Shown here one piece after another: positions 1 to 64,000 of a stretch of 64,000 nucleotides of DNA (position 1 is the stretch's first letter; each line of letters opens with the position of its first letter). The stretch covers positions 1,116,001-1,180,000 of the forward strand of contig NZ_CP114015.1 of the NCBI RefSeq assembly GCF_026898095.1. The letters are read 5' to 3'. The stretch comes from Arthrobacter sp. ATA002 (GTDB lineage: Bacteria > Actinomycetota > Actinomycetes > Actinomycetales > Micrococcaceae). The notes under the pieces are model-generated. The model was not told where the DNA came from. It ran no database searches and saw only the letters and a program-made list of their open reading frames with translations. The translations under genes were made by a program, and so were the position numbers.

Positions 1-709
1 TGGCGTACGGGTTGTCCTCGACGGATTCCACCAGCAGGGCGTCGTCGGTGCTCAGCCCGGCGGCCAGGATGTAGTTGCCGTTCAGGATGGACAGGTCCAC
101 GGTGGGGTCGCTGAGGTCGTTGACGAGCAGCTCGGGCTGGTTTTCCACGAAGTCCAGGCCCTTGGGGTTCTGCTCGTCCGTCAGGGCAAGCACCGAAGCG
201 TCGTCCTCCACGTCCTTCAGCAGGCCGGCTTCCTCCAGCAGCGTCAGCGCGCGGGCCTGGTTGGAGGGGTCGTTGGTAATGGCTACCCGGGCGCCGTCAC
301 CGACGGCGGCGATGTCCTCATGCTTTTCGGAGAACACGGCGTACGGCTCCACATGGACGCCGGCACCGTGCTCAAAGTCGTAGCCCTGGGATTCCACCTG
401 GGACTCGAAGTACGGCAGGTGCTGGTAGTAGTTCGCGTCCAGTGAGCCGTCATCCAGGGCGATGTTCGGCGTGACGTAGTCGTCGAATTCCTTGATTTCC
501 AGCTCCAGTCCGGCGTCGGACGCCAGGTTGTCCGCGACATACTGAAGGATCTGTGCGTGCGGCAGCGGACTGGCGCCCACCGTCAGGGTCACCGGGTTTG
601 CCGGATCCAGGGTGTCAACGGATTCGCTGGAGGCATCGGAGCCTCCGCAGGCGGACAACGCCAGGGCAGCAGCCACACCGGTGGCAGCGAGAGTCAGTGA
701 TTTACGCAT
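1..709 (-). CDS. metQ: MetQ methionine-binding lipoprotein (partial)
   Basis: Substrate-binding lipoprotein of the D/L-methionine ABC importer (NlpA family), anchored outside the membrane and delivering methionine to MetI. Translation from the ATG at 707-709 starts MRKSLTLAATG, with a lipobox LSAC at residues 17-20, then a mature part containing TVGASPLPHAQIL and EFDDYVTPNIALDDGSLDANY, typical of MetQ. A strong AAAGGA ribosome site lies 7 nt upstream. The frame stays open to base 1, so the C-terminus (about 40 residues) is outside the window. It follows metN and metI in the same direction, giving the order metN-metI-metQ. No frameshift is seen in the visible part. Confidence 0.93.
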   Translation of the reverse strand, partial: MRKSLTLAATGVAAALALSACGGSDASSESVDTLDPANPVTLTVGASPLPHAQILQYVADNLASDAGLELEIKEFDDYVTPNIALDDGSLDANYYQHLPYFESQVESQGYDFEHGAGVHVEPYAVFSEKHEDIAAVGDGARVAITNDPSNQARALTLLEEAGLLKDVEDDASVLALTDEQNPKGLDFVENQPELLVNDLSDPTVDLSILNGNYILAAGLSTDDALLVESVEDNPYA

Positions 710-732
710 TGGATGCGTTCCTTTCAAGTGAC

Positions 733-757
733 CCGGGTTGGGAGACATCCAACCCGG
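733..757 (-). other. metI-metQ intergenic hairpin
   Basis: Perfect 9-bp inverted repeat (CCGGGTTGG / CCAACCCGG) around a 7-nt loop, between the metI stop and the metQ ribosome site. There is no following T-run, so it looks like an mRNA-processing or stability element, or a weak attenuator, that lets metQ be expressed at a different level from metNI. The function is inferred from position only. Confidence 0.5.
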
Positions 758-841
758 ACAGTGGGCAGCTAGCGGCTACTGGCTGCAGATTCCGGTCCGG
801 TCCGCGGCCGGGAAAGCAGCGGACGACCGGAAAACTTCTGG

Positions 842-1672
842 TCAGCGCCGGATGTCCGCGGTGTCCGGGACGCCGCGGCCGGGAGCGGAATCCCGGCCGG
901 CCGGCGGCGCGACGACGCTGACGTCGAGGGCGGGGGCACCGGGGGCGCCGGCGGAACCGGAGCGGCGGCGGCGCCTGGCCCCGCCGTCGGCCGAGCGGTG
1001 GTCCACGCGGCGGGCCACGATGTCCCCGGTGATCTGGATGACCTGGACAATGGCCACGATCACGATGATGGTGACCACCATGACCCCGCTGTCGAAGCGC
1101 TGGACACCGTAGTTGTAGGCCAGCCGGCCCAGCCCGCCGCCCCCCACGATCCCGGCCATGGCGGAGTAGCCCACCAGGGTGACCATGGTGGTGGTCAGGG
1201 CGGAAACCAGTCCCGGCATCGCTTCCGGAAGCAGGACCTTGGAGACGATCTGCATCTTCGTTGACCCCATCACCAGGGCCGCGTCGATCTTGCCGCCGGA
1301 GACATCGCGCAGCGCGGTTTCCACGAGCCGGGCGAAGAACGGGATGGTGCCGATGCTCAGGGCCACGCAGGCGGCAATCGGGCCGATTGAGGTGCCGGTG
1401 ATGATGCGGGCCAGCGGAATCAGCGTCACCATCAGGATGGCGAACGGGATGGAGCGGGTGATATTGACGATCACGCCGCTGACGATCCGGTTAATGAAGG
1501 GCAGGGGACTCAGCCCGCCGGGCGCGCTGGTATGCAGGAAAATGCCCAGCGGCAGGCCGATCAGCAGGGTGACCAGTCCGGAGATGCCGACCATCTGCAG
1601 GGTTTCCAGGATGGATTCCGGCAGGGCCTTGGTAATCCCCGGGTTGTCGAGTAGTTCGGTGAGGAAATTCAT
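842..1672 (-). CDS. metI: MetI methionine ABC transporter permease
   Basis: Inner-membrane permease of the methionine importer, 276 residues. It has the hydrophobic segments expected of the MetI/BPD_transp_1 fold (about 28-48, 70-90, 95-115, 155-185, 195-220). The cytoplasmic coupling loop around residues 130-155 (AALVMGSTKMQIVSKVLLPE) is where MetN docks. The ATG at 1670-1672 overlaps the metN stop codon (ATGA), indicating translational coupling. The last ~50 residues, after DIVARRV, are Arg/Gly/Ala-rich and extend beyond the usual ~220-residue length of MetI. That tail is either a lineage-specific extension or the result of a missed indel near 1000. Confidence 0.93.
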   Translation of the reverse strand: MNFLTELLDNPGITKALPESILETLQMVGISGLVTLLIGLPLGIFLHTSAPGGLSPLPFINRIVSGVIVNITRSIPFAILMVTLIPLARIITGTSIGPIAACVALSIGTIPFFARLVETALRDVSGGKIDAALVMGSTKMQIVSKVLLPEAMPGLVSALTTTMVTLVGYSAMAGIVGGGGLGRLAYNYGVQRFDSGVMVVTIIVIVAIVQVIQITGDIVARRVDHRSADGGARRRRRSGSAGAPGAPALDVSVVAPPAGRDSAPGRGVPDTADIRR

Positions 1673-2657
1673 GCGGCCACCTCCACGGCAACGTGCTGGC
1701 TGGCGAGATAGTCGGTCACGGCGGTGACGTCCGTGTGCAGGTCAAGCTGGATCCGCAGCCGGCCAAAGCGCCGGCCGGCGAGGGTTTCGACGCTGCCGGC
1801 CAGAACGTTGACGTCCGTGTCGAAGCGGCGGGTCAGTGCGGAAAGCACCGGTTCCGTGGCGCTGCCGCCGGTGAGCAGCAGTTCCAGGACCGGTCCGGTG
1901 GGATCTCCGGGCATCAGCGGCGTGGCCGGAAGCGGAATCAGCTGCTTGGCCAGCCGGCCGCCGAGGTTGGAGGCAACCTCGTTCAGCGGACCGTGTTCGG
2001 CGACCCGTCCCGCCTCCAGCAGGGAAACGGAATCACAGATGCGCTTCACCACGTTCATTTCGTGGGTGATGATGACCACCGTCAGCCCCAGCCGGTGCGA
2101 CAGGTCCGAGATCAAATCCAGGATGTCGTCGGTGGTGGACGGATCCAGGGCCGAGGTCGGCTCGTCGCACAGCAGGATGTCCGGGTCCGAGGCCAGGGCC
2201 CGGGCAATGCCCACACGCTGTTTCTGTCCGCCGGACAGCTGCGCGGGTAGGCCCCCGCGAAGCTTTCGAGCCCGACCAGGCGCAGGAGGGCGGAGACCTT
2301 GTCCTGAATAGCCTGTTTCTTGGCCCCTGCTAGCTCCAGGGGATGCGCGATGTTTGCGGCGGCAGTGCGGGAATCCATCAGGTTGGCGTGCTGGAAGACC
2401 ATGCCGATGCGGCGCCGGGCGCTGCGGATTTCGGAATCCCGAACCGCAGTCAGCTCCCGCCCGTCGATGGTGACCGAGCCCGACGTCGGCCGGTCCAGCA
2501 GCGTGAGGCATCTCACCAGCGTGGACTTGCCGGCACCGGAATGTCCGATGATCCCGTGGATGGACCCCTTCGGCACGCTCAGGCTGACGCCGTCGAGCGC
2601 AGTGACGTCTCGGTCGCCCTGGCGGTAGACCTTGCGCAGGTCGGTTACTGTGATCAT
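1669..2657 (-). CDS. metN: MetN methionine ABC transporter ATPase (frameshifted)
   Basis: ATP-binding subunit of the methionine importer, 329 residues when restored. The Walker A motif GHSGAGKST is at residues 38-46. The Q-loop, LSGGQKQR signature, Walker B (ILLCDEPTSALD) and H-loop (ITHEMN) follow. The C-terminal ~75 residues match the regulatory NIL/ACT-like domain that senses methionine. The reading frame breaks at about 2244-2247, inside the conserved AYPAQLSGG segment. One base is missing (TACCCGCGC for an expected TACCCGGCGC) and adding it joins both halves perfectly. An ATG with GAGG upstream starts the gene; the stop overlaps the metI start. A sequencing error is more likely than a pseudogene because every motif is intact. 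Confidence 0.9.
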
Positions 2658-2982
2658 TAATCCTCGTGGTCTAAGTATTGGTGCTGGTCAGCGGGCGGTT
2701 GCCGGGCGCGGGAAGTACCGGGCACATCGGGGTGCCGGGCCAACGAAGGTGGTGTCTGCCAATCGCGTGGCACGAGACGCCGGGTCCGCCGGAGAGTCCT
2801 GAAGCTGGTTCTCCGGGGCCGCGCCTGGGGCGCCATCAGCGCCTTACACAGGTGCAAGTATCTCATGCAGAGGGCTCAGGGCATGATTCGCCGGGACTTG
2901 TGAAGCAGGCTTCCTTTTATGTTGCGTCCCGTGACGCGGTGTTGCTTCCGGGCCGGGGGTGACCGTCAGGAAGGCTCCGCGC
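2658..2982. other. metN leader / intergenic region, no gene seen
   Basis: 325 bases between the exonuclease stop and the metN start. Read on the minus strand it carries short hairpins, for example GGAGA/TCTCC around 2790-2813 and GGCAC/GTGCC around 2720-2736, which may belong to the metN leader. I looked for the core sequences of SAM-responsive riboswitches and could not recognise one. No convincing coding frame was found on either strand. Confidence 0.4.
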
Positions 2983-3666
2983 TTAGCTGCGGGCCGGCCA
3001 GGTCCCGTCCACGACGGCGGCCGGGTCCCTGCGGCGCAGATAGTCCTGGAAACTGGCTGCCTGCTCACGTGCCCAGTCAACCTGTGCCTGATGCAGGAGC
3101 GCCGCGTCCCGGTGCAGCACGGGGAACTTGCCGGCCATGGCCCGGGCAACGCCGATGGTGGCCATGACATCGGCGGCTGAAGTGTGCGCGTTTTGGAAGC
3201 TGACGCCGTAGTGTTCCGTCAGCGCCGTCAAAGTGCGCTTTCCGCGGCGGTAGCGGTCCACCTGTTTGTCCAGGATGTAGGGATCGATGACGGGGGCGGG
3301 GGTCGGCGGCGTCAGTCCGAACCGTCCGCACTCCCGGTTCAGGACGGTGAAGTCATAGGAGGCGTTGAAAGCCAGGACCGGGATGCCGGCAGCGAACAGG
3401 CTTCCGAGAACACCGGCGATTTCCGCGGCCACCCGGGCGGCCGGCCGGCCCTCGGTGCGTGCCCGTTCCGTGGTGACGCCGTGGACGGCCGCGGCTTCCG
3501 CCGGGATCTCATCCTCCACGGCGGCAAGCCACTCGTGGTGCTTCAGGACGTCCCCCTGACCGTCGACCAAGATGATGGAAGCGGTGACGATGCGTGCGGT
3601 CTGCGGGTCGCGGCCCGTGGTCTCAAGATCGAAGGCCGCGTGGGGGAGTTCATGCCAGCTGTTCAT
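2983..3666 (-). CDS. DnaQ-like 3'-5' exonuclease
   Basis: Stand-alone DEDDh-family exonuclease, 227 residues, related to the epsilon proofreading subunit of DNA polymerase III. Motif I is DLETTG near the N-terminus, motif II is the NASYDFTVL segment, and motif III is HTSAADVMAT with the catalytic His and Asp. The ATG at 3664-3666 was chosen because TACGTT lies exactly 6 nt upstream, fitting a leaderless transcript. A longer start (TTG at 3699) would add 11 unlikely residues. Its role could be trimming of 3' ends in repair or RNA turnover; the substrate cannot be told from sequence. It is divergent from the repair block that follows. Confidence 0.88.
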   Translation of the reverse strand: MNSWHELPHAAFDLETTGRDPQTARIVTASIILVDGQGDVLKHHEWLAAVEDEIPAEAAAVHGVTTERARTEGRPAARVAAEIAGVLGSLFAAGIPVLAFNASYDFTVLNRECGRFGLTPPTPAPVIDPYILDKQVDRYRRGKRTLTALTEHYGVSFQNAHTSAADVMATIGVARAMAGKFPVLHRDAALLHQAQVDWAREQAASFQDYLRRRDPAAVVDGTWPARS

Positions 3667-3672
3667 GAAATA

Positions 3673-3678
3673 AACGTA
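3673..3678 (-). promoter_or_regulatory. -10 element, leaderless exonuclease gene
   Basis: TACGTT on the minus strand, followed by 6 nt and the ATG. This matches the TAnnnT -10 consensus at the distance expected when transcription starts at the start codon. Confidence 0.5.
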
Positions 3679-3748
3679 CCTTTGGGCACTGACAATCAAA
3701 GATTCCCGGCCCGGGGCCCGCGGTTCCCGGGCTCCGGGCCGCGCGGAC

Positions 3749-3754
3749 TAGGCT
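3749..3754 (+). promoter_or_regulatory. -10 element, leaderless ATL gene
   Basis: TAGGCT followed by GGAAGC and the ATG at 3761. It has the spacing of a leaderless promoter. The GGAAG could also act as a weak ribosome site. Confidence 0.5.
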
Positions 3755-3760
3755 GGAAGC

Positions 3761-4156
3761 ATGCGCGATGAGTATGTCGACGCCGTCCGTTCAGTGGTTG
3801 CCCTGATACCGGCCGGCAGGGTCCTCTCCTATGGGGACATCGCTGAGATCCTGCACGAGGGCGGCCCGCGGCAGGTGGGTGCGGTCCTGTCCCGCAGCGG
3901 CAGCGGCCTGCCCTGGTGGCGGGTGATCCGTGCCGGGGGAGAGCCGCCCCGGTTCCATGAACGGAGTGCCCTGGAGCATTACCGCAGCGAGGGGACGCCG
4001 CTTTCCGGAACGCCCGACGACGACGGCGGGGGCTACCGGGTGCGGATCGGTCCGGCCCGCTGGTTCCCCTCGGCGGGGGACTGGACGGTGATTGAAGGGG
4101 TCCGGGGGAGCTGGCGGCGGATAAAACGGGAATGTCGGCGGGACATGATGAAGTAG
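3761..4156 (+). CDS. Alkyltransferase-like protein (MGMT family)
   Basis: 131-residue member of the O6-alkylguanine-DNA alkyltransferase family. The residues before the active site (IPAGRVLSYGDIAE, PRQVGAVLSR) are typical, but the catalytic PCHR motif reads PWWR at residues 51-54, so the acceptor cysteine is replaced by tryptophan. Proteins of this ATL type bind alkylated guanines without repairing them and flag the lesion for nucleotide excision repair. The gene ends 4 nt before adnA and probably forms one transcription unit with it. In mycobacteria a similar gene lies near the adnAB operon, so the association appears old. The ~35-residue basic C-terminus is longer than in minimal ATL proteins. 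Confidence 0.88.
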   Translation: MRDEYVDAVRSVVALIPAGRVLSYGDIAEILHEGGPRQVGAVLSRSGSGLPWWRVIRAGGEPPRFHERSALEHYRSEGTPLSGTPDDDGGGYRVRIGPARWFPSAGDWTVIEGVRGSWRRIKRECRRDMMK

Positions 4157-4160
4157 GGGC

Positions 4161-7100
4161 ATGAGCGTAAAACTGCAACTGGTTGGACCGTCGGCCGGAA
4201 CTGCCCCGGCTCCACAGCTAAGTCCGGACCAGCAGGCCGTCGCAGACCTGCCTGCGGGCAGCGGCCCGGTCCTCGTCCTGGGCGCTCCCGGCACCGGGAA
4301 GTCGACAGTGCTGGTGGAAGCTGCCGTCGCCCGGATCAGAGCGGGAATGGACCCGGCCGGGCTCCTGTTGCTTGCCCCCACCCGCCTGGCCGCAGCCGCG
4401 CTGCGCGACTCCCTCTCCGCCAGGCTGCAGGGAACACTGAGCACGTCCCCCGCACGCACCTGGGCCTCCTACGCCTTCGACCTGATCCGGCGGGCCAAGG
4501 CGGAGGGGAGGCTGCCGTACATTACCCGGCCGCCCAAGCTGCTGTCGGGCGCCGAGCAGGACGTCATTATCAAGGAACTGCTGGAAGGACACGGTCAGCA
4601 GGGCGTCCCCGCCCTGCCCTGGCCCGATTCCCTGGGCCTTGCCCTGCCGACCCGCGGTTTCCGGCAGGAGATCCGGCAGCTCTTTGACCGCATCATTGAA
4701 TACGGGATTTCTGCTGAGCAGGTGGCAGGCCTGGGCCGGCGGCACGGCCGTGAAGACTGGGTGGCGGCAGCGGCCCTGTACGCGGAATACCGGGATGTCC
4801 TGGACATCCGCATGCCCGAGGCTTTTGATCCCGCAGGGATCATCACCTCCGCACTGCACATCCTGGAGTCGGATCCGGAGTTCCTCGAAGCGGAACGGGC
4901 ACGGCTGCAGTTCATCCTCGTGGACGACCTGCAGGAGGCGAATCCCGCCATCCACGCCCTGCTGGGACTGCTCGCCGGAGGACGCGACACCCTTGTGACG
5001 GGGTGTCCGGACACGGTGGTGCAGGGCTTCCGCGGTGCCCGCCCGGATTTGCTGGGCAAACTCGCCGACACTTTGGGGGAGGAGCTGCAAACCTTCGTTC
5101 TGTCCGAACCGCACCGGCTCAGCGGCTCCGTTGCCGGTGCCTGGCTTCGGACCGCATCCCGGATTTCCGTGGTCGGGCAGCTTCCCCGGTACCGGGCGGC
5201 GGTGCTGCCGGCCCCGCCGCAGGAAACCTCCGGAGGGGAGCCGGGGCCGCCGTCCTCCTCCACCGGGCCCGACGCGGCACACGCCGCTGCCCGTGCCGAA
5301 GCGCACGTGGTGGATTCGCCCATGCATGAACTGCGCTACATCGCCCAGCGCATCCTCGAAGCCCAGCTGCTGGACGGGCGGAGCCTGGAAGACATTGCCG
5401 TGATCGTGCGGACGGGCGGGCAGCTGGCCCGCATCCAGCGCTACCTCAGCGGGCAGGGCATTGCCGTGAAAGTGCCCGTGGCGGAAAAGGCGGTGCGGGA
5501 TGAAGCTGCCGTGAGGCCGCTGCTGGAGGCGTTCGCCGTGGTCCTGGATCCGGAACTGCTCACCCCCGAAGCTGCGGTCTCGCTGCTGACCTCGCGGATC
5601 GGCGGAGCCAGCTCCATTGAGCTGCGCAGGCTCCGCCAGTCGCTGCGCCGAGAGGAAATCCGCGGCGGGGGAGGCCGCACCAGCGACGCCCTGCTGGTGG
5701 AGGCCCTGCTTGATCCGCTCTCGCCCAGCGGCCTGACGCTCGCAGGACTGACCTGGGAAGCGCGCTCCGCCCAGCGCACCGCGGCCATGCTGCGGGCCGG
5801 ACGGGCTGCGGCGGAACAGCCCGGAGCCACCGCCGAAACCGTTCTCTGGGCCCTGTGGTCGGTTTCCGGGTGGTCCAAGAAGTGGGCCGAAACCGCGCTC
5901 TCCGGAGGCCCGGCCGGGGCACGGGCGGACCGCGACCTCGACGCGATCATGGCTCTCTTCCAGACGGCTGAACGCTATGTGGACCAGCTGCCCGGTTCCA
6001 CGCCCGCGCAGTTCCTGGACTACCTGACCAGCTCCGAGCTGCCGATGGATACTCTTGCCGCCCGGGCCCAGCGGCGTGACGCAGTGGAACTGCTCACGCC
6101 CGCCAGCGCCGCTGGCCGGGAGTGGCCCATGGTGATCGTTGCCGGCGTGCAGGACGGCGTATGGCCCAACCTGCGCCTGCGCGGCGAACTGCTCGGCAGC
6201 GGTGACCTGGTGGCGGCCATCGAGTACGGAGACGGATTCGCCAAACACCGCAGTCCGCAGTCCCTGATGCACGCGATCCGGCATGATGAACTGCGCAGCT
6301 TTTCCACCGCCGTCTCCCGTGCCCGCGAGCGGCTGGTGTGCACCGCCGTCTCCTCGGACGACGAGCAGCCTTCGGCGTTCCTGGATCTGGTGGATCCGCT
6401 GCCGCCGCAGGCCGTGAAGCGCGAACGCACCGAGGTGCTGCGCCCCCTGACCCTGCGTTCCCTGGTGGCAGAGCTGCGCGCCTATACGCAGCAGGCACAG
6501 GAGAAGCCGGAACTGGCCCGCGAAGCGGTGCACCATCTGGGAACGATGCTCAACCATCCCGTGCGGGTCCCCGGCGCCGCGCCGGCGGAGTGGTGGGGGC
6601 TTGCGGAGCTGTCCACCGCGGATCCGGTCATTCCCGGGGAAACGCCCATCCCGGTGTCACCGTCCAAGGTCGACGCCGTGCTGAAGTCGCCGCTGAGCTG
6701 GTTCGTGTCCGCGGCCGGCGGCGAGCAGGCCACCGACTTCGCCCGTTCCCTGGGGACCCTGGTCCACCAGATTGCACAGGACATGCCCGATGCCTCGGGC
6801 GGGGAATACGTCCGTGAACTGGAGCGCCGCTGGCCCGCGCTGGGCATGAAGGACAACTGGGAAGGCAAGCTGGACTTCCGGCGCGCCGAGACCATGGTGC
6901 GCAAGCTTGCCGCCTACGTCATCACCATGCGCCAGGAAGGGCGGTCACTGGTGGACGTGGAACGGGACTTTGCCGCCGAAGTGCCGGTGGAAATCCGCGG
7001 GCGGGAACGCACGGCTCTGCTCCGGGGCCAGATCGACCGGCTGGAAATCGACGCCGAGGGGCGCCTGTTCATTGTCGATCTCAAAACCGGAAAATCGGCG

Positions 7101-7477
7101 CCCAAAAAGACGACCTCGAAAAGCACCCCCAGCTGGCGGCTTACCAGGAGGCGGTCCGGGAAGGCGCGGTGAACCGTGACGTCCCGCAGGAGGCAGTTCC
7201 GGAAGACGGAGCTGCAGCCATCCGTCCGTCCCGCCCCGGCGGCGCCGCCCTGGTCCAGCTGGGAACCACCAGCAAGTCGGTGGCCGTTCAGCAGCAGCCG
7301 CCACTGGATCCTGCGGACACCAGCGCGCGGGACATGGTCCGTGAAGCGGCCGCGCTAATGTCCGACGCGCATTTTGATACCGTCCATGACCCCACCCGCA
7401 GCGGGTTTGGCGGCCACGGCTGCCGGCTCCCCGAAATCTGCCCGCTGTGCCCCGAAGGAAAGCAGGTCACCGAATGA
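4161..7477 (+). CDS. adnA: AdnA helicase-nuclease subunit (frameshifted)
   Basis: AdnA subunit of the AdnAB motor-nuclease that resects double-strand breaks in Actinobacteria; 1105 residues when restored. The N-terminal UvrD-like motor has Walker A GAPGTGKS at 41-48. The DExQ box is altered to DDLQ at 255-258, as expected for the AdnA motor, which is considered the auxiliary one. The C-terminal RecB-type nuclease shows GQIDRLEI, IVDLKTGK and QLAAYQ. A base is missing in the A-run at 7104-7108. Adding it continues the frame through DDLEKHPQLAAYQEAV to a cysteine-containing tail (CRLPEICPLC) that could bind metal. The ribosome site AGGGG precedes the ATG, and the stop overlaps the adnB start (ATGA). 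Confidence 0.92.
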
Positions 7478-10400
7478 GTGCCTCCCTGACCGAAACGCTT
7501 GCCCCCGGGACTCCTCCGGCTCCGCGCTACTCCGCCCGGGAACTTGCAGAGATGCTGCACACGGATCCGGCAAATCCCGTCCAGTACCCCACGCCGGACC
7601 AGATCGGGATCATCGAGGCACCTCTGGAGCCGCTGCTGGTCATTGCCGGCGCAGGCTCAGGGAAAACGAAGACCATGGCTGACCGGGTGGTCTGGCTGGT
7701 GGCCAACCAGCTGGTGCGCCCGGAACAAATCCTGGGTGTGACCTTCACCCGCAAGGCGGCCGGCGAACTGGACAGCCGCATCCGCCAGCGGCTGGACCTG
7801 CTGTACCGGGTCCAGGCTGCGGGCACCGCTGATCCGGGCCTGATTCCGCCCGGCAGCGGGCCCGATGTATCGGAGGACGCCAGACTGGATCCGGCGGTCT
7901 CCACCTACCATTCCTACGCCAACGGCATCGTCAACGATTACGGCCTGCGCCTGGGCGTGGAACGTGATTCGGTCATGCTCGGCGGCGCCCAGTCCTGGCA
8001 GCTCGCCACCGAGGTTGTCGAGGCCTACGCCGGCGACTTTGAACATTTCACCGCCGCGAAATCCACCCTGGTCAACGGCGTCCTGCAGATGGCCGGTGAA
8101 TGCGCTGAACACCTCACCAGCCCGGCGGAGGTGCGGGCACACCTGGCCGAACACCTGGAGGCCGTCACCCGGCTGCCGTACCTGGCGGGCAAGCCCAAGG
8201 CAGCCACTGCGGCCGTGCAGAAACTGATGGACCGGCTCCGCACCCGCATTTCCGTCACCGAGCTCGTCGAAGCGTACCGGCGTGCAAAGTTCGAGCGCCG
8301 GCAGCTGGACTTCGGCGACCTGGTGGAAATGGCCGCCACGATCGCCGCCACCATCCCCGAGGCCGTGGAGATGGAACGGGCCAAGTACAAAGTGGTGCTG
8401 CTGGATGAATTCCAGGACACCTCCCACGCCCAGATGGTGCTCTTCTCCCAGCTTTTCGGTGACGGCCGCGCCGTCACCGCGGTCGGCGACCCGCACCAGT
8501 CCATTTACGGCTTCCGCGGCGCCTCTGCCGGCCAGCTGGGCACGTTCCGCGACCAGTTTCCGCTGTTCCTTCCGGACGGCACGCGTGCGCTGGCGCCCGT
8601 CGCCAACCTTTCCGTCGCCTGGCGCAACTCCACGTCCATCCTGGCCGCCGCCAATACCGTGTCCGCGCCCCTGAACAGCACTGCGCCGTGGCTGACCCGG
8701 CAGCGGCTCCCGCATGTTCCCGAACTGCAGGCCAAGCCCAAGGCACCGGTGGGGGAGGTCCTGCTGGGCCGCTACCTGACGGATGTGTCAGTTGCGGGAG
8801 AAGACGGGACCGACGGCATCCTGGGAGAAGCCGACGCGGTGGCCGACCAGGTGCAGTGGTACCGGACCCCGCGGCCCGGCTGGGCCGGATTTGAAACCGA
8901 CGACGCCGGCAAGCCGCTGCAGCCCACCGTGGCCGTGCTGTGCCGCGGACGCAAGCAGTTCGGCCCAATCCGGGAGGCGCTGGAAGCGCGCGGCATACCG
9001 GTGCAGATTGTTGGACTCGGCGGATTGCTGTCAACCCCTGAAGTGGTGGACGTACTGGCAGTGCTTCGGGTGCTCGGGGACCCCGGCCGCTCGGATTCCA
9101 TGCTGCGGATCCTGGCCGGGGCGCGCTGGCGGATCGGGCCGGCGGATCTGATGGCGCTGGCGGACTGGTCCCGGCACTTGGTCCGGGTCCGCGAACGGGC
9201 GGTGTCCGTTGCCGATGCCGCCGATGTCCACCGGCCGGACGAGGAGCAGGACGGTGCCGGGTCCGTGGTGGAGGCGGATATGGCCGAAGCCGGGTCACTG
9301 GTGGAAGCCGTTGACTCCCTGCCGCGTCCGGAGTGGGTCTCCAGCTCCGGACGATCGCCTCGCCGGAAGGGCTGCGCCGGCTGAAACTGCTGCGCGACGA
9401 GCTGCGGGACCTGCGGAGCTTTGTCGGAGAAGACCTGACCACGCTGATCGGCGAAGTCGAGCGCCGCATCCTGCTGGACATCGAAGCAGCCGCGAAGCCC
9501 GGTGTCTCCATCCATGAGTCGCGCCGGAACCTCGACGCCTTTATCGACGCTGCGGCAACCTTCAGCTCTTCCAGTGAACGGGTGGACCTCACGGCCTTCC
9601 TGGCCTGGCTGGAAGCCGCCAACGACGAGGAAAACGGACTGCCCGTCACCCAGCTGGAGGCCAGCCGCGAGGCCGTGCAGCTGCTGACCGTCCACGCGTC
9701 CAAGGGACTGGAATGGGACGTTGTGGTGGTGCCTGGCCTGAATGAGGGCCAGTTCCCCAACGACCGTGACTCCCGCTGGAGCAGCGGCGAGGGATCCATT
9801 CCCTGGCCCCTGCGCGGCGATGCGCCCGACCTCCCGCAGTGGGACTGGGAGCAGGAGGACCAAAAGGGCTGGGTGGACAGCGAGAAACTCTTCAGCGAGG
9901 ACGCGCGCGGTCATGCCGAGCGCGAGGAACGCCGCCTCGCCTACGTGGCCTTCACCCGCGCAAAGTACGTCCTGATCTGCACCTCCAGCGTGTGGGGCGG
10001 CGGACGGTCCAAGCCGACTGCGGTTTCCCGCTACCTGCAGGACCTCTACGACCTGGGGCAGCAGGCGCCGCAGGCTTTACGCTCCTGTCCTGGGTGCAGT
10101 CCGGTGACGAAGGCGACAGCAACCCGGCTAATGCCGATGTGCGCCGGGCCAGCTGGCCGATCGATCCCCTGGGCGGCCGGCGCGCGGCTGTGGAGGCCGC
10201 CGCTGCCGCAGTGATGGAAGCGGCGGCCCGTCAGGCGGGCCGGGTCGGGCAGGCTGAAATCGATATCCTGACCGGTGCCGAGGGACTGGAAGCGGAAGGC
10301 CCCCACGAGTCCTCTCCGGGGGTGTTTGAGCCCACGCGCTGGGCCCGGGAAGTGGAGCTGGTCCTGGCCCGGCACCATCCGCCGAACCAGGTGGTGGAGG

Positions 10401-11010
10401 TTGAACTGCCCGCCCATATCTCCGCCTCCCTGCTGGTTGACCTGAAAGATGATCCGGAGGAGGTCACCCGGCAGCTGCGGCGCCCGTTCCGCGGGAGCCG
10501 GGCATGGCCGCACGCAAGGGCACGGCCTTCCATGCCTGGGTCGAGGAGTTCTTCGGGACCAGCGGGATGCTGGACATCGATGAACACCCCGGAGCAGCCG
10601 ACGCCTACGTGGACGAGGCTTACCAGCTGGAGGAAATGATCGCCACCTTCGAGGCATCCCCCTGGGCGCAGCGGACTCCGGCCTTCATCGAAGTGCCCGT
10701 CGAGACCCGCGTGGACGCCGTCGTGGTGCGCGGCCGCATCGACGCCGTCTTCCAGGACGCCGACGGTACGTGGGACCTGATCGACTGGAAAACAGGAGCT
10801 CCGCCCTCCAAAGACAAGCTGGACGTCAGGGCAGTGCAACTGGCGGTGTACCGGCTGGCGTGGGCACGGTTGAAGCAAGTGCCGCTGGAGAAGGTCAACG
10901 CGGCTTTCTACTACGTGGCGGCGGACAAGCTGATCCGTCCCTTCAACCTGCTGGGGGAAAAGGAACTCGAGGACATCATCCGCGCGGCCAACTCCCCGGT
11001 CCGGGACTGA
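7474..11010 (+). CDS. adnB: AdnB helicase-nuclease subunit (three frameshifts)
   Basis: AdnB subunit of the AdnAB complex, 1179 residues when restored. Walker A (GAGSGKTK, about residue 59), motif Ia (TFTRKAAGEL), an intact DEFQDT box and GDPHQSIYGFRGA mark an active UvrD-type motor. VHASKGLEWDVVVV and YVAFTRAKY are motifs V-VI. The C-terminal nuclease shows GTAFHAWVEEFF, GRIDAVFQD, LIDWKTG and QLAVYRLAW. Three 1-bp deletions split it: about 9345-9357, the GG at 10073-10074 (PQGFTLLSW) and the CCC at 10483-10485 (RRPVPREPGMAARKG). Each repair joins conserved sequence. The ATG overlaps the adnA stop. Three independent hits in one otherwise intact gene fit read error better than decay. Confidence 0.91.
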
Positions 11011-11026
11011 TCCCTGACCACAGAAG

Positions 11027-11059
11027 TGCCGCCGGCCCGAAGAGGACGGCGGCATTTTT
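11027..11059 (+). terminator. Intrinsic terminator of adnAB
   Basis: An 8-bp GC-rich stem (TGCCGCCG / CGGCGGCA) with a 12-nt loop, followed directly by five T. It lies 16 nt after the adnB stop and separates adnAB from the convergent ABC operon. Confidence 0.85.
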
Positions 11060-11086
11060 GCTCTGCCTGCAGGAGAACGGATCTGC

Positions 11087-11776
11087 TCAGGGAGTGGCCC
11101 GGCGAAGGGTCCCGTAAGAACCCGCCGCCAGCACTGCGCCGCCCAGCAGGAGCCAGCCTGTCAGTGTGAGAGGTGTCAGCTGGACAAACCAGGCTCCCAC
11201 GGCTGCCCAGGAGTCCGTCCAGGTTGCAGATGCCACGGCCCCCAAAAGAATCACTGCGAACCCTATAAGGGCAACTATCAGGCCGGTGGTGCGCCACCGC
11301 TTGTAGACCGTGGCAAACCAGAAGCCGAACATAAACAGCAGGGTCGACAGTGCGAAGTAGAGCAGGATCTGCGCATACCAGGCAGACTCCGCGATCCAGG
11401 GAATCGCGAAGATGGCGCCGTTCACGCCCCACCCGTTGGTGGCCTCCTCCACCAAGCCGAGGAGCCAGTAGAGCACACCGAGTCCCAGGGCCATTACTGC
11501 GAACAGGCCCAGGGTTCCAATGTAGAAAGAGCGCCGGCTGACGCTCATGGCCTGTGAGAACGGAAAGGTCAGGGTCAGCGCCTGCACCCCGATGCCGAGA
11601 AAATACCACATGACGGCCTGACCCGAGAGCGCCATCCGGATGCCGCCGGTGTCAGGTATAACCGCCAGAATCGCCACTGCGATGAGCGTGGAGGAGACGA
11701 GGATGATCGCTGGAATTCCGAGGAAAATCCATTTGTTGAGCAGCTGCATGCGAGCCACTGCCAGCGGCCGGTTCAT
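11087..11776 (-). CDS. ABC-2-like membrane permease
   Basis: 229-residue integral membrane protein with about six hydrophobic segments (around 19-40, 50-75, 85-105, 125-155, 165-190, 200-222). It is the membrane partner of the ATPase encoded just upstream, whose stop overlaps this ATG (ATGA). The context of GntR, ATPase, then permease is that of YtrA-type operons, which in Firmicutes respond to cell-envelope stress or antimicrobial peptides. The substrate cannot be read from the sequence. No family-specific motif was seen, so the permease role is inferred from topology and operon position. No frameshift is present. Confidence 0.82.
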   Translation of the reverse strand: MNRPLAVARMQLLNKWIFLGIPAIILVSSTLIAVAILAVIPDTGGIRMALSGQAVMWYFLGIGVQALTLTFPFSQAMSVSRRSFYIGTLGLFAVMALGLGVLYWLLGLVEEATNGWGVNGAIFAIPWIAESAWYAQILLYFALSTLLFMFGFWFATVYKRWRTTGLIVALIGFAVILLGAVASATWTDSWAAVGAWFVQLTPLTLTGWLLLGGAVLAAGSYGTLRRATP

Positions 11777-12701
11777 CGCAGCACCTCCAGATTCTGGTTG
11801 TCGGCATCGTCCCGGAAACCGGGGCCTTCATTTGCTTTGAGGGTTCTCCGGACAATCAGCTGCTGCAGCGAGACCGGCGCAAGCTCCAGCCCCAGAGTCC
11901 GCGCGAGCGCACGGTCCTCCGCGGTTAGTGTGCTGTCCACTGTTACCGAGGCAAGTGCTCCCAGCGAATCCCGGTGCAGCACGGGCCGTTCACCACAAAA
12001 TTTCTCCACTGCGGCGGAGGAGCCGGCAACGGCGAAAGCGGATCCTGTGATGGCTTCCACCTCGTCGTCCATAATGATGCGGCCATGGTCGATGACGATC
12101 ACATGTTCCAGCAGGTTTGCCACTTCGTCGATCAGATGGGAGGAAAGGACGATGGTCCGGGGATGGTCGGCGAAGTCGGTCAGCAGCCGGTCGTAGAAGA
12201 GCTGACGCGCCACGGCATCCAGACCGAGGTAGGGCTCGTCAAAAAATGTCAGTTCGGCGCGGGACGCCAGACCGATGATGACTCCGACGGCCGAGAGCTG
12301 GCCGCGTGAGAGTTTCTTGATCCGGTGCTTTTCGGAGCGGGGAGCTGGAAGTCGGATAACAGAACATCCGCCAGGTCCCTGTCCCAGTTCGGAAAGAAGA
12401 GCGCCGCTGCATCCAGGGCGTTGCGGATGGTGAAATCATCAGGATATTTCTGCGACTCGCGGACAAAGCAGATCCGGGAGAGGACCTGCTCATTCTCGAA
12501 GGGATGTGCACCAAAGATCCGGACGTCCCCGGAGCTGGCGAACTCCTGTGCGGTGAGGATGGACATCAGAGTGGTTTTTCCGGCTCCGTTGCGGCCCAGC
12601 AGGCCGTAAATGCGGTTGGCCGCCAAAGAGAGGGTGACATTGTCCAGCGCCAGCTGATCTCGGTAGCGGCGTGTGAGGTTGCGGGTTTCTACGACGGTCA
12701 T
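11773..12701 (-). CDS. ABC transporter ATPase, YtrB-like (frameshifted)
   Basis: ATPase of a GntR-controlled exporter, 309 residues when restored. Walker A is LGRNGAGKTT. The signature is the degenerate LSRGQLSAVG, Walker B is ELTFFDEPYLGLD and the H-loop is VLSSHLIDE. The break falls in the G-run at 12339-12342. Adding one base yields FQLPRSEKHRIKKLSRGQ, joining the helical domain to the signature. The C-terminal ~100 residues are a substrate-system-specific extension. The start overlaps the GntR stop and its own stop overlaps the permease start, so the three genes form one coupled transcript. The Arg in place of the first signature Gly is common in this exporter subgroup. Confidence 0.88.
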
Positions 12702-13084
12702 GGTGCCGGGGTCCCTTCGTGTTCGACGGCACTGCGGTGAATGAGCTCGGATAATTCCTCGACGCCGATGCCCAGCTTTCGCGCTTCATCGGCGACGGGT
12801 TGTACGTACTGGCGGTAGAACTGTTCACGCCGCTTGGTCAGCACGACGGCGCGGGCTCCGGGCGCAACGAACATTCCGATGCCGCGCCGTTTATACAGAA
12901 GCCCCTCGTCGACCAGCAGGTTGACACCTTTGGCTGCAGTCGCCGGATTGATCCGGTAAAAGGCAGCGAATTCATTGGTGGAGGGAACCTGGGTTTCCTC
13001 CGGGAGGACACCAGCCAAAATGTCCCCTTCGATGCGCTCGGCTATCTGCACAAAGATGGGGCGGGTGTCATCGAAAACGTTCAC
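12698..13084 (-). CDS. GntR-family regulator, YtrA subfamily
   Basis: 128-residue transcription regulator. It has the N-terminal GntR winged helix (PIFVQIAERIEGDILAGVLP, VPSTNEFAAFYRINPATA, GLLYKRRGIGMFV) and only a short two-helix C-terminal part, the architecture of the YtrA subfamily. These proteins usually repress their own ABC transporter operon until an envelope signal releases them. The gene is first in a regulator-ATPase-permease operon joined by 4-nt overlaps. A good promoter with an imperfect palindrome over the start site lies at 13161-13205, supporting autoregulation. GTG at 13082-13084 is the start codon; the 90-nt leader has no obvious alternative. Confidence 0.88.
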   Translation of the reverse strand: MNVFDDTRPIFVQIAERIEGDILAGVLPEETQVPSTNEFAAFYRINPATAAKGVNLLVDEGLLYKRRGIGMFVAPGARAVVLTKRREQFYRQYVQPVADEARKLGIGVEELSELIHRSAVEHEGTPAP

Positions 13085-13160
13085 GGGAGCCTGCGGATCA
13101 TGAGCTGCCTCGGTTCACTCAGAGCGGACCGGCGAAGCGCCTTATCCGGTTGGTTGGTTG

Positions 13161-13205
13161 GTTGGTGGTGTAACTAACCATAGAACCGGGCCGGCCAAAT
13201 GGCAA
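13161..13205 (-). promoter_or_regulatory. Promoter and putative GntR operator
   Basis: On the minus strand a -35 box TTGCCA (13200-13205), a 17-nt spacer and a -10 box TATGGT (13177-13182) form a near-ideal promoter. Starting within the -10 region is an imperfect palindrome GTTAGT-N6-ACCAAC (13161-13178), which would cover the transcription start. Such a site fits autorepression by the YtrA-type GntR protein. Four GGTT tetranucleotides (13148-13163) follow downstream. Confidence 0.65.
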
Positions 13206-13231
13206 GCAGACAAGAGTCAGCGAGGCAGCGA

Positions 13232-13352
13232 GGAAGGGGGCCGGGAGGCAGGGAGGAAGGGGGCCGGGAGGCAGGGAGGAAGGGGGGCCGGGAGGCAGAG
13301 AGGAAGGGGGCCGGGAGGAAGGAGGGGCCGGGAAGAAGGAGGGGCCGGGAGG
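13232..13352 (+). repeat. Purine-rich tandem repeat, 23-bp units
   Basis: About four head-to-tail copies of a 23-bp unit beginning GGAAGGGGGCCGGGAGGCAG (starts near 13232, 13255, 13278 and 13302), then two degenerate ~18-bp copies. The plus strand is almost pure purine with runs of 3-6 G. It lies between the GntR promoter and the phosphotransferase stop. The encoded frames are Arg/Gly/Glu low-complexity sequence and do not look like a gene. Copy number could vary between strains, and the G-runs could form quadruplex DNA. Confidence 0.85.
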
Positions 13353-13508
13353 CGAGAGGCGCTGGGCAGGGAAGCAGGAGGAATGGGCGCGGAGGGAGGG
13401 CAGGCGGGGTCAGCCTGCAAACCCGTGTCTTCACCGAAGCGGGGCTTGGCCGGAACAGATAAGAGGCAGGTGCCGGGCGGGAGGGGCGACTGCCCTCTCA
13501 TGCGTCCG

Positions 13509-14856
13509 TTACGGCTGCTGCTTGGACTGCTTCTTGTCCAGCGGTCCGGGCTTCTTCTTTTCGGGTCCGGGCGTCTGCGGCTTTCCCGGGGCTGATTCTC
13601 CCTTTGCCGGACGCTCCGTTGAGCTTTTCCGTGCCCGGGGCCCTCTGTCAGGACCGTAACCGCCGCGATGGCGCCGGTCTCATCGGTGACTGGCGGTTTC
13701 GCTCCCGCGGGAGCGACCGGGTCAGCTGCAATGGGGGTGACAGTGACACGTGAGGATCCGGCGCTCACCGTACCGCTGACCGTGGGGCTCTTGGCCGGAG
13801 CCGGATGAGAAGCCGGCAGCACCAAGGCCGGGGCGGCGGTGGAGGCGGTGTCGGCGTTTACTGCCGCGGTTTTTCTGCCGCGGCGACAGCAGCCCTCTCG
13901 GCGGCAGCTGCGGCTGCTGCTGCCTCGGCCTTTGCTGCGGCGTCCTGCTCCAGGATGTCTGCTTCCAAAGTGGCCAGCATTTCCTCGGCTTCGGCGATCA
14001 TCACCGGGTTCTCGGCGGCAACGCCGCGCACGAGCCACTGCGCCAGGGCGAACTCGGCGGAGAGCGCTGCCCGGCGGATCAGGTGCGGATCAGGCGTTTC
14101 GGTGCGGGCAGCGTTGTATGCCGCCTGCACAGCCTCGGTAAAGGCGGGGTCGTTGGCGGCGACCAGCCAGGCGAAGTCATCCGCCGGGTCGCCGATGCGA
14201 AGATCCGTCCAGCCGGTGACCGCGCTGATCCGTCCGTTGGAAACCAGGAGGTTGTCTTCGTGCAGATCCCCGTGCACCACCGAGGGATTGAAACGCCACA
14301 GCGTAACGTCCTCGAGGGCATGCTCCCAGCGGCGCAGCAGCACCGGCGGAATTTTGCCGGTGGTGGCGGCCTGGTCCAGTTCGTTGAGCTTGCGCTGCCG
14401 GAATTCGTTGGCCGAGTAGCTGGGCAAATCGGCGTCGTTCACCAGGTCCTGCGGCAGGCCGTGGATGGCGGCCATGGCCCGGCCGACTTCTCCGGGCAGC
14501 GCTCCGCCTTCAGCGACCAGGGAATCAATATCCCGCGTGGAGCCGGGCAGATGGGAGTAGACAAAGGTGCACAGGTCACCCTGGCGGACGGTTCCGGCCA
14601 CGTGCGGAAGAGCGAACGGAAGCTCTGCCCGTACTGCCGGCACGAAAGCCCGCAGTACCAGGAGTTCCGTTTCCAGCCTCATGCTGGCGTCAACATGCCT
14701 GGGGGAGCGTACCCGCCACTGTTTTCCTGCTTCGTCAACCAGCACGGCGGCGTCGAAGTCCGCGGCGTCGTCGGGGGAGCCGGCGACGCCGGTGGGGGCC
14801 AGCCCGGGGACGGCGGCGCTGGCCATTGCGGCCAATTCCATGGGGGTGCGTTTCAC
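13509..14856 (-). CDS. Aminoglycoside/macrolide phosphotransferase-like kinase (two frameshifts)
   Basis: Protein of the APH/choline-kinase fold, 449 residues when restored, related to proteins annotated as macrolide 2'-phosphotransferases. The catalytic loop is VVHGDLHEDNLLV; the usual Mg-binding IDW motif reads TGWTD, followed by RIGDPADDFAWL. After the kinase domain comes a long Ala-, Pro- and Lys-rich tail. 1-bp deletions in the T-run at 13870-13874 and in the C/G-run near 13630-13638 break the tail. Restored, it ends PGPEKKKPGPLDKKQSKQQP at 13509. The GTG at 14856 was preferred because TACGGT lies 7 nt upstream; an ATG at 14895 is possible. Chromosomal copies of this family need not confer resistance. 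Confidence 0.78.
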
Positions 14857-14863
14857 ATCTTCA

Positions 14864-14869
14864 ACCGTA
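14864..14869 (-). promoter_or_regulatory. -10 element, phosphotransferase-like gene
   Basis: TACGGT on the minus strand, 7 nt before the GTG at 14856. It has leaderless spacing and supports the chosen start. Confidence 0.45.
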
Positions 14870-14984
14870 GAGGTAGATGTGTTCCTAATAACCATAGGCT
14901 GGCGGCGAGTCGCCGGATGCGTGAGCAATAACTCAGCCCGGGCACGCGGTCCTGTTCCAACTACAGGTTGGGGGTGCGAGTCAG

Positions 14985-14990
14985 TACGGT
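14985..14990 (+). promoter_or_regulatory. -10 element, leaderless nudC
   Basis: TACGGT followed by 6 nt (AGAGGC) and the ATG at 14997. Same arrangement as at several other genes in the window. Confidence 0.5.
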
Positions 14991-14996
14991 AGAGGC

Positions 14997-15961
14997 ATGA
15001 GCAGCCCAGTACCGGTAGCAGTTGTACCCCCTCTTGGAATTTTGCCGCTGGCCCGTACCGCAGTTGACCGCGGATCGGACCGGCGCATGGCGGCGGACCT
15101 GTTCGAGCAGATCCGCGCCAACCCGGGTACCCGCGTGATGTATATGGCCGGAGGCAAGGCCCTCATCAACGACACCGAGGTTGTGCTGGCATCCGGTGCC
15201 GAGACAGGATTCGGTGACGCCCCCGTGTACCTGGGCCGCACCCTGGCACCGGCACAGGAACCGGAAGGCACCGACGTCGTGCTGGTCACCCTCGGGGAGG
15301 AAGACCCGCTGCTGGAAACCGGCGGAGCCCGCTGGGCATCGCTGCGGGAGGTCGCAGTCCTGCTCGGCGAGCTCGACGCCGCCCTGTTCGTGCAGGCTGC
15401 GGCCGTCTCCAACTGGCATGCCGTGCATACGCACTGCCCGCGCTGCGGTGCCCCCACAGTGCCGGAGCAGGGCGGCTGGGTCCGCCGCTGCACCGAGGAC
15501 GGAAGCCAGCACTTTCCGCGTACGGATCCGGCCATCATCGTTGCCGTGACCGACCCCGAGGACCGCATCCTGCTTGGCTCGGCCGCAGCCTGGAAGGGCA
15601 ACCGTTACTCCACGCTCGCCGGGTTCGTGGAGCCCGGAGAGTCGCTTGAGGGGGCCGTCATCCGCGAGGTCGCCGAGGAATCCGGGCTGGTGGTCCACTC
15701 GCCGCAGTATCTGGGGTCTCAGCCCTGGCCGTTCCCGTGTTCGCTGATGCTGGGCTTCACCGCCCGAACCGAGAACCCCTCAGCGGCGGTGCACGACGGC
15801 GTCGAAATTTCCGACGTCCGCTGGTTTACCCGGACGAGCTGCGCGATGCCGTTGCCGGCGGCGAAATCACCATCGCCAGCGGCATCTCCATCGCCCGGAA
15901 CCTGATCGAACGCTGGTACGGAGGGCCGATCGCCGAACCGGAGCCCGAGGACCGGGCATGA
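14997..15961 (+). CDS. nudC: NudC NAD(H) pyrophosphatase / RNA decapping enzyme (frameshifted)
   Basis: Nudix hydrolase that cleaves NAD(H) and removes NAD caps from RNA; 321 residues when restored. The zinc ribbon has Cys147, Cys150 and Cys165. The Nudix box GFVEPGESLEGAVIREVAEE is at 209-228, and the NudC signature SQPWPFPCSLML follows. One G is missing at 15832-15833. With it, VRWFTRDELRDAVAGGEI continues to the stop at 15961, giving the family's typical C-terminus ending in ISIARNLIERW. The stop overlaps the uvrD2 ATG. The nudC-uvrD2 pairing is also found in mycobacteria. The start is supported by the -10 element 6 nt upstream. Confidence 0.92.
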
Positions 15962-18075
15962 GCGGTAACTCCGCGGAGGCACGGATTCTTGCCGGACTGG
16001 ACGATGAACAGCGCGAAGTCGCGACGTCCCTGACCGGGCCGCTCTGCGTACTCGCCGGAGCGGGCACCGGCAAGACCCGGGCCATTACGCACCGCATGGC
16101 CTACGGCGTACACACCGGCGTCTACAAGCCGCAGCGCGTGCTCGCTGTGACCTTCACCGCCCGGGCAGCGGCGGAAATGCGCACCAGGCTGCGGGATCTC
16201 GGTGCCGGCGGGGTGCAGGCGAAGACCTTCCACGCTGCAGCGCTCAAGCAGCTGCAGTACTTCTGGCCGCAGACAGTCGGCGGACAGCTCCCGGATCTGC
16301 TCAGCCACAAGGCGCAGTTCATTGCCGAAGCCGCCCGCCGCCTGCGCCTGTCCACCGACCGCGCCGCAATCCGCGACGTTGCCGCCGAAATCGAGTGGGC
16401 CAAGGTCTCCATGCTCACTCCGGAAAGCTATGTTTCCGCGGCCAAGGGCCGTGACGCCCCGGCCGGTTTCGACCTCATCACCATCTCGCGCATCTTCCAG
16501 GCCTACGAAGACGTCAAGGTGGACCGCAACGTCATCGACTTCGAAGATGTCCTGCTGATTACCGTGGGCATCCTGCAGGAGGACGCCCGGGTGGCGGCAA
16601 CCGTGCGGGACCAGTACCGGCACTTCGTCGTGGACGAGTACCAGGACGTCTCTCCGCTGCAGCAGCGGCTGCTGGATTTGTGGCTGGGCGGCCGGGATGA
16701 GCTGTGCGTGGTGGGCGATTCGAGCCAGACCATCTACTCCTTCACCGGTGCCACGTCCAAGCACCTGCTGGGGTTCCCCTCGCGTTTTCCCGAGGCACCG
16801 ATCGTCAAGCTGGTGCGGGACTACCGTTCCACGCCGCAGGTGGTGGGGCTGGCCAACCGGATCCTCGCCGCCCGAACCGCCGAAGGCGAGCGCTCGCGGT
16901 TTGCCCCGCCCTGGCCCAAGCCGCTGGAACTCATTGCCCAGCGCCCCGCCGGCCCCGAGCCCACCTTCACCGAATGCGCGGACGACGACGCCGAGGCAGC
17001 CTCTGTGGCCGAACGCATCAAGGCACTGATTGGCGACGGCGTGCAGCCGGCCGAAATTGCGATCCTGTTCCGTACCAACGGACAGTCCCAGGCCTATGAA
17101 CAGGCGCTAACCTCCGCCGGGATCGGATACCAGCTGCGCGGCGGGGAGCGGTTCTTTGCCCGGCGCGAAGTCCGTGACGCCATCGCCCAGCTCCGGGCGG
17201 CATCCAGGGCGGTCGGCAACGATCCGGTGCCGCAGCTGGTCCGTGACATCCTGGTGTCCCTGGGCTACAGCCCCGAGGCGCCGGCCGGCGGCGGCGCCGT
17301 CCGGGAAAAGTGGGAGTCGCTGGCGGCGCTGGTGGCACTGGCCGATGAGCTGCACACCGCGCGAACGCAGGATCCCGATTCCATCTTTACCCTGATAGAT
17401 TTTGTTGCCGAGCTTGACGAGCGGGCCGCGTCCCAGCACGCTCCCACCGTCCAGGGTGTCACCCTGGCGTCACTGCACTCGGCCAAGGGCCTGGAATGGG
17501 ACGCAGTGTTCCTCGTCGGGCTCAGCGAGGGATTGATGCCGATTTCCTTCGCGGACACCCCCGAGGCCGTGGATGAAGAGCGGCGGCTCCTGTATGTGGG
17601 GATCACGCGCGCCCGGGAGCATTTACATCTGTCCTGGTCCACGGCCCGGACCCCCGGCGGCCGGGCGAACCGCAAGCCGTCCCGCTTCCTGGACGGGCTG
17701 CGCCCGCAGACGGCCCGCGACGCACAGCGCCCAACGGCGCCGAAGGCGGCATCACGCCGCAAGGCCGCCGGCCCGGCCAAGTGCCGGGTTTGCGGCACGC
17801 TGCTGACCACCGGATCCGAACGCAAGGTGGGACGCTGTGCCGAGTGCCCGGTGACCTATGAGGAAAGCACCTTCGACGCCCTGCGGGAATGGCGCCGTGC
17901 AGCGGCGTCCGAAGCCGGCGTCCCGGCCTTCGTCGTCTTCACCGATTCCACCCTGGTGGCCATCGCCGAGGACCGCCCGCCGTCATTGAACCGGCTGGCC
18001 ACCCTCCCCGGCGTTGGTCCCTCGAAGCTGGAACGCTATGGTGAGGCCGTTTTGCGGGTGCTGGCGGATAACTAG
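15958..18075 (+). CDS. uvrD2: UvrD2 DNA helicase
   Basis: Superfamily 1A 3'-5' helicase, 705 residues, intact. Walker A is GAGTGKTR (34-41), followed by TFTARAAAEM, VVDEYQDVSPLQQ, GDSSQTIYSFTGA, LHSAKGLEWDAVFLVG and YVGITRAREHL. The C-terminus holds a tetracysteine segment (CRVCGTLL ... CAECPVTYEE) and an HRDC-like domain (residues ~640-703, ending GVGPSKLERYGEAVLRVL). That architecture distinguishes UvrD2 from UvrD1/PcrA. In mycobacteria UvrD2 is essential for growth. Here it overlaps nudC and faces the convergent ThiF-like gene, with only 9 bases between the two stops. Confidence 0.94.
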   Translation: MSGNSAEARILAGLDDEQREVATSLTGPLCVLAGAGTGKTRAITHRMAYGVHTGVYKPQRVLAVTFTARAAAEMRTRLRDLGAGGVQAKTFHAAALKQLQYFWPQTVGGQLPDLLSHKAQFIAEAARRLRLSTDRAAIRDVAAEIEWAKVSMLTPESYVSAAKGRDAPAGFDLITISRIFQAYEDVKVDRNVIDFEDVLLITVGILQEDARVAATVRDQYRHFVVDEYQDVSPLQQRLLDLWLGGRDELCVVGDSSQTIYSFTGATSKHLLGFPSRFPEAPIVKLVRDYRSTPQVVGLANRILAARTAEGERSRFAPPWPKPLELIAQRPAGPEPTFTECADDDAEAASVAERIKALIGDGVQPAEIAILFRTNGQSQAYEQALTSAGIGYQLRGGERFFARREVRDAIAQLRAASRAVGNDPVPQLVRDILVSLGYSPEAPAGGGAVREKWESLAALVALADELHTARTQDPDSIFTLIDFVAELDERAASQHAPTVQGVTLASLHSAKGLEWDAVFLVGLSEGLMPISFADTPEAVDEERRLLYVGITRAREHLHLSWSTARTPGGRANRKPSRFLDGLRPQTARDAQRPTAPKAASRRKAAGPAKCRVCGTLLTTGSERKVGRCAECPVTYEESTFDALREWRRAAASEAGVPAFVVFTDSTLVAIAEDRPPSLNRLATLPGVGPSKLERYGEAVLRVLADN

Positions 18076-18084
18076 GGCAATTTC

Positions 18085-19157
18085 TCAGGACGCCTGGGCC
18101 GGAGAACCCTGCTGCTGCAGCCGGCAGCCGCAGTCCGGATGGAAGGATAGCTGTTTAGGTCCGACGTACCCGTCCGCAGCCCGCAGCACCAGCACAGCCG
18201 ACCAGGTGGCCGGCTGGACTACGCCGTCCAAAAACGCGAGCACCTGCCCCGCGGCAACTCCGGCGGCGACAACCGCGCCGGAGGTTTCCTCTCCCGCCGG
18301 CGCGGCATCGAAGTGCTGCCGTCCCAGCGCTTCCGCCGCGGTATACCAGGTGCTGTCGCCGTCGGCCAGCTGCCGGTCCAGGCATTCTAGGCATGGTGTC
18401 AGGCCGGGAACAACCAGCGGACCGACGTCGACGCCGGCTTCCTGGACAGTGACCGCGAGATGGGGTTGTTCACTTGCCTGGGTTCCCGCCGTGCGTCCCG
18501 CAATAGGCGGTGTACCCACCCATACTGCCAAATCCACGTGTGACCGCCGCGGGCCGGAACCTTCGACACCGCCGGACAGGAGGACCTGAACGGTGGGATC
18601 CAGCCGGAAAATGTGCCGCTTGACCGCCTGTGCACGGTGCATCCCCTGATCCGTCAGGGGATAGCCCGGCCCCACATCGGACGGGAGGACCACTCCCGGA
18701 TCCGACAGCACCAGGGTTCCCACCCCGGCGCCGGCCAGGGTTTGGGCGAGCACCGACCCGATGCGGCCGAGTCCGTTAATTTCAACTGCGGAGCGGGAGC
18801 GGCGCCGAAGGATGACGGAGCCGTTCAAGCCGTACGCAGCCGAGAGCCGGTCACTGTCCCGGCGCAGGCGTTCCAGGCGCAGTGCCGGAACCGCGGGCTC
18901 GGCCTGGCCGGCCGTGTCCGGAAAGGGAGGAGTACCGGGGACAGTGCCTGGGTGAGGGCCCGCGCCCGCTGCGGCGGAACATCATGGCGGCGTCCTTCGG
19001 ACGCTTCCAAGCCGTCGGGGAGGCCGTCGCGAAGGGCGGAGAGAAAGGCAAGGTCGCTTTCCCGCAGTCCCCGCAGGACCAGGGCATCCGGGCCCAGCCC
19101 GAACTGCCGGGCCGAAGCCGAGAGCGCCAGGACATGGAGTCCGGGATTGATCCGCAT
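18085..19157 (-). CDS. ThiF/E1-like protein with leader-binding-like N-terminus (frameshifted)
   Basis: 357 residues when restored. The C-terminal two thirds form an E1/ThiF-type Rossmann fold (INGLGRIGSVLAQTLAGAGV, LVLSDPGVVLPSDVG) with cysteine pairs CLEC and CGC that may bind zinc. The N-terminal ~100 residues (NPGLHVLALSASARQFGLG) resemble the precursor-recognition domain of TOMM cyclodehydratase partner proteins. A base is missing near 18918-18922; adding it gives LLPFPDTAGQAEPAVPALRL. The ATG at 19157 has AGGAGG 7 nt upstream. No YcaO, precursor peptide or ThiS-like gene is nearby, so the substrate is unknown. The neighbourhood with uvrD2 and the DUF2342 gene recurs in other actinobacteria, as far as I recall. 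Confidence 0.75.
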
Positions 19158-19262
19158 CGGAAACCTCCTGCGTATAGGGACGGCCTGCGAAGCCATCTTG
19201 GCACGTACCGTTCGGCGGGGCCGGGGTTATCCACAGGGGCAGGCCAGGCACCTCGGTTCCCC

Positions 19263-19268
19263 TAGGCT
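19263..19268 (+). promoter_or_regulatory. -10 element, leaderless metallopeptidase gene
   Basis: TAGGCT, then 6 nt, then the ATG at 19275. Confidence 0.5.
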
Positions 19269-19274
19269 TAATGC

Positions 19275-19970
19275 ATGCCTTCTGGAGAAATGCACCGCTC
19301 GAAACCCCTCCCGCGGCGGGCCGCGCCGGCGGACACCGCGGTTGTTCCTGCCGCCGCGGCCGGTGTTCCCTCGGTGACCAGCGCCGGGATTCCCATCGAA
19401 GTGCGCCGCTCCGCCAAACGCCGCCGTACCGTCAACGCCGCCTTCCGGGACGGGAAAGCCGTCATCTCGATTCCCGGCCATTTCACGAAGGCCCAGGAAG
19501 CGGACTGGGTCCGGCGCATGGTCGCCCGGCTGGAGCAGCGCACCGCCGCTCCGCAGGCGGATCCGCAGGACGCAGCGGGTGAACTCGCCGGCCGGGCCGC
19601 GGAACTGTCGCGGCGGTACCTGCACGGCGCCGCAGCGCCCCGGTCGGTGCGCTGGGTGACCAACCAGAATTCCCGCTGGGGGTCGGCAACCCCGGCACGC
19701 GGCACCATCCGGCTGTCCGACAAGCTGCAGGGCATGCCCGGCTGGGTCATCGACTATGTCCTGCTGCATGAGTTGGCCCATCTGATCGAGGCATCCCATT
19801 CACCGGCCTTCTGGCGGTTGCTGGAGTCCTATCCGCACACTGAAACCGCCAAGGCGTACTTGCAGGGAGCGGCCTTTGCCAGCTCGCGCGGGCTGCAGGG
19901 CCCGATGCAGGAGGATGAGGGCGCCGAAGAGGGCCGTCCGGCCGGCGGCCCGGCTGAAGACGGCGCCTAA
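19275..19970 (+). CDS. YgjP-like (M48-type) zinc metallopeptidase
   Basis: 231-residue protein of the YgjP/DUF45 group. The zinc motif HELAHLIEASHSPAFW holds the HExxH helix plus the third ligand histidine. The preceding VTNQNSRWGSATPARGTIRL is the conserved WGS segment of the family. The N-terminus (~35 residues) is Ala/Pro-rich and variable, and the C-terminus is acidic and disordered. Such proteins are thought to be soluble minigluzincin-type peptidases of unknown substrate. The gene converges on the DUF2342 gene, with a strong hairpin between them. No frameshift is seen. Confidence 0.87.
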   Translation: MPSGEMHRSKPLPRRAAPADTAVVPAAAAGVPSVTSAGIPIEVRRSAKRRRTVNAAFRDGKAVISIPGHFTKAQEADWVRRMVARLEQRTAAPQADPQDAAGELAGRAAELSRRYLHGAAAPRSVRWVTNQNSRWGSATPARGTIRLSDKLQGMPGWVIDYVLLHELAHLIEASHSPAFWRLLESYPHTETAKAYLQGAAFASSRGLQGPMQEDEGAEEGRPAGGPAEDGA

Positions 19971-19985
19971 CCGCAGATAACGCTG

Positions 19986-20017
19986 CGGCCCCGGCAGCGA
20001 AAATGCTGCCGGGGCCG
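19986..20017. terminator. Bidirectional terminator hairpin
   Basis: Perfect 13-bp GC-rich stem (CGGCCCCGGCAGC / GCTGCCGGGGCCG) around a 6-nt loop, centred between two convergent stop codons (19970 and 20038). No T-run is present, as is common for actinobacterial terminators. Confidence 0.75.
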
Positions 20018-20037
20018 TAGTTGCCATAGCCCTGCGG

Positions 20038-21528
20038 CTAGGACCGGGGCGGTCCGCCCTTGCCGCCGCTGGAACCGTCGCCGTCCGCGTCTCCGGAACC
20101 GCCGCCCTCGCCGGAACCGTTGCCGCTGTCCGGGTTCCCTGCCGGACCGCCGCTGTCGTCGTTCCCCTCCGGCTCGCCGGCGTCGGACTCCGGTGTATCG
20201 AACCCGCCGTTCAGCAGCCGCTCGAGGGCAGCATCGACGTCGGAATCGGAAGCATCCAGCAGCTCACGCCGCTTGCTGAAGCCCTGCGGATCATCCAGGT
20301 CCTTGGAGGTGGGCATGAGGTCCGGATGTTCCCAAACGGCGTCCCTGCCTTCGATGCCTCGCTCCTCGCGCAGCTGCGACCACAGGGCGGCAGCATCGCG
20401 GAGCCGGCGGGGGCGAAGCTCCAGCCCCACCAGCGAGGAGAAGGTGTGCTCGGCCGGGCCGCCGCTTGCGCGCCGGCGGCGGATCATTTCCCGCAGTGCG
20501 CCGGCTGATGGAAGGTTCGCCGTTGCCGCTGCAGTGACCTCGTCAACCCATCCCTCTACGAGTGCCAGGGCCGTTTCGAGGCGTTCCAGCGCTGCATCCT
20601 GCGCCGCTGTGCGCTCGGGCTGGAACACACCGCCGGACAGAGCCTCCTGGATGGATTCGGGATTGGACGGGTCCAGGTCCCGCGCCACTTCCTCGATCTT
20701 GGACATGTCGATGTGGATGCCGCGGGCGTAGCTCTCGATGGCACCGAAAAGGTGGCTTGCCAGCCACGGGGCGTGGGTGAAAAGCCGGGCATGTGCGGCT
20801 TCGCGGACGGCGAGGTACAGCCGTATTTCCGTCTCCGGGACGTCCAGGCCTTCGCCGAACTTTGCCACGTTGGCCGGCAGCAGGGCCATGGTCCCGCCCG
20901 CCAGGGGGAGCCCGATGTCGGTGGAACTGACAACTTCCTTGGACAGGGCGCCCACGGCCTGGCCTAGCTGGATCCCGAACATGGCGCCGCCCATATTCGC
21001 GAGCATGGACGAAGCTCCGCCCATCATGGATTTCATTTCTTCGGGCATCTGCGTGCTGATGGCGTTCGAGAGGGCCTGGGAAATGCTGACCGCAACCGGT
21101 TCGGTGAGCCGTTTCCACGAATCCATCGTGGCTTCGACCCATTCCGCCCGGCTCCAGGCCCGGCCCAGCGCCGAGGTGGACGCGAAATCTGTGACGGGGT
21201 CCAGCCAGAGCTGGGCGACGTGCAGCGCCTCGTCCACTTCACGGCTCTGTGCCGGCAGCACCGATGGGTCGCTGTCCGTGGCAGCCACCCGGCGGGCATT
21301 GTCCCTGGCGAGCTGCCAGTTCACCGGACCGTCCGAGGGGGCACTAAACATGGCTTGGACCTGCTGGAAGATCATGGCCATGGCGTTGGGGTCGGACGGC
21401 AGTCCTGCCGCCTTCGCCAGTTCCTGCGGATCCATGCCGCCGGCGCCTGCTCCGCCGAACAGCCGGGCAAGCATCTCGGAGAGCGGATCCTGGGGCGTCT
21501 CGCCCGGGTCGGAAGGGTTGGAGCTCAT
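20038..21528 (-). CDS. DUF2342 zincin-like protein
   Basis: 496-residue member of the DUF2342/TIGR03624 family, annotated elsewhere as a zinc-dependent metalloprotease or putative hydrolase. The conserved core includes FGIQLGQAVGALSKEV, the helix REAAHARLFTHAPWL and FGAIESYARGIHID. A canonical HExxH is not visible; REAAHARLF occupies the place where the family's metal site is expected, so activity is uncertain. The C-terminal ~60 residues are Gly/Asp/Ser-rich and disordered. The ATG at 21528 was chosen over a longer frame start because it has GGTGG upstream and begins the conserved MSSNPSDP..PLSEMLARLFGG region. It is divergent from the PDZ protease gene, as in mycobacteria. Confidence 0.85.
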   Translation of the reverse strand: MSSNPSDPGETPQDPLSEMLARLFGGAGAGGMDPQELAKAAGLPSDPNAMAMIFQQVQAMFSAPSDGPVNWQLARDNARRVAATDSDPSVLPAQSREVDEALHVAQLWLDPVTDFASTSALGRAWSRAEWVEATMDSWKRLTEPVAVSISQALSNAISTQMPEEMKSMMGGASSMLANMGGAMFGIQLGQAVGALSKEVVSSTDIGLPLAGGTMALLPANVAKFGEGLDVPETEIRLYLAVREAAHARLFTHAPWLASHLFGAIESYARGIHIDMSKIEEVARDLDPSNPESIQEALSGGVFQPERTAAQDAALERLETALALVEGWVDEVTAAATANLPSAGALREMIRRRRASGGPAEHTFSSLVGLELRPRRLRDAAALWSQLREERGIEGRDAVWEHPDLMPTSKDLDDPQGFSKRRELLDASDSDVDAALERLLNGGFDTPESDAGEPEGNDDSGGPAGNPDSGNGSGEGGGSGDADGDGSSGGKGGPPRS

Positions 21529-21822
21529 GGATACCACCGGTCCTGTGGAAGATTGACGTGCATTACGCGGAGCAGTCAGCCGCATGGCGGTCCCGGCTGC
21601 TCCGGACCACGTGCCGCCGAAAACGGTCCGTGGCTTCCTTACGTTACCGGCAGCCGGTGACGTAAGTCCCGCGTTGACCGTCTCGTTCGCTGACGGCAAA
21701 GCGCCCCGGCCCGGCAAACACCCGCGGCAAAGGCACTGCACGCTAAGCTGGGTGCCAGTATTCGCCGTTTCAGCCTCAAGTGAGCTGCCTCGGGTTCCCA
21801 CCTTTAGAAAAGGGTTGGCCAC

Positions 21823-23007
21823 TTGCGCCCCTCAGACCATCAGCACGACCCTTCCGTTCCCGGCAACGGGCCGGCGGTTCCGCCTCCGGGACAGGATGCA
21901 TCTCCGGCGCCGGCTTCAGGAACCGGCCCCTTTTCCGCTCCCCGCCGCGACCCCCGTTCCCGGGCGCTGGCGGTGTCCGGTGCGCTGACCGTGGTGCTGG
22001 GAGCCGCTGCCGTGTTCCTGCCGACCCCGTACGTGGTGGAGTCACCGGGTCCCACATTCAACACGGTGGGCACCGTGGCCGCCGGCGGCGAAGACACGCC
22101 GCTGATAGAGATCGAGGGCGCGCCCACCTATCCCACCGACGGCGAGCTGGACCTGACCACCGTTTACGTGGCCGGCGGACCCGGCTCGACCATGAGTTTC
22201 CTGGAAGCCGTTGGGGCATGGCTGAACCCGGAAGACGCCGTTGTTCCGGAGGAATTTGTGTACCCCCGCGGAACGACCGGAGAAGACATCGACGAACAAA
22301 ACGCCGCCGCCATGACGTCGTCCCAGGAAGCAGCAGTGGCAGCGGCGCTGCGGGAACTGGACATTCCCTTCACCGAGGACCTGGCCGTGGCCGAACTCGT
22401 GGACGGCTCACCGGCCGAGGGGGTGCTTGAAGCGGGGGATACCCTGATCAGCGTGGATGGGACGGCCATCGACGGCATCGAAACGCTGCGCCGCGAGCTG
22501 GAGGCGGGCGGCGGTGCCCCGGTGGAGGTCGAGTTCCGCCGGGACGGGCAGGAACAAACCGGAACCGTGACTCCGGCCGCCGCGGATTCGGGGAGTTATC
22601 AGCTCGGAATTTTCCTGGCCACCAGTTTTGAATTTCCCTTCGAGGTCAGCATTGCCCTGGACGACGTCGGCGGGCCGTCCGCCGGCATGATGTTCGCGCT
22701 CGGGATTGTTGACCGGCTGACACCCGGCGGCATGACCGGCGGCCGGCACTTCGCCGGTACCGGAACCATCGATTCAGCCGGAAATGTGGGCCCGATCGGC
22801 GGTATAGCACAGAAAATGACGGGAGCCTCCGACGCCGGCGCCGAGTTCTTCCTGGCGCCCGCGGAAAACTGCGGGGAAGTGGTCGGAAACATACCGGAGG
22901 GGCTCGGCGTTGTGCGCGTTGCCACTCTGGACGAGGCACGGACCGCCGTCGATGCCCTGGCCGCCGGTACCAGTCCGGAGGAGCTTGCACAGTGTTCCGC
23001 GGAGTAG
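21823..23007 (+). CDS. PDZ / Lon-type serine protease (YlbL-like)
   Basis: Membrane-anchored protease of 394 residues. After a disordered Pro-rich N-terminus comes one transmembrane segment (about 48-68, SRALAVSGALTVVLGAAAVF). A PDZ domain (about 185-260, VAELVDGSPAEGVLEAGDTL) and a C-terminal S16/Lon-type domain follow. The Ser of GPSAGMMFALG and the Lys of GGIAQKM form the Ser-Lys dyad. Family members in Firmicutes are implicated in the turnover of membrane or checkpoint proteins. TTG at 21823 is taken as the start because AAAAGGG lies 9 nt upstream. No in-frame ATG lies near the conserved N-terminal region. The 294-base upstream region shared with the DUF2342 gene holds no other gene. Confidence 0.88.
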   Translation: MRPSDHQHDPSVPGNGPAVPPPGQDASPAPASGTGPFSAPRRDPRSRALAVSGALTVVLGAAAVFLPTPYVVESPGPTFNTVGTVAAGGEDTPLIEIEGAPTYPTDGELDLTTVYVAGGPGSTMSFLEAVGAWLNPEDAVVPEEFVYPRGTTGEDIDEQNAAAMTSSQEAAVAAALRELDIPFTEDLAVAELVDGSPAEGVLEAGDTLISVDGTAIDGIETLRRELEAGGGAPVEVEFRRDGQEQTGTVTPAAADSGSYQLGIFLATSFEFPFEVSIALDDVGGPSAGMMFALGIVDRLTPGGMTGGRHFAGTGTIDSAGNVGPIGGIAQKMTGASDAGAEFFLAPAENCGEVVGNIPEGLGVVRVATLDEARTAVDALAAGTSPEELAQCSAE

Positions 23008-23170
23008 CCGCGCGCCGGGACGGCAGCCGCCCGCCGGACAGCGCCGGCCGGGTCCGCGGGACGCCGGAACAGCCCGGCCGCCCATCACGATCGTGAAAAG
23101 GTTCTTCAGCAAAGGCGGGGCAGGTGGCCCTTGCAAGGAAGACAAGGCAGAATGAGAAATGCACGGCAAC

Positions 23171-23201
23171 TTGCAAAGGGGACAAGAAAATGTCCTGTAG
23201 T
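23171..23201 (+). promoter_or_regulatory. Candidate promoter of the UPF0182 gene
   Basis: TTGCAA (23171-23176) and TGTAGT (23196-23201) separated by 19 bases, about 47 bases before the GTG start. The spacing is slightly long, so this is a tentative call. Confidence 0.35.
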
Positions 23202-23248
23202 ACCGGTTGCAGGCGCCGTGGACCGACGTACCGAACGATGAGGTAACA

Positions 23249-26200
23249 GTGACTTCCGGACCAAACGGCCCATTTTCCCGACCAAGCCCCAGCACGGGCA
23301 CCCGTCCCGGCAACCGGCGCAGACCAAGCCCCTTGATCGCCACGCTGATCGTGGTGGCAGTCCTTGTGATTGGTTTCGTGTACTTTTCGCAGGTCTATGC
23401 GGACGTCCTCTGGTACAACCAGCTGGGATACCTTGAAGTCTTTGTCAAGGAAAACCTGACGCGGATCGCCATGTTCCTCAGCGCGTTCATCGTGATGGCC
23501 GCATGCGTCTTCCTGAGCATTAGGGTCGCATACTCCTCACGTCCCGTGTACGCCCCTGACAGTGCACTGCAGGACAACCTGAACCGCTACCAGGCCCAGC
23601 TGGAACCGGTCCGCAAGCTCCTGATGATCGGCATCCCCGTCGTCGTCGGCGGGTTTGCCGGTACGGCAGCCATGTCCATGTGGCAGCAGGCCCTCCTGTT
23701 CTTCAACAGCCGCAACTTCGGCGAGCAGGATCCCGAGTTCGGACTGGACTTCAGTTTCTACCTCACCCAGCTGCCGTTCCTGGGCTTCATCATCGGCTTC
23801 CTCATCAGCGTGGTGGTCATCTCCGGGATCGCCGGCCTGCTGACGCATTACCTTTACGGCGGCATCCGCCTCGAGGAAAAGGGCATCTTCACGTCCCGTC
23901 AGGCGCGCATCCACATTGCCGTCATAGCTGCAACTTTCCTGCTGCTTCAAGCCGCAAATTTCTGGCTGGACCGCTACGACACGTTGCTGAGTACCTCCGG
24001 AACCTGGACCGGCGCCCTCTATACGGACGTTGAAGCTGTCATTCCGACCAAGACCATCCTCACCGTGGCCTCCGTTATCGTGGCCATCCTGTTCATCGTG
24101 TCAGCGGTCATCGGCCGGTGGCGCCTGCCCATCATCGGCACGGCCATGCTTATCATCACGGCCATCGTGGCCGGCGGCGTCTACCCCTGGATCGTGCAGC
24201 AGTACCAGGTGCGCCCCTCCGAACTGAGCAGGGAAGCTCCGTACATCCAGCGCAACATTGAGCTGACGCGGGAGGCCTACGGCTTGGACGAAACCGAGCT
24301 GATTGATTACGAAGCCACGGTTGAGGCCAATGCCGGCGCCCTGGCCGCTGACTCCGGCACCACCTCCAACATCCGCCTGCTGGACCCGAACGTCGTTTCG
24401 CCGGCCTTCTCCCAGCTGCAGCAGTTCCGGCAGTATTATCAGTTCCCGGAAACGCTCAACGTTGACCGGTACGACATTGACGGCGAAGTCCAGGACACCG
24501 TCATCGCCGTGCGCGAACTGAACACCGACGGCGTGCCCGACGGGTGGGTCAACGAGCACATTCTCTACACCCACGGTTACGGAGTGGTTGCCGCCCGCGG
24601 CTCCACCGTCCAGGCCGACGGCAAGCCCAGCTTCATGGAGTCCGGCATTCCGTCCAGCGGCGTCCTGGGGGACTATGAACCCCGGATCTACTTCGGCGAA
24701 TCCTCGCCGGAATACTCAGTGGTGGGTGCCCCGGAGGGCGCCGCCGCAGGAAATCGACCGCCCGCAGACCGGCGATTCCGACACCGAGTCCCAGACAACG
24801 TTCGACGGCGACGGCGGACCCAGCGTGGGCAATCTGTTCAACCAGCTGGTCTACGCCATCAAGTTCCAGTCCACCGAAATCCTGCTCGCGGATGCGGTCA
24901 ACGAAGAATCCCAGATCCTCTATGACCGCGATCCGCGCGAGCGTGTGGAAAAGGTTGCCCCGTACCTCACGGTGGACGGCAACGCCTACCCCGCAGTTGT
25001 TGACGGCCGGGTGCAGTGGATCGTTGACGGCTACACCACGAGCCAGTACTTCCCATACTCCACCCAGCAGGAGCTGCAGGCCGCAACTACTGATTCCCTG
25101 ACCACGGGAGCGGCGGCACTGCCGGCGGACCAGGTGAACTACATCCGCAATGCGGTCAAGGCCACCGTTGACGCCTACGACGGTTCGGTGACCCTCTACG
25201 CCTGGGATGACGAGGACCCGCTGCTGCAGTCCTGGCAGAGCGTTTTCCCGTCCACGCTCAAGCCCTACAGCGAGATGTCAGCGGATCTCATGGCGCACGT
25301 TCGCTACCCGGAGGACCAGTTCAAGGTTCAGCGTGAGCTCCTGGGCAAGTACCACGTCACCAATGCTGATTCGTTCTTCCGGAACGACGACGCGTGGAGC
25401 GTCCCGAACGACCCGACGGTCGCCAACTCCGAGGTCAAGCAGCCGCCGTACTACCTGTCCCTGCAGATGCCGGGCCAGGACGACACGGCGTTCTCCCTGA
25501 CCACCCCGTTTATTCCGTTTGTGGCCCCCAACAACGAAGCCCGCAACGTGCTGTACGGCTTCCTCTCGGCTGACGCGGATGCCGGGACCGGCGAAGACGG
25601 CGTCAAGAGCGAGGACTACGGCAAGCTCCGGCTGCTCTCGCTTCCCACCGACACCGTGGTGCCGGGTCCGGGCCAGGCACAAAACCGGTTCAACTCGGAT
25701 CCGACGGTGTCGAACGCCTTGAACCTGCTGCGGCAGGGGGCCTCCGAGGTCATCAACGGCAACCTGCTCTCGCTGCCTGTCGGAGGCGGCATGCTCTACG
25801 TGCAGCCGGTCTACGTACAGTCCTCCGGTGATGCGTCGTATCCGACGCTGCAGCGCGTACTGGTGAACTTCGGTGAGAGGGTCGGCTTCGCGCCGACGCT
25901 GGATGAGGCCCTCAACCAGGTCTTCGGCGGCGACTCCGGTGCCATCACCGGTGACTCTGAAAACGTCGGGCAGACCCCCGATCCCGGAACCGGGGAAGTG
26001 CCGGGCGACACCACTGCCGAGGCCGACCTCGCCGCAGCGCTGGACGATGCCGGGGCCGCCATCCAGGAGGGGCAGTCAGCGCTGGCAGCCAACGACTTCG
26101 CCGCCTACGGTGCGGCGCAGGACAAGCTCAACGCCGCCATCGAGCGGGCCATCGCCGCGCAGGAAGCCATGGACGAGGCGGCCGGGGGGACCGAGGAGGG

Positions 26201-26261
26201 GACCACCGGTGCCACCGAAGGTGCAACTCCCGCCCCCACGGAGGATGCCCAGGGCGACTAG
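23249..26261 (+). CDS. UPF0182 multi-pass membrane protein (frameshifted)
   Basis: Large membrane protein, about 1003 residues when restored, of the UPF0182 family found across Actinobacteria. About seven transmembrane segments occupy the first ~320 residues. The rest is a big extracytoplasmic domain ([60 protein letters not shown]). The acidic Ala-rich C-terminus is disordered. The frame shifts at the GGG of 24736-24738. Removing one G (or adding two bases) restores [22 protein letters not shown] at 23249 with GAGG upstream was chosen as the start. The biochemical function is unknown. It follows the PDZ protease gene, as in mycobacteria. Confidence 0.87.
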
Positions 26262-26269
26262 CAGCTGAC

Positions 26270-26294
26270 GCAGCCGCAACCGATTTGCGGCTGC
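26270..26294 (+). terminator. Hairpin after the UPF0182 gene
   Basis: Perfect 10-bp stem (GCAGCCGCAA / TTGCGGCTGC) with a 5-nt loop, 8 bases after the stop codon. Its right arm overlaps the -35 box of the tRNA promoter, so terminator and promoter share sequence. Confidence 0.65.
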
Positions 26295-26313
26295 TCCCCG
26301 CGGCGGGTAGAGT
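26285..26313 (+). promoter_or_regulatory. Promoter of tRNA-fMet
   Basis: TTGCGG (26285-26290), a 17-nt spacer and TAGAGT (26308-26313), with the mature tRNA 5' end 12 bases further on. This is a well-formed housekeeping sigma promoter at the right distance. Confidence 0.7.
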
Positions 26314-26325
26314 TAACTATCACGC

Positions 26326-26402
26326 CGCGGGGTGGAGCAGTTCGGTAGCTCGCTGGGCTCATAACCCAGAGGTCGCAAGTTCAAATCTTGCCCCCGCAAC
26401 CA
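26326..26402 (+). tRNA. Initiator tRNA-fMet (CAU)
   Basis: A 77-nt tRNA with the CCA end encoded. The acceptor stem has the C1-A72 mismatch diagnostic of bacterial initiators. The anticodon stem ends in the three G-C pairs (GGG/CCC) required for P-site entry, and the loop is CTCATAA with anticodon CAT. The T-loop reads TTCAAAT. The sequence is very close to E. coli initiator tRNA over most of its length. It sits alone between a UPF0182 and a DUF6328 gene with its own promoter and a downstream hairpin, so it is a single-gene unit. Confidence 0.97.
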
Positions 26403-26420
26403 TGCAACACGGATGTACCG

Positions 26421-26458
26421 GAAGATCCCGGTTGACAGAAATGTCAACCGGGATCTTC
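26421..26458 (+). terminator. Perfect 17-bp hairpin after tRNA-fMet
   Basis: Perfect inverted repeat (GAAGATCCCGGTTGACA and its complement) with a GAAA tetraloop, beginning 18 bases after the tRNA. There is no T-run, but the stem length and the GNRA loop make a stable terminator or 3'-processing structure. Confidence 0.8.
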
Positions 26459-26500
26459 TGCGTTCGGGGCTTCCCCCCTGCTCCCCGGCGCTGCGGCTAA

Positions 26501-26506
26501 TAGACT
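26501..26506 (+). promoter_or_regulatory. -10 element, leaderless DUF6328 gene
   Basis: TAGACT followed by 6 nt (CGCGGC) and the ATG at 26513. Confidence 0.5.
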
Positions 26507-26512
26507 CGCGGC

Positions 26513-27193
26513 ATGGGCAATCGGGCAGGGCCGGCTCGCAGAGGTGACCATCAGAGGCCTGCCGGCGATCCCGCAGCCGGACATCGGGGGCCCAAGAGGA
26601 ACCGGGCCGAGGCGGACCGCGCCAAGGTGGAGCGCGCCAGGGACGAGCGGACCAGAGCGGAGCGGGCCAGAGCGCGCCGGGATTCTGAATCCTCACCGGA
26701 TCGAATCGACCACAACTGGACGGATCTCCTGAACGAACTGCGCGTGCTGCAGAACGGTGTGCAGATTCTGGCGGGGTTCCTGCTCACCCTTCCGTTCCAA
26801 CAGCGGTTCGCTGCGCTGTCCCGCGCGCAGGTCATCGTGTACCTGTCCCTGGTGGTGGTGTCGGCGCTGACCACCGCCGTGCTGATGTCCACGGTTGTCA
26901 TGCACCGGAGCTTCTTCCACCGCCGGATTAAGCCTGATCTGATTCGCTACAGCGACATTCTTCTTCGCATCATTCTTATCCTCGTGGGCCTGACCACCAT
27001 CGGCACCCTTGGCCTCGTCTTCGACCTGGTAGTCGGCAGCGTCAGCGGAACCGCCGTGGGTGTCGGCCTGGGCCTGGTGCTCCTCGTTCTGTGGGTCCTG
27101 CAGCCGCTGACGCTCCGGCGGTGCGCCCTTCGCCGCCGGGGGATCAGCTCAGCGCCTGCTCCGGGACGGGCGAACGCCGAGAAGAGCCGCTGA
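26513..27193 (+). CDS. DUF6328 family membrane protein
   Basis: 226-residue protein. The first ~60 residues are highly charged and Arg-rich (RAEADRAKVERARDERTRAE), likely cytoplasmic and helical. The conserved segment NELRVLQNGVQILAGFLLTL introduces four transmembrane helices (about 80-100, 105-130, 150-172, 177-200). This matches the DUF6328 family of actinobacterial small membrane proteins with no known function. The start is supported by a TAGACT element 6 nt upstream. The gene converges on pspA with a hairpin between. Nothing in the sequence suggests a substrate. Confidence 0.8.
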   Translation: MGNRAGPARRGDHQRPAGDPAAGHRGPKRNRAEADRAKVERARDERTRAERARARRDSESSPDRIDHNWTDLLNELRVLQNGVQILAGFLLTLPFQQRFAALSRAQVIVYLSLVVVSALTTAVLMSTVVMHRSFFHRRIKPDLIRYSDILLRIILILVGLTTIGTLGLVFDLVVGSVSGTAVGVGLGLVLLVLWVLQPLTLRRCALRRRGISSAPAPGRANAEKSR

Positions 27194-27201
27194 AAAAGAC
27201 T

Positions 27202-27235
27202 ACGGGCGGCACTTCCGCAGGGGAATGCCGCCCGT
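27202..27235. terminator. Hairpin between DUF6328 gene and pspA
   Basis: 10-bp perfect stem (ACGGGCGGCA / TGCCGCCCGT), 14-nt loop, between two convergent stop codons. It may serve both strands. Confidence 0.7.
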
Positions 27236-27270
27236 CAGTGGTCAGCGCCGGCAAACGGCGCTGATGGTGC

Positions 27271-28065
27271 TTAGTTCTGGCCGATGGCGGACTGTCCCGA
27301 GCCGGAGCTCTTCAGGGCGGCCAGGCGGGCTTCAACCTCAGTCTGCTCGCCCAGATCCTCAAGGCTCTCGAACTGGGCGTCCAAGCTGGAAGCAGCCAGT
27401 TCGTTTGCACCACGCACGCGCGCTTCTTCGCGGCGGATCTTCTCTTCGAAGCGGCCGACTTCCGAGGTGGAGTCCATGACGTCGATGCTCTTCATGGCCT
27501 CGTGCATCTGCGTCTGCGCATGTGCGTTGCGGGAACGCGCAATCAGTTCATCGCGCTTGCTCTGCAGCTGGTTAAGCTTGCCCTTCATCTGGTCCAGGCC
27601 GGTCTTCAGCCGCTCCACGATCTCTTCCTGTGAAGCGATCGTGGGCTCGGCACCCTTGGCTTCGTTTTCCGCTGCGATCTGCCGCTGGATGGCCACCTTC
27701 GCCAGGTTGTCGAACTTCTGCGCGTCGGCGGTATTGCCGGCATCACGGAACTCGTCTGCCTTCCGTGATGCAGCCAGCGCCTTGTTGCCCCAGTTGCGGG
27801 AATTCTGGATGTCCTCGTTGTAATCATCCTGGAGCATGCGCAGGTTGCCGATGGTCTGGGCAACTGCACTCTCCGCCTCGGCAATGTTGTTGCTGTAGTC
27901 CCGGACCATCTGGTCCAGCATCTTCTGCGGATCTTCGGCCTGGTCCAGGATGGCGTTGATGTTGGCCTTGGCCAGCTGGGTGATACGTCCAAAGATTGAC
28001 TGCTTTACCACGGTGTCTGCCTTTCGGTTTTTGGATGTGAACCTGTTGAAGAATTTGGAAGCCAT
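27271..28065 (-). CDS. pspA: PspA/IM30 family protein
   Basis: 264-residue coiled-coil protein of the PspA/Vipp1 (ESCRT-III-like) family. It binds stressed membranes and helps maintain the proton gradient. The N-terminal amphipathic part (IFGRITQLAKANINAILDQA) and DPQKMLDQMVRDY are classic family motifs. Long heptad-rich helices follow to about residue 230. The C-terminus lacks the zinc or regulatory extension seen in some paralogues. It lies 15 bases downstream of the TPM-domain gene and is probably co-transcribed with it; that pairing suggests a shared role in envelope integrity. The sequence is intact. Confidence 0.92.
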   Translation of the reverse strand: MASKFFNRFTSKNRKADTVVKQSIFGRITQLAKANINAILDQAEDPQKMLDQMVRDYSNNIAEAESAVAQTIGNLRMLQDDYNEDIQNSRNWGNKALAASRKADEFRDAGNTADAQKFDNLAKVAIQRQIAAENEAKGAEPTIASQEEIVERLKTGLDQMKGKLNQLQSKRDELIARSRNAHAQTQMHEAMKSIDVMDSTSEVGRFEEKIRREEARVRGANELAASSLDAQFESLEDLGEQTEVEARLAALKSSGSGQSAIGQN

Positions 28066-28080
28066 AACTCGAGCCTGTGC

Positions 28081-30119
28081 CTAGAAGCTGCCGCCGCCGC
28101 CGTCGAACCCGCCGAAGTCGCCGCCACCGCCGCCGAAACCGCCGAAGCCGCCGCCGCCCCAGCCGCCGCCGCCACCCCCGCCGCGCAGGATGGAGTCGAT
28201 AAGGATGCCGCCGAGGATGGCACCGCCGAGGCCGGAGCCGCCGCCGCGGCCGCCGTACATGCCGCCCCCGCCCCCGCCGCCGAATCCGCCGCCGAAGCCG
28301 TCGACGTCCTGCTGGGCCATATCGGCTGCCTGGGCTGCCAGGGCGTTGGCCTGCTGTGCGTAGGCGAGGGCGCTGACGGGATCCGATGACTGCAGGGCGA
28401 TGGCCTGCTGAAGGTTGCGCTCTGCCTCTGCGAGACGGGTCCGGGCCTCGCTGCCGACACCGCCGCGCCGGGCGCGGATGTAGTCGGCCGTTCCGGAAAT
28501 CTGCGCCTGGGCGGACATCACGGCGTGCTGCAGGGAGTCCCTGGCACGGCGTTCCTGCTCCTGCCGGTCGCGGATTCCTTCGAGGGCGCCGTCAAGCTGG
28601 GCGTTGGCCTTCTCCAGACGCCTCAGCAGGTCAACGGGGTTGTTCCTGACAGCCGCTTCGCTGTCAATGGCGGAGAGTGCCGCCTCGACGCCGGCGACCG
28701 GCCCGGCCAGGCCTTGGTTGCCTCGGAGGCGGCCAGGGCCCGTGCCTGGGCCAGATCCTGCCGGGCATCGGCCACCGCGCGCTGCAGTTCATCGCGGGCG
28801 GAGTCGAGTTCACGGCCGGTTTTTTCGATGGCGTCCAGCAGCACGTTGGTTTGGTGCACGCTTTCTTCGGCGGCACGGACAGCGACCACTGCCGAAGCCG
28901 TGTCGCCTTCCTCGAGTTTTGCGGAGGCAGCTTCTGCGGCGTTGTCGACAAACTCCAGCCGTTGGCTGGCCTGCTCGACGTTGTCGGCAACCTGGGCGAG
29001 GGCCGCGTCCGAGTACCGCTGTCGAAGCTCGGCCAGGGAACTGCGGGCTGCGTCCAGGCGGCCTGCAGCTGCCTGTGCGTTCCGGCGCGCTTCGGCCAGG
29101 GCAGCGGGCGCATTCTTTTCGAGCTCACGCAGTTTGTCGAAGTCCTCCTTGTGCGCCTGCAGCGAAGAGTTCACCGCCTCGCACCGCCGAATGATGTCCT
29201 TCAGCCAGGTCCGCTGCTGGGCTTCGGTATCAGGGATATGGTCATCGAGCTGCTGCTGCATCTTGAAAGACTCGCTCATGTGGTTCTTTGCCGCCGCGAG
29301 GTCCTCGGTGAAAGTCTTCACGGCATCGTCCCCGTAGGATGCCATCGCGAAGGACAGCTCCTGCTCGCTGGACTTTATGGCGTCGTCGGCTGCCACCAGC
29401 AGGCTGCCGGCACGCTTGCGCAGATCCGCCACGCTCAGTTCGTCGAGGGGATCGGTGGGGGGTGCCTCCTGCTCCCGGCCCCGGCCCGCAGTGACGGCGC
29501 CCTTGCTGCGGCTGCGGACAAACAGGAACGCAGCCCCGCCGCCGAGCAGGATGATTCCTCCAAAGAGGAACAGCGGTGCGAGGCTCACGCCACCCGAAGA
29601 TGAGGTACTGCCGTCGGAACTTCCGCTGCGTCCGGATTCGAGGGCATCGGCGGCGCTGACCGCTGCAGCCGCCCAGTCTTCCGAAGTGATGGTTTCCTTG
29701 CCGAAGAGTGCGTCCGTCGCTGCTTCCACCATTGCCGTCTCATGCTGTTCAGTGAGAACGGTATCCGCGGGTGCCGAAGCCTGGATCAGCCGGCTTTCCG
29801 TGGCAATGCTGAGCAGGGCTTCGCGCTCACCCAGGTTGCGCTGCGCGACCACCTGGTTGCCCCATTCCGTGGGGTCCGAAGGATCCGTGAACTCGTCCAC
29901 GTACACCACGAAGAGGGTGTAACCGGACTCCTGCCGGGTTTCGGTGATGGCGCTGCGGACCTCCTCGCTGTCCGGTCCCAGGACACCGGCGTCGTCAACC
30001 ACGAACTGTCCCGGCGGGATGGTCACCGGAGGCACGGCGGAGGCAGCCGTAGCCGATCCCAGCAGTGCTGTGACACTCAAACCCACCACGGCACCTAGCC
30101 GCTTGGTCTTCAACCGCAT
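28081..30119 (-). CDS. TPM-domain (YgcG-like) membrane protein with Gly-rich tail (frameshifted)
   Basis: 679 residues when restored. A signal peptide (residues 1-28, ending ASAVPP) leads to a TPM domain (about 38-160, VVDDAGVLGPDSEEV and YTLFVVYVDEF). One transmembrane helix (about 183-203) and a long cytoplasmic coiled coil (about 240-560) follow. The C-terminus is a Gly/Phe-rich tail (GGFGGGGGGGMYGGRGGG). The frame breaks at 28702-28706, where one G/C is missing; restoring it gives AWPGPVAGVEAALSAIDSEA and continues into the rest of the coiled coil. TPM domains occur in photosystem-repair phosphatases and in membrane proteins of unknown role. The gene precedes pspA. Confidence 0.85.
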
Positions 30120-30377
30120 AAAATTTGTCCTCAGGTTCGTCGTGGCATCTAAGATGATCCGCTGCGCTCGTCCCGTCCCGTCAGATCCCTTTCGGGCGGG
30201 CAGACACTTGCATCGATTCTATGGTTCACCTGATACCCAGTCCACCACGGTTCCCGGCGCGCGGTTATCGGTGAACTCTCAGGAAGTGTCCAGTTTTCTT
30301 CGAAGCAGGTCCCAGAAAGTGCTGTCATAGTTGAGTGAGCACTGATCAAGGGCATACCGATGTGGAAAGGACCGCAC

Positions 30378-31987
30378 ATGTCTGAGCAAAACGGAGGCGC
30401 CGAGGGCCCGCAGCGTCCGCTGCCTCCCCGTCCGCCGGCACCGCCGGCATCGTCCGGGGAGAAGCCGCGGGCCGGGACGAGGGCCAGACGCAGCAGTTCC
30501 CGGACCAGCCGGCCGCGCAGGAACCCGTGCAGGCCCAGGCATCCCACTCTTCGCCGCCCGCGGACGGCACGGCGGCACAGCCGCCGGAGGCCGCCGGGGC
30601 GCACCCGTCGGCACCTTCGCCGGAGCCCGGCGCCCGGCATGCCCAGACGCCGCCGGCCGGTGATCCGTTCTACGGCCGGACGCAGGACGCAAACCCGGGC
30701 GTGGGTGCACCGCCGTCCTACGGGCCCGCTTCCGGCGGCCATTCCGGCTCCGGTTACGGCCAGGACCCCTACGGGCCGGGCCACCAGCCCGCAGCTGTGC
30801 CGCCCCGGCGCAGGTTCGGGGCCGGCACCCTGGTCACCGGAATGGTGCTCGCCGGGCTGCTCGGCGGCGGGACCGCCGTAGCCGCCGACTCCTGGCTGGA
30901 CAACGACGCCGCTCCGCAAAGCACGGGACAGGCGCAAACCGTTGTGGTGAACAACGACGACAGTGTCAATGCCGTGACGGCGGCAGCTGTCAAAGCTTCC
31001 CCCAGCGTCGTGACCATAGACGTCACCGCCGGCGGCAGCTCCGGAACCGGATCAGGCATCATCCTGGATGATGACGGGCACATTCTGACCAACACCCACG
31101 TGGTCACGCTGGGCGGGACGGCTGCTTCACCGTCAGTGGAGGTCCAGTTGAACGACGGCCGGGTGTTCTCGGCCACCGTCGTCGGGACCGATCCGCTCTC
31201 CGATCTGGCCGTCATCAAGATTGACGCCAACGACATCACGCCGGCTGCTTTGGGGAATTCGAACGACCTCAATGTCGGGGACTCCGTCATCGCCATCGGT
31301 GCACCGCTTGGCCTCGCCGGTACCGTCACCGACGGCATTGTCTCCACCCTGAACCGCACCATCAGTGTCCAGTCCTCCGCAGCTCCGGAAACGGAGTCGG
31401 ACGGATCAGGCGAGGATGACGGCAACGGCTTCCGCTTCGCACCGCCGGACGGGTCCAGCCAGGAGCAGAGTGCCGCGGGGAGCTCCATCTACCTGGACGT
31501 CATCCAGACCGATGCGGCCATCAACCATGGCAACTCCGGCGGAGCGCTGGTGAACACGGACGGGGACGTCATCGGCGTCAACGTGGCAATTGCGTCAGCC
31601 AGCGAGGAAAGCGGCAGCATCGGCGTCGGCTTCGCCGTGCCGATCAGCTATGCCGAGCGGGTCGCCAACGAGATCATTGACAACGGTTCGGCCACCCACG
31701 GCTTCCTGGGCGTGTCAGTCACCCCCGCCTCCGCGTCCAGTGCCTCGTCGTTCACCGTAGGTGCGGAAGTCGCGGAAAACCCGGCCTCCGGAACGCCGGC
31801 AGCGGATGCCGGCCTGAGGCAGGGCGATGTCATCACCGCGGTGAACGGCATTCCGGTGACCGATGCGCAGTCGCTGACCGCGGCCATCCGGATGCAGGCA
31901 GCCGGCAGCGAGGTTACCGTCGACTACAACCGCGGAGGAGACACGGACAGCGTTCAGGTGACGCTGGGCGACTCCGCCAACCAGTAG
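30378..31987 (+). CDS. HtrA/DegP-like serine protease (frameshifted N-terminus)
   Basis: Membrane-anchored trypsin-like protease, 536 residues when restored. A disordered Pro/Gln-rich cytoplasmic part (~150 residues) precedes one transmembrane segment (FGAGTLVTGMVLAGLLGGG). The protease domain has the triad His in LTNTHVV, Asp in SDLAVIKI and Ser in GNSGGALVN. A C-terminal PDZ domain follows (GLRQGDVITAVNGIPV). The only break is a missing G in the GGG of 30474-30476, within the disordered N-terminus, so the catalytic part is unaffected. The ATG at 30378 has AAAGGA 7 nt upstream. Such proteases degrade misfolded proteins outside the membrane. Confidence 0.9.
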
Positions 31988-32009
31988 CGGCAGCCGCCCG
32001 TTGTTGTAT

Positions 32010-32046
32010 GCAGGGACTGGGCCTCCTTTGGAGGTGCGGTCCCTGC
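32010..32046 (+). terminator. Terminator hairpin after the HtrA-like gene
   Basis: 8-bp outer stem (GCAGGGAC / GTCCCTGC) enclosing an inner pairing (CCTCC/GGAGG), 22 bases after the stop codon. Only a weak T-rich stretch follows. Confidence 0.6.
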
Positions 32047-32176
32047 TCCGTTTGGTGCCCGGGACAGGCACGGGGCACCCGCACAATGTGATTAGCTTGA
32101 TGGGTCGCCCTGCGCGGGTGGTCCCGGAGCCGGTGCGTCCGCGCCGGGAAGATCTTCAACGCCAGAAAGGCCCCGC

Positions 32177-33019
32177 ATGCAGGAATCGAAGAGGCCGCTG
32201 AACATCGTCGTTTTGGTCAAACACGTTCCCGATACCCAGTTTGACCGGCATCTCTCCGGGCCCGGACACACTCTGGACCGGTCCGAGTCCATTCTGTCCG
32301 AGCTCGACGAGTACGCCCTGGAAGCTGCGCTGGTAATCGCTGAGGCCCGTGGAGGGCAGGCGGCGGGAAACATGGTCACGGCCTTGACGATGGGACCGGA
32401 TGCAGCGGTCAACGCAGTGAAAAAAGCTCTGCAAATGGGCGCCTACCAGGGAATCCACGTCAACGACGCCGCGCTGGCAGGCTCGGACGCGGCCGCGACC
32501 TCCGCGGTGCTGGCGGCCGCTGTCCGGAAGGCGTCCGGTGACGGCGCCGGGCTTCCGGATCTCGTGCTGACCGGCATGGCGTCCACTGATGGGGAAACGT
32601 CGCTGGTTCCGGCCCAGCTGGCAGAACGGTTGCAGCTGGCCCAAATTACCTTCGCCTCGGAGTTGGAGGTGGCTGACGACGAAAGCGGCGCCGCCGTCGT
32701 CCGTGCCCGGCGCGACGGGGATTCCTACTCCGAAACGCTGGAAGCGCCCATGCCGGCGCTGGTGTCGGTTACCGATCAGGCCAATGACCCGCGGTATCCG
32801 AACTTCAAGGGCATCATGGCCGCCAAGAAGAAGACGGTCACGGTGCTGTCGCTGCAGGATCTGGGCCTCGACCAGGACCAGGTGGGGCTGGACGGCGCTT
32901 GGACAACAGTGGCCGCATCCGCTCCCCGCCCGCCGCGCTCCGCCGGAACCATCATTACCGACGACGGCACGGCCGGAGTCGCGCTGGTGGATTACCTGGC
33001 CGCCCGGAAACTCCTATAA
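32177..33019 (+). CDS. etfB: Electron transfer flavoprotein beta subunit
   Basis: 280-residue beta subunit of electron transfer flavoprotein, which carries electrons from acyl-CoA and related dehydrogenases to the respiratory chain. Typical segments are IVVLVKHVPDTQ, ILSELDEYALEAAL, VTALTMGPDAAVNAVKKAL and DLVLTGMASTDGETSLVPAQLA, with AAKKKT near the end as in the family signature. It binds AMP and pairs with EtfA, whose gene starts 57 bases downstream. A ribosome site AAAGG precedes the ATG. It is intact. Confidence 0.95.
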   Translation: MQESKRPLNIVVLVKHVPDTQFDRHLSGPGHTLDRSESILSELDEYALEAALVIAEARGGQAAGNMVTALTMGPDAAVNAVKKALQMGAYQGIHVNDAALAGSDAAATSAVLAAAVRKASGDGAGLPDLVLTGMASTDGETSLVPAQLAERLQLAQITFASELEVADDESGAAVVRARRDGDSYSETLEAPMPALVSVTDQANDPRYPNFKGIMAAKKKTVTVLSLQDLGLDQDQVGLDGAWTTVAASAPRPPRSAGTIITDDGTAGVALVDYLAARKLL

Positions 33020-33076
33020 CAAACCTCCCACCGGCGCCGCTTTTGGCTGCGCCCGAAGCACTAAGGAGAGCCACCC

Positions 33077-34020
33077 ATGGCCTCTGTCCTGGTCTTTATC
33101 GATGTTCCGGGTCTGCCCCTGCCGCGGGCAAGCCGCGAGCTGCTGACCATCGCCCGCAGCCTGGGGGAGCCCGCCGTAGCCAGCCCGCGCGCCCTTGACA
33201 GGAACGCACTGCAGGCGCTTGGGGAATACGGAGTCAACACGGTGTACCAACCTGCCGATATGCTGCCCGATGTCCTGGTCGCGGCCAAGGCCGCATTCCT
33301 GGCCGACGCTGTCCGGGCCGCGAATCCGGCGTCCGTGCTGCTTGGCAATTCCTTTGAGGACCGGGAAGCCGCTGCCCGCACGGGCGTGAAACTCGGCTCC
33401 GGCGTGATTACCGACGCCGTCGCCGTGGCGCCGGACATGTCAGTCACCAAGTCCGTCCTGGCCGGGTCCTACACCTCCACCTGCCGCGTGCAGACGGGAG
33501 TGCCGGTGATCACGGTGAAGGCCAACAGTGTTGAGCCGGCCCCCGCCGAAACGCCCTCCGTTCCCGAGAGCAGGGATATCACCGTGTCCGACGCCGGCCC
33601 GGCGGCACGCGTCACCGGCCGCACCGAAAAAGGGTCAGCGGCCGTCCGGAGCTCTCCGAGGCCCGGGTCATTGTTGCCGGTGGCCGGGGGATGGACGGTG
33701 ACTTCGGTCCGGTCGAAGAACTGGCGGACGTGCTGGGGGGTGCGGTGGGTGCATCGCGCGCCGCCACCGACGCCGGCTGGATCGAGCACTCGGCCCAGGT
33801 GGGGCAGACCGGCAAGACGGTCTCGCCGCAGCTGTACATTTCCGCCGGTATTTCCGGGGCGATCCAGCAAAAGGCCGGAATGCAGACGGCCAAAGTCATC
33901 GTGGCGGTCAACAAGGACGCCGATGCGCCGGTGTTCGAGATTGCGGACTTCGGCATCGTGGGGGACGTGTTCTCGGTCCTGCCGCAGGCCACCGAGGAAA
34001 TCCGGAAGCGCAGGTCCTAG
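33077..34020 (+). CDS. etfA: Electron transfer flavoprotein alpha subunit (frameshifted)
   Basis: FAD-binding alpha subunit, 314 residues when restored. The N-terminal domain ([40 protein letters not shown]) is followed by the FAD domain ([69 protein letters not shown]). One base is missing near 33641-33648, at [16 protein letters not shown]. Without it the first-half frame runs on, by chance, into the downstream deacetylase frame, giving a false fusion. The ribosome site is AAGGAGAG. The true stop is at 34018-34020. Confidence 0.92.
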
Positions 34021-34024
34021 CCCG

Positions 34025-34771
34025 ATGGAACCGTCTGTCCCCGGCGTGAAGCGGGTGCTGGCTTTCGCTGCCCATCCGGATGACATTGACTTCGGCGCGG
34101 CTGGAACCGTGGCGGCCTGGACGGCTGCCGGTGTCGAAGTCTCCTACTGTGTCATGACCTCCGGTGATGCCGGCGGCTTCGAGGCCGGCGACCGGGACGG
34201 GATCTCCGGACTGCGCCGCAGCGAGCAGCGGGCAGCCGCCGAACTGGTGGGCGTGCGGGACCTCCACTTTCTGGGGGAGCGGGACGGCTTCCTTGCGGTG
34301 ACGCCGGAAGTGGTGGAAAAAGTGGTGGCGCTGATCCGCCGCGTCCGCCCCGACGTTGTGCTCTCGATGCATCCGGAACGGAACTGGGAACGGATTCAGG
34401 CCAGTCACCCGGACCATCTGGCCTGCGGTGAAATCGTGACGCGGGCGGTCTACCCGGCGGCGGAGAATCCGTTTGCCTTCCCGCAGCTGGCCGAACAGGG
34501 CCTGCAGGCGTACAAGGTTCCCTGGCTCTGGTTTTACGGAGCCCCGCGCGAGCGGGAAAACCATGCGGTGGATATCAGCGCCACGGTCGAGCAGAAGCTT
34601 GCGGCCATCCGGATCCATGCCAGCCAGCATCCGGACCTGGCCGGGATGGAAACGGCAGTGCGCAGCATGCTGCGGGACAATGCCCGCCGCTTTGGCCTTC
34701 CGAACGGTGCCAGCGCCGAAGTCTTCCATGTGGTCGGGGTCAACACCGAGCAGACCATCGCCGGGTTCTGA
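34025..34771 (+). CDS. LmbE/PIG-L family N-acetylglucosaminyl deacetylase
   Basis: 248-residue zinc-dependent deacetylase of the LmbE/PIG-L family, which includes MshB of mycothiol synthesis and Mca. The metal motif AHPDD appears in AFAAHPDDIDFGAAG and the third ligand region is SHPDHLACGE. The protein also shows RRSEQRAAAELVGVRDLHFL, where many relatives recognise the sugar. The substrate cannot be assigned: it is shorter than MshB/Mca (~290 residues), so a mycothiol role is only possible. It starts 5 bases after etfA and is presumably co-transcribed with it. In raw translation it appears fused to etfA because of the upstream indel. Confidence 0.87.
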   Translation: MEPSVPGVKRVLAFAAHPDDIDFGAAGTVAAWTAAGVEVSYCVMTSGDAGGFEAGDRDGISGLRRSEQRAAAELVGVRDLHFLGERDGFLAVTPEVVEKVVALIRRVRPDVVLSMHPERNWERIQASHPDHLACGEIVTRAVYPAAENPFAFPQLAEQGLQAYKVPWLWFYGAPRERENHAVDISATVEQKLAAIRIHASQHPDLAGMETAVRSMLRDNARRFGLPNGASAEVFHVVGVNTEQTIAGF

Positions 34772-35137
34772 CCCACGGTTAGTCCGTGCGGCCGGATTGG
34801 CAGGCCAACCGGGAGGCTCGTCCCGGCCCAGATATCGATGGCTTTTGCGAGATAGCCCGCCAGCCCTGGCCGCCATGTCCTGCAGCCTCCGCAGCTCGGG
34901 CATGCCGTAAAACGGCAGCCGTTGGCTCCGGTGGGGGCCTCAGCGGGCAGGCCGTGATCCGGAGCAATGGCGCAGGGTCCGGGATGAAACTCCGGCCATA
35001 CGCGCGGCGGCGGAATGGGCCATGTGTCCCGGATCTGCAGTGCCACTGTCCTGCTCCTCCCTGCCCGGCAGCCGGGACCTCCAACTGCCCACCGACAACG
35101 CTGCGGGTTGACGCAGCGTCACCGTCAAGCGGAGACC
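34772..35137. other. Convergent intergenic region, gene content unresolved
   Basis: 366 bases between convergent stops. A 7-bp hairpin (CGCTGCG / CGCAGCG, about 35099-35118) is a possible terminator. On the minus strand, fragments of two frames (GYLAKAIDIWAGTSLPVGLP and MPELRRLQDMAARAGG) look protein-like and could be a small gene broken by indels. I cannot connect them convincingly or name a family. Confidence 0.35.
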
Positions 35138-35968
35138 TTAAGCGCTGAAAGGAATGACCAGAAGGATGGGCAGGGTGGGGGTGGGGGAACCGCCGTCGGG
35201 CTCCAGTGTCAGTGCAACTGCGCTGTACGGGTCGATGCCGGTGAGTTCGGTGGCCTTGGCACCTGACACGTCTTCACCGGTCATGGTGCCCACCGATACT
35301 GGATCGGAACCGTCGGCCGGAACACGCCACATTTGGTAGACGGAGCCCTCCGGCGGGGCCGGAACTCCGCTGAGCGTCACCACGGCAGCGTCTTCTCCCG
35401 CGGAAGTGGCAACCTCTGCGGTTCCACCGGTGGGCAGCTCCATCGTGCGCTGCTGCACGTCCGAGGCCTGCAGCACTTCCTCCCGCACCGAGTCGGGTCC
35501 GAGGCTGCCGCCCAGCGCAACACCGCCCACCACAATGGCTGCGGCGGCGGCGCCGGCAAGGATCCAGCGGCCGGGAGCTGACCGCAGCACGGAGCGGCGG
35601 CTGCGGCGGGCAGCGACCTCATCGACCTCTTCGGCCGGGGAAGGGCTTGGGGAATCCGGAACCCGGGGAATACCCGGCCCGCCGGCGTCCTGCCCGGGCA
35701 GCCGGGACAGGATCTTATCGAACAGGTCCGCAGGCGGCTGCTCCTCGGCCCGGTAACCGCCGGCAAGGGTTTCGCGCGCAGTCCAGACCCGCTCCAGGAA
35801 AGCCCGGCGGACGGCAGGGTCCGCTTCCTCCAAAGCTGTGTCCACGTCCTGCCGCTCATCCCGGGGCAGAGCATTCAGGGCATACAGTTCGGCCCACTCC
35901 AGCAGCCTGCCCTCGGACAGGTCCCGGCCCGGGGCGTCCGGTGCGGCGTCAGAGCTGTTATCCGTCAA
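35138..35968 (-). CDS. rskA: RskA-type anti-sigma factor
   Basis: 276-residue membrane-spanning anti-sigma factor. The N-terminal cytoplasmic part (about 1-125) carries the sigma-binding segment with LLEWAELYALNALPRDERQD, matching anti-sigma-K proteins. One transmembrane helix lies at about 135-156. The outer C-terminal RskA domain includes LPTGGTAEVATSAG, YQMWRVPADGSDP and FTLEP-like (ALTLEPDGG) motifs. It would hold SigK inactive at the membrane until regulated proteolysis releases it. The start overlaps the sigK stop by 11 bases, so the pair is made together. It is intact. Confidence 0.92.
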   Translation of the reverse strand: MTDNSSDAAPDAPGRDLSEGRLLEWAELYALNALPRDERQDVDTALEEADPAVRRAFLERVWTARETLAGGYRAEEQPPADLFDKILSRLPGQDAGGPGIPRVPDSPSPSPAEEVDEVAARRSRRSVLRSAPGRWILAGAAAAAIVVGGVALGGSLGPDSVREEVLQASDVQQRTMELPTGGTAEVATSAGEDAAVVTLSGVPAPPEGSVYQMWRVPADGSDPVSVGTMTGEDVSGAKATELTGIDPYSAVALTLEPDGGSPTPTLPILLVIPFSA

Positions 35969-36611
35969 CTGAATTCACCCCCAGGCAGTTCTTGAGCCGG
36001 ATCAGTCCGTCGCGGATCCGGGACTTGATGGTCGGCACCGCGGCGTTTAGTTTTTCTGCAACTTCGCGGTAGGTCAGTCCGCCGTAGTAGGCCAGCCGGA
36101 CTGATTCCCGCTGGGTATCGGTCAGGGTTTCCAGGCACTGGACAACGGAATCTGCTTCGAGCTGCCGGGTCACCGTGTCCACGACGCTGTCGTAATCCGG
36201 TTCCTGCATGGCCGCGCCGAAGCGCGCCTCCCGGTTCGCGGAACTCTGCTCGGAGCGGACCCGGTCCACGGCGCGGCGGTGGGCGAGCGTCAGCAGCCAC
36301 GTCAGCGGTGAGCCGACGGCGGGATCGAAGCGGGCGGCACTGGTCCAGACCTGCAGGTAGACCTCCTGCGTGGTGTCCTCACTGAGCTCGGCGTCAATCA
36401 GTACCCGGCGGGCCAAGCCGTAGACACGGCGGGAGGTCAATGCGTAGAAGGCGGCAAAGTCATCCCGGCTGCCGCCGGCAATTCCGGCCAGGAGTGCCTC
36501 CAGCGGAGCATGGGGCCGGGTCTGCTGGCTGGCGTTCTCTGCGGCATCGGCGGCGCGGCCCGGTGGAGAGGCCTGCGCAGCGGAGGGCCGTCCCGTGTTG
36601 GACGTGTCCAT
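35958..36611 (-). CDS. sigK: ECF sigma factor SigK
   Basis: 217-residue extracytoplasmic-function sigma factor. Region 2 reads LSEDTTQEVYLQVWTSAARF and WLLTLAHRRAVDRVR. Region 4 reads DTQRESVRLAYYGGLTYREV and PTIKSRIRDGLIRLKNCLG, as in SigK, whose partner RskA is encoded next. The ATG at 36611 was chosen because it has GGAGG just upstream and TATGCT 8 nt upstream; longer frames add unconserved sequence. In mycobacteria SigK controls redox-responsive secreted antigens; the regulon here is unknown. Confidence 0.9.
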   Translation of the reverse strand: MDTSNTGRPSAAQASPPGRAADAAENASQQTRPHAPLEALLAGIAGGSRDDFAAFYALTSRRVYGLARRVLIDAELSEDTTQEVYLQVWTSAARFDPAVGSPLTWLLTLAHRRAVDRVRSEQSSANREARFGAAMQEPDYDSVVDTVTRQLEADSVVQCLETLTDTQRESVRLAYYGGLTYREVAEKLNAAVPTIKSRIRDGLIRLKNCLGVNSVDG

Positions 36612-36760
36612 AGGCCTCCAGCATAAACGGATTAAGGCGTCCACCGCTGCAGGACCCGAAACGGCGTCCCCACGGACCGCAGCGCCGGGGCACGGAGCAG
36701 TACTCGTGCGGGGACCGGCGGGTCCCGCGGCCGCCGGGCGTCCAGTGACTTCCATGCCCC

Positions 36761-37606
36761 TTATTCGGCGCGGGCAGCGTGGCGGATGGGCCGGCACGGC
36801 AGGAACTCAGGGCGCCGGGCCGTGGCAATCAGGGTATCGGCATTCAGAGTGTGCTCCTCGCCCAGCTGCGCCAGGAAGGCTGTCTTGACCCGCTCCGCGG
36901 CTTCCGGATCACCGGGCAGGAGGAAACGCAGTCCGCTGCCCATGACCAGCGACCAGGCCAGGGACTGGCTGAGCTGGACCTGCGCCGGGGTGGAGAGGAC
37001 CTTGATGTCCTGGAGTCCGAGGCCCTCGAGCCAGGCGGTGAGTTTCTCCGGTGTGTTCAGGCGTTCGCTGTTGTCCCTTGCCCCGGAAAGGGGACCGGCC
37101 AGCTCGGGCCGCTCACGCCGGCACTCCTGCACCAGCAGATCAGTAAACGGGTTCAGCGCACCCTGCGCCCACGTGCTCAGGGCCAGGCGCCCGCCCGGGC
37201 TCAGGTTCGAGACCAAGTGCGCTGCTCCGGCGTCCATGTCCGGAAGGAAGAAGATCGAGTAGGCGGACAGGACGACGTCGTACGGCTCGCCGCCGCTCCA
37301 CGCGGCGGCGTCACCGACATGCAGGGTGACGTTTTCCAGGGCAAGGGTGCTGGCTTTCGCCTGGGCCAGGGCCAGCATTTCCGCCGAAAGATCGACGCCG
37401 TCCACCCGGGCCTCCGGGCCCGCGTACTGGGCGGCGGGGATGGTGGTGGCACCGGTCCCGCAGCCGGCGTCGAGGACGCTCTCGCCCATGGTGATCTCCG
37501 CTGCCGCCACCAGGGCGTTGCCCATCGGATTCCACAGCGAAGGCGCCAGGCGCTCAAAGTCGGCGGCGCCGTCGTCGAACACGGTTCCAATGTTGGTGTC
37601 GGGCAT
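36761..37606 (-). CDS. Class I SAM-dependent methyltransferase
   Basis: 281-residue methyltransferase of the UbiE/Methyltransf_11 type. SAM motif I is VLDAGCGTGATTIPAA (about 44-59), motif II acidic VDGVDLSAEML, motif III GDAAAW and YDVVLSAYSIFFLPD, then LSPGGRLALSTWA. Proteins of this group methylate small molecules, quinones or arsenic; the substrate cannot be told here. The ATG at 37606 has AAGGA 7 nt upstream and begins MPDTNIGTVFDDGA. It sits 10 bases after trmL on the same strand, so the two may share a transcript. It is intact. Confidence 0.88.
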   Translation of the reverse strand: MPDTNIGTVFDDGAADFERLAPSLWNPMGNALVAAAEITMGESVLDAGCGTGATTIPAAQYAGPEARVDGVDLSAEMLALAQAKASTLALENVTLHVGDAAAWSGGEPYDVVLSAYSIFFLPDMDAGAAHLVSNLSPGGRLALSTWAQGALNPFTDLLVQECRRERPELAGPLSGARDNSERLNTPEKLTAWLEGLGLQDIKVLSTPAQVQLSQSLAWSLVMGSGLRFLLPGDPEAAERVKTAFLAQLGEEHTLNADTLIATARRPEFLPCRPIRHAARAE

Positions 37607-37616
37607 GAGGAAGTCC

Positions 37617-38083
37617 TTAGAGCTGGGCACCTGCGAAGCCGTGCTGGCGCCAGGCTTCGTAGACGGCTATGGAGGCGGAGTTGGCAAGGTTCAGGGAACG
37701 CAGGGACGGCAGCATGGGCAGTCGGACGCGGGCAGTGACATGCGGATCCTGCAGCACGTCCTCGTCGAGTCCGACGGATTCACGGCCGAACATCAGCACG
37801 TCGCCGGGCTGGTATGCGATGTCGGTGTACGACGTTTCGCCGCTCGAAGTGAAGGCATAAACGCGTTCCGGAGCCAGCGCCTTCCACGCCGCTTCGAGCG
37901 TGGGATGCACGTGCAGCACGGCGAGGTCGTGATAGTCCAGGCCGGCGCGGCGCAGCTTGGAGTCCTCCAGCTCGAAGCCCAGGGGTTCAACGAGGTGGAG
38001 CTCGGCTCCGGTGATCGCGGCGAGGCGGATGGCATTGCCGGTATTGCCGGGGATTTCAGGGAGTGGAAGAGGATGCGGAACAC
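37617..38083 (-). CDS. trmL: TrmL tRNA (cytidine(34)-2'-O)-methyltransferase (frameshifted)
   Basis: SPOUT-class methyltransferase that 2'-O-methylates the wobble base of tRNA-Leu; 155 residues when restored, the usual length. Motifs include FRILFHSPEIPGNTGNAIRL, the central DYHDLAVLHVHPTLEAAW and the knot motifs LMFGRESVGLDEDVLQ and LPMLPSLRSLNLANSASIAV. One base is missing in the GGG at 38059-38061 (SPEIPG). The GTG start is supported by TAGGAT exactly 6 nt upstream (38090-38095). Confidence 0.9.
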
Positions 38084-38089
38084 ACCCCC

Positions 38090-38095
38090 ATCCTA
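38090..38095 (-). promoter_or_regulatory. -10 element, leaderless trmL
   Basis: TAGGAT on the minus strand, 6 nt before the GTG start. Confidence 0.5.
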
Positions 38096-38105
38096 TGCCC
38101 GGAGG

Positions 38106-39067
38106 CTAGCGTGCCAATGCATCGAGCAGCCCGCCCAGAACCGGAAGCTGCACCACATTGGGCTGCGGTCCGTCGTTGAAGAACCGGCGGAGTTCGCGCT
38201 GCAGTGTTCCGGCATTGGCAACGTGCACCATGGCCGGAGCACTGCGGCTCAGGGAGGGCGGATAGTCGATCACGGGTTCAAACGGATTACCGTTGGGGCT
38301 GTGCAGGACCACCCAGCCGCTGACGTTGCATTCCGGAAAGCGGTCCTGGAGGGTGCGGACGGCGTCGGGCAGCCGGCCGATGTTCACGTCGCGGCCCCGG
38401 TAGCGCAGGTGCCTGCCGTCCCAGCTGTAGTTGCCCGGCGACGCAACCTGGGATTCGAGCACGGCCATCCGGTAGCCGCCGAGAAGGACGTGGCCCACCT
38501 CAAGGTTGCCGCCGCGGGGCGAACGGTCGGGCACGTGCAGTCCGTTGACCAGCCGGCCGGCCGGATAATCCGCCAGCAGGTTGCGCTGCAGCAGCTGGAT
38601 GGTGAGGTTCTCGCCGTCGTACCGTGCCGCGGCACCGGAACCCAGCCGGGCCATAAAGCCCGGCCGCCGGGGAGATCCATGGACCTGCTGTCCCGCCAGT
38701 GTCAGCGGCAGCACCGGCGGGGAGCCGGGAGAGAAGTCGGGCACGAACCGCGGGGCAGTATCCAGGACATCCTCCGCCGGGACTGTTGCTCCGCGCTGAT
38801 AACCGGTCCGCGTTCCCGCGCTTCCTGCTCCGTGCTGCCCGGCGCTGCTCCGCGTCCCCGGCGCAGGCTCAGGTCATACGCCGCTTTCTGCCCGGGGTTG
38901 GACAGCACCTCGTAGGCCTCGGCGATGACGTGGAACGTTTCGGCGCTGCCGCCGTGGTCGGGGTGGGTGGCCCGTGCGGCTTTCCGGTAGGCAGTCTTGA
39001 TCTGGTCCGCCGTGGCCGAGGGGGCGAGACCCAAAACCTCATACAGCGTCTTGGGTGACGGGCTCAC
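38106..39067 (-). CDS. J-domain protein with NERD-like C-terminal domain (frameshifted)
   Basis: 320 residues when restored. The N-terminal ~65 residues are a J domain (TLYEVLGLAPSATADQIKTA, AARATHPDHGGSAETFHVIA) with the HPD motif needed to stimulate DnaK. After a linker comes a ~180-residue domain with GSGAAARYDGENLTIQLLQR and GNLEVGHVLLGGYRMAVLES. It resembles the nuclease-related NERD fold but lacks the catalytic ExK (ESQ is found instead). The frame breaks between about 38790 and 38850, with one base missing. GTG at 39067 is the preferred start because AGAGGA lies 6 nt upstream; an ATG at 39082 is the alternative. The role is unknown. Confidence 0.72.
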
Positions 39068-39132
39068 AGCAGTTCCTCTCATTGGGCCGGAAGGCCCGGC
39101 AGGCACAGCGCGCGGATGGCGCCGCAGTTTTA

Positions 39133-39218
39133 CAGCGGTTGCATTCTCTCAGGTTGGCGGCGTCACCCGCCAAACCGGCAGCTATCAGGCTGCACCAGCT
39201 ATAACGCTGCAACCGCTG
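39133..39218. other. Structured intergenic element with nested inverted repeats
   Basis: An 11-bp perfect inverted repeat (CAGCGGTTGCA at 39133-39143, TGCAACCGCTG at 39208-39218) encloses a second stem (GGTTGGCGG / CCGCCAAACC, about 39152-39175). A direct repeat CAGCTAT also lies inside. The element fills most of the gap between the uridine-kinase stop and the J-domain gene. It may be a terminator, a promoter-region operator or a small structured RNA. Confidence 0.55.
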
Positions 39219-39219
39219 A

Positions 39220-39970
39220 CTATGTTTCCCGGGCGGACTGACCGGCTCTCCGGTCATAGCTCGCCGCGGCGGCGGAAATGACTCGCGGGCGGTCCGGATC
39301 CGTGTTGTCCACCACCACCGTGGCCCGCCCCGCGGGATCCGTATCGGCAAAGTAGAGCCGCTGGCCGCCGACGTAGCGCTGGAGGGCCGGATCATCCGGA
39401 TCCGCCGGCGTACCGTCGCGCAGAGCCATCCGGGCTGCCGTTACGGAAAACGGGACATCGAGGAACACCGAGAACTCCCAATCCGCCGCCAGTTCACCGC
39501 GGTGCAGGAAAAGCCCGTCCACGAGCACGACGGCGTTGGCGGGGGCGGGCACCTCAGGCGGGGACAGCACAGCGTCGGAGTCGAGGCTGTGCCCGGCGGG
39601 CCGGTAACTCCCGCCGCCTCCCGGCTTCAGCGGGTCGAGGACATAGGCCCGAAACTGCTCCACGTTGTAGGAATCATGGCGGAATCCAGCTGCCGACCGC
39701 CGGCCGCGCCGGTACCGAACGCTTTGGGGGTGATGAAAGTCATCCAGCGACACCCGGATCACCGGCCGCGGGTCCACGGCACCGGCCAGTTTGGCAGCCA
39801 GGGCATCCGCAAAGGTTGTCTTGCCGGAGCCGTCAACGCCGTCCACCGCCGCGAACACCCGGCGGCCGGGGACCTGCCGGACAAGTTGGCCGCCAGTTCC
39901 TGCAGGAGCACGGCCCGGTGGACAGGCACAGGATAAACCGGGAGCGCCGGCGGGGAGGCGTAGTGGTCAC
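39220..39970 (-). CDS. Uridine kinase-like P-loop kinase (N-terminus frameshifted)
   Basis: P-loop kinase of the uridine kinase/PRK group, about 250 residues when restored. The Walker A is DGVDGSGKTTFA. The lid and substrate region includes IRVSLDDFHHPQSVRYRRG and DSYNVEQFRAYVLDPL, and the Walker B-like strand is VVLVDGLFLHR. The core (39220-39858) is intact. Upstream, two other frames give VHRAVLLQELAANLS and a start MTTTPP, which join if one base is added near 39885 and one near 39950. GTG at 39970 fits a leaderless start (CACAAT 6 nt before). The N-terminal part is less certain than the core. Confidence 0.78.
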
Positions 39971-40015
39971 AGCGGCATTGTGCCAGAACTGATCGGCACA
40001 GGTTGCGATCACCGG

Positions 40016-40021
40016 TAGAAT
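40016..40021 (+). promoter_or_regulatory. -10 element, leaderless cysteine desulfurase gene
   Basis: TAGAAT followed by 6 nt and the GTG at 40028. It closely matches the -10 consensus. Confidence 0.55.
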
Positions 40022-40027
40022 GGGCAG

Positions 40028-41275
40028 GTGCCCGTGTATCTAGATCACGCGGCGACCACGCCTATCTCGGCCTCGGCCCTCGCCGCACTCACGTCAGAAC
40101 TTAGCCGCAGCGGTAATCCGTCCTCGCTGCACGGCTCCGGCCGCCGCGCCCGGATGGTGGTGGAGGAATCCCGGGAAGCGCTCGCCGCCGCGGCGGGCTG
40201 CCACCCCTCGGAGATCATCTTCACCTCCGGCGGAACCGAGGCGGACAACCTGGCGGTCAAGGGCCTGTACTGGTCCCGCCGCGATGCCGACCCCGCCCGC
40301 ACCCGCATTCTGTGCTCTCCGATTGAGCACCATGCGGTCCTGGACACCGTTCAGTGGCTGGAAAAGCATGAGGGCGCCACCGTGGTGTGGCTGCCGGTGG
40401 ACGCCGACGGCGTCGTGTCCCTGGATGCGATCCGCGCCGAGCTGGAAGCCCACGCCGGCACCACCGCGCTGCTGACCGTGATGTGGGCCAACAATGAGGT
40501 GGGCACGGTCCAGGACATCCCCGCCATCACGGCGCTCGCCCACGAGTACGGCGTGCCGGTGCACACCGACGCGGTGCAGGCCTTCGGCGCGCTGCCGGTG
40601 GACTTCCGCGCCGCCGGCGTGGACACCATGGCGGTCAGCGGCCACAAGATCGGCGGACCGGTGGGTGTTGGCGCACTGGTCGTCGGACGGGCGGTAAAGC
40701 TGACTCCGGTGCTGCACGGCGGCGGGCAGGAGCGGGACATCCGCTCCGGCACTTTGGACACGCCGGGCATAGCGGCGTTTGCCGCGGCGGCGCGGGAGGT
40801 CACCGATAACCTTCCCGCCGAAGCTGCCCGGCTGCGCGGCCTGCGCGACAAGCTGATCGCCGGTGTCGAGCAGGCAGTCCCCGACGCTGTGCTGCGCGGC
40901 GTGCGCGAGGACGACGGCGGGACGGGGGCCGGCAACGGCCTGCCCCGCCGGCTGCCCGGCAACGCGCATTTCACCTTCCCCGGCTGTGAAGGCGATTCGC
41001 TGCTGTTCCTGCTGGACCTGGCCGGGGTGGAGTCCTCCACCGGTTCGGCCTGCACCGCGGGAGTTCCGCGCCCCTCCCACGTTTTGCTGGCCATGGGCCT
41101 AAGCGAAACGCAGGCCCGCGGCGCGCAGCGTTTCAGCCTCGGGCATACAACGGCCCCCGAAGACGTTGACACTTTGTTGGGAGCACTTCCCGAAGCCTAT
41201 GAACGCGCAAAAAAGGCCGGCATGGCTTCCCACGTCAGCAGCATCCAAACAGCAGGAACAGGTTTTACTTCATGA
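40028..41275 (+). CDS. iscS: Cysteine desulfurase (IscS/NifS class)
   Basis: 415-residue PLP enzyme that takes sulfur from cysteine for tRNA thiolation and Fe-S assembly. Key parts are [10 protein letters not shown], the cofactor region [11 protein letters not shown] and [14 protein letters not shown], the PLP lysine in [16 protein letters not shown], and the persulfide loop [17 protein letters not shown] with the catalytic cysteine. Its stop overlaps the mnmA start (ATGA), which fits direct sulfur transfer to MnmA, the same pairing as in mycobacteria. The GTG start is supported by the -10 element 6 nt upstream. It is intact. Confidence 0.94.
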
Positions 41276-42423
41276 AGGTTTTGGCAGCAATGAGCGGCGG
41301 AGTGGACTCCGCGGTAGCCGCAGCACGCGCAGTGGAGGCCGGGCACGACGTCGTCGGCGTCCACCTGGCGCTTTCGCGCATGCCCGGAACGCTGCGCACC
41401 GGCAGCCGGGGCTGCTGCACCATCGAGGACTCGCGCGACGCCTGGCGCGCCTGCGACATCCTGGGCATCCCGTACTACGTCTGGGACTTTTCCGAGCGGT
41501 TCAAGGAAGACGTGGTGGATGACTTCATCGCCGAATACGCCGCCGGCCGCACCCCCAACCCGTGCATGCGCTGCAACGAACGCATCAAGTTCGCCGCGCT
41601 GCTGGAGAAGGCGCTGGCCCTGGGGTTCGACGCCGTGTGCACCGGCCACTATGCCAAGGTCCTCACCGACGCCGACGGAAACCCGGAGCTGCACCGCGCC
41701 GCCGACTGGGCAAAGGACCAGTCCTACGTGCTGGGCGTGCTCACCCATGAACAGCTCAAGCATTCGATGTTCCCGCTGGCCGACACCCCGTCCAAGGCCG
41801 AGGTCCGGGCCGAAGCCGAACGCCGCGGCCTGTCCGTGGCCAACAAGCCCGACAGCCACGACATTTGCTTCATTCCCGACGGCGACACCCGCGGCTGGCT
41901 TGAGGAACGGATCGACCTGACCGAGGGCGACATCGTTGACTCGTCCGGCGAAAAGATCGGCACCCATCCCGGCGCCAACGCCTTCACCGTCGGCCAGCGA
42001 AAGGGCCTGAAGCTGGGCCGCCCGGCCGACGACGGCAAGCCCCGCTTCGTGCTTGAGATCCGGCCCAAGGAAAACAAGGTGGTGGTCGGTCCGGAAAAGC
42101 TGCTGAACATCGACCAGATGCGCGGCATCAAGATCTCCTGGGCCGGACTGCCGATTCCCGAAATTGCCGCCCGCACGGCATTCGACTGCATGGTCCAGGT
42201 ACGCGCACACGGCGATCCCGTTCCCGCGCGCGGCTGGATGGAAGACGTGGCCTCCGATGAGGCCGGCGGCATCCGCGAGGAGCTGGTGGTCCGCCTCAAT
42301 GAGCCGATGCGCGGCGTGGCTCCGGGGCAGTCCATGGTTGTTTACCAGGGCACCCGTGTCCTGGGCCAGGCCACGATCGATTCCGCGCGCTCGCTGGAAT
42401 GGGATCCCGCGGCAGTTTCGTGA
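41272..42423 (+). CDS. mnmA: MnmA tRNA-specific 2-thiouridylase
   Basis: 383-residue enzyme that thiolates U34 of Lys, Glu and Gln tRNAs, using sulfur passed on from the desulfurase encoded just upstream. The PP-loop [11 protein letters not shown] binds ATP. The catalytic cysteines are in [12 protein letters not shown] and in [10 protein letters not shown]. Other conserved parts are [26 protein letters not shown] and a C-terminal beta-barrel. The length is normal and there is no break. Translational coupling with iscS is indicated by the 4-base overlap. Confidence 0.95.
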
Positions 42424-42471
42424 GCCGGGCAGGGCGGCGTAATGTGCTCCGTCCTGCCGCACCACGGACCC

Positions 42472-42477
42472 TAGACT
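42472..42477 (+). promoter_or_regulatory. -10 element, leaderless chorismate mutase gene
   Basis: TAGACT followed by 6 nt and the ATG at 42484. GGAGCT in between could also act as a ribosome site. Confidence 0.5.
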
Positions 42478-42483
42478 GGAGCT

Positions 42484-42864
42484 ATGACTGATATCCCCGC
42501 AGACGAGTTCGACCCCACGGCCAGTTCCCTCTCCGGGACGGTGTCCGACGAGGTCATGCAGGAGCTCCTGGCGGTTCGCAGCAGCATCGACAACATCGAT
42601 GCCACGCTGGTGTACCTGCTTGCCGAGCGGTTCAAGGCGACTCAACGGGTAGGGCTCCTGAAAGCCGTCCACAGCCTTCCTGCCGGAGACCCGGGCCGGG
42701 AGGCGGCACAGATTGCCCGGCTTCGCCGTCTGGCGGAAGACGCCCACCTGGACCCGGCGTTTGCCGAGAAGTTCCTGAATTTCATCATCAGCGAGGTCAT
42801 CCGGCACCACCAGGCGATCTCCGACAACCACAACGGCGGCAACAGCAATGCAGCAGGACTCTGA
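42484..42864 (+). CDS. Chorismate mutase, AroQ type
   Basis: 126-residue all-helical chorismate mutase, which converts chorismate to prephenate on the way to Phe and Tyr. Segments LLAVRSSIDNIDATLVYLLA, ERFKATQRVGLLKA and PGREAAQIARLRRLAED follow the AroQ pattern with the Arg and Lys residues expected in the active site. FLNFIISEVIRHHQAI is the third helix. The protein has no secretion signal and no fused dehydratase domain, so it is a stand-alone cytoplasmic form. In Actinobacteria such small enzymes are often activated by DAHP synthase. Confidence 0.9.
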   Translation: MTDIPADEFDPTASSLSGTVSDEVMQELLAVRSSIDNIDATLVYLLAERFKATQRVGLLKAVHSLPAGDPGREAAQIARLRRLAEDAHLDPAFAEKFLNFIISEVIRHHQAISDNHNGGNSNAAGL

Positions 42865-42906
42865 ACACCGGCACTTTGAACGGCAGGACTCTGCGCACCC
42901 TCCGAG

Positions 42907-43965
42907 ATGACGGCCACCGCTGTGACGGCCACCGCCTCCGGCTCGTGGCCCGGCAGCGACCCGGTGGAGGCCACCCGGATCATCCGCGGCGAGCTCGGGG
43001 AGCCGCACCTTCCGTTCCTGGTGGAACTGCCGCACCGCGGTCCCGGCGCCGATGCCCTGGGCCGGACGGCCGCGCTGCTGGTGGACCTCGCCGTGGACCT
43101 CCAGCCGCACGGCTGGCGCCTGGTGCCACGGCCCGGAAAGGACCACCGGCGCGCTGTTTCCCTGCTGAGCCAGGACCTCAACGCCCTGGCAGACGTCGTC
43201 GGAACCGAGGAATCCCCGGGTGCGCAGCTGAAGATTTCGCTGCGCGGCCCGCTGTCCCTGGCCGCTGGCCTCTACCTCCACAACGGCGAACGTGCTCTTG
43301 CCGACGCCGGAGCCCGCCGCGAACTGCTGCAGTCCCTCACTGCCGGCGCAGTGGACTTCGTGGCCCGTGCACGCACCGCGGCGCTCGACACCGGCATCGT
43401 CGTCCAGCTGGATGAGCCCGACATCGCCGAGATTCTCGGCGGAGCCATTCCCACCGCCAGCGGCTACCGCACGCTGCGCTCGGTTCCGGCCACCGAGGTG
43501 TCATCCGCCTGGACCGCGCTCGTTGAAGCGCTCACCGGCGCCGGCGCTGAGCAAATTATCCTGCGGCTGCCGGAGACCGGACGCTCGGCGGCGCTTCGGC
43601 CGGGAGCCCAAACGCCGTTTGCCCTGGCCCTCGGTGCCGGCGCGGACGGAGCGGCCCTGCCTGCGGCAGGACTCACGGGCGCGGACTGGGAAGCCATCGC
43701 AGAAGCAGTGGAAGGCGGAAAAACACTCTGGCTGGGGATCCTTCCGGAGCCGGCTCCGAACGCCGAACCACGGCAGGTCAAAGTCCTGGTGGAGGACGTG
43801 CTGCGGCCATGGACCAAAATCGGCTTGTCCGCCGGCGCCCTGCCGGCGCTTCGCCTGACACCGGCCGCCGAGCTGGCGGACGCATCGCCGTCGTCCGCCC
43901 GCAAAGTCCTGAGCCGCCTGACGCAGGCCGCCGAAGCGCTGTCCCAGGTGGCTGCGGAGGGCTAG
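42907..43965 (+). CDS. MetE/UroD-fold protein (Rv3015c-like)
   Basis: 352-residue protein of the cobalamin-independent methionine synthase/uroporphyrinogen decarboxylase superfamily, similar to mycobacterial Rv3015c by length and context. Recognisable parts are PFLVELPHRGPGADALGRTA, LKISLRGPLSLAAGLYL and VVQLDEPDIAEILGGAIPTA. The zinc-ligand set of true MetE (His-X-Cys...Cys) is not seen, so methyl transfer to homocysteine is unlikely. In mycobacteria the homologue lies near ligA and mnmA, pointing to an old neighbourhood. The gene starts 42 bases after chorismate mutase and may share its transcript. The function is unknown. Confidence 0.8.
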   Translation: MTATAVTATASGSWPGSDPVEATRIIRGELGEPHLPFLVELPHRGPGADALGRTAALLVDLAVDLQPHGWRLVPRPGKDHRRAVSLLSQDLNALADVVGTEESPGAQLKISLRGPLSLAAGLYLHNGERALADAGARRELLQSLTAGAVDFVARARTAALDTGIVVQLDEPDIAEILGGAIPTASGYRTLRSVPATEVSSAWTALVEALTGAGAEQIILRLPETGRSAALRPGAQTPFALALGAGADGAALPAAGLTGADWEAIAEAVEGGKTLWLGILPEPAPNAEPRQVKVLVEDVLRPWTKIGLSAGALPALRLTPAAELADASPSSARKVLSRLTQAAEALSQVAAEG

Positions 43966-43979
43966 CGGAGCCCGGGGGC

Positions 43980-44692
43980 TTAGACGCGCTGCTCCCAGCG
44001 GGCAGGGACGGCCTCGGCCGGCAGTGTGCCGTCCCAGGGCTGCTGCCGGTAGCTGAAGCTGCCCTCGTACACGAAGATGGTCCCCACCTGCCGCTGCACC
44101 ACGCGGGTGCTGATGCGGAAGGTGCCGGCGGCGCCGTCGTACCACTGCTCCACATGGGCGTCCGCCGCGGCAAAGGCCGGAAGCGGAAGCCGCAGGGGAC
44201 CCAGGAACAGCCGGCTGCGGGGAGAATCCATGAGCAGATGGCCGTCGCCGGTCACCGACAGGACCAAATCGGTGGCGAGGTTCCGGTTCCGGCCCAGGTA
44301 GTCCGTGAGCCGGCCGGGACCGGTCAGGGTGGTGGTGTCCTCGAAGATCCGGTCCCCGCCGGGAAACCGGAAAGTCCGCACCGCCGTCAGCGACGTCCGG
44401 CCCCACGGATCCCGGTGGGGATAGTTCCGGATGCTAAAGGGATCCCGATACCGTAGTCGGGAAAGAAAGCGTTCGGAACCGGGATCAGTGCCAGCAGCGG
44501 GCGCAGCCAGGCACGGGGACAGCCAGCCGCTTCGAAAATCCCGGTGCCTTCGCCCCGGGTCCCTGATTCCGGGGTACCTGAGAAGTAATCCTGCAGCTCC
44601 GGCTGCAGCCGTTCAAAGTCCGGACCGAGGGCGCTGCGGTAGAGGGAGACCGGGCTGACGGGGCCGCGCTGCGGCGGTTCGAAGCTGTTCAC
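43980..44692 (-). CDS. DUF4166 domain protein (frameshifted)
   Basis: 237 residues when restored, matching the DUF4166 family. It starts MNSFEPPQRGPVSPVSLYRS and has PDYGIGIPFSIRNYPHRDPW. The C-terminal half is TFRFPGGDRIFEDTTTL and LDFSV-like (LVLSVTGDGHLLMDSPRSRL). One base is missing in the GGG at 44439-44441. GTG at 44692 is the start, 6 bases after the DUF58 stop, so it is the last gene of the MoxR operon. DUF4166 proteins have no established function. Confidence 0.8.
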
Positions 44693-44698
44693 GGACGC

Positions 44699-45991
44699 CT
44701 ACAATCTGCCGGAGGCCTTGAGCCGGATGTAAAGGTCGGCGAGTTTGGGCGGCAGCTCATGCGGAGTCTCGTCGACGACTTCGGCACCCATCGCACGCAG
44801 CTGGGCGGTCATGGCCGCCCGGTCCAGCAGTGCCCGTTCAGCGGCAGCGGCGCGGAACGTCTCAGTTGCCGTTTCCCGCTGCCGGCGCAGCTGTTCCAGT
44901 TCCGGGTCGCGGACCGAGGCAATCACCACCACGTGCTTTTCCAGCAGCTGCGGCAGCACCGGCAGCAGCCCCTCCTCGACGGCGCCGGAGTCCAGGGCGG
45001 TAACAAGCACCACGAGCGAACGGCGGGTGGAAACGGACCGGACGGCGCCGGGCACCAGGGTGAAGTCGGCCTCTATCAGCTCGGCTTCCAGCGGAGCCAT
45101 GGCCGTGACGAGGTGGTTGAGGAGGTTGCCCTTGGAACCGGACTGCACCCGTGCCCGAATCCGCCGGTCGAAGGCCAGGAAGTCCACCCGGTCCGCCCCG
45201 CCGTGCGCCAGCATTGCCAGCAGCAGGACGGCTTCGATTCCGGTGTCGAGGCGCGGCTCGTCCGCGATCCGTGCTGCGGAGGTGCGGGAGGTGTCCAGCA
45301 GCAGCACCACCCGCCGGTCACGCTCGGGCCGCCAGGTCCGCACCACGGTGTCGCGCCTGCGCGCCGTGGCCCGCCAGTCAATGGACCGGACGTCGTCGCC
45401 CCGGACATAATCGCGGAGCGAATCGAATTCCGTTCCGGCACCGCGGAGCTGGACCGATGCGTTCCCGTCCAGCTCCCGCAGCCGCCGCAGCTTGGACGGC
45501 AGATGCCGCTTGGCATGGAACGGGGGCAATACGCGCAGCACCGCCGGGCTCTGCAGAGTGCGCTGCCGGGCAGCAAGTCCCAGCGGGCCGAAGCTGCGTA
45601 CTGTGACAAAACCGCTGCGCAGCTCGCCCCGGCGCCCGGGCAGCAGCGATACCTCGAACCGCCGCGCCTCACCGGCCGGAATGCGCAGCCGCTGGACGGG
45701 ATTGCGTGCTCCGGCGGAAGGCTGCCACCCGTCGCGAAAGCTCCCGCGGAGGGAGCGTGAGCCCTCGTTGCGGACAGTCAGCAGCACGGTGGCCGGCTCG
45801 GTGAGGCGTACGGCGGCAGGAACGGTCCGTTCCACGGCCAGGGCACGGGGTGACCCGGCCGCGAGCAGATCAGCGGCAGCGGCGGCCAGAAGGAACAGCA
45901 GCCACAGCCAGATCGCAGCGGTGCCGGGGAAGAGCAGGACCGCCGCGGTACCCGCTGCGGCAAGAAAGACCAGCCGGCCGGAAATCGCCAT
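44699..45991 (-). CDS. DUF58 (MoxR-associated) protein
   Basis: 430-residue protein. Two transmembrane helices at the N-terminus (about 7-45) anchor a beta domain, followed by the DUF58 signature EFDSLRDYVRGDDVRSIDWR. A von Willebrand A-like domain comes next (RVVLLLDTSRTSA and RSLVVLVTALDSGA). Such proteins work with MoxR ATPases as adaptors or chaperones of membrane or metal-enzyme assembly. It lies directly after moxR. In raw translation moxR appears to overlap it by about 120 bases, but this overlap disappears once the moxR indel is corrected. Confidence 0.9.
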   Translation of the reverse strand: MAISGRLVFLAAAGTAAVLLFPGTAAIWLWLLFLLAAAAADLLAAGSPRALAVERTVPAAVRLTEPATVLLTVRNEGSRSLRGSFRDGWQPSAGARNPVQRLRIPAGEARRFEVSLLPGRRGELRSGFVTVRSFGPLGLAARQRTLQSPAVLRVLPPFHAKRHLPSKLRRLRELDGNASVQLRGAGTEFDSLRDYVRGDDVRSIDWRATARRRDTVVRTWRPERDRRVVLLLDTSRTSAARIADEPRLDTGIEAVLLLAMLAHGGADRVDFLAFDRRIRARVQSGSKGNLLNHLVTAMAPLEAELIEADFTLVPGAVRSVSTRRSLVVLVTALDSGAVEEGLLPVLPQLLEKHVVVIASVRDPELEQLRRQRETATETFRAAAAERALLDRAAMTAQLRAMGAEVVDETPHELPPKLADLYIRLKASGRL

Positions 45992-46005
45992 TGCTGCCCG
46001 GCGCC

Positions 46006-47096
46006 CTAACGGGGACCGGCACGGTGGCCAGGATGCTGCCCAGCACGTCGTCCACGCTCACGCCGTCCATCTGGGCTTCGGGCCGCAGCGAGACACGGTG
46101 CCTCAGCGCCGGCAGCGTCAGTGCCTTGACATCGTCAGGGGTGACGAAGGTCCGGCCCGAGAGCCAGGCCCAGGCCCGGGCGGTGTTCAGCAGCGCGGTC
46201 GCGCCGCGCGGCGAAACGCCCAGCTGGAACGACGGCGCGGCCCGGGTGGCCCGGACGAGGTCCACGATGTAACCCAGTACCTCCGGGGAAACCGCCACCC
46301 GGGCAACGGCCTCCCGGGCCTTTTCCAGGTCTCCGGCCGTCGCCACGGCGCGGACACCGGCGGCGCCGAGATCGCGCGGATCAAACCCGCCGCTGTGCCG
46401 GCGGATAATTTCGATCTCGTCATTGCGGCCGGGCAGGTCCAGAGTCAGTTTCAGCAGGAACCGGTCCAGCTGGGCCTCGGGCAGTGAATACGTTCCTTCG
46501 TACTCCACCGGATTGGAGGTGGCCGCCACGATGAACGGGTCGGGCAGCGGACGTGACACGCCGTCCACGGACACCTGGCGTTCCTCCATGGCTTCAAGCA
46601 GCGAAGCCTGGGTCTTTGGCGGAGTGCGGTTGATCTCATCGGCCAGCAGGATATTGGTGAAGACCGGCCCCTCCCGGAATGAGAACTCCGAGGTTCGGCC
46701 GTCATAGATCAGCGATCCGGTGACGTCGCCCGGCATCAGGTCAGGGGTAAACTGCACCCGCTTGGTGTCCAGGTCCAGGGCCGCGGAAAGGGTCCGCACC
46801 AGCAGCGTCTTGGCCACTCCGGGCACCCCCTCAAGCAGGACATGCCCGCGTGCGAGCAGGGCGATGATGAGCCCGGTGACGGCGGCGTCCTGTCCCACCA
46901 CGGCCTTGGCCACCTCGCGGCGGACATTGAGCAGCGCGTCCCGAACGGGATCGAACTCACCGGAACCGGCCGCCGCCTGCAGCGGGGGGTTCTCCGGGAC
47001 GGCTTCCGTCCCCGGCCCGCCGGCAGGAGGCGGCGTGTAGGGCTCCGGCGGCGGAACCGGACCGGGGACTGCCTGCGGCTGGAACTGCTGGCTCAT
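46006..47096 (-). CDS. MoxR-family AAA+ ATPase (C-terminal frameshift)
   Basis: 363 residues when restored. Walker A is [11 protein letters not shown], with [15 protein letters not shown] and [16 protein letters not shown] (Walker B). Sensor 1 [12 protein letters not shown] and DRFLLKL follow, then the lid with [13 protein letters not shown] is missing at 46011-46014. With it the protein ends ...ILATVPVPR, the usual MoxR terminus, and the stop (46006-46008) precedes the DUF58 ATG. Without it, 40 unrelated residues appear. MoxR proteins act with DUF58 partners in assembly of membrane or VWA-containing complexes. The start overlaps the DUF4350 stop. Confidence 0.91.
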
Positions 47097-48277
47097 GATG
47101 CGGTGACCTCTTCCTCTAGGGCTTGCAAATCCTGTGACCAGCGCACGAGCTCCGCATCGCGGGCAGGCGGCCGGCCGTTCAGCAACCGGCCCACGTCATC
47201 CAGGGGCCGTCCGGTGGCCTGGGCCGCTGCCCGCACCACCATGTCTGCGGTGCACTGCGGGCCCAGTCGAAGCTTGGCTGCCATTCGGGTCATGGCTGCG
47301 GCACGGAGCGTCTCGGCCGCATGGCCGGACGCCTTGGCATCCTGGTACAGCCGGGCGCGGCCTTCGGCAGTCTCTGCGGACCGTACCACCACCGGCAGGG
47401 GTTCCGCCGCGAGCGGTCCCAGCCGGCGTCCGCGCCAGAACATCGCCAGCCCGGCCACGACCAGCAGCCACAGCAGCAGCGGATCCACCCATGCGGGCAT
47501 CAGCGTCCGCGGATCGGCGGGCAGCCCGGCGGCAGGAATGTCCGCAGCGGTCGGGTGATACCAGACCAGCGTTTCCGTTGAGCCGAGCGTGCGCAGTGCG
47601 AGGGCGGCATTGCCGCGTCCGGCGAGCGTGCCGTTGGCCAGGAAAGCGGCGTTGCCCAGGACGACGGCGCCGTCATTGTTTGAGGCGTAGGCGCCGGCGG
47701 TGCCGTCGCCGCCCGGAACCGGAAAGCACACCGCCGGCCCCCGGTAGGCGAGGCCCCCGGCGTCCACGCTGCCGGCGGCCAGGGCATCGGCCTCGCTGCA
47801 CGCGGCCTGCAGGGCCCCGCCGCTGTTCTCGGGAATCACGCCTGCCGAGCGGATATCGGGAGCCAGGACCGAGAGCTGCGTAAAGGACGGCTCCACCAGG
47901 ACGGTTCGGTGTGCCGTTCCGGAGAACTCGGCCAGCTGTTCCTCATTGAGGTAACCGTTGGGGTCCACGAGCAGCAGAGTAGCGCGGGCGTCCTTCTCCG
48001 CCAGGAGCTCCAGAGCATCGTCGAAGGATCCCGGGGCGAGGACCTCCACCCCCTGTTCCTCCAGGATGCGTGCGGCGGCCATGGCGCCGTCCGGAGCCGG
48101 ATTGGCCGGGGAGAGGGCGGGCGCCGGAGTGCCGGAACCCGTCAGGACACCCAGGACAACAACCAGGCACAGGACCAGGGAAAGGACGATCCAGAGCCGC
48201 CAGGTCCGCAGCCGCTGGCGAAGGCCGGAGGTCCGCGGGGCGGCGGCACGTGCCGCCGCCGATGATCCGGCGGTCAC
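47093..48277 (-). CDS. DUF4350 membrane protein
   Basis: 394-residue protein with one N-terminal membrane helix (about 27-47) and a second at about 265-283. Between them is an extracytoplasmic DUF4350 domain (GAMAAARILEEQGVEVLAP, ATLLLVDPNGYLNEEQLAEF). The C-terminal part is cytoplasmic, helical and charged. This domain is a usual companion of MoxR/DUF58/DUF4129 operons in Actinobacteria. Both ends overlap neighbours by 4 bases (GTG start inside the DUF4129 stop, stop inside the moxR start). No catalytic motif is visible and no function is known. Confidence 0.85.
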   Translation of the reverse strand: MTAGSSAAARAAAPRTSGLRQRLRTWRLWIVLSLVLCLVVVLGVLTGSGTPAPALSPANPAPDGAMAAARILEEQGVEVLAPGSFDDALELLAEKDARATLLLVDPNGYLNEEQLAEFSGTAHRTVLVEPSFTQLSVLAPDIRSAGVIPENSGGALQAACSEADALAAGSVDAGGLAYRGPAVCFPVPGGDGTAGAYASNNDGAVVLGNAAFLANGTLAGRGNAALALRTLGSTETLVWYHPTAADIPAAGLPADPRTLMPAWVDPLLLWLLVVAGLAMFWRGRRLGPLAAEPLPVVVRSAETAEGRARLYQDAKASGHAAETLRAAAMTRMAAKLRLGPQCTADMVVRAAAQATGRPLDDVGRLLNGRPPARDAELVRWSQDLQALEEEVTAS

Positions 48278-48954
48278 CGGGGGACCACCGGTGCTGCTGG
48301 AACTGGGGGAACTGTGCCCGGGGCGGCGGGAGCGGAAGACTCCAGCAGCGTATCGAGGGCTGCGGCCCGTTCGGCATCGGCTGCGGCAGCCGGAAGGTGC
48401 CCGAACCGCACCTCGTCAAAACGCCGGGCCAGCCAGCGGACTTCCGGTGCCGCTGCGGGAAAGGACGCCGAGAGCGCGTGCCCGGCTTCCGCCGCAGTGC
48501 GGCCTGCCTGCGGCTCGAGGATAACGCGCTCCTCCGCGGACCGGATCACTGCGCGCAGCCGCTCCGCCAGCGCCGTGTTCCACTCGCCGCGTGCGGCAGC
48601 CTCCGCCGCCAGCCGGCGGTGGTCCACTGCCTCCCGGGTTTCCGCAGTGTCAAAAAGCCCTCTGCGCCTGCGGGCGTTCAGGCGGGGGCGCACCAGGAAG
48701 ACCGCTGCCGCCAGCACCGCTGCGGCGCAGGCGGCCAGCAGCAGTACGCCGAGTGACGGATCAACACCGGAGATGCCATCGAGGAGATCTGCGAAAAACT
48801 CTCCCAGCCACTGCCAGAACCGGTCGAGCAGCCCCGGCCGGGCGTCAGCATAGACGGACCGGGACAGCTCCCGCTCCGCCCACTCACGCCCCTGCGATTC
48901 ATCCGGAACAACCGGGACGCCGGTGCCGGGTAGGGCACCCAACAGGGCGGTCAC
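48274..48954 (-). CDS. DUF4129 protein
   Basis: 226-residue membrane protein. An outer N-terminal stretch is followed by one transmembrane helix (about 69-89, LGVLLLAACAAAVLAAAVFLV). The cytoplasmic DUF4129 domain carries LAAEAAARGEWNTALAERLR and RTAAEAGHALSASFP. In this family the domain follows the helix and is thought to interact with partner proteins of the MoxR system. It overlaps its neighbours on both sides by 4 bases. The Pro/Ala-rich C-terminus is disordered. Confidence 0.85.
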   Translation of the reverse strand: MTALLGALPGTGVPVVPDESQGREWAERELSRSVYADARPGLLDRFWQWLGEFFADLLDGISGVDPSLGVLLLAACAAAVLAAAVFLVRPRLNARRRRGLFDTAETREAVDHRRLAAEAAARGEWNTALAERLRAVIRSAEERVILEPQAGRTAAEAGHALSASFPAAAPEVRWLARRFDEVRFGHLPAAAADAERAAALDTLLESSAPAAPGTVPPVPAAPVVPR

Positions 48955-50192
48955 CGGCCGGTGTCCCGCGCCCGGCCGGGGACGAGGTCCGCATCACCGG
49001 ATCCGACCAGTTCCTGCTCCTTCATCAGCGTAATGTCGAAGCCCTCGCGGCGGATCCGCAGGTCGACGTACAGCAGCGACGTCACGGCTGCCTGGAAGGC
49101 ATATCCAATGGCGCTGAAGAAAGCCGTCACGGCCACATTCAGCGCCACCAGCGCCAGCGTTGCGGCTGGGCCGGGTTCACCGCCGCTGCCAAAGGTGCCG
49201 ACAAGGCTCAGCAGCAGGCCCACCGGGGTGCTGATCACCGAGGAAACAATGGTCACCAGCAGCACCGTCAACGCGAGGATCCCGAAGGACCGCCAGAAGT
49301 TGCGGCGCGTCAATTGCCACGACCGGCGAAGGGAAGCGAAAACGCCGGCAGGCTCCAGCACCAGGGCCGCCGGTGCCAGGGCAAGCTTGACACCCAGCCA
49401 GGCGGCGACGGCGGCCAGCGCCAGGACGCCGAGGAGGACCACACCGATGCCTGCCACCCCCAGCGTGTCCACGATCAGGACCAGGGCAAAGGCGAAGGCA
49501 ACTAAGCCGGCGATCAGGATCACCGTCAGCAGCACACCAAGTCCCGCCAGCGGCAGCAGCCGCCTGCCCGAGAGCTTCCACGTTTGTGTGAATCCGGTCT
49601 TCAGGTTCAGGATTGACCGTGCGACGGGCACCACGAGCATTCCCTGCAGCAGCAGGACCCCCACGACGGAGACCACGGTCACGAGTGTTCCGGACGTCAG
49701 CGCGGGTCCGACTGATGTTCCGGCCGCTCCGAAATCCTCGTCCAAGAGCGCCGGGGAAAGCACGTTGTTGAAAAGGATCAGCGTCAGGACCGCAACGAAG
49801 GCCTGGACGAGGAGGGCTGCGCCGAAGGTAGCCGCCGCGTTCCTGCGGCACGCCTGGAACGCACCGTCGAGCAGCTCGCCCAGTCCCAGCGGCCGCAGCG
49901 GGATGACTCCCGGCTTGGGCGGGGGCGCCCACTGGCCCCAGGGTCCCCCCTGCGGGGGGATGCCCGGGGTGCCCCAGGGCTGGTTTTGCGGGGGGATGCC
50001 GGGGGTGCCCCAGGGCTGGTTTTGCTGCTCCCAGGGATTCGGCGGAGGTGAGGGCTGGCCCCAGGGCTGGGCCTGCGGCTGGCCCCATGGCTGCACAGGC
50101 GGCGGGCCGGGGACGTTCCCGGACCGGTCATTGGGCCCGGAAGGCTCGTCCCGCTGTCCCGGGATGCCGCCGTTGTGATTGTCCTGACCCAA
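48951..50192 (-). CDS. Glycerophosphodiesterase-type membrane domain protein
   Basis: 413-residue membrane protein, first gene of the MoxR operon. A Pro/Gln/Trp-rich cytoplasmic N-terminus (~95 residues) contains two exact copies of a 12-residue unit (NQPWGTPGIPPQ). A segment with IPLRPLGLGELLDGAFQACR follows, then about six transmembrane helices, with the conserved VLEPAGVFASLRRSWQLTRR loop typical of the GPDPase membrane domain family. It lacks a phosphodiesterase catalytic domain. This type often accompanies MoxR operons. The upstream region is shared with the divergent mtrA. Confidence 0.84.
   Translation of the reverse strand: MGQDNHNGGIPGQRDEPSGPNDRSGNVPGPPPVQPWGQPQAQPWGQPSPPPNPWEQQNQPWGTPGIPPQNQPWGTPGIPPQGGPWGQWAPPPKPGVIPLRPLGLGELLDGAFQACRRNAAATFGAALLVQAFVAVLTLILFNNVLSPALLDEDFGAAGTSVGPALTSGTLVTVVSVVGVLLLQGMLVVPVARSILNLKTGFTQTWKLSGRRLLPLAGLGVLLTVILIAGLVAFAFALVLIVDTLGVAGIGVVLLGVLALAAVAAWLGVKLALAPAALVLEPAGVFASLRRSWQLTRRNFWRSFGILALTVLLVTIVSSVISTPVGLLLSLVGTFGSGGEPGPAATLALVALNVAVTAFFSAIGYAFQAAVTSLLYVDLRIRREGFDITLMKEQELVGSGDADLVPGRARDTGR
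49954..50025 (-). repeat. Tandem 36-bp duplication inside the membrane gene
   Basis: Two adjacent 36-bp copies (49954-49989 and 49990-50025) differing at one base, encoding NQPWGTPGIPPQ twice. They keep the frame, so copy number can change without breaking the protein. Confidence 0.9.
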
Positions 50193-50287
50193 GGTGTGCC
50201 CCCAAAAGAGTTGTTTGCCCTTATCCGACTATAGTTCCGAACTCCTTTCCGCGTCCCCCGGAGAAAGTGCCGGAAACGATGTCCTCT

Positions 50288-50293
50288 AGGATG
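50288..50293 (+). promoter_or_regulatory. Candidate -10 element upstream of mtrA
   Basis: TAGGAT about 156 bases before the mtrA start, in the 257-base region shared with the divergent MoxR operon. No clear -35 was found, so confidence is low. Confidence 0.25.
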
Positions 50294-50449
50294 AGAGGGA
50301 TATTGTCAGCTGCCGCAGTGTCCCCGGCACAGCCCATGCTCCGCATCCCGGACAGCGGGCAGGGGGCCGGCGGGAACGCGCACGGCCGCCTGCAGGGCAG
50401 GCACCGCAACGAAGAACCGGTTTGAGCAGTCAGCCGGGGACAGGGAGTT

Positions 50450-51127
50450 ATGAAGGCACGCATATTGGTCGTGGACGACGACGAAGCACTGGCCGAAATG
50501 ATCGGTATCGTGCTCCGCAACGACGGGTTCGACCCTGTCTTCTGCGCGGACGGCTCCAGAGCGCTGGAAATTTTCCGCAGCTCAAAGCCGGATCTGGTGC
50601 TGCTGGACCTGATGCTGCCCGGGATCGACGGCATCGAAGTATGCCGGCAAATCCGCGGCGAGTCCGATGTTCCCATCGTCATGCTGACCGCCAAGTCTGA
50701 TACGTCCGACGTCGTGCGCGGGCTCGAATCCGGAGCCGATGACTACGTGCCCAAGCCGTTCAAACCCGCAGAGCTGGTGGCCCGCGTACGGGCCCGGCTG
50801 CGCCCCGGTGACACCAAGACGCCGGAATCCCTCAGCATCGGGGAAGTCTCCATCGACGTCGCCGGGCATGTGGTCTCGCGCGGTGCCGACACGATTTCCC
50901 TGACACCGCTGGAATTCGACCTGCTGGTTGCCCTGGCCCGGAAGCCCTGGCAGGTGTTCACCCGTGAAATGCTGCTGGAGCAGGTGTGGGGTTACCGCCA
51001 CGCGGCGGATACCCGGCTGGTCAACGTCCATGTGCAGCGGCTTCGTTCCAAGATCGAACGCGACCCCGAAGCACCCGAAATTGTTCTGACGGTGCGCGGT
51101 GTCGGTTACAAAGCCGGCCAGAGTTAG
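50450..51127 (+). CDS. mtrA: MtrA response regulator
   Basis: 225-residue OmpR-type response regulator of the MtrAB system, which controls cell-wall metabolism and division genes in Actinobacteria. The receiver domain has the acidic cluster VVDDDE, the phosphorylated Asp in LVLLDLMLPGIDG, and MLTAKSD with the switch lysine in YVPKPFKP. The C-terminal winged helix shows TPLEFDLLVALARKPWQVFT and RLRSKIERDP. A GGGAG ribosome site precedes the ATG. The end overlaps the mtrB start. It is intact. Confidence 0.96.
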   Translation: MKARILVVDDDEALAEMIGIVLRNDGFDPVFCADGSRALEIFRSSKPDLVLLDLMLPGIDGIEVCRQIRGESDVPIVMLTAKSDTSDVVRGLESGADDYVPKPFKPAELVARVRARLRPGDTKTPESLSIGEVSIDVAGHVVSRGADTISLTPLEFDLLVALARKPWQVFTREMLLEQVWGYRHAADTRLVNVHVQRLRSKIERDPEAPEIVLTVRGVGYKAGQS

Positions 51128-52835
51128 GCGCCCGCGGACTTCTGTCCTGAAAACCGAAGTCCTTCCGGCAGCGGTGCGGACGTTCCGGCGGCTGCATGAC
51201 GCACTTCGCAAAGCGACCTTCCAGCGGCTTGCGCGCCGCTGGCGGCGTTCCCTGCTGTTCAAGACAGTGGTCTCGACCCTGCTGCTGGTCACCTTGGCCT
51301 GCGCCGGGGTGGGAGCGTTCCTGTCCCATCAGATTGCAGGCGCCCTCTATGAGGAGCGGCTGAGCCAGTTTCAGTCCGAGGCGGCCGCCGGACTCAATTC
51401 GGCGAAAGAGAACTTCCGGACCACGGCGGCGACGGACCGTGAAGGAACCGAACGGCTGGTCTCCAACACCCTCTCGCTGCTGGAAGGGCAGGGAGCCGAC
51501 GCGCGCCGGCTGTATCTGCTGACCCCCCTGCCGGACCAGGAACAAAATCTGTTTGTCTCCCAGACCCTGGGGGAGGGGATCACCGCCGGCAGTATTCCTA
51601 CGGAGCTGAGCGCGTCCATCCGCAGCATCGACGTCAACGCCGACCAGGACACGATCCACTGGTCTCCGCTGGCGCTCGCGCACGGCGAGCCGGGGCTTGC
51701 TTTCGGTACCAAGGTAACTCTGCCGCCGGACAGCGCCGAGTATGCGCTGTACCTGATTTACGACCTGGACTCGATGCAGCAGACGCTGGACGATATCCAC
51801 CGCATCCTGTGGATCGCCGGCGGCCTCCTGTTCGCGATCATCGGAACCATCGCCTGGTTCGTGACGAAGGCGGGTGTGGGAGCTGTCAGCGACGCTGCCT
51901 CCGTCTCCGAGAAGCTCGCGGCCGGCGAACTCCAGGAACGCATGGTGGTCAAGGGCGAAGACGAAGTCGCCCGGCTCGCCGCGTCCTTCAACCACATGGC
52001 CGCGACGCTGCAGGACCAAATCACCCAGCTGGCCCAGCTCTCCCGCATGCAGCAGGTCTTCGTGTCCGATGTCTCGCACGAACTGCGCACTCCACTGACT
52101 ACCGTGCGGATGGCCGCTGAGGTGCTTTACGATGCCCGCGACGGTTTCGATCCGATCAGCAAACGGTCCACTGAACTGCTCTATCACCAGGTGGAGCGCT
52201 TCCAGGCCCTGCTGGCAGACCTGCTGGAAATCTCCCGGTTCGACGCCGGTGCGGCGACACCCGACCTGGAGCCCACCGACATCTTTACCGTGGTCCGCGA
52301 GGTCATTGACGCCACGGAGCCGCTGGCCCTGAATATTGGCTCGGAGGTCACCATTGTCTCCAAGGAGACGAGCTGCATGGTTGATGCAGATCCGAGGCGC
52401 ATCGAGCGTATTCTGCGAAACTTGGTCGTCAATGCCCTCGAACACGGTGAGGGCCAGCCGATAGAGATCGCGGTTGGCTCCAGCATCGACGCCGTCGCCG
52501 TCGCTGTGCGCGACCACGGCATCGGCATGACCGACGATGAAGCGTCCCGTGTGTTTGACCGGTTCTGGCGTGCCGACCCTGCCCGCGCACGGACCACCGG
52601 GGGAAGCGGGCTTGGGCTCTCCATCGCCGTGGAGGACGCCCTGCTGCACGGCGGCCAGCTCCAGGCCTGGGGGCGGCCCGGGGACGGAGCCTGCTTCCGC
52701 CTGACCCTCCCGCGCCGCCATGGGGTACCGTTTTCGGATTCACCCGTACCCCTTTCACCGTACGACGGCAGGCCGGGAACCCGGGCGCTGGCGGCCCCGG
52801 CACTGCCAGCGGAGGAGACAACCGATGTCAGCTAA
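51099..52835 (+). CDS. mtrB: MtrB sensor histidine kinase
   Basis: 578-residue membrane kinase partner of MtrA. Two transmembrane helices (about 52-76 and 228-252) flank an extracellular sensor domain, followed by a HAMP domain. The H-box is VSDVSHELRTPLTTVRMAAE; the ATP-binding part has NLVVNALEHGEG (N-box), DHGIGM (G1), FDRFWRADPARART and GSGLGLSIA. The disordered C-terminus is Pro-rich. The chosen GTG (51099) overlaps mtrA by 29 bases, giving coupling; an internal start near 51170 cannot be excluded. The stop overlaps the lpqB start. Confidence 0.93.
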   Translation: MSVTKPARVRRPRTSVLKTEVLPAAVRTFRRLHDALRKATFQRLARRWRRSLLFKTVVSTLLLVTLACAGVGAFLSHQIAGALYEERLSQFQSEAAAGLNSAKENFRTTAATDREGTERLVSNTLSLLEGQGADARRLYLLTPLPDQEQNLFVSQTLGEGITAGSIPTELSASIRSIDVNADQDTIHWSPLALAHGEPGLAFGTKVTLPPDSAEYALYLIYDLDSMQQTLDDIHRILWIAGGLLFAIIGTIAWFVTKAGVGAVSDAASVSEKLAAGELQERMVVKGEDEVARLAASFNHMAATLQDQITQLAQLSRMQQVFVSDVSHELRTPLTTVRMAAEVLYDARDGFDPISKRSTELLYHQVERFQALLADLLEISRFDAGAATPDLEPTDIFTVVREVIDATEPLALNIGSEVTIVSKETSCMVDADPRRIERILRNLVVNALEHGEGQPIEIAVGSSIDAVAVAVRDHGIGMTDDEASRVFDRFWRADPARARTTGGSGLGLSIAVEDALLHGGQLQAWGRPGDGACFRLTLPRRHGVPFSDSPVPLSPYDGRPGTRALAAPALPAEETTDVS

Positions 52836-54583
52836 TCCCGCGTCCACGCGGCCGTTCGCCCGGTTGGTCCTCATGGCCGCGGCACTGCTCATGGTCCTTT
52901 TCCGCCTGCTCGTCGATTCCGACGACCGGGCCGGTGGGGACCGCAACGGCGCACAGTGACGGCAATGCCCTGGTGGATACCTTTGCCGCGGCGCCGCGCG
53001 GTCCCAGCGAAGCCGGCGGGGAAACCCCGGAAGAAATCCTGCAGGGGTTCATCACCGCGGGAACCGGAGCCGCCGACGACTACAGCGTGGCGCGCGAGTT
53101 CCTGACCGGAGCCGCCGCCGAAACATGGATCCCCACCGACCGGGTCCTGATTTACGGTGCCGACCCCAGCATCGTTCCTGCGGCCGACGGCGACGGCTAC
53201 TCCATCCGCCTGGAAGTGGTGGGCTCGCTGGATGACCGCGGGATCCGGACCGACCGCCCCTCCGGCACCACCGAAGCCCTGTCGGCCAAGCTGGAACAGG
53301 AGGACGGAAACTGGAGAATCAGTGCCGTTCCCAACGGCATCATGGTTTCGGAGGTCAACTTCTCCCTGCTGTTCCTCTCCCACAATCTCTACTTCTATTC
53401 GAGCAGCTACGACTTTTGGGTGCCGGATACCCGGTGGTTCGTCCAGAAATCGGGTATTGCGGCCAACGTGGTCAAGGCGATGCTGGAGGGGCCGGCACCG
53501 TATCTGCAGGGGGCCGTCAGCAGTGCCTTCCCCGCAGGCACCGCACTGGCGCGCGATGCTGTGCCCGTAGTTTCAGGGGCAGCGACAGTGGACCTGTCCG
53601 CCGAGGTCCTGCAGGATTCGAGCGACCTGAGCCGGCAGCAAATGGCCCTGCAGCTGCAGCAGAACCTGGCCAACCTGAACAACGTCAATTCAGTGACGAT
53701 GACGGTAAACCAGCGTTCCGTGGATCTTGGCAAGGAAAGCGGTGACCTGATCGAGCCGGTGTCCGACCCCGAGGTGGGCGGGACACAGATCGGGGCGTAC
53801 CGAAACGAACTGGTCTATTTCAAGGACGGACAGCCGCAGCTGATTGACGGCATTCCCAGCGTGGCCGAGCACGCGCCGCGGGATCCGGCGCTGTCCCTGG
53901 ACCTGGCCACCATTGCGTTCCTGAACGGGGACCGGTCGGGCCTGTTCCTTACCGGACCGAACCAGGATGTCCGCCGGGTCGCAACCGGCGGTTCGCTGAC
54001 TCCTCCCAGCATCGATCCGGGGAGGTGGACATGGACGGCATCCCAATCGGGCAGCGGCTCCTCGATCCTCGCACTGCCGCCCGGCGGTTCTTCTGAGGAC
54101 CTGGTTTCCCTGCCCGTGGCCTGGCTGGCGGAAACCAGCGTTTCGGAACTGCGGATTTCCCGCGACGGGGCACGTGCCCTGCTGGTCACCGGGGAGGGCG
54201 GGCAGAGCCGGGTACTCGTCGCCGGGATCGTGCGCGGCGCCGACGGCGTCCCCCGCACGCTGACCACGCCGCTGGAACTGGGCGTCACTGCCGACCCGGG
54301 CTCAGGTATTCCCGTGGACCTTCCGGTGGACCGCGCCAAATGGGTATCCGAGGATTCCGTCGCAGTGGTGCAAACCTCAGCCGACGGCGAGGTCACCCCG
54401 TTCATCCTGGGCCTGGGTGCCGGTCCCGAGCCTCTGGCCGGACTCGCCGGCATTACCGGCCTGAGCGCGGGAAAAGGGGAGCAGGACATCTACGTCCAGA
54501 CGTCCTCGGCCCTGTATAAGCGGATGGGCAACAGCTGGTATGAGGTAGCCGCGGGTCTCACCGATCCGTCCTTTCCGGGATAG
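52825..54583 (+). CDS. lpqB: LpqB lipoprotein, MtrAB accessory (frameshifted)
   Basis: 585 residues when restored. LpqB modulates the MtrB sensor from outside the membrane. The N-terminus MSANPASTRPFARLVLMAAA is a signal peptide. The reading frame is one base too long at the T-run 52898-52901. Removing one T gives LMVLSACSSIPTTGPV, a perfect lipobox (LSAC) followed by the family motif SIPTTGPV. The LpqB N-terminal domain and beta-propeller follow. The ATG overlaps the mtrB stop and has GGAGGAG upstream. Without this correction the lipobox cysteine would be lost. Confidence 0.93.
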
Positions 54584-54690
54584 CCGTTCTCCTGCCGCCG
54601 CTGCTCCTGCACACGGGAGCCGGCCGGCGCTGCCGCAGGGCCGTTGTCCCCGGCCGCCTGCGGCGGCGAAACACCTGCCGCCGCAAGCGG

Positions 54691-54696
54691 GATACT
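54691..54696 (+). promoter_or_regulatory. -10 element, leaderless comF-like gene
   Basis: GATACT followed by 6 nt and the ATG at 54703. It deviates from TAnnnT at the first base but has the same spacing as the other sites. Confidence 0.4.
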
Positions 54697-54702
54697 GGCC
54701 CC

Positions 54703-55604
54703 ATGGATCCGTTTCCGCGTTCGATGTCGCAGGCCGGCAGGACGGCGGACCGGTGCCGGCAGCATCCCTGGCCGGCCGCCGCAGCCGCGGCCTGCGCCGA
54801 GCTGGCAGCGGCCCTGCTGCCGACGTCGTGCGTTGTCTGCGGGGCACCGGACGCCACGCTCTGTCCGGGCTGCCGGCGCATCGTCCGCCGCAGCGGAACC
54901 CGCCCCTACTATGCCCACGAAGCGGCGGAGCTGCTCCCGCCAGCCGAAGCGGAAACAGGAAGTGCGGCGGACGGAGGCGGGCTGCAGGTGCTGCCCGTGC
55001 TCGCTGCCGGACGCTATGCCGGCCCTCTCGCCCGGGTGCTGCTGGCATACAAGAACCACGGACGAACGAATCTCGCCGCCGTGCTGGGCCCGATGCTGGC
55101 CGGAGCCCTGCACCAGGCTGCCGATGATGCGGGCCGGCGCGGCCTTGTCCTGGTGCCGGTTCCGGGAACGTGGCGTGCCCGCCGTCGCCGGGGATACAAC
55201 CCGCTGGATCTGCTGCTCGGGGCGCTCCGCACCAGGGGCTGCTTCCTGCCGGAACTTCCCTGGAACCGCTGCTGCGGCAGTCCCGGCCGGGGCCCGGGCA
55301 GCTGCTGCGTCCCGAAGCGTTCCGTACGGCTGTTCTGCGGCGCTCCGGCCGCAGCCAAAAACAACTGGGACGGAAGGGGCGCCGCACCAATGTTTACGGA
55401 ACTATGACGGCGGGCAGCTCCGGTTCACTGGCCGGCCTCAGGTGTGTGCTGGTCGACGACGTCCTCACCACCGGGTCCACCATCGCTGAAGCCGCACGCG
55501 CGCTGAGGGCGGCCGGAGCCCGCGTGGAAGCTGCGGTGGTGATAGCCGCAACAGCAGCCCCCGCACGTGACGCAGATAACACAAAAAGAGGAATCCTAGC
55601 CTAA
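54703..55604 (+). CDS. comF: ComF family phosphoribosyltransferase-like protein (frameshifted)
   Basis: 300 residues when restored. An N-terminal double zinc-finger-like part (CVVCGAPDATLCPGCRR) precedes the phosphoribosyltransferase fold. The PRPP motif is VLVDDVLTTGSTIAEAARAL and the earlier GRTNLAAVLGPML and VPVPGTWRARRRRGYN are conserved. One C is missing at 55258-55260, giving ELPLEPLLRQSRPG on repair. In naturally competent bacteria ComF takes part in DNA uptake; in most Actinobacteria its role is unknown. It lies between lpqB and hpf as in mycobacteria. Confidence 0.9.
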
Positions 55605-55647
55605 GCCGAACAGCTCAGGTAATCGGAATGTCCGGAGGTGAATAACC

Positions 55648-55677
55648 TTGTGAGGTGATCTAACGTGTTGGTATGGA
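55648..55677 (+). promoter_or_regulatory. Promoter of hpf
   Basis: TTGTGA (55648-55653) and TATGGA (55672-55677) with an 18-nt spacer. It lies about 90 bases before the hpf start and reads like a housekeeping sigma promoter. Confidence 0.55.
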
Positions 55678-55701
55678 CAGCTTCAAGAAGAGGAGCTGTC
55701 C
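55675..55701 (+). other. Hairpin in the hpf leader
   Basis: 8-bp perfect stem (GGACAGCT / AGCTGTCC) with an 11-nt loop, beginning at or next to the expected transcription start. It may protect the transcript's 5' end or act as a regulatory structure. Confidence 0.5.
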
Positions 55702-55767
55702 TGCGGCAGCGGTCGCAGATTTTGGCAGCGGCCGTTGCTGTGTCACCGAAATCTATTGGAGGGCACC

Positions 55768-56496
55768 ATGGAATTCATGATCAGCGGACGCAACGTGGCA
55801 GTATCCGACCGGTTCCGGGAATACGCCGAGGAACGCATTGCCAAGGTTGAGAATCTGGCCAACAAGGTCCAGCGCGTGGATGCACGAATCACCAAGCAGC
55901 CCAACGTCCGTGAGGCAGACAGCTCTCTCACCGTGGAACTCACCGTTATCGGCAGGGGCCCGGTGGTCCGCGCCGAAGCGACCTCCGGCGACAAGTTCGC
56001 CGCCTTCGACCTGGCCTACGCCAAACTTATTGAACGTCTCCGGCGTGCCAGTGACCGCCGGAAGGTCCATCACGGGCGGCATACGCCGGTGGCCGTGCGG
56101 GTTGCCACCGCAGATCTGGATACCGTCAGCAGCAGCGAGCCGCTGCATGTGCAGATGGAGAACGCCGCCGCCGGCGCCGGCCCGGTGGAGGAACCGGCGG
56201 CCGCCGAAACTGAAGCCGCTGAACCCGCTGACGATTCCCCCGTGCTGATCCGGCGCAAGGTTTTCCCGGGTGCCCCCATGAGCCTTGATGCCGCCGTGGA
56301 CAACATGGAGCTGGTAGGCCACGATTTCTACCTCTTCGTGGATTCAGCCACCGGCGCCCCGTCGGTCGTATACCGGCGCAGGGGCTGGACCTACGGCGTG
56401 ATTACCCTGGATTCGCGCTGCGCCGAAGGCACCGAAGACCTGAGGGAGGAAACCCGGGCCTACCGCCCGTCCGAAGGAGCCGCCGGCGTCGCCTAG
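55768..56496 (+). CDS. hpf: Long-form ribosome hibernation promoting factor
   Basis: 242-residue long HPF. The N-terminal S30AE domain (MEFMISGRNVAVSDRFREYA, TVELTVIGRGPVVRAEATSG) binds the 30S decoding site. A flexible acidic linker (about 110-170) leads to the C-terminal dimerisation domain (VLIRRKVFPGAPMSLDAAVD, VGHDFYLFVDSATGAPSVVY) that pairs ribosomes into 100S particles. The ATG at 55768 has GGAGG 6 nt upstream, so the longer frame start was rejected. It sits between comF and secA in a conserved actinobacterial order. Confidence 0.94.
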   Translation: MEFMISGRNVAVSDRFREYAEERIAKVENLANKVQRVDARITKQPNVREADSSLTVELTVIGRGPVVRAEATSGDKFAAFDLAYAKLIERLRRASDRRKVHHGRHTPVAVRVATADLDTVSSSEPLHVQMENAAAGAGPVEEPAAAETEAAEPADDSPVLIRRKVFPGAPMSLDAAVDNMELVGHDFYLFVDSATGAPSVVYRRRGWTYGVITLDSRCAEGTEDLREETRAYRPSEGAAGVA

Positions 56497-56646
56497 CGGG
56501 CCGGTGAGCTAACCCGGCGGCAGGGGCCTCCGGGCTGATGGAACGGATTCACGGACCATCGGCCCGGGGGCCTTTCCGTCGCCGGCCGGCTGTTTGGCCC
56601 GGTGGAGCGCCGGTGCATATGGTCCGGACGGGCCCGGCCGCCAGCC

Positions 56647-56652
56647 TAGGAT
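56647..56652 (+). promoter_or_regulatory. -10 element, leaderless ycaQ-like gene
   Basis: TAGGAT followed by 7 nt and the ATG at 56660. Confidence 0.45.
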
Positions 56653-56659
56653 GTGGTTC

Positions 56660-57868
56660 ATGGAACCAACCCTCACCGCCCGCCAGGCCCGCCTCGCAGC
56701 GATTGGCGCCCAGGGACTGGCGAAGCGGCGGCCCACAAACGTTACCGCCGGCTCGGTGCGCCGGGTCGTTGAGCAGCTTCACCTGCTGCAGATCGACTCC
56801 GTCAACGTGCTCTCCCGCAGCCACTACCTGCCGCTGTTCTCGCGGCTGGGCCCGTATGACACCGCCATTCCCGACCGGCTGGCTTCCAGGGCACCGCGCC
56901 GGATGGTGGAGTACTGGGCCCATGAAGCCAGCTATGTCCGCCCTGAACTCTTTGCGGATCTTCGCACCGTGCAGCGGCGCGTGTGGATGACCGCGCACTC
57001 CATCCCGGCCGACGCCAGGGAAAGGCTCAGCGAACGGATTGTGGCCCTGTTAGCCGTGTCAGGGCCGCTGACGGCCCGGGACGTCGAGGCCCGGATCGGG
57101 GAAAACAGCGTGAGGGCGGCCGGGAACTGGGGCTGGAACTGGAACGCCTCGAAGCGGGTGCTCGAGGATCTGTTTGCTGCGGGGCTGCTCAGTTCCGCAG
57201 GACGCACAGCGCAGTTTGAACGGCTGTACGCTCCAACCGCCGCCGTCCATCCGGAAGGAGCTGCCGCCCTGGAACCCGCCGACCCGGAAGAGGCTGTCCT
57301 GCGCCTCACCGAGCTGGCGGCGCGGGCCCACGGGGTCGCGACGGTCCGTTGCCTGGCCGATTACTTCCGCCTGCGCCGGCGCGAAACTGCAGCTGCGGCG
57401 GACACCCTGGTCCGGACGGGAAAGCTGCGGCGGGTACGTGTTGCCGGCTGGAACGCTCCGGCCTACCTCCACAGCGACGCTGTCATTCCGCGCCGATCCT
57501 CCGCCCGCGCACTCCTGAGCCCTTTCGATTCCCTGGTCTTTGAGCGGAACAGGCTGGAATCCCTTTTCGGCTTCCACTACCGCCTGGAGATCTACACTCC
57601 GCCGGCCGCCCGTCGCTACGGATACTACGTACTGCCGTTCCTGCTCAGGGATGCCTTTGCAGCCAGGGTGGACCTCAAGGCCGACCGGACCAACCGGGTC
57701 CTGCTGGTGCAGGCAGCACACCGGGAGGAGGACGCTCCCGGAGATACAGCCGTTGAGCTTGCCGCTGAACTGCGTATGATGGCAGCTTGGCTGGGGCTGG
57801 ACGACGTTATGGTAAAACCATCAGGTGATCTGGCGGAGGCACTGAAACTGGCAGTACGCCGGGAATAG
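56660..57868 (+). CDS. YcaQ-like winged-helix DNA glycosylase
   Basis: 402-residue HTH_42 family protein related to E. coli YcaQ, which unhooks interstrand DNA crosslinks, and to Streptomyces AlkX/Azi self-resistance enzymes. The catalytic QxD-type motif appears in LLQIDSVNVLSRSHYLPLFS. The winged-helix repeats (LTARQARLAAIGAQGLAKRR; LTARDVEARIGENSV) and the C-terminal LSPFDSLVFERNRLESLFGF and RYGYYVLPFLLRDAFAARVD are typical. It is intact and adjoins secA. Whether it acts on crosslinks in this organism is inferred from the family. Confidence 0.85.
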   Translation: MEPTLTARQARLAAIGAQGLAKRRPTNVTAGSVRRVVEQLHLLQIDSVNVLSRSHYLPLFSRLGPYDTAIPDRLASRAPRRMVEYWAHEASYVRPELFADLRTVQRRVWMTAHSIPADARERLSERIVALLAVSGPLTARDVEARIGENSVRAAGNWGWNWNASKRVLEDLFAAGLLSSAGRTAQFERLYAPTAAVHPEGAAALEPADPEEAVLRLTELAARAHGVATVRCLADYFRLRRRETAAAADTLVRTGKLRRVRVAGWNAPAYLHSDAVIPRRSSARALLSPFDSLVFERNRLESLFGFHYRLEIYTPPAARRYGYYVLPFLLRDAFAARVDLKADRTNRVLLVQAAHREEDAPGDTAVELAAELRMMAAWLGLDDVMVKPSGDLAEALKLAVRRE

Positions 57869-57959
57869 GCCCGCCGGGGGAACCCCCGCACACCACCAAA
57901 CGTCTCTCACGTAGACTGGGGACGCCAGAATTAGGCAACACTAGATTGGGAGCAAATCA

Positions 57960-60744
57960 GTGGCATCACTACTCGAACGGGTTCTTCGCACAGGCGATAA
58001 GAAGACGCTGAAGACGCTGCGCAACTACGCCGATGCGATCAACGTGCTCGAGGATGAGTACAAGGGCATGACGGACGCGGAACTTCGGGGCGAGACGGAC
58101 CGCTTCAAGGAGCGCTATGCTGACGGCGAGAGCCTGGACGACCTGCTCCCCGAGGCCTTCGCGGCCGTCCGCGAAGCGGCCGGCCGCACTCTGGGCATGC
58201 GCCATTTCGACGTCCAGATGATGGGCGGCGCTGCCCTGCACCTGGGCAATATTGCGGAAATGAAGACCGGTGAGGGCAAGACCCTCGTCGCCACCGCTCC
58301 CGCCTACCTCAACGCGCTCACCGGCCGCGGCGTGCACATCGTGACGGTCAACGACTACCTGGCCGAGTACCAGTCGGAACTGATGGGACGCGTGTTCCGG
58401 TTCCTGGGCATGACCAGCGGCTGCATCCTGTCCAACCAGGATCCCGCGGTCCGCCGCGAGCAGTATGCCGCGGACATTACCTACGGAACCAACAACGAGT
58501 TCGGTTTCGACTATCTGCGCGACAACATGGCTTGGAGCGCTGCGGAGCTGGTCCAGCGCGGCCACCATTTCGCCATCGTTGACGAAGTGGACTCCATCCT
58601 CATCGACGAGGCGCGTACTCCGCTCATCATTTCCGGAGCCGCCAGCGGCGACGTCAACCGCTGGTACACCGAGTTCTCGAAGGTCGTGCAGCGCCTGACC
58701 CTGGACACCGACTACGAGGTGGACGAAAAGAAGCGCACCGTGGGTGTGCTGGAAGCCGGTATCGAAAAGGTCGAAGACTACCTCGGCATTTCCAACCTGT
58801 ACGAGGCGGCCAACACCCCGCTGATCGGTTTCCTGAACAACGCGATCAAGGCCAAGGAACTGTTCAAGCGGGACAAGGACTACGTGGTCCTCAAGGGTGA
58901 AGTCATGATCGTCGACGAGCACACCGGCCGCATCCTGGCCGGCCGCCGGTACAACGAGGGCATGCACCAGGCCATCGAGGCCAAGGAAGGCGTGACCATC
59001 AAGGCGGAAAACCAGACGCTGGCCACGGTTACGCTGCAGAATTACTTCCGGCTCTACGAGAAGCTTGCCGGCATGACCGGTACAGCCGAAACTGAAGCAG
59101 CCGAATTCATGAGCACGTACAAGCTCGGCGTGGTGCCGATTCCCACCAACCGGCCGATGGCACGGATTGACCAGCCCGACCTGATCTACAAGAACGAAAT
59201 TGCCAAGTTTGACGCCGTGGTCCAGGACATCGCCGAGCGCCATGCGGCGGGACAGCCGGTCCTCGTCGGCACCACCAGCGTGGAAAAGAGCGAATACCTT
59301 TCAAAGCAGCTGGCCAAGGCAGGTATCCGTCACGAGGTCCTCAACGCCAAGAACCATGCGCGGGAAGCCGCAATCGTGGCCCAGGCCGGGCGCAGGGTGC
59401 GGTCACCGTCGCCACCAATATGGCCGGCCGGGGCACCGACATCATGCTCGGCGGCAACGCCGAATTCAATGCCATCGCGGAGCTGGAGCGCCGCGGACTG
59501 GACCCGAGCGAGAACCCGGACGAGTACGAAGCGGCCTGGCCCGACGCCCTTGAGAAAGCCCGCGAAGCTGTCGCCGCCGAGCAGCAGGAAGTCATCGAGC
59601 TGGGCGGGCTCTATGTCCTGGGCACGGAGCGGCACGAGTCACGCCGTATCGACAACCAGCTGCGCGGCCGCTCCGGCCGCCAGGGAGACCCGGGGAGTCG
59701 CGCTTCTACCTCTCGCTCACTGATGACCTGATGCGGCTGTTCAATTCCGGTGCCGCCGAACGCATCATGAACAGCTCATCGATGCCCGACGACGTCGCAC
59801 TCGAATCCAAGCTGGTTTCCAAAGCCATCCAGAATGCCCAGGGACAGGTTGAGGGGCGGAACGCCGAGCAGCGGAAGAACGTCCTGAAGTACGACGACGT
59901 CCTGAACCGCCAGCGTGAAGCCATTTACGGTGACCGGCGCCGGATCCTCGAGGGCGGTGACCTGCAGGAGAAGGTCGGCTTCTTCCTTGAGGACGTCGTC
60001 ACGTCCATCGTCAACGAGGCCACCGCCGAGGGCCACGGAGACGACTGGGACTATGACCAGCTCTGGACCAACCTCAAGACCCTGTATCCGGTTGGCCTGA
60101 CCATCGATGAGGTGGTCGAGGAAGTCGGAGGACGGTCCAAGGTCACCCGTGAGTTCCTGCAGGAAGAAATCCTCTCCGACGCCAAACTGGCCTACCAGGC
60201 ACGGGAAGACGCCTTGGGTGCGCCGGCCATGCGCGAACTGGAGCGCCGCGTGGTCCTCTCGGTGATCGGACGCAAGTGGCAGGAACACCTGTACGAAATG
60301 GACTACCTGAAGGAAGGTATCGGCCTGCGGGCGATGGCGCAGCGCGATCCGCTGGTGGAGTACCAGCGCGAAGGGTACGTGATGTTCCAGACCATGACGG
60401 AGGCCATCCGCGAGGAATCCATCGGTTACCTGTTCAACGCCGAGGTAAAGGTGAACCCGCCGGCAGCGGACGTTCCCCCGGCGCTGGCGGGACTCAAGGA
60501 CGGCCGCAGCGTAGTTGGTCAGCCGACAGTCACGGCCGCCGGCCTTGAAACGCCGCAGCAGCCCGCCAGCCTGCAGTTCTCCGCACCGAACAGTGAGGGC
60601 GGCGTTGAGACCCGGGTCGAGCGGACGGCGCCGGCCAGGACGGAAAAAGCCGGTGCTGCCGGTTCCGGCGGCTCTGCCTCCGGAGGCTCCCAGCCGCGGA
60701 ACACGGCGAAGACTGCTCCGAAGAAGACGAAACGCCGCAGGTAG
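57960..60744 (+). CDS. secA: SecA preprotein translocase ATPase (two frameshifts)
   Basis: Motor of the Sec secretion system, about 928 residues when restored. The ATPase site is [20 protein letters not shown] and the DEAD-like box is [20 protein letters not shown]. The second motor domain has [14 protein letters not shown] and [20 protein letters not shown]. Two 1-bp deletions break it: one G in GGG at 59395-59397 ([15 protein letters not shown]) and one G in GGGG at 59692-59695 ([18 protein letters not shown]). Each repair recreates an invariant motif, so these are almost certainly sequence errors in an essential gene. GTG at 57960 has GGGAG upstream. The C-terminus lacks a zinc motif and is basic. 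Confidence 0.94.
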
Positions 60745-60768
60745 GCCCGGTATGCCGGCGCGCTTCGG

Positions 60769-61393
60769 TTAGCCGATCTCCAGGGCCGTGATTTTCCAGA
60801 GTCCGCGCCGCAGCTCAATGCGAAGAGCTGCGGCGCGGACTCTGTTTTGTTCCGCTGCCACCACGGAGGCCTCACAAACCCCCTCGGAAACGGGGCAGAT
60901 CCGGCAGCAGCGGATGACGACCTGCCGGTGCAGGCGCTCCGGCACCGCCGGGGCCCTCCCTCCGGCGCCCGCCCGGACGCCGGAGGGGCCGCGGGCCGCA
61001 CCCGACTCCCGGCTTCGGACCAGGTTCGCCCGCAGCTGCAGTCGTTCAAAGCTCGCCGGGTCGAGCCAGCGGGCCATTTGCTGAAGGGGGCGGGTTCCGC
61101 CCAGGACTTCCAGTGCCGCCTGGGTTACCGAGCGCGCTATCGCGTTGACCCGGGCGTCGTGCTCGGGGTCGCTCTGCCAGCGGGGGGTGCTCCGCCGTGC
61201 CGGTACCGGCTGCAGGCTCCGGCCGGGCCTGCTCCGGAACAGGCCGCAGCGGACGGAGCTTGACCGGCGGAGCCCCCGCCGGGGAATAGCCGGTGACCGG
61301 GATGCGGCGGACTGTAAGCGGGCGAGGAGCGCCGGATGCTGCGGCAAGTTCGTCTGCTGTTTCGGGGACGGGAAAAGTGATGACGGTGGTCAT
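60769..61393 (-). CDS. Rv3235-family protein (frameshifted)
   Basis: 207 residues when restored; small actinobacterial protein located next to secA, as the mycobacterial Rv3235 lies near this cluster. The N-terminal half (MTTVITFPVPETADELAAAS) is Pro/Ala-rich and variable. The conserved part is ARVNAIARSVTQAALEVLGG, RPLQQMARWLDPASFERLQL and RVRAAALRIELRRGLWKITA. One extra C sits in the run 61182-61187; removing it joins TAEHPRWQSDPEHDARVN. The ATG has AAAGGA upstream. The function is unknown. Its last ~20 codons overlap the secA terminator hairpin on the other strand. Confidence 0.8.
60797..60848 (+). terminator. Perfect 20-bp hairpin terminator of secA
   Basis: A perfect 20-bp GC-rich inverted repeat with an 8-nt loop (60797-60816 / 60825-60844), followed by TTTTG on the plus strand. 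It is 52 bases after the secA stop and lies inside the 3' coding part of the facing gene, which must encode the stem sequence. Confidence 0.88.
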
Positions 61394-61464
61394 GGCGGCT
61401 GTCCTTTCCTGCGGGACCCGTTGTGAACGGGGCGCCGGGGTGCTGGGATGAAGCGGGTGCCTGG

Positions 61465-62228
61465 CTACTGACGGGGCAGTTCGGGTGTTTCGAAGACCTG
61501 GCCGGGAAGAATCAGGTGCGGGTTGGGGCCGATGACGCCGCGGTTGTGTTCGTACCAGCGCGGCCAGTGGGCCGCTATTTCCGCGTCCGTGGCCTGGGGG
61601 CCAAGCTGTCCGGCAGCGAGGCTCCACGGGAGTCACCCGCGCGGACAACCACCGTCCGGTCCGCAGCACCGGAGCGTTCGGGACGGATGAAAACATTGGT
61701 TGAAGGGCGCTGCGGGCTCGGTTTCCACTGCGGGCTCACCGGGCTGTCCGCAGCTGCCTGATCCGTACCGCGCCCGGACAGGTCCGGTGCGGTATCCCAC
61801 CGGGGCTGGGCCGCAGTGTCCAGCGGGTGGTGCAGCAGGGCCACACTCTGTCCCGGAGGTGTTCCAGGCAAGGAATCCGCGGCCTGCGCGGCTCCGGCAC
61901 CGGCGACAAGGTTGATGCCGACGGCGGCGGCGGCGAGCCGCTTCATGAAAGCCGGTGCGAGGGCACCCGCAGCGGTGGCCGCAGCAGCGTGTCCCGCTTT
62001 CCGGAGCGCCGCCGACAATACTGCCAGGACGATCCCGAGGCTCCACCACAGTGCGAGGAGCAGTCCCGCGGCGGCGGCGGCGAAGCCGGCGACATTCTGC
62101 AGGGACGATACCGAGCCGGCGAAGAGCGTCGAGGGATCCGGGCGTGTTGCCAGTCCCGAGCACAGCAGGACGGCGGATACGGCACATCCCGCCGTCAGGA
62201 GGAGGAGGTCACGCAGATGGTGTTTCAT
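61465..62228 (-). CDS. LysM-domain membrane protein (frameshifted)
   Basis: 254 residues when restored. Two or three hydrophobic segments near the N-terminus (about 8-30, 45-75, 90-125) precede a Pro-rich outer region. A C-terminal LysM domain binds peptidoglycan: VVVRAGDSLWSLAAGQLGPQ, EIAAHWPRWYEHNRGVIG and PHLILPGQVFETP. The frame breaks at about 61626-61628, where the missing base (CCCTGTGG read as CCCGTGG) destroys the conserved GDSLWSL. The ATG at 62228 has AGGAGG upstream. It probably tethers to the cell wall. Confidence 0.85.
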
Positions 62229-62428
62229 GCCGTGCCGCCCTCCTGGTCCTGAAGTCCTCTGGTCATCCCATTTGATGCAGTTTGGTTTCATTTAGCGCTG
62301 TTGAATCGCGTTTGTAGGCTAATGAGTGTGTTTGATGGGCTTTGTCTACACGCCGGTGTGCTCCGTGTCTAGGGTGGTTCCACGATTGTTGGGCATGGAC
62401 GGCTCTAGCTGGGCAGGCGGGGACCGGT

Positions 62429-62434
62429 TAGCCT
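62429..62434 (+). promoter_or_regulatory. -10 element, leaderless small gene
   Basis: TAGCCT followed by 6 nt and the ATG at 62441. Confidence 0.45.
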
Positions 62435-62440
62435 GAGCGA

Positions 62441-62988
62441 ATGCGATGGGATGCCCTTTTGCCGACATGGAGGCCCAAATGGCCTCGGCACATCAGCTCA
62501 TCCAGGATGCGGAGGTTTCGGACCGGCTTCGAACCGATTTCGCCGCCATGGACCTGGCAGCCCGGCTGCACGGCCAGGTCGGACGGCACCTGAAGGTTGA
62601 TGTGGGACTGCCCGGGTCCTTTGACGGTCTACTGGGCCACGTCGGCCGCGGGTGGATCGTCCTGCAGGGCCGCCGGCCCACCGTCGTCGCACTCGACCAC
62701 GCGGTACTGATCGCGGGCATGGACCGCTTCTCTGCGGCGGATGCGCCTGCGGCACGGCTTGGTCTTGCCTCGGCGCTGCGGGGTTTGTCCCGGGACCGGG
62801 CGGCCGTGCAGGTGTATTTGGCCGGACAACCACCGGCAGCCGCGCTGGACGGCAGCATTGACCGGGTGGGGAAGGACTATTTCGAGCTGTCCCTGACGCC
62901 CAGGGGAGAGCCGCGGCGGCCGGGCAGCGTTCTTGGCGCCGGCATCGTGCCGCTGCGTGCTGTGGCGGCCGTCTCATCGGCGGCGTGA
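62441..62988 (+). CDS. Conserved protein of unknown function, Sm-like segments (frameshifted)
   Basis: 182 residues when restored. Adding one T to the TTTT at 62457-62460 gives MRWDALFADMEAQMASAHQL, a start I recall from homologous actinobacterial proteins; without it the first six codons are lost. A helical N-terminus is followed by two segments that look alike: GSFDGLLGHVGRGWIVLQG and GSIDRVGKDYFELSL with a following VPLRAVAAV. These G-x-hh-G-x-D-a-hhL patterns resemble small beta-barrel (Sm-like) folds. No function is known. It faces the helix-turn-helix gene, whose stop is only 18 bases away. Confidence 0.75.
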
Positions 62989-63006
62989 GCGTCCGGCAGG
63001 GACGGG

Positions 63007-63240
63007 TTACTGCTCCGGAACCGCACCCTCCGGCACGCCCTCGCGCTGGGCGGCAGCCGAGCGGCGGTAGGCCTCAGCGATAAACTCCTCCAACACGCGG
63101 GCTTCCACCCGCCACTGGCCCCGGCCGCCAATCTGGATGGCCGGCAGCTCGCCAGACCTCACCAGGGCGTACGTTTGCGACGAGGATATGTTCAGGACCT
63201 CTCCGACATCCGCCAGTGTCAGGAACCGTTTATCGCCCAC
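63007..63240 (-). CDS. Small helix-turn-helix (excisionase-like) DNA-binding protein
   Basis: 77-residue protein with an N-terminal winged helix of the MerR/excisionase type: RFLTLADVGEVLNISSSQTY, ALVRSGELPAIQIGGRGQWR and VEARVLEEFIAEAYRRS. GTG at 63240 was chosen because GGAGG lies 7 nt upstream and the domain begins at once; a longer frame would add a Gly-rich stretch with no homology. Despite the name excisionase-like there is no integrase or phage gene here. It is divergent from the SAF-domain gene, which it may regulate. Confidence 0.82.
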   Translation of the reverse strand: MGDKRFLTLADVGEVLNISSSQTYALVRSGELPAIQIGGRGQWRVEARVLEEFIAEAYRRSAAAQREGVPEGAVPEQ

Positions 63241-63444
63241 GTATCCGCCTCCGCTTCCTTCGGCGCGTGCATGCGCTGCGCCGTCACCCCAGTCTCCCAC
63301 CCCGCCGCCGGCGCCGGCCAACTTATCCACATTCTGAAATTTTGGGAAAAACACCGTTTCCATCCGCCGGCCCGTGGTTAACAATGGCAGCGATTGCACG
63401 TCCGGGGCTGTGCAGCTCGGACTCCGGTGCCACCAGGGGGAAGA

Positions 63445-64000
63445 ATGAGTCTCACCACAACTGTGCCGGCGCCCGCGCCGCGGCTGAAGAAACCGTCATG
63501 GAAGGATCCCCGGCTCCTGCTGGGGATCCTGCTGGTGCTTTCCTCCACGGCCGGCGTCGTGGCGCTTGTTGGATCGGCCGACCAAACCACGGAGGTGCTC
63601 GTCGCGGACCGGAACATTCCGGTGGGAACACCGGTCAGCGCCGGCGACTTCGCTGCTGTTCCGGTGCGGCTGGGGGAGGTTTCCGGATCGTACCTTCCGG
63701 CGGCGGACGGAATCCCCGACGGCTCCGTGGCGTCATCGCTGCTGCGAAAAGGGGAGCTGGTGGCCCGCAGCGACCTCGGCACCGCAGACGGGCTGGACCG
63801 TAAGCCGGTGGGGCTGCGGGTTGACGACCTGCTCCCCAGCGGAACACAGGCGGGGTCGCGGGTTGACGTCTGGGTGGCCCTGCCGGACGAGCGGAACGGT
63901 TTTAAGGAGCCGCAGAAAATCCTTACGGCCGCGGAAATTTCGGAACTGACAGTCGACGAGTCGGTGCTGGGAGCCAACCGGTCCACGCAAATCCTCGTCC
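63445..64000 (+). CDS. SAF-domain membrane protein (partial)
   Basis: Starts MSLTTTVPAPAPRLKKPSWK with AGGGGGAAGA before the ATG. A single membrane helix (about 22-44, LLLGILLVLSSTAGVVALVG) leads to a SAF domain: TEVLVADRNIPVGTPVSAGD and GSVASSLLRKGELVARSDLG. SAF domains occur in CpaB/FlgA-type proteins of pilus and flagellar assembly, and in sialic-acid synthases. The frame is open at the window edge, so length and downstream partners are unknown. The 204-base upstream region is shared with the helix-turn-helix gene. Confidence 0.83.
   Translation, partial: MSLTTTVPAPAPRLKKPSWKDPRLLLGILLVLSSTAGVVALVGSADQTTEVLVADRNIPVGTPVSAGDFAAVPVRLGEVSGSYLPAADGIPDGSVASSLLRKGELVARSDLGTADGLDRKPVGLRVDDLLPSGTQAGSRVDVWVALPDERNGFKEPQKILTAAEISELTVDESVLGANRSTQILV

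Follow-up and report, generated by a model that had tools for sequence, protein, structure and literature searches.

A probably young, lineage-specific minisatellite between a phosphotransferase gene and the gntR-ABC genes of Arthrobacter sp. ATA002, a possible loading site for Rho

Introduction

Minisatellites are tandem arrays whose units range from 10 to 60 bp, and putative G-quadruplex sequences near bacterial promoters are likewise a known kind of element. Renibacterium salmoninarum belongs to the Micrococcaceae, the same family as the genome studied here. Among the variable-number tandem repeats (VNTRs) of this bacterium, 16 of 32 tested arrays were variable among 41 isolates (PMC4029610). 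For Rho-dependent terminators, the rut site is described as a stretch in which C exceeds G over 78 nt and a C recurs every 11–13 nt, and a polymerase pause site downstream is named as a further part of the terminator rule (PMC6407284). The Rho of actinobacteria is reported to have an additional stretch for binding RNA, and these bacteria are said to be poorer in intrinsic terminators (PMC4167861).

The window analysed here is a stretch of 64,000 nt from Arthrobacter sp. ATA002, the genome of which is a single contig of 3.9 Mb and the nearest named relatives of which belong to Arthrobacter (A. pullicola and A. luteolus, for example). It contains a strongly strand-biased tandem array in the spacer that separates a phosphotransferase gene from a gntR regulator gene. 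Literature searches on Rho or C-rich actinobacterial RNA, on Arthrobacter tandem repeats or G-quadruplexes and on YtrA/GntR operators returned nothing on this locus among the matches listed (titles and abstract beginnings), and a search joining rut sites with tandem repeats returned no match.

Results

Structure and composition of the array

Table 1. Positions of the array, its compositional features and the flanking elements within the window
Feature	Position	Strand	Basis or remark
Tandem array of six units (23, 23, 24, 23, 17 and 17 bp)	13222..13348	.	TRF, unit reading, shuffles
G+A-rich (+) / C+T-rich (-) stretch, array inside	13206..13410	.	composition, sample extreme
G-run pattern with quadruplex potential	13236..13292	+	pattern scan, G4Hunter
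Second G-run pattern	13385-13409	+	pattern scan
Two adjoining 78-nt rut-like stretches	13250-13327 and 13332-13409 (13250..13409)	-	C/G 6.38 and 4.27
APH-family phosphotransferase gene	13509..14928	-	Pfam PF01636; tail inferred from relatives
Hairpin right after the phosphotransferase stop	13447..13508	-	-24.2 kcal/mol, z -1.82
gntR promoter-like site, TTGCCA-17 nt-TATGGT	13177..13205	-	sigma-70-like; promoter scan
Operator-like inverted repeat GGTTAGTTACACCACCAACCAACC, overlapping the gntR -10 box	13156..13179 (wider 13148-13179)	-	read from the sequence
gntR regulator gene, short	12698..13084	-	PF00392; orthologs found

TRF reported 13222–13322 as a 23-bp array of 4.3 copies with 92% match and a score of 172, compared with a best score of 84 among 500 dinucleotide-preserving shuffles of 13196–13508, which places the head-to-tail units above chance, as in a minisatellite. 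The consensus of the 23-bp unit on the + strand is GAGGCAGGGAGGAAGGGGGCCGG. The units extend over 13222–13244, 13245–13267, 13268–13291, 13292–13314, 13315–13331 and 13332–13348 and add up to 127 bp; the third of them is 24 bp long through one extra G, and the units have diverged by substitutions as well as in length. In the whole genome, the unit pattern with up to 3 mismatches gave 7 matches, five of them in the array, while the reversed pattern, used as a control, gave 1. The two remaining matches are isolated and carry 3 mismatches each, and a dispersed repeat family was rejected. A triplex (H-DNA) was rejected as well, because no exact mirror repeat has arms longer than 7 bases, too short to support it.

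The first-pass annotation had placed a purine-only block of about 120 bp at 13232–13352, consisting of four near-identical 23-bp units and two degenerate 18-bp units. The four larger units are real, one of them being 24 bp long, but the degenerate pair measures 17 bp; the array itself starts at 13222, and the bias continues beyond it to about 13410, over a stretch of about 200 bp (13210–13410: purine 84%, T 4 of 201 bases). The description as purine-only had to be dropped: the 121 bases of 13232–13352 comprise 78 G, 28 A, 15 C and no T (purine 88%), and CC is present in every unit of the array. Its statement that the block is G-rich and strongly biased between the strands was correct, since the purine fraction reaches 0.875 per 120 nt, against at most 0.725 anywhere else in a 464-kb sample of this genome that joined the window with 20 other stretches.

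Two other stretches of the window are recorded here. The second most strand-biased one, 4072–4190 (120-nt purine 0.683 at 4071, minus-strand 78-nt C/G 3.8 at 4082, G4Hunter 1.12), directly precedes a large conserved ORF, and 49935–50108 holds a GC-rich tandem array of 36-bp units, which 12/24-bp units adjoin.

Flanking genes and the gntR promoter

Both genes flanking the array are read on the minus strand. The listed ORF of the phosphotransferase ends early, at 13858, and its frame is broken twice in the C-terminal tail. In another frame, a basic tail with a stop at 13509 resembles the KKKFGPIKKK ends of the proteins at two related loci (L003 and L004), and the tail probably continues through other frames to this stop. 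Once the stop is put at 13509, with frame shifts and as in the relatives, the array does lie between genes, as had been annotated: it follows the probable stop at a distance of 160 bp, and the gntR -35 box comes 16 bp after it. The hairpin that directly follows the stop is without a U tract, and 8 of 200 shuffles folded equally well.

One gntR promoter-like site was found, against a shuffle mean of 0.1; its TATGGT is conserved in the nearest relatives (L003–L009), and other forms occur in more distant ones. The inverted repeat at the -10 box would act as the gntR operator. Read by eye over 24 spacers of the genus, its form is approximately GGTTAGTTA-N6-TAACTAACC, and the 24-nt site, anchored on the first GGTT, has an AACC end in 23 of the 24 spacer rows, again by eye. 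In the window, one arm of the repeat is stretched into GGTT repeats. The regulator, which we take to be YtrA-like, is followed by an ABC ATPase gene (PF00005) and then by a hydrophobic ORF without a Pfam match.

A micro-ORF of six codons (MIRRLP, ATG to TGA, 13081–13101, minus strand) overlaps the gntR start as GTGA and may provide translational coupling or a leader peptide. It was confirmed by script in the window (L002) and in L003, L004 and L006, with an earlier in-frame GTG picked in L006 and the ATG inside. The start pattern missed L005, L007, L008 and L009, in which the sequence looks identical by eye (ATG, but GTG in L009) and among which the printed sequences of L005 and L007 end before the gntR start.

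The spacer in related genomes

Other members of the genus, as far as examined, lack the tract: when 29 genus genomes including the own one were searched at the DNA level, the full tract turned up in the own genome alone, and the partial matches of 73 bases (G020) and 37 bases (G017) are both away from this gene pair. The phosphotransferase gene lies within the 1.5-kb flank at 23 of the 24 in-genus loci, window included, and 2.7 kb off at the remaining locus, that of A. luteolus (L035); G002, of the same genus, has no close gntR. The 24 spacers compared are those of the window, of 22 genomes and of L035, which was taken instead of L014, a locus short of the phosphotransferase gene. The counts leave out L032, L033, L034, L036 and L037, which are taken to be G021, G006, G010, G016 and G012, already counted, and the comparison leaves out G002, out-of-genus relatives and G039–G042.

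Tandem arrays unmatched by any of 200 shuffles are present in 8 of the 24 spacers, the window included. Compared by eye with the gene ends, five are taken as non-coding (L002, which is the window, L003, L007, L009 and L018), and their units of 23, 15, 23, 14 and 17 bp, respectively, are mutually unrelated; the arrays in L010, L013 and L017 are taken, also by eye, to lie within the phosphotransferase tail. Because the five non-coding arrays each have a different unit, the birth of arrays is recurrent in this spacer. In L018, a terminator-like hairpin is followed by an array of 17-bp units (TTTTGCTGCCCTGAGAC, 4.5 copies) before gntR, and the unit begins like the T tail of that hairpin.

Transcription termination

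In transcript sense the tract is C-rich and G-poor, and its two rut-like stretches rank first and second in C/G on both strands of the 464 kb. Both stretches have spaced C and more C than G, and they lie after the inferred phosphotransferase stop. Of 35598 windows in the genome sample, however, 12021 pass the same rule, which therefore says little here, the size of the skew being the notable part. Folding of the tract is slightly better than that of shuffles (z -1.35), so that it is not specially unstructured, and no known RNA family was found by Rfam at gathering scores in 12900–13700. Rho is encoded in the genome by an open frame of 661 codons, with a match of 620 bits where the cut-off is 509. 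A genome-wide rule of C over G at 3' ends was rejected, as gene ends in general have a mean C/G of 1.07 (180 free 120-nt ends, the phosphotransferase end excluded).

A U-tailed hairpin, the mark of an intrinsic terminator, was sought on the minus strand of the window spacer and not found, and the three terminator-like sites given by the scan of 12600–14000 are all on the + strand, above 13509 and inside the phosphotransferase gene. Such a hairpin is present in 18 of the 24 spacers, compared with 46 of 480 shuffled spacers; the scan covers about 300 bases before the promoter and thus includes coding sequence where the spacer is short (L005), its rule asks for 5 G-C pairs, by which L007 fails and passes when 4 are allowed, and L012, with a strong hairpin and a poor T tail, is scored as a miss. 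The five further spacers that lack such a hairpin reach C/G maxima of 1.67, 1.84, 1.94, 2.00 and 2.71. Termination of transcription arriving from the phosphotransferase side, suggested by the first-pass annotation, is plausible, but by way of Rho rather than of a hairpin, considering the C/G of 6.38 and the lack of a U-tailed hairpin in this spacer.

The likeliest activity of the tract, if it has any, would be to aid Rho in ending the phosphotransferase transcript, and such an activity is put forward tentatively, as somewhat less probable than its absence. A stronger form of this proposal, that the tract was selected as a Rho-dependent terminator and replaced the intrinsic one that most of the genus has, with the repeat fixed since more units load Rho better, is doubtful. 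It would account for the strongest C-over-G stretch in 464 kb standing at a gene end without the U-tailed hairpin that most of the spacers have, in a genome with Rho, and it agrees with the extra RNA-binding stretch and the fewer intrinsic terminators reported for actinobacteria (PMC4167861). However, the hairpin-less spacers of other species have no comparable excess of C, a hairpin of -24.2 kcal/mol does follow the stop codon here, and the tract occurs in none of the sister species searched. It is very unlikely that growth by slippage turned a hairpin-closed gene end Rho-dependent, so that the number of units would set the leak from the phosphotransferase gene into the gntR-ABC operon; if copy number did tune Rho termination, the array would work as a simple natural rheostat for the end of a gene.

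Quadruplex potential

The suggestion that quadruplex DNA forms next to the GntR promoter was sound as far as sequence potential is concerned. Four G runs with short loops are present at 13236–13292, the 25-nt maximum of G4Hunter is 2.04, the 100-nt score of 1.76 is the highest in the 464 kb, and the array begins close to the -35 box. Nevertheless, a quadruplex of the + strand that regulates gntR or blocks the polymerase is highly unlikely, because the G-rich strand is the template strand for both genes, G-run patterns of this kind number 63 in 464 kb, and the tract is missing in relatives though the operator-like site is kept.

Assembly quality and reading frames

ORFs of relatives were frame-broken in the window in 8 of 20 cases for G003, 12 of 25 for G001 and 7 of 18 for G007, whereas the six pairings among these three genomes gave 0 to 3 broken ORFs per 19 to 36. 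In the reverse direction, window ORFs were split in 7 of 28 cases against G003, 6 of 25 against G001 and 6 of 24 against G007, as would happen if an indel let them continue in a wrong frame; with overlapping ORFs kept in, the frame breaks are 18 of 49 and the reversed ones 10 of 60. Conserved genes split over frames are seen, for example, at 7378–10995, 11776–12785, 23201–26243 and 28084–30137. Completeness is 94.24, compared with 99–100 in relatives of the same genus. Indel errors of the assembly are the likeliest cause of the frame breaks in the window. The warning of the first-pass annotation about assembly errors was apt, and because of these many breaks the lengths of G runs and homopolymers, including that of the 24-bp unit, are untrustworthy. 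Frame breaks and low completeness would also fit an assembly artefact in the copy number or the homopolymer lengths of the array, but this explanation is extremely improbable, as small indels cannot make a 127-bp array of diverged units, and the units vary by substitution too and not by length alone. The idea that the phosphotransferase ends in a Pro/Ser/Leu-rich C-terminal tail encoded by the tract, suggested by a frame open across the array (13217–14038, minus strand), can practically be dismissed, since another frame yields the basic tail to 13509 like that of L003 and L004, the 23-bp units shift the frame, and the ORF has no Pfam match.

Discussion

The array is rather likely a young, lineage-specific minisatellite in the spacer between the phosphotransferase gene and the gntR-ABC genes, and it is a possible loading site for Rho. 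An origin by slippage is very probable, as the pattern of the units suggests: a spacer rich in C and T in transcript sense would have given rise to the 23-bp units through replication slippage, and the 17-bp units at one edge of the array would be worn copies. The array is probably ordinary as well as young, because related species are without the tract and some of them have unrelated repeats at the same place. Should Rho act here, the phosphotransferase transcript, once the ribosomes are gone, would leave some 190 nt of RNA rich in C and poor in G exposed for Rho to load on, and transcription would end before or at the gntR promoter.

Taken alone, the array is of little consequence: a candidate marker for typing, and a reminder of the ease with which gene spacers gain short repeats. 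The genus moreover offers natural comparisons in its spacers with a hairpin, without a hairpin and with other repeats.

Compared with known systems, the locus resembles putative G-quadruplexes near promoters in having at least four runs of 3 or more G with short loops, and differs from them in that the runs here are on the template strand and are not conserved. With the rut sites of Rho-dependent terminators (PMC6407284) it shares an excess of C over G across 78 nt of 3' untranslated sequence, whereas the stretch here is repetitive and found in a single species. It is plausible that the array is a VNTR, polymorphic in copy number. Like the VNTRs of R. salmoninarum (PMC4029610), it is a short head-to-tail array of few units; unlike them, it is known from one genome, and its strand bias far exceeds that of the remaining genome sample.
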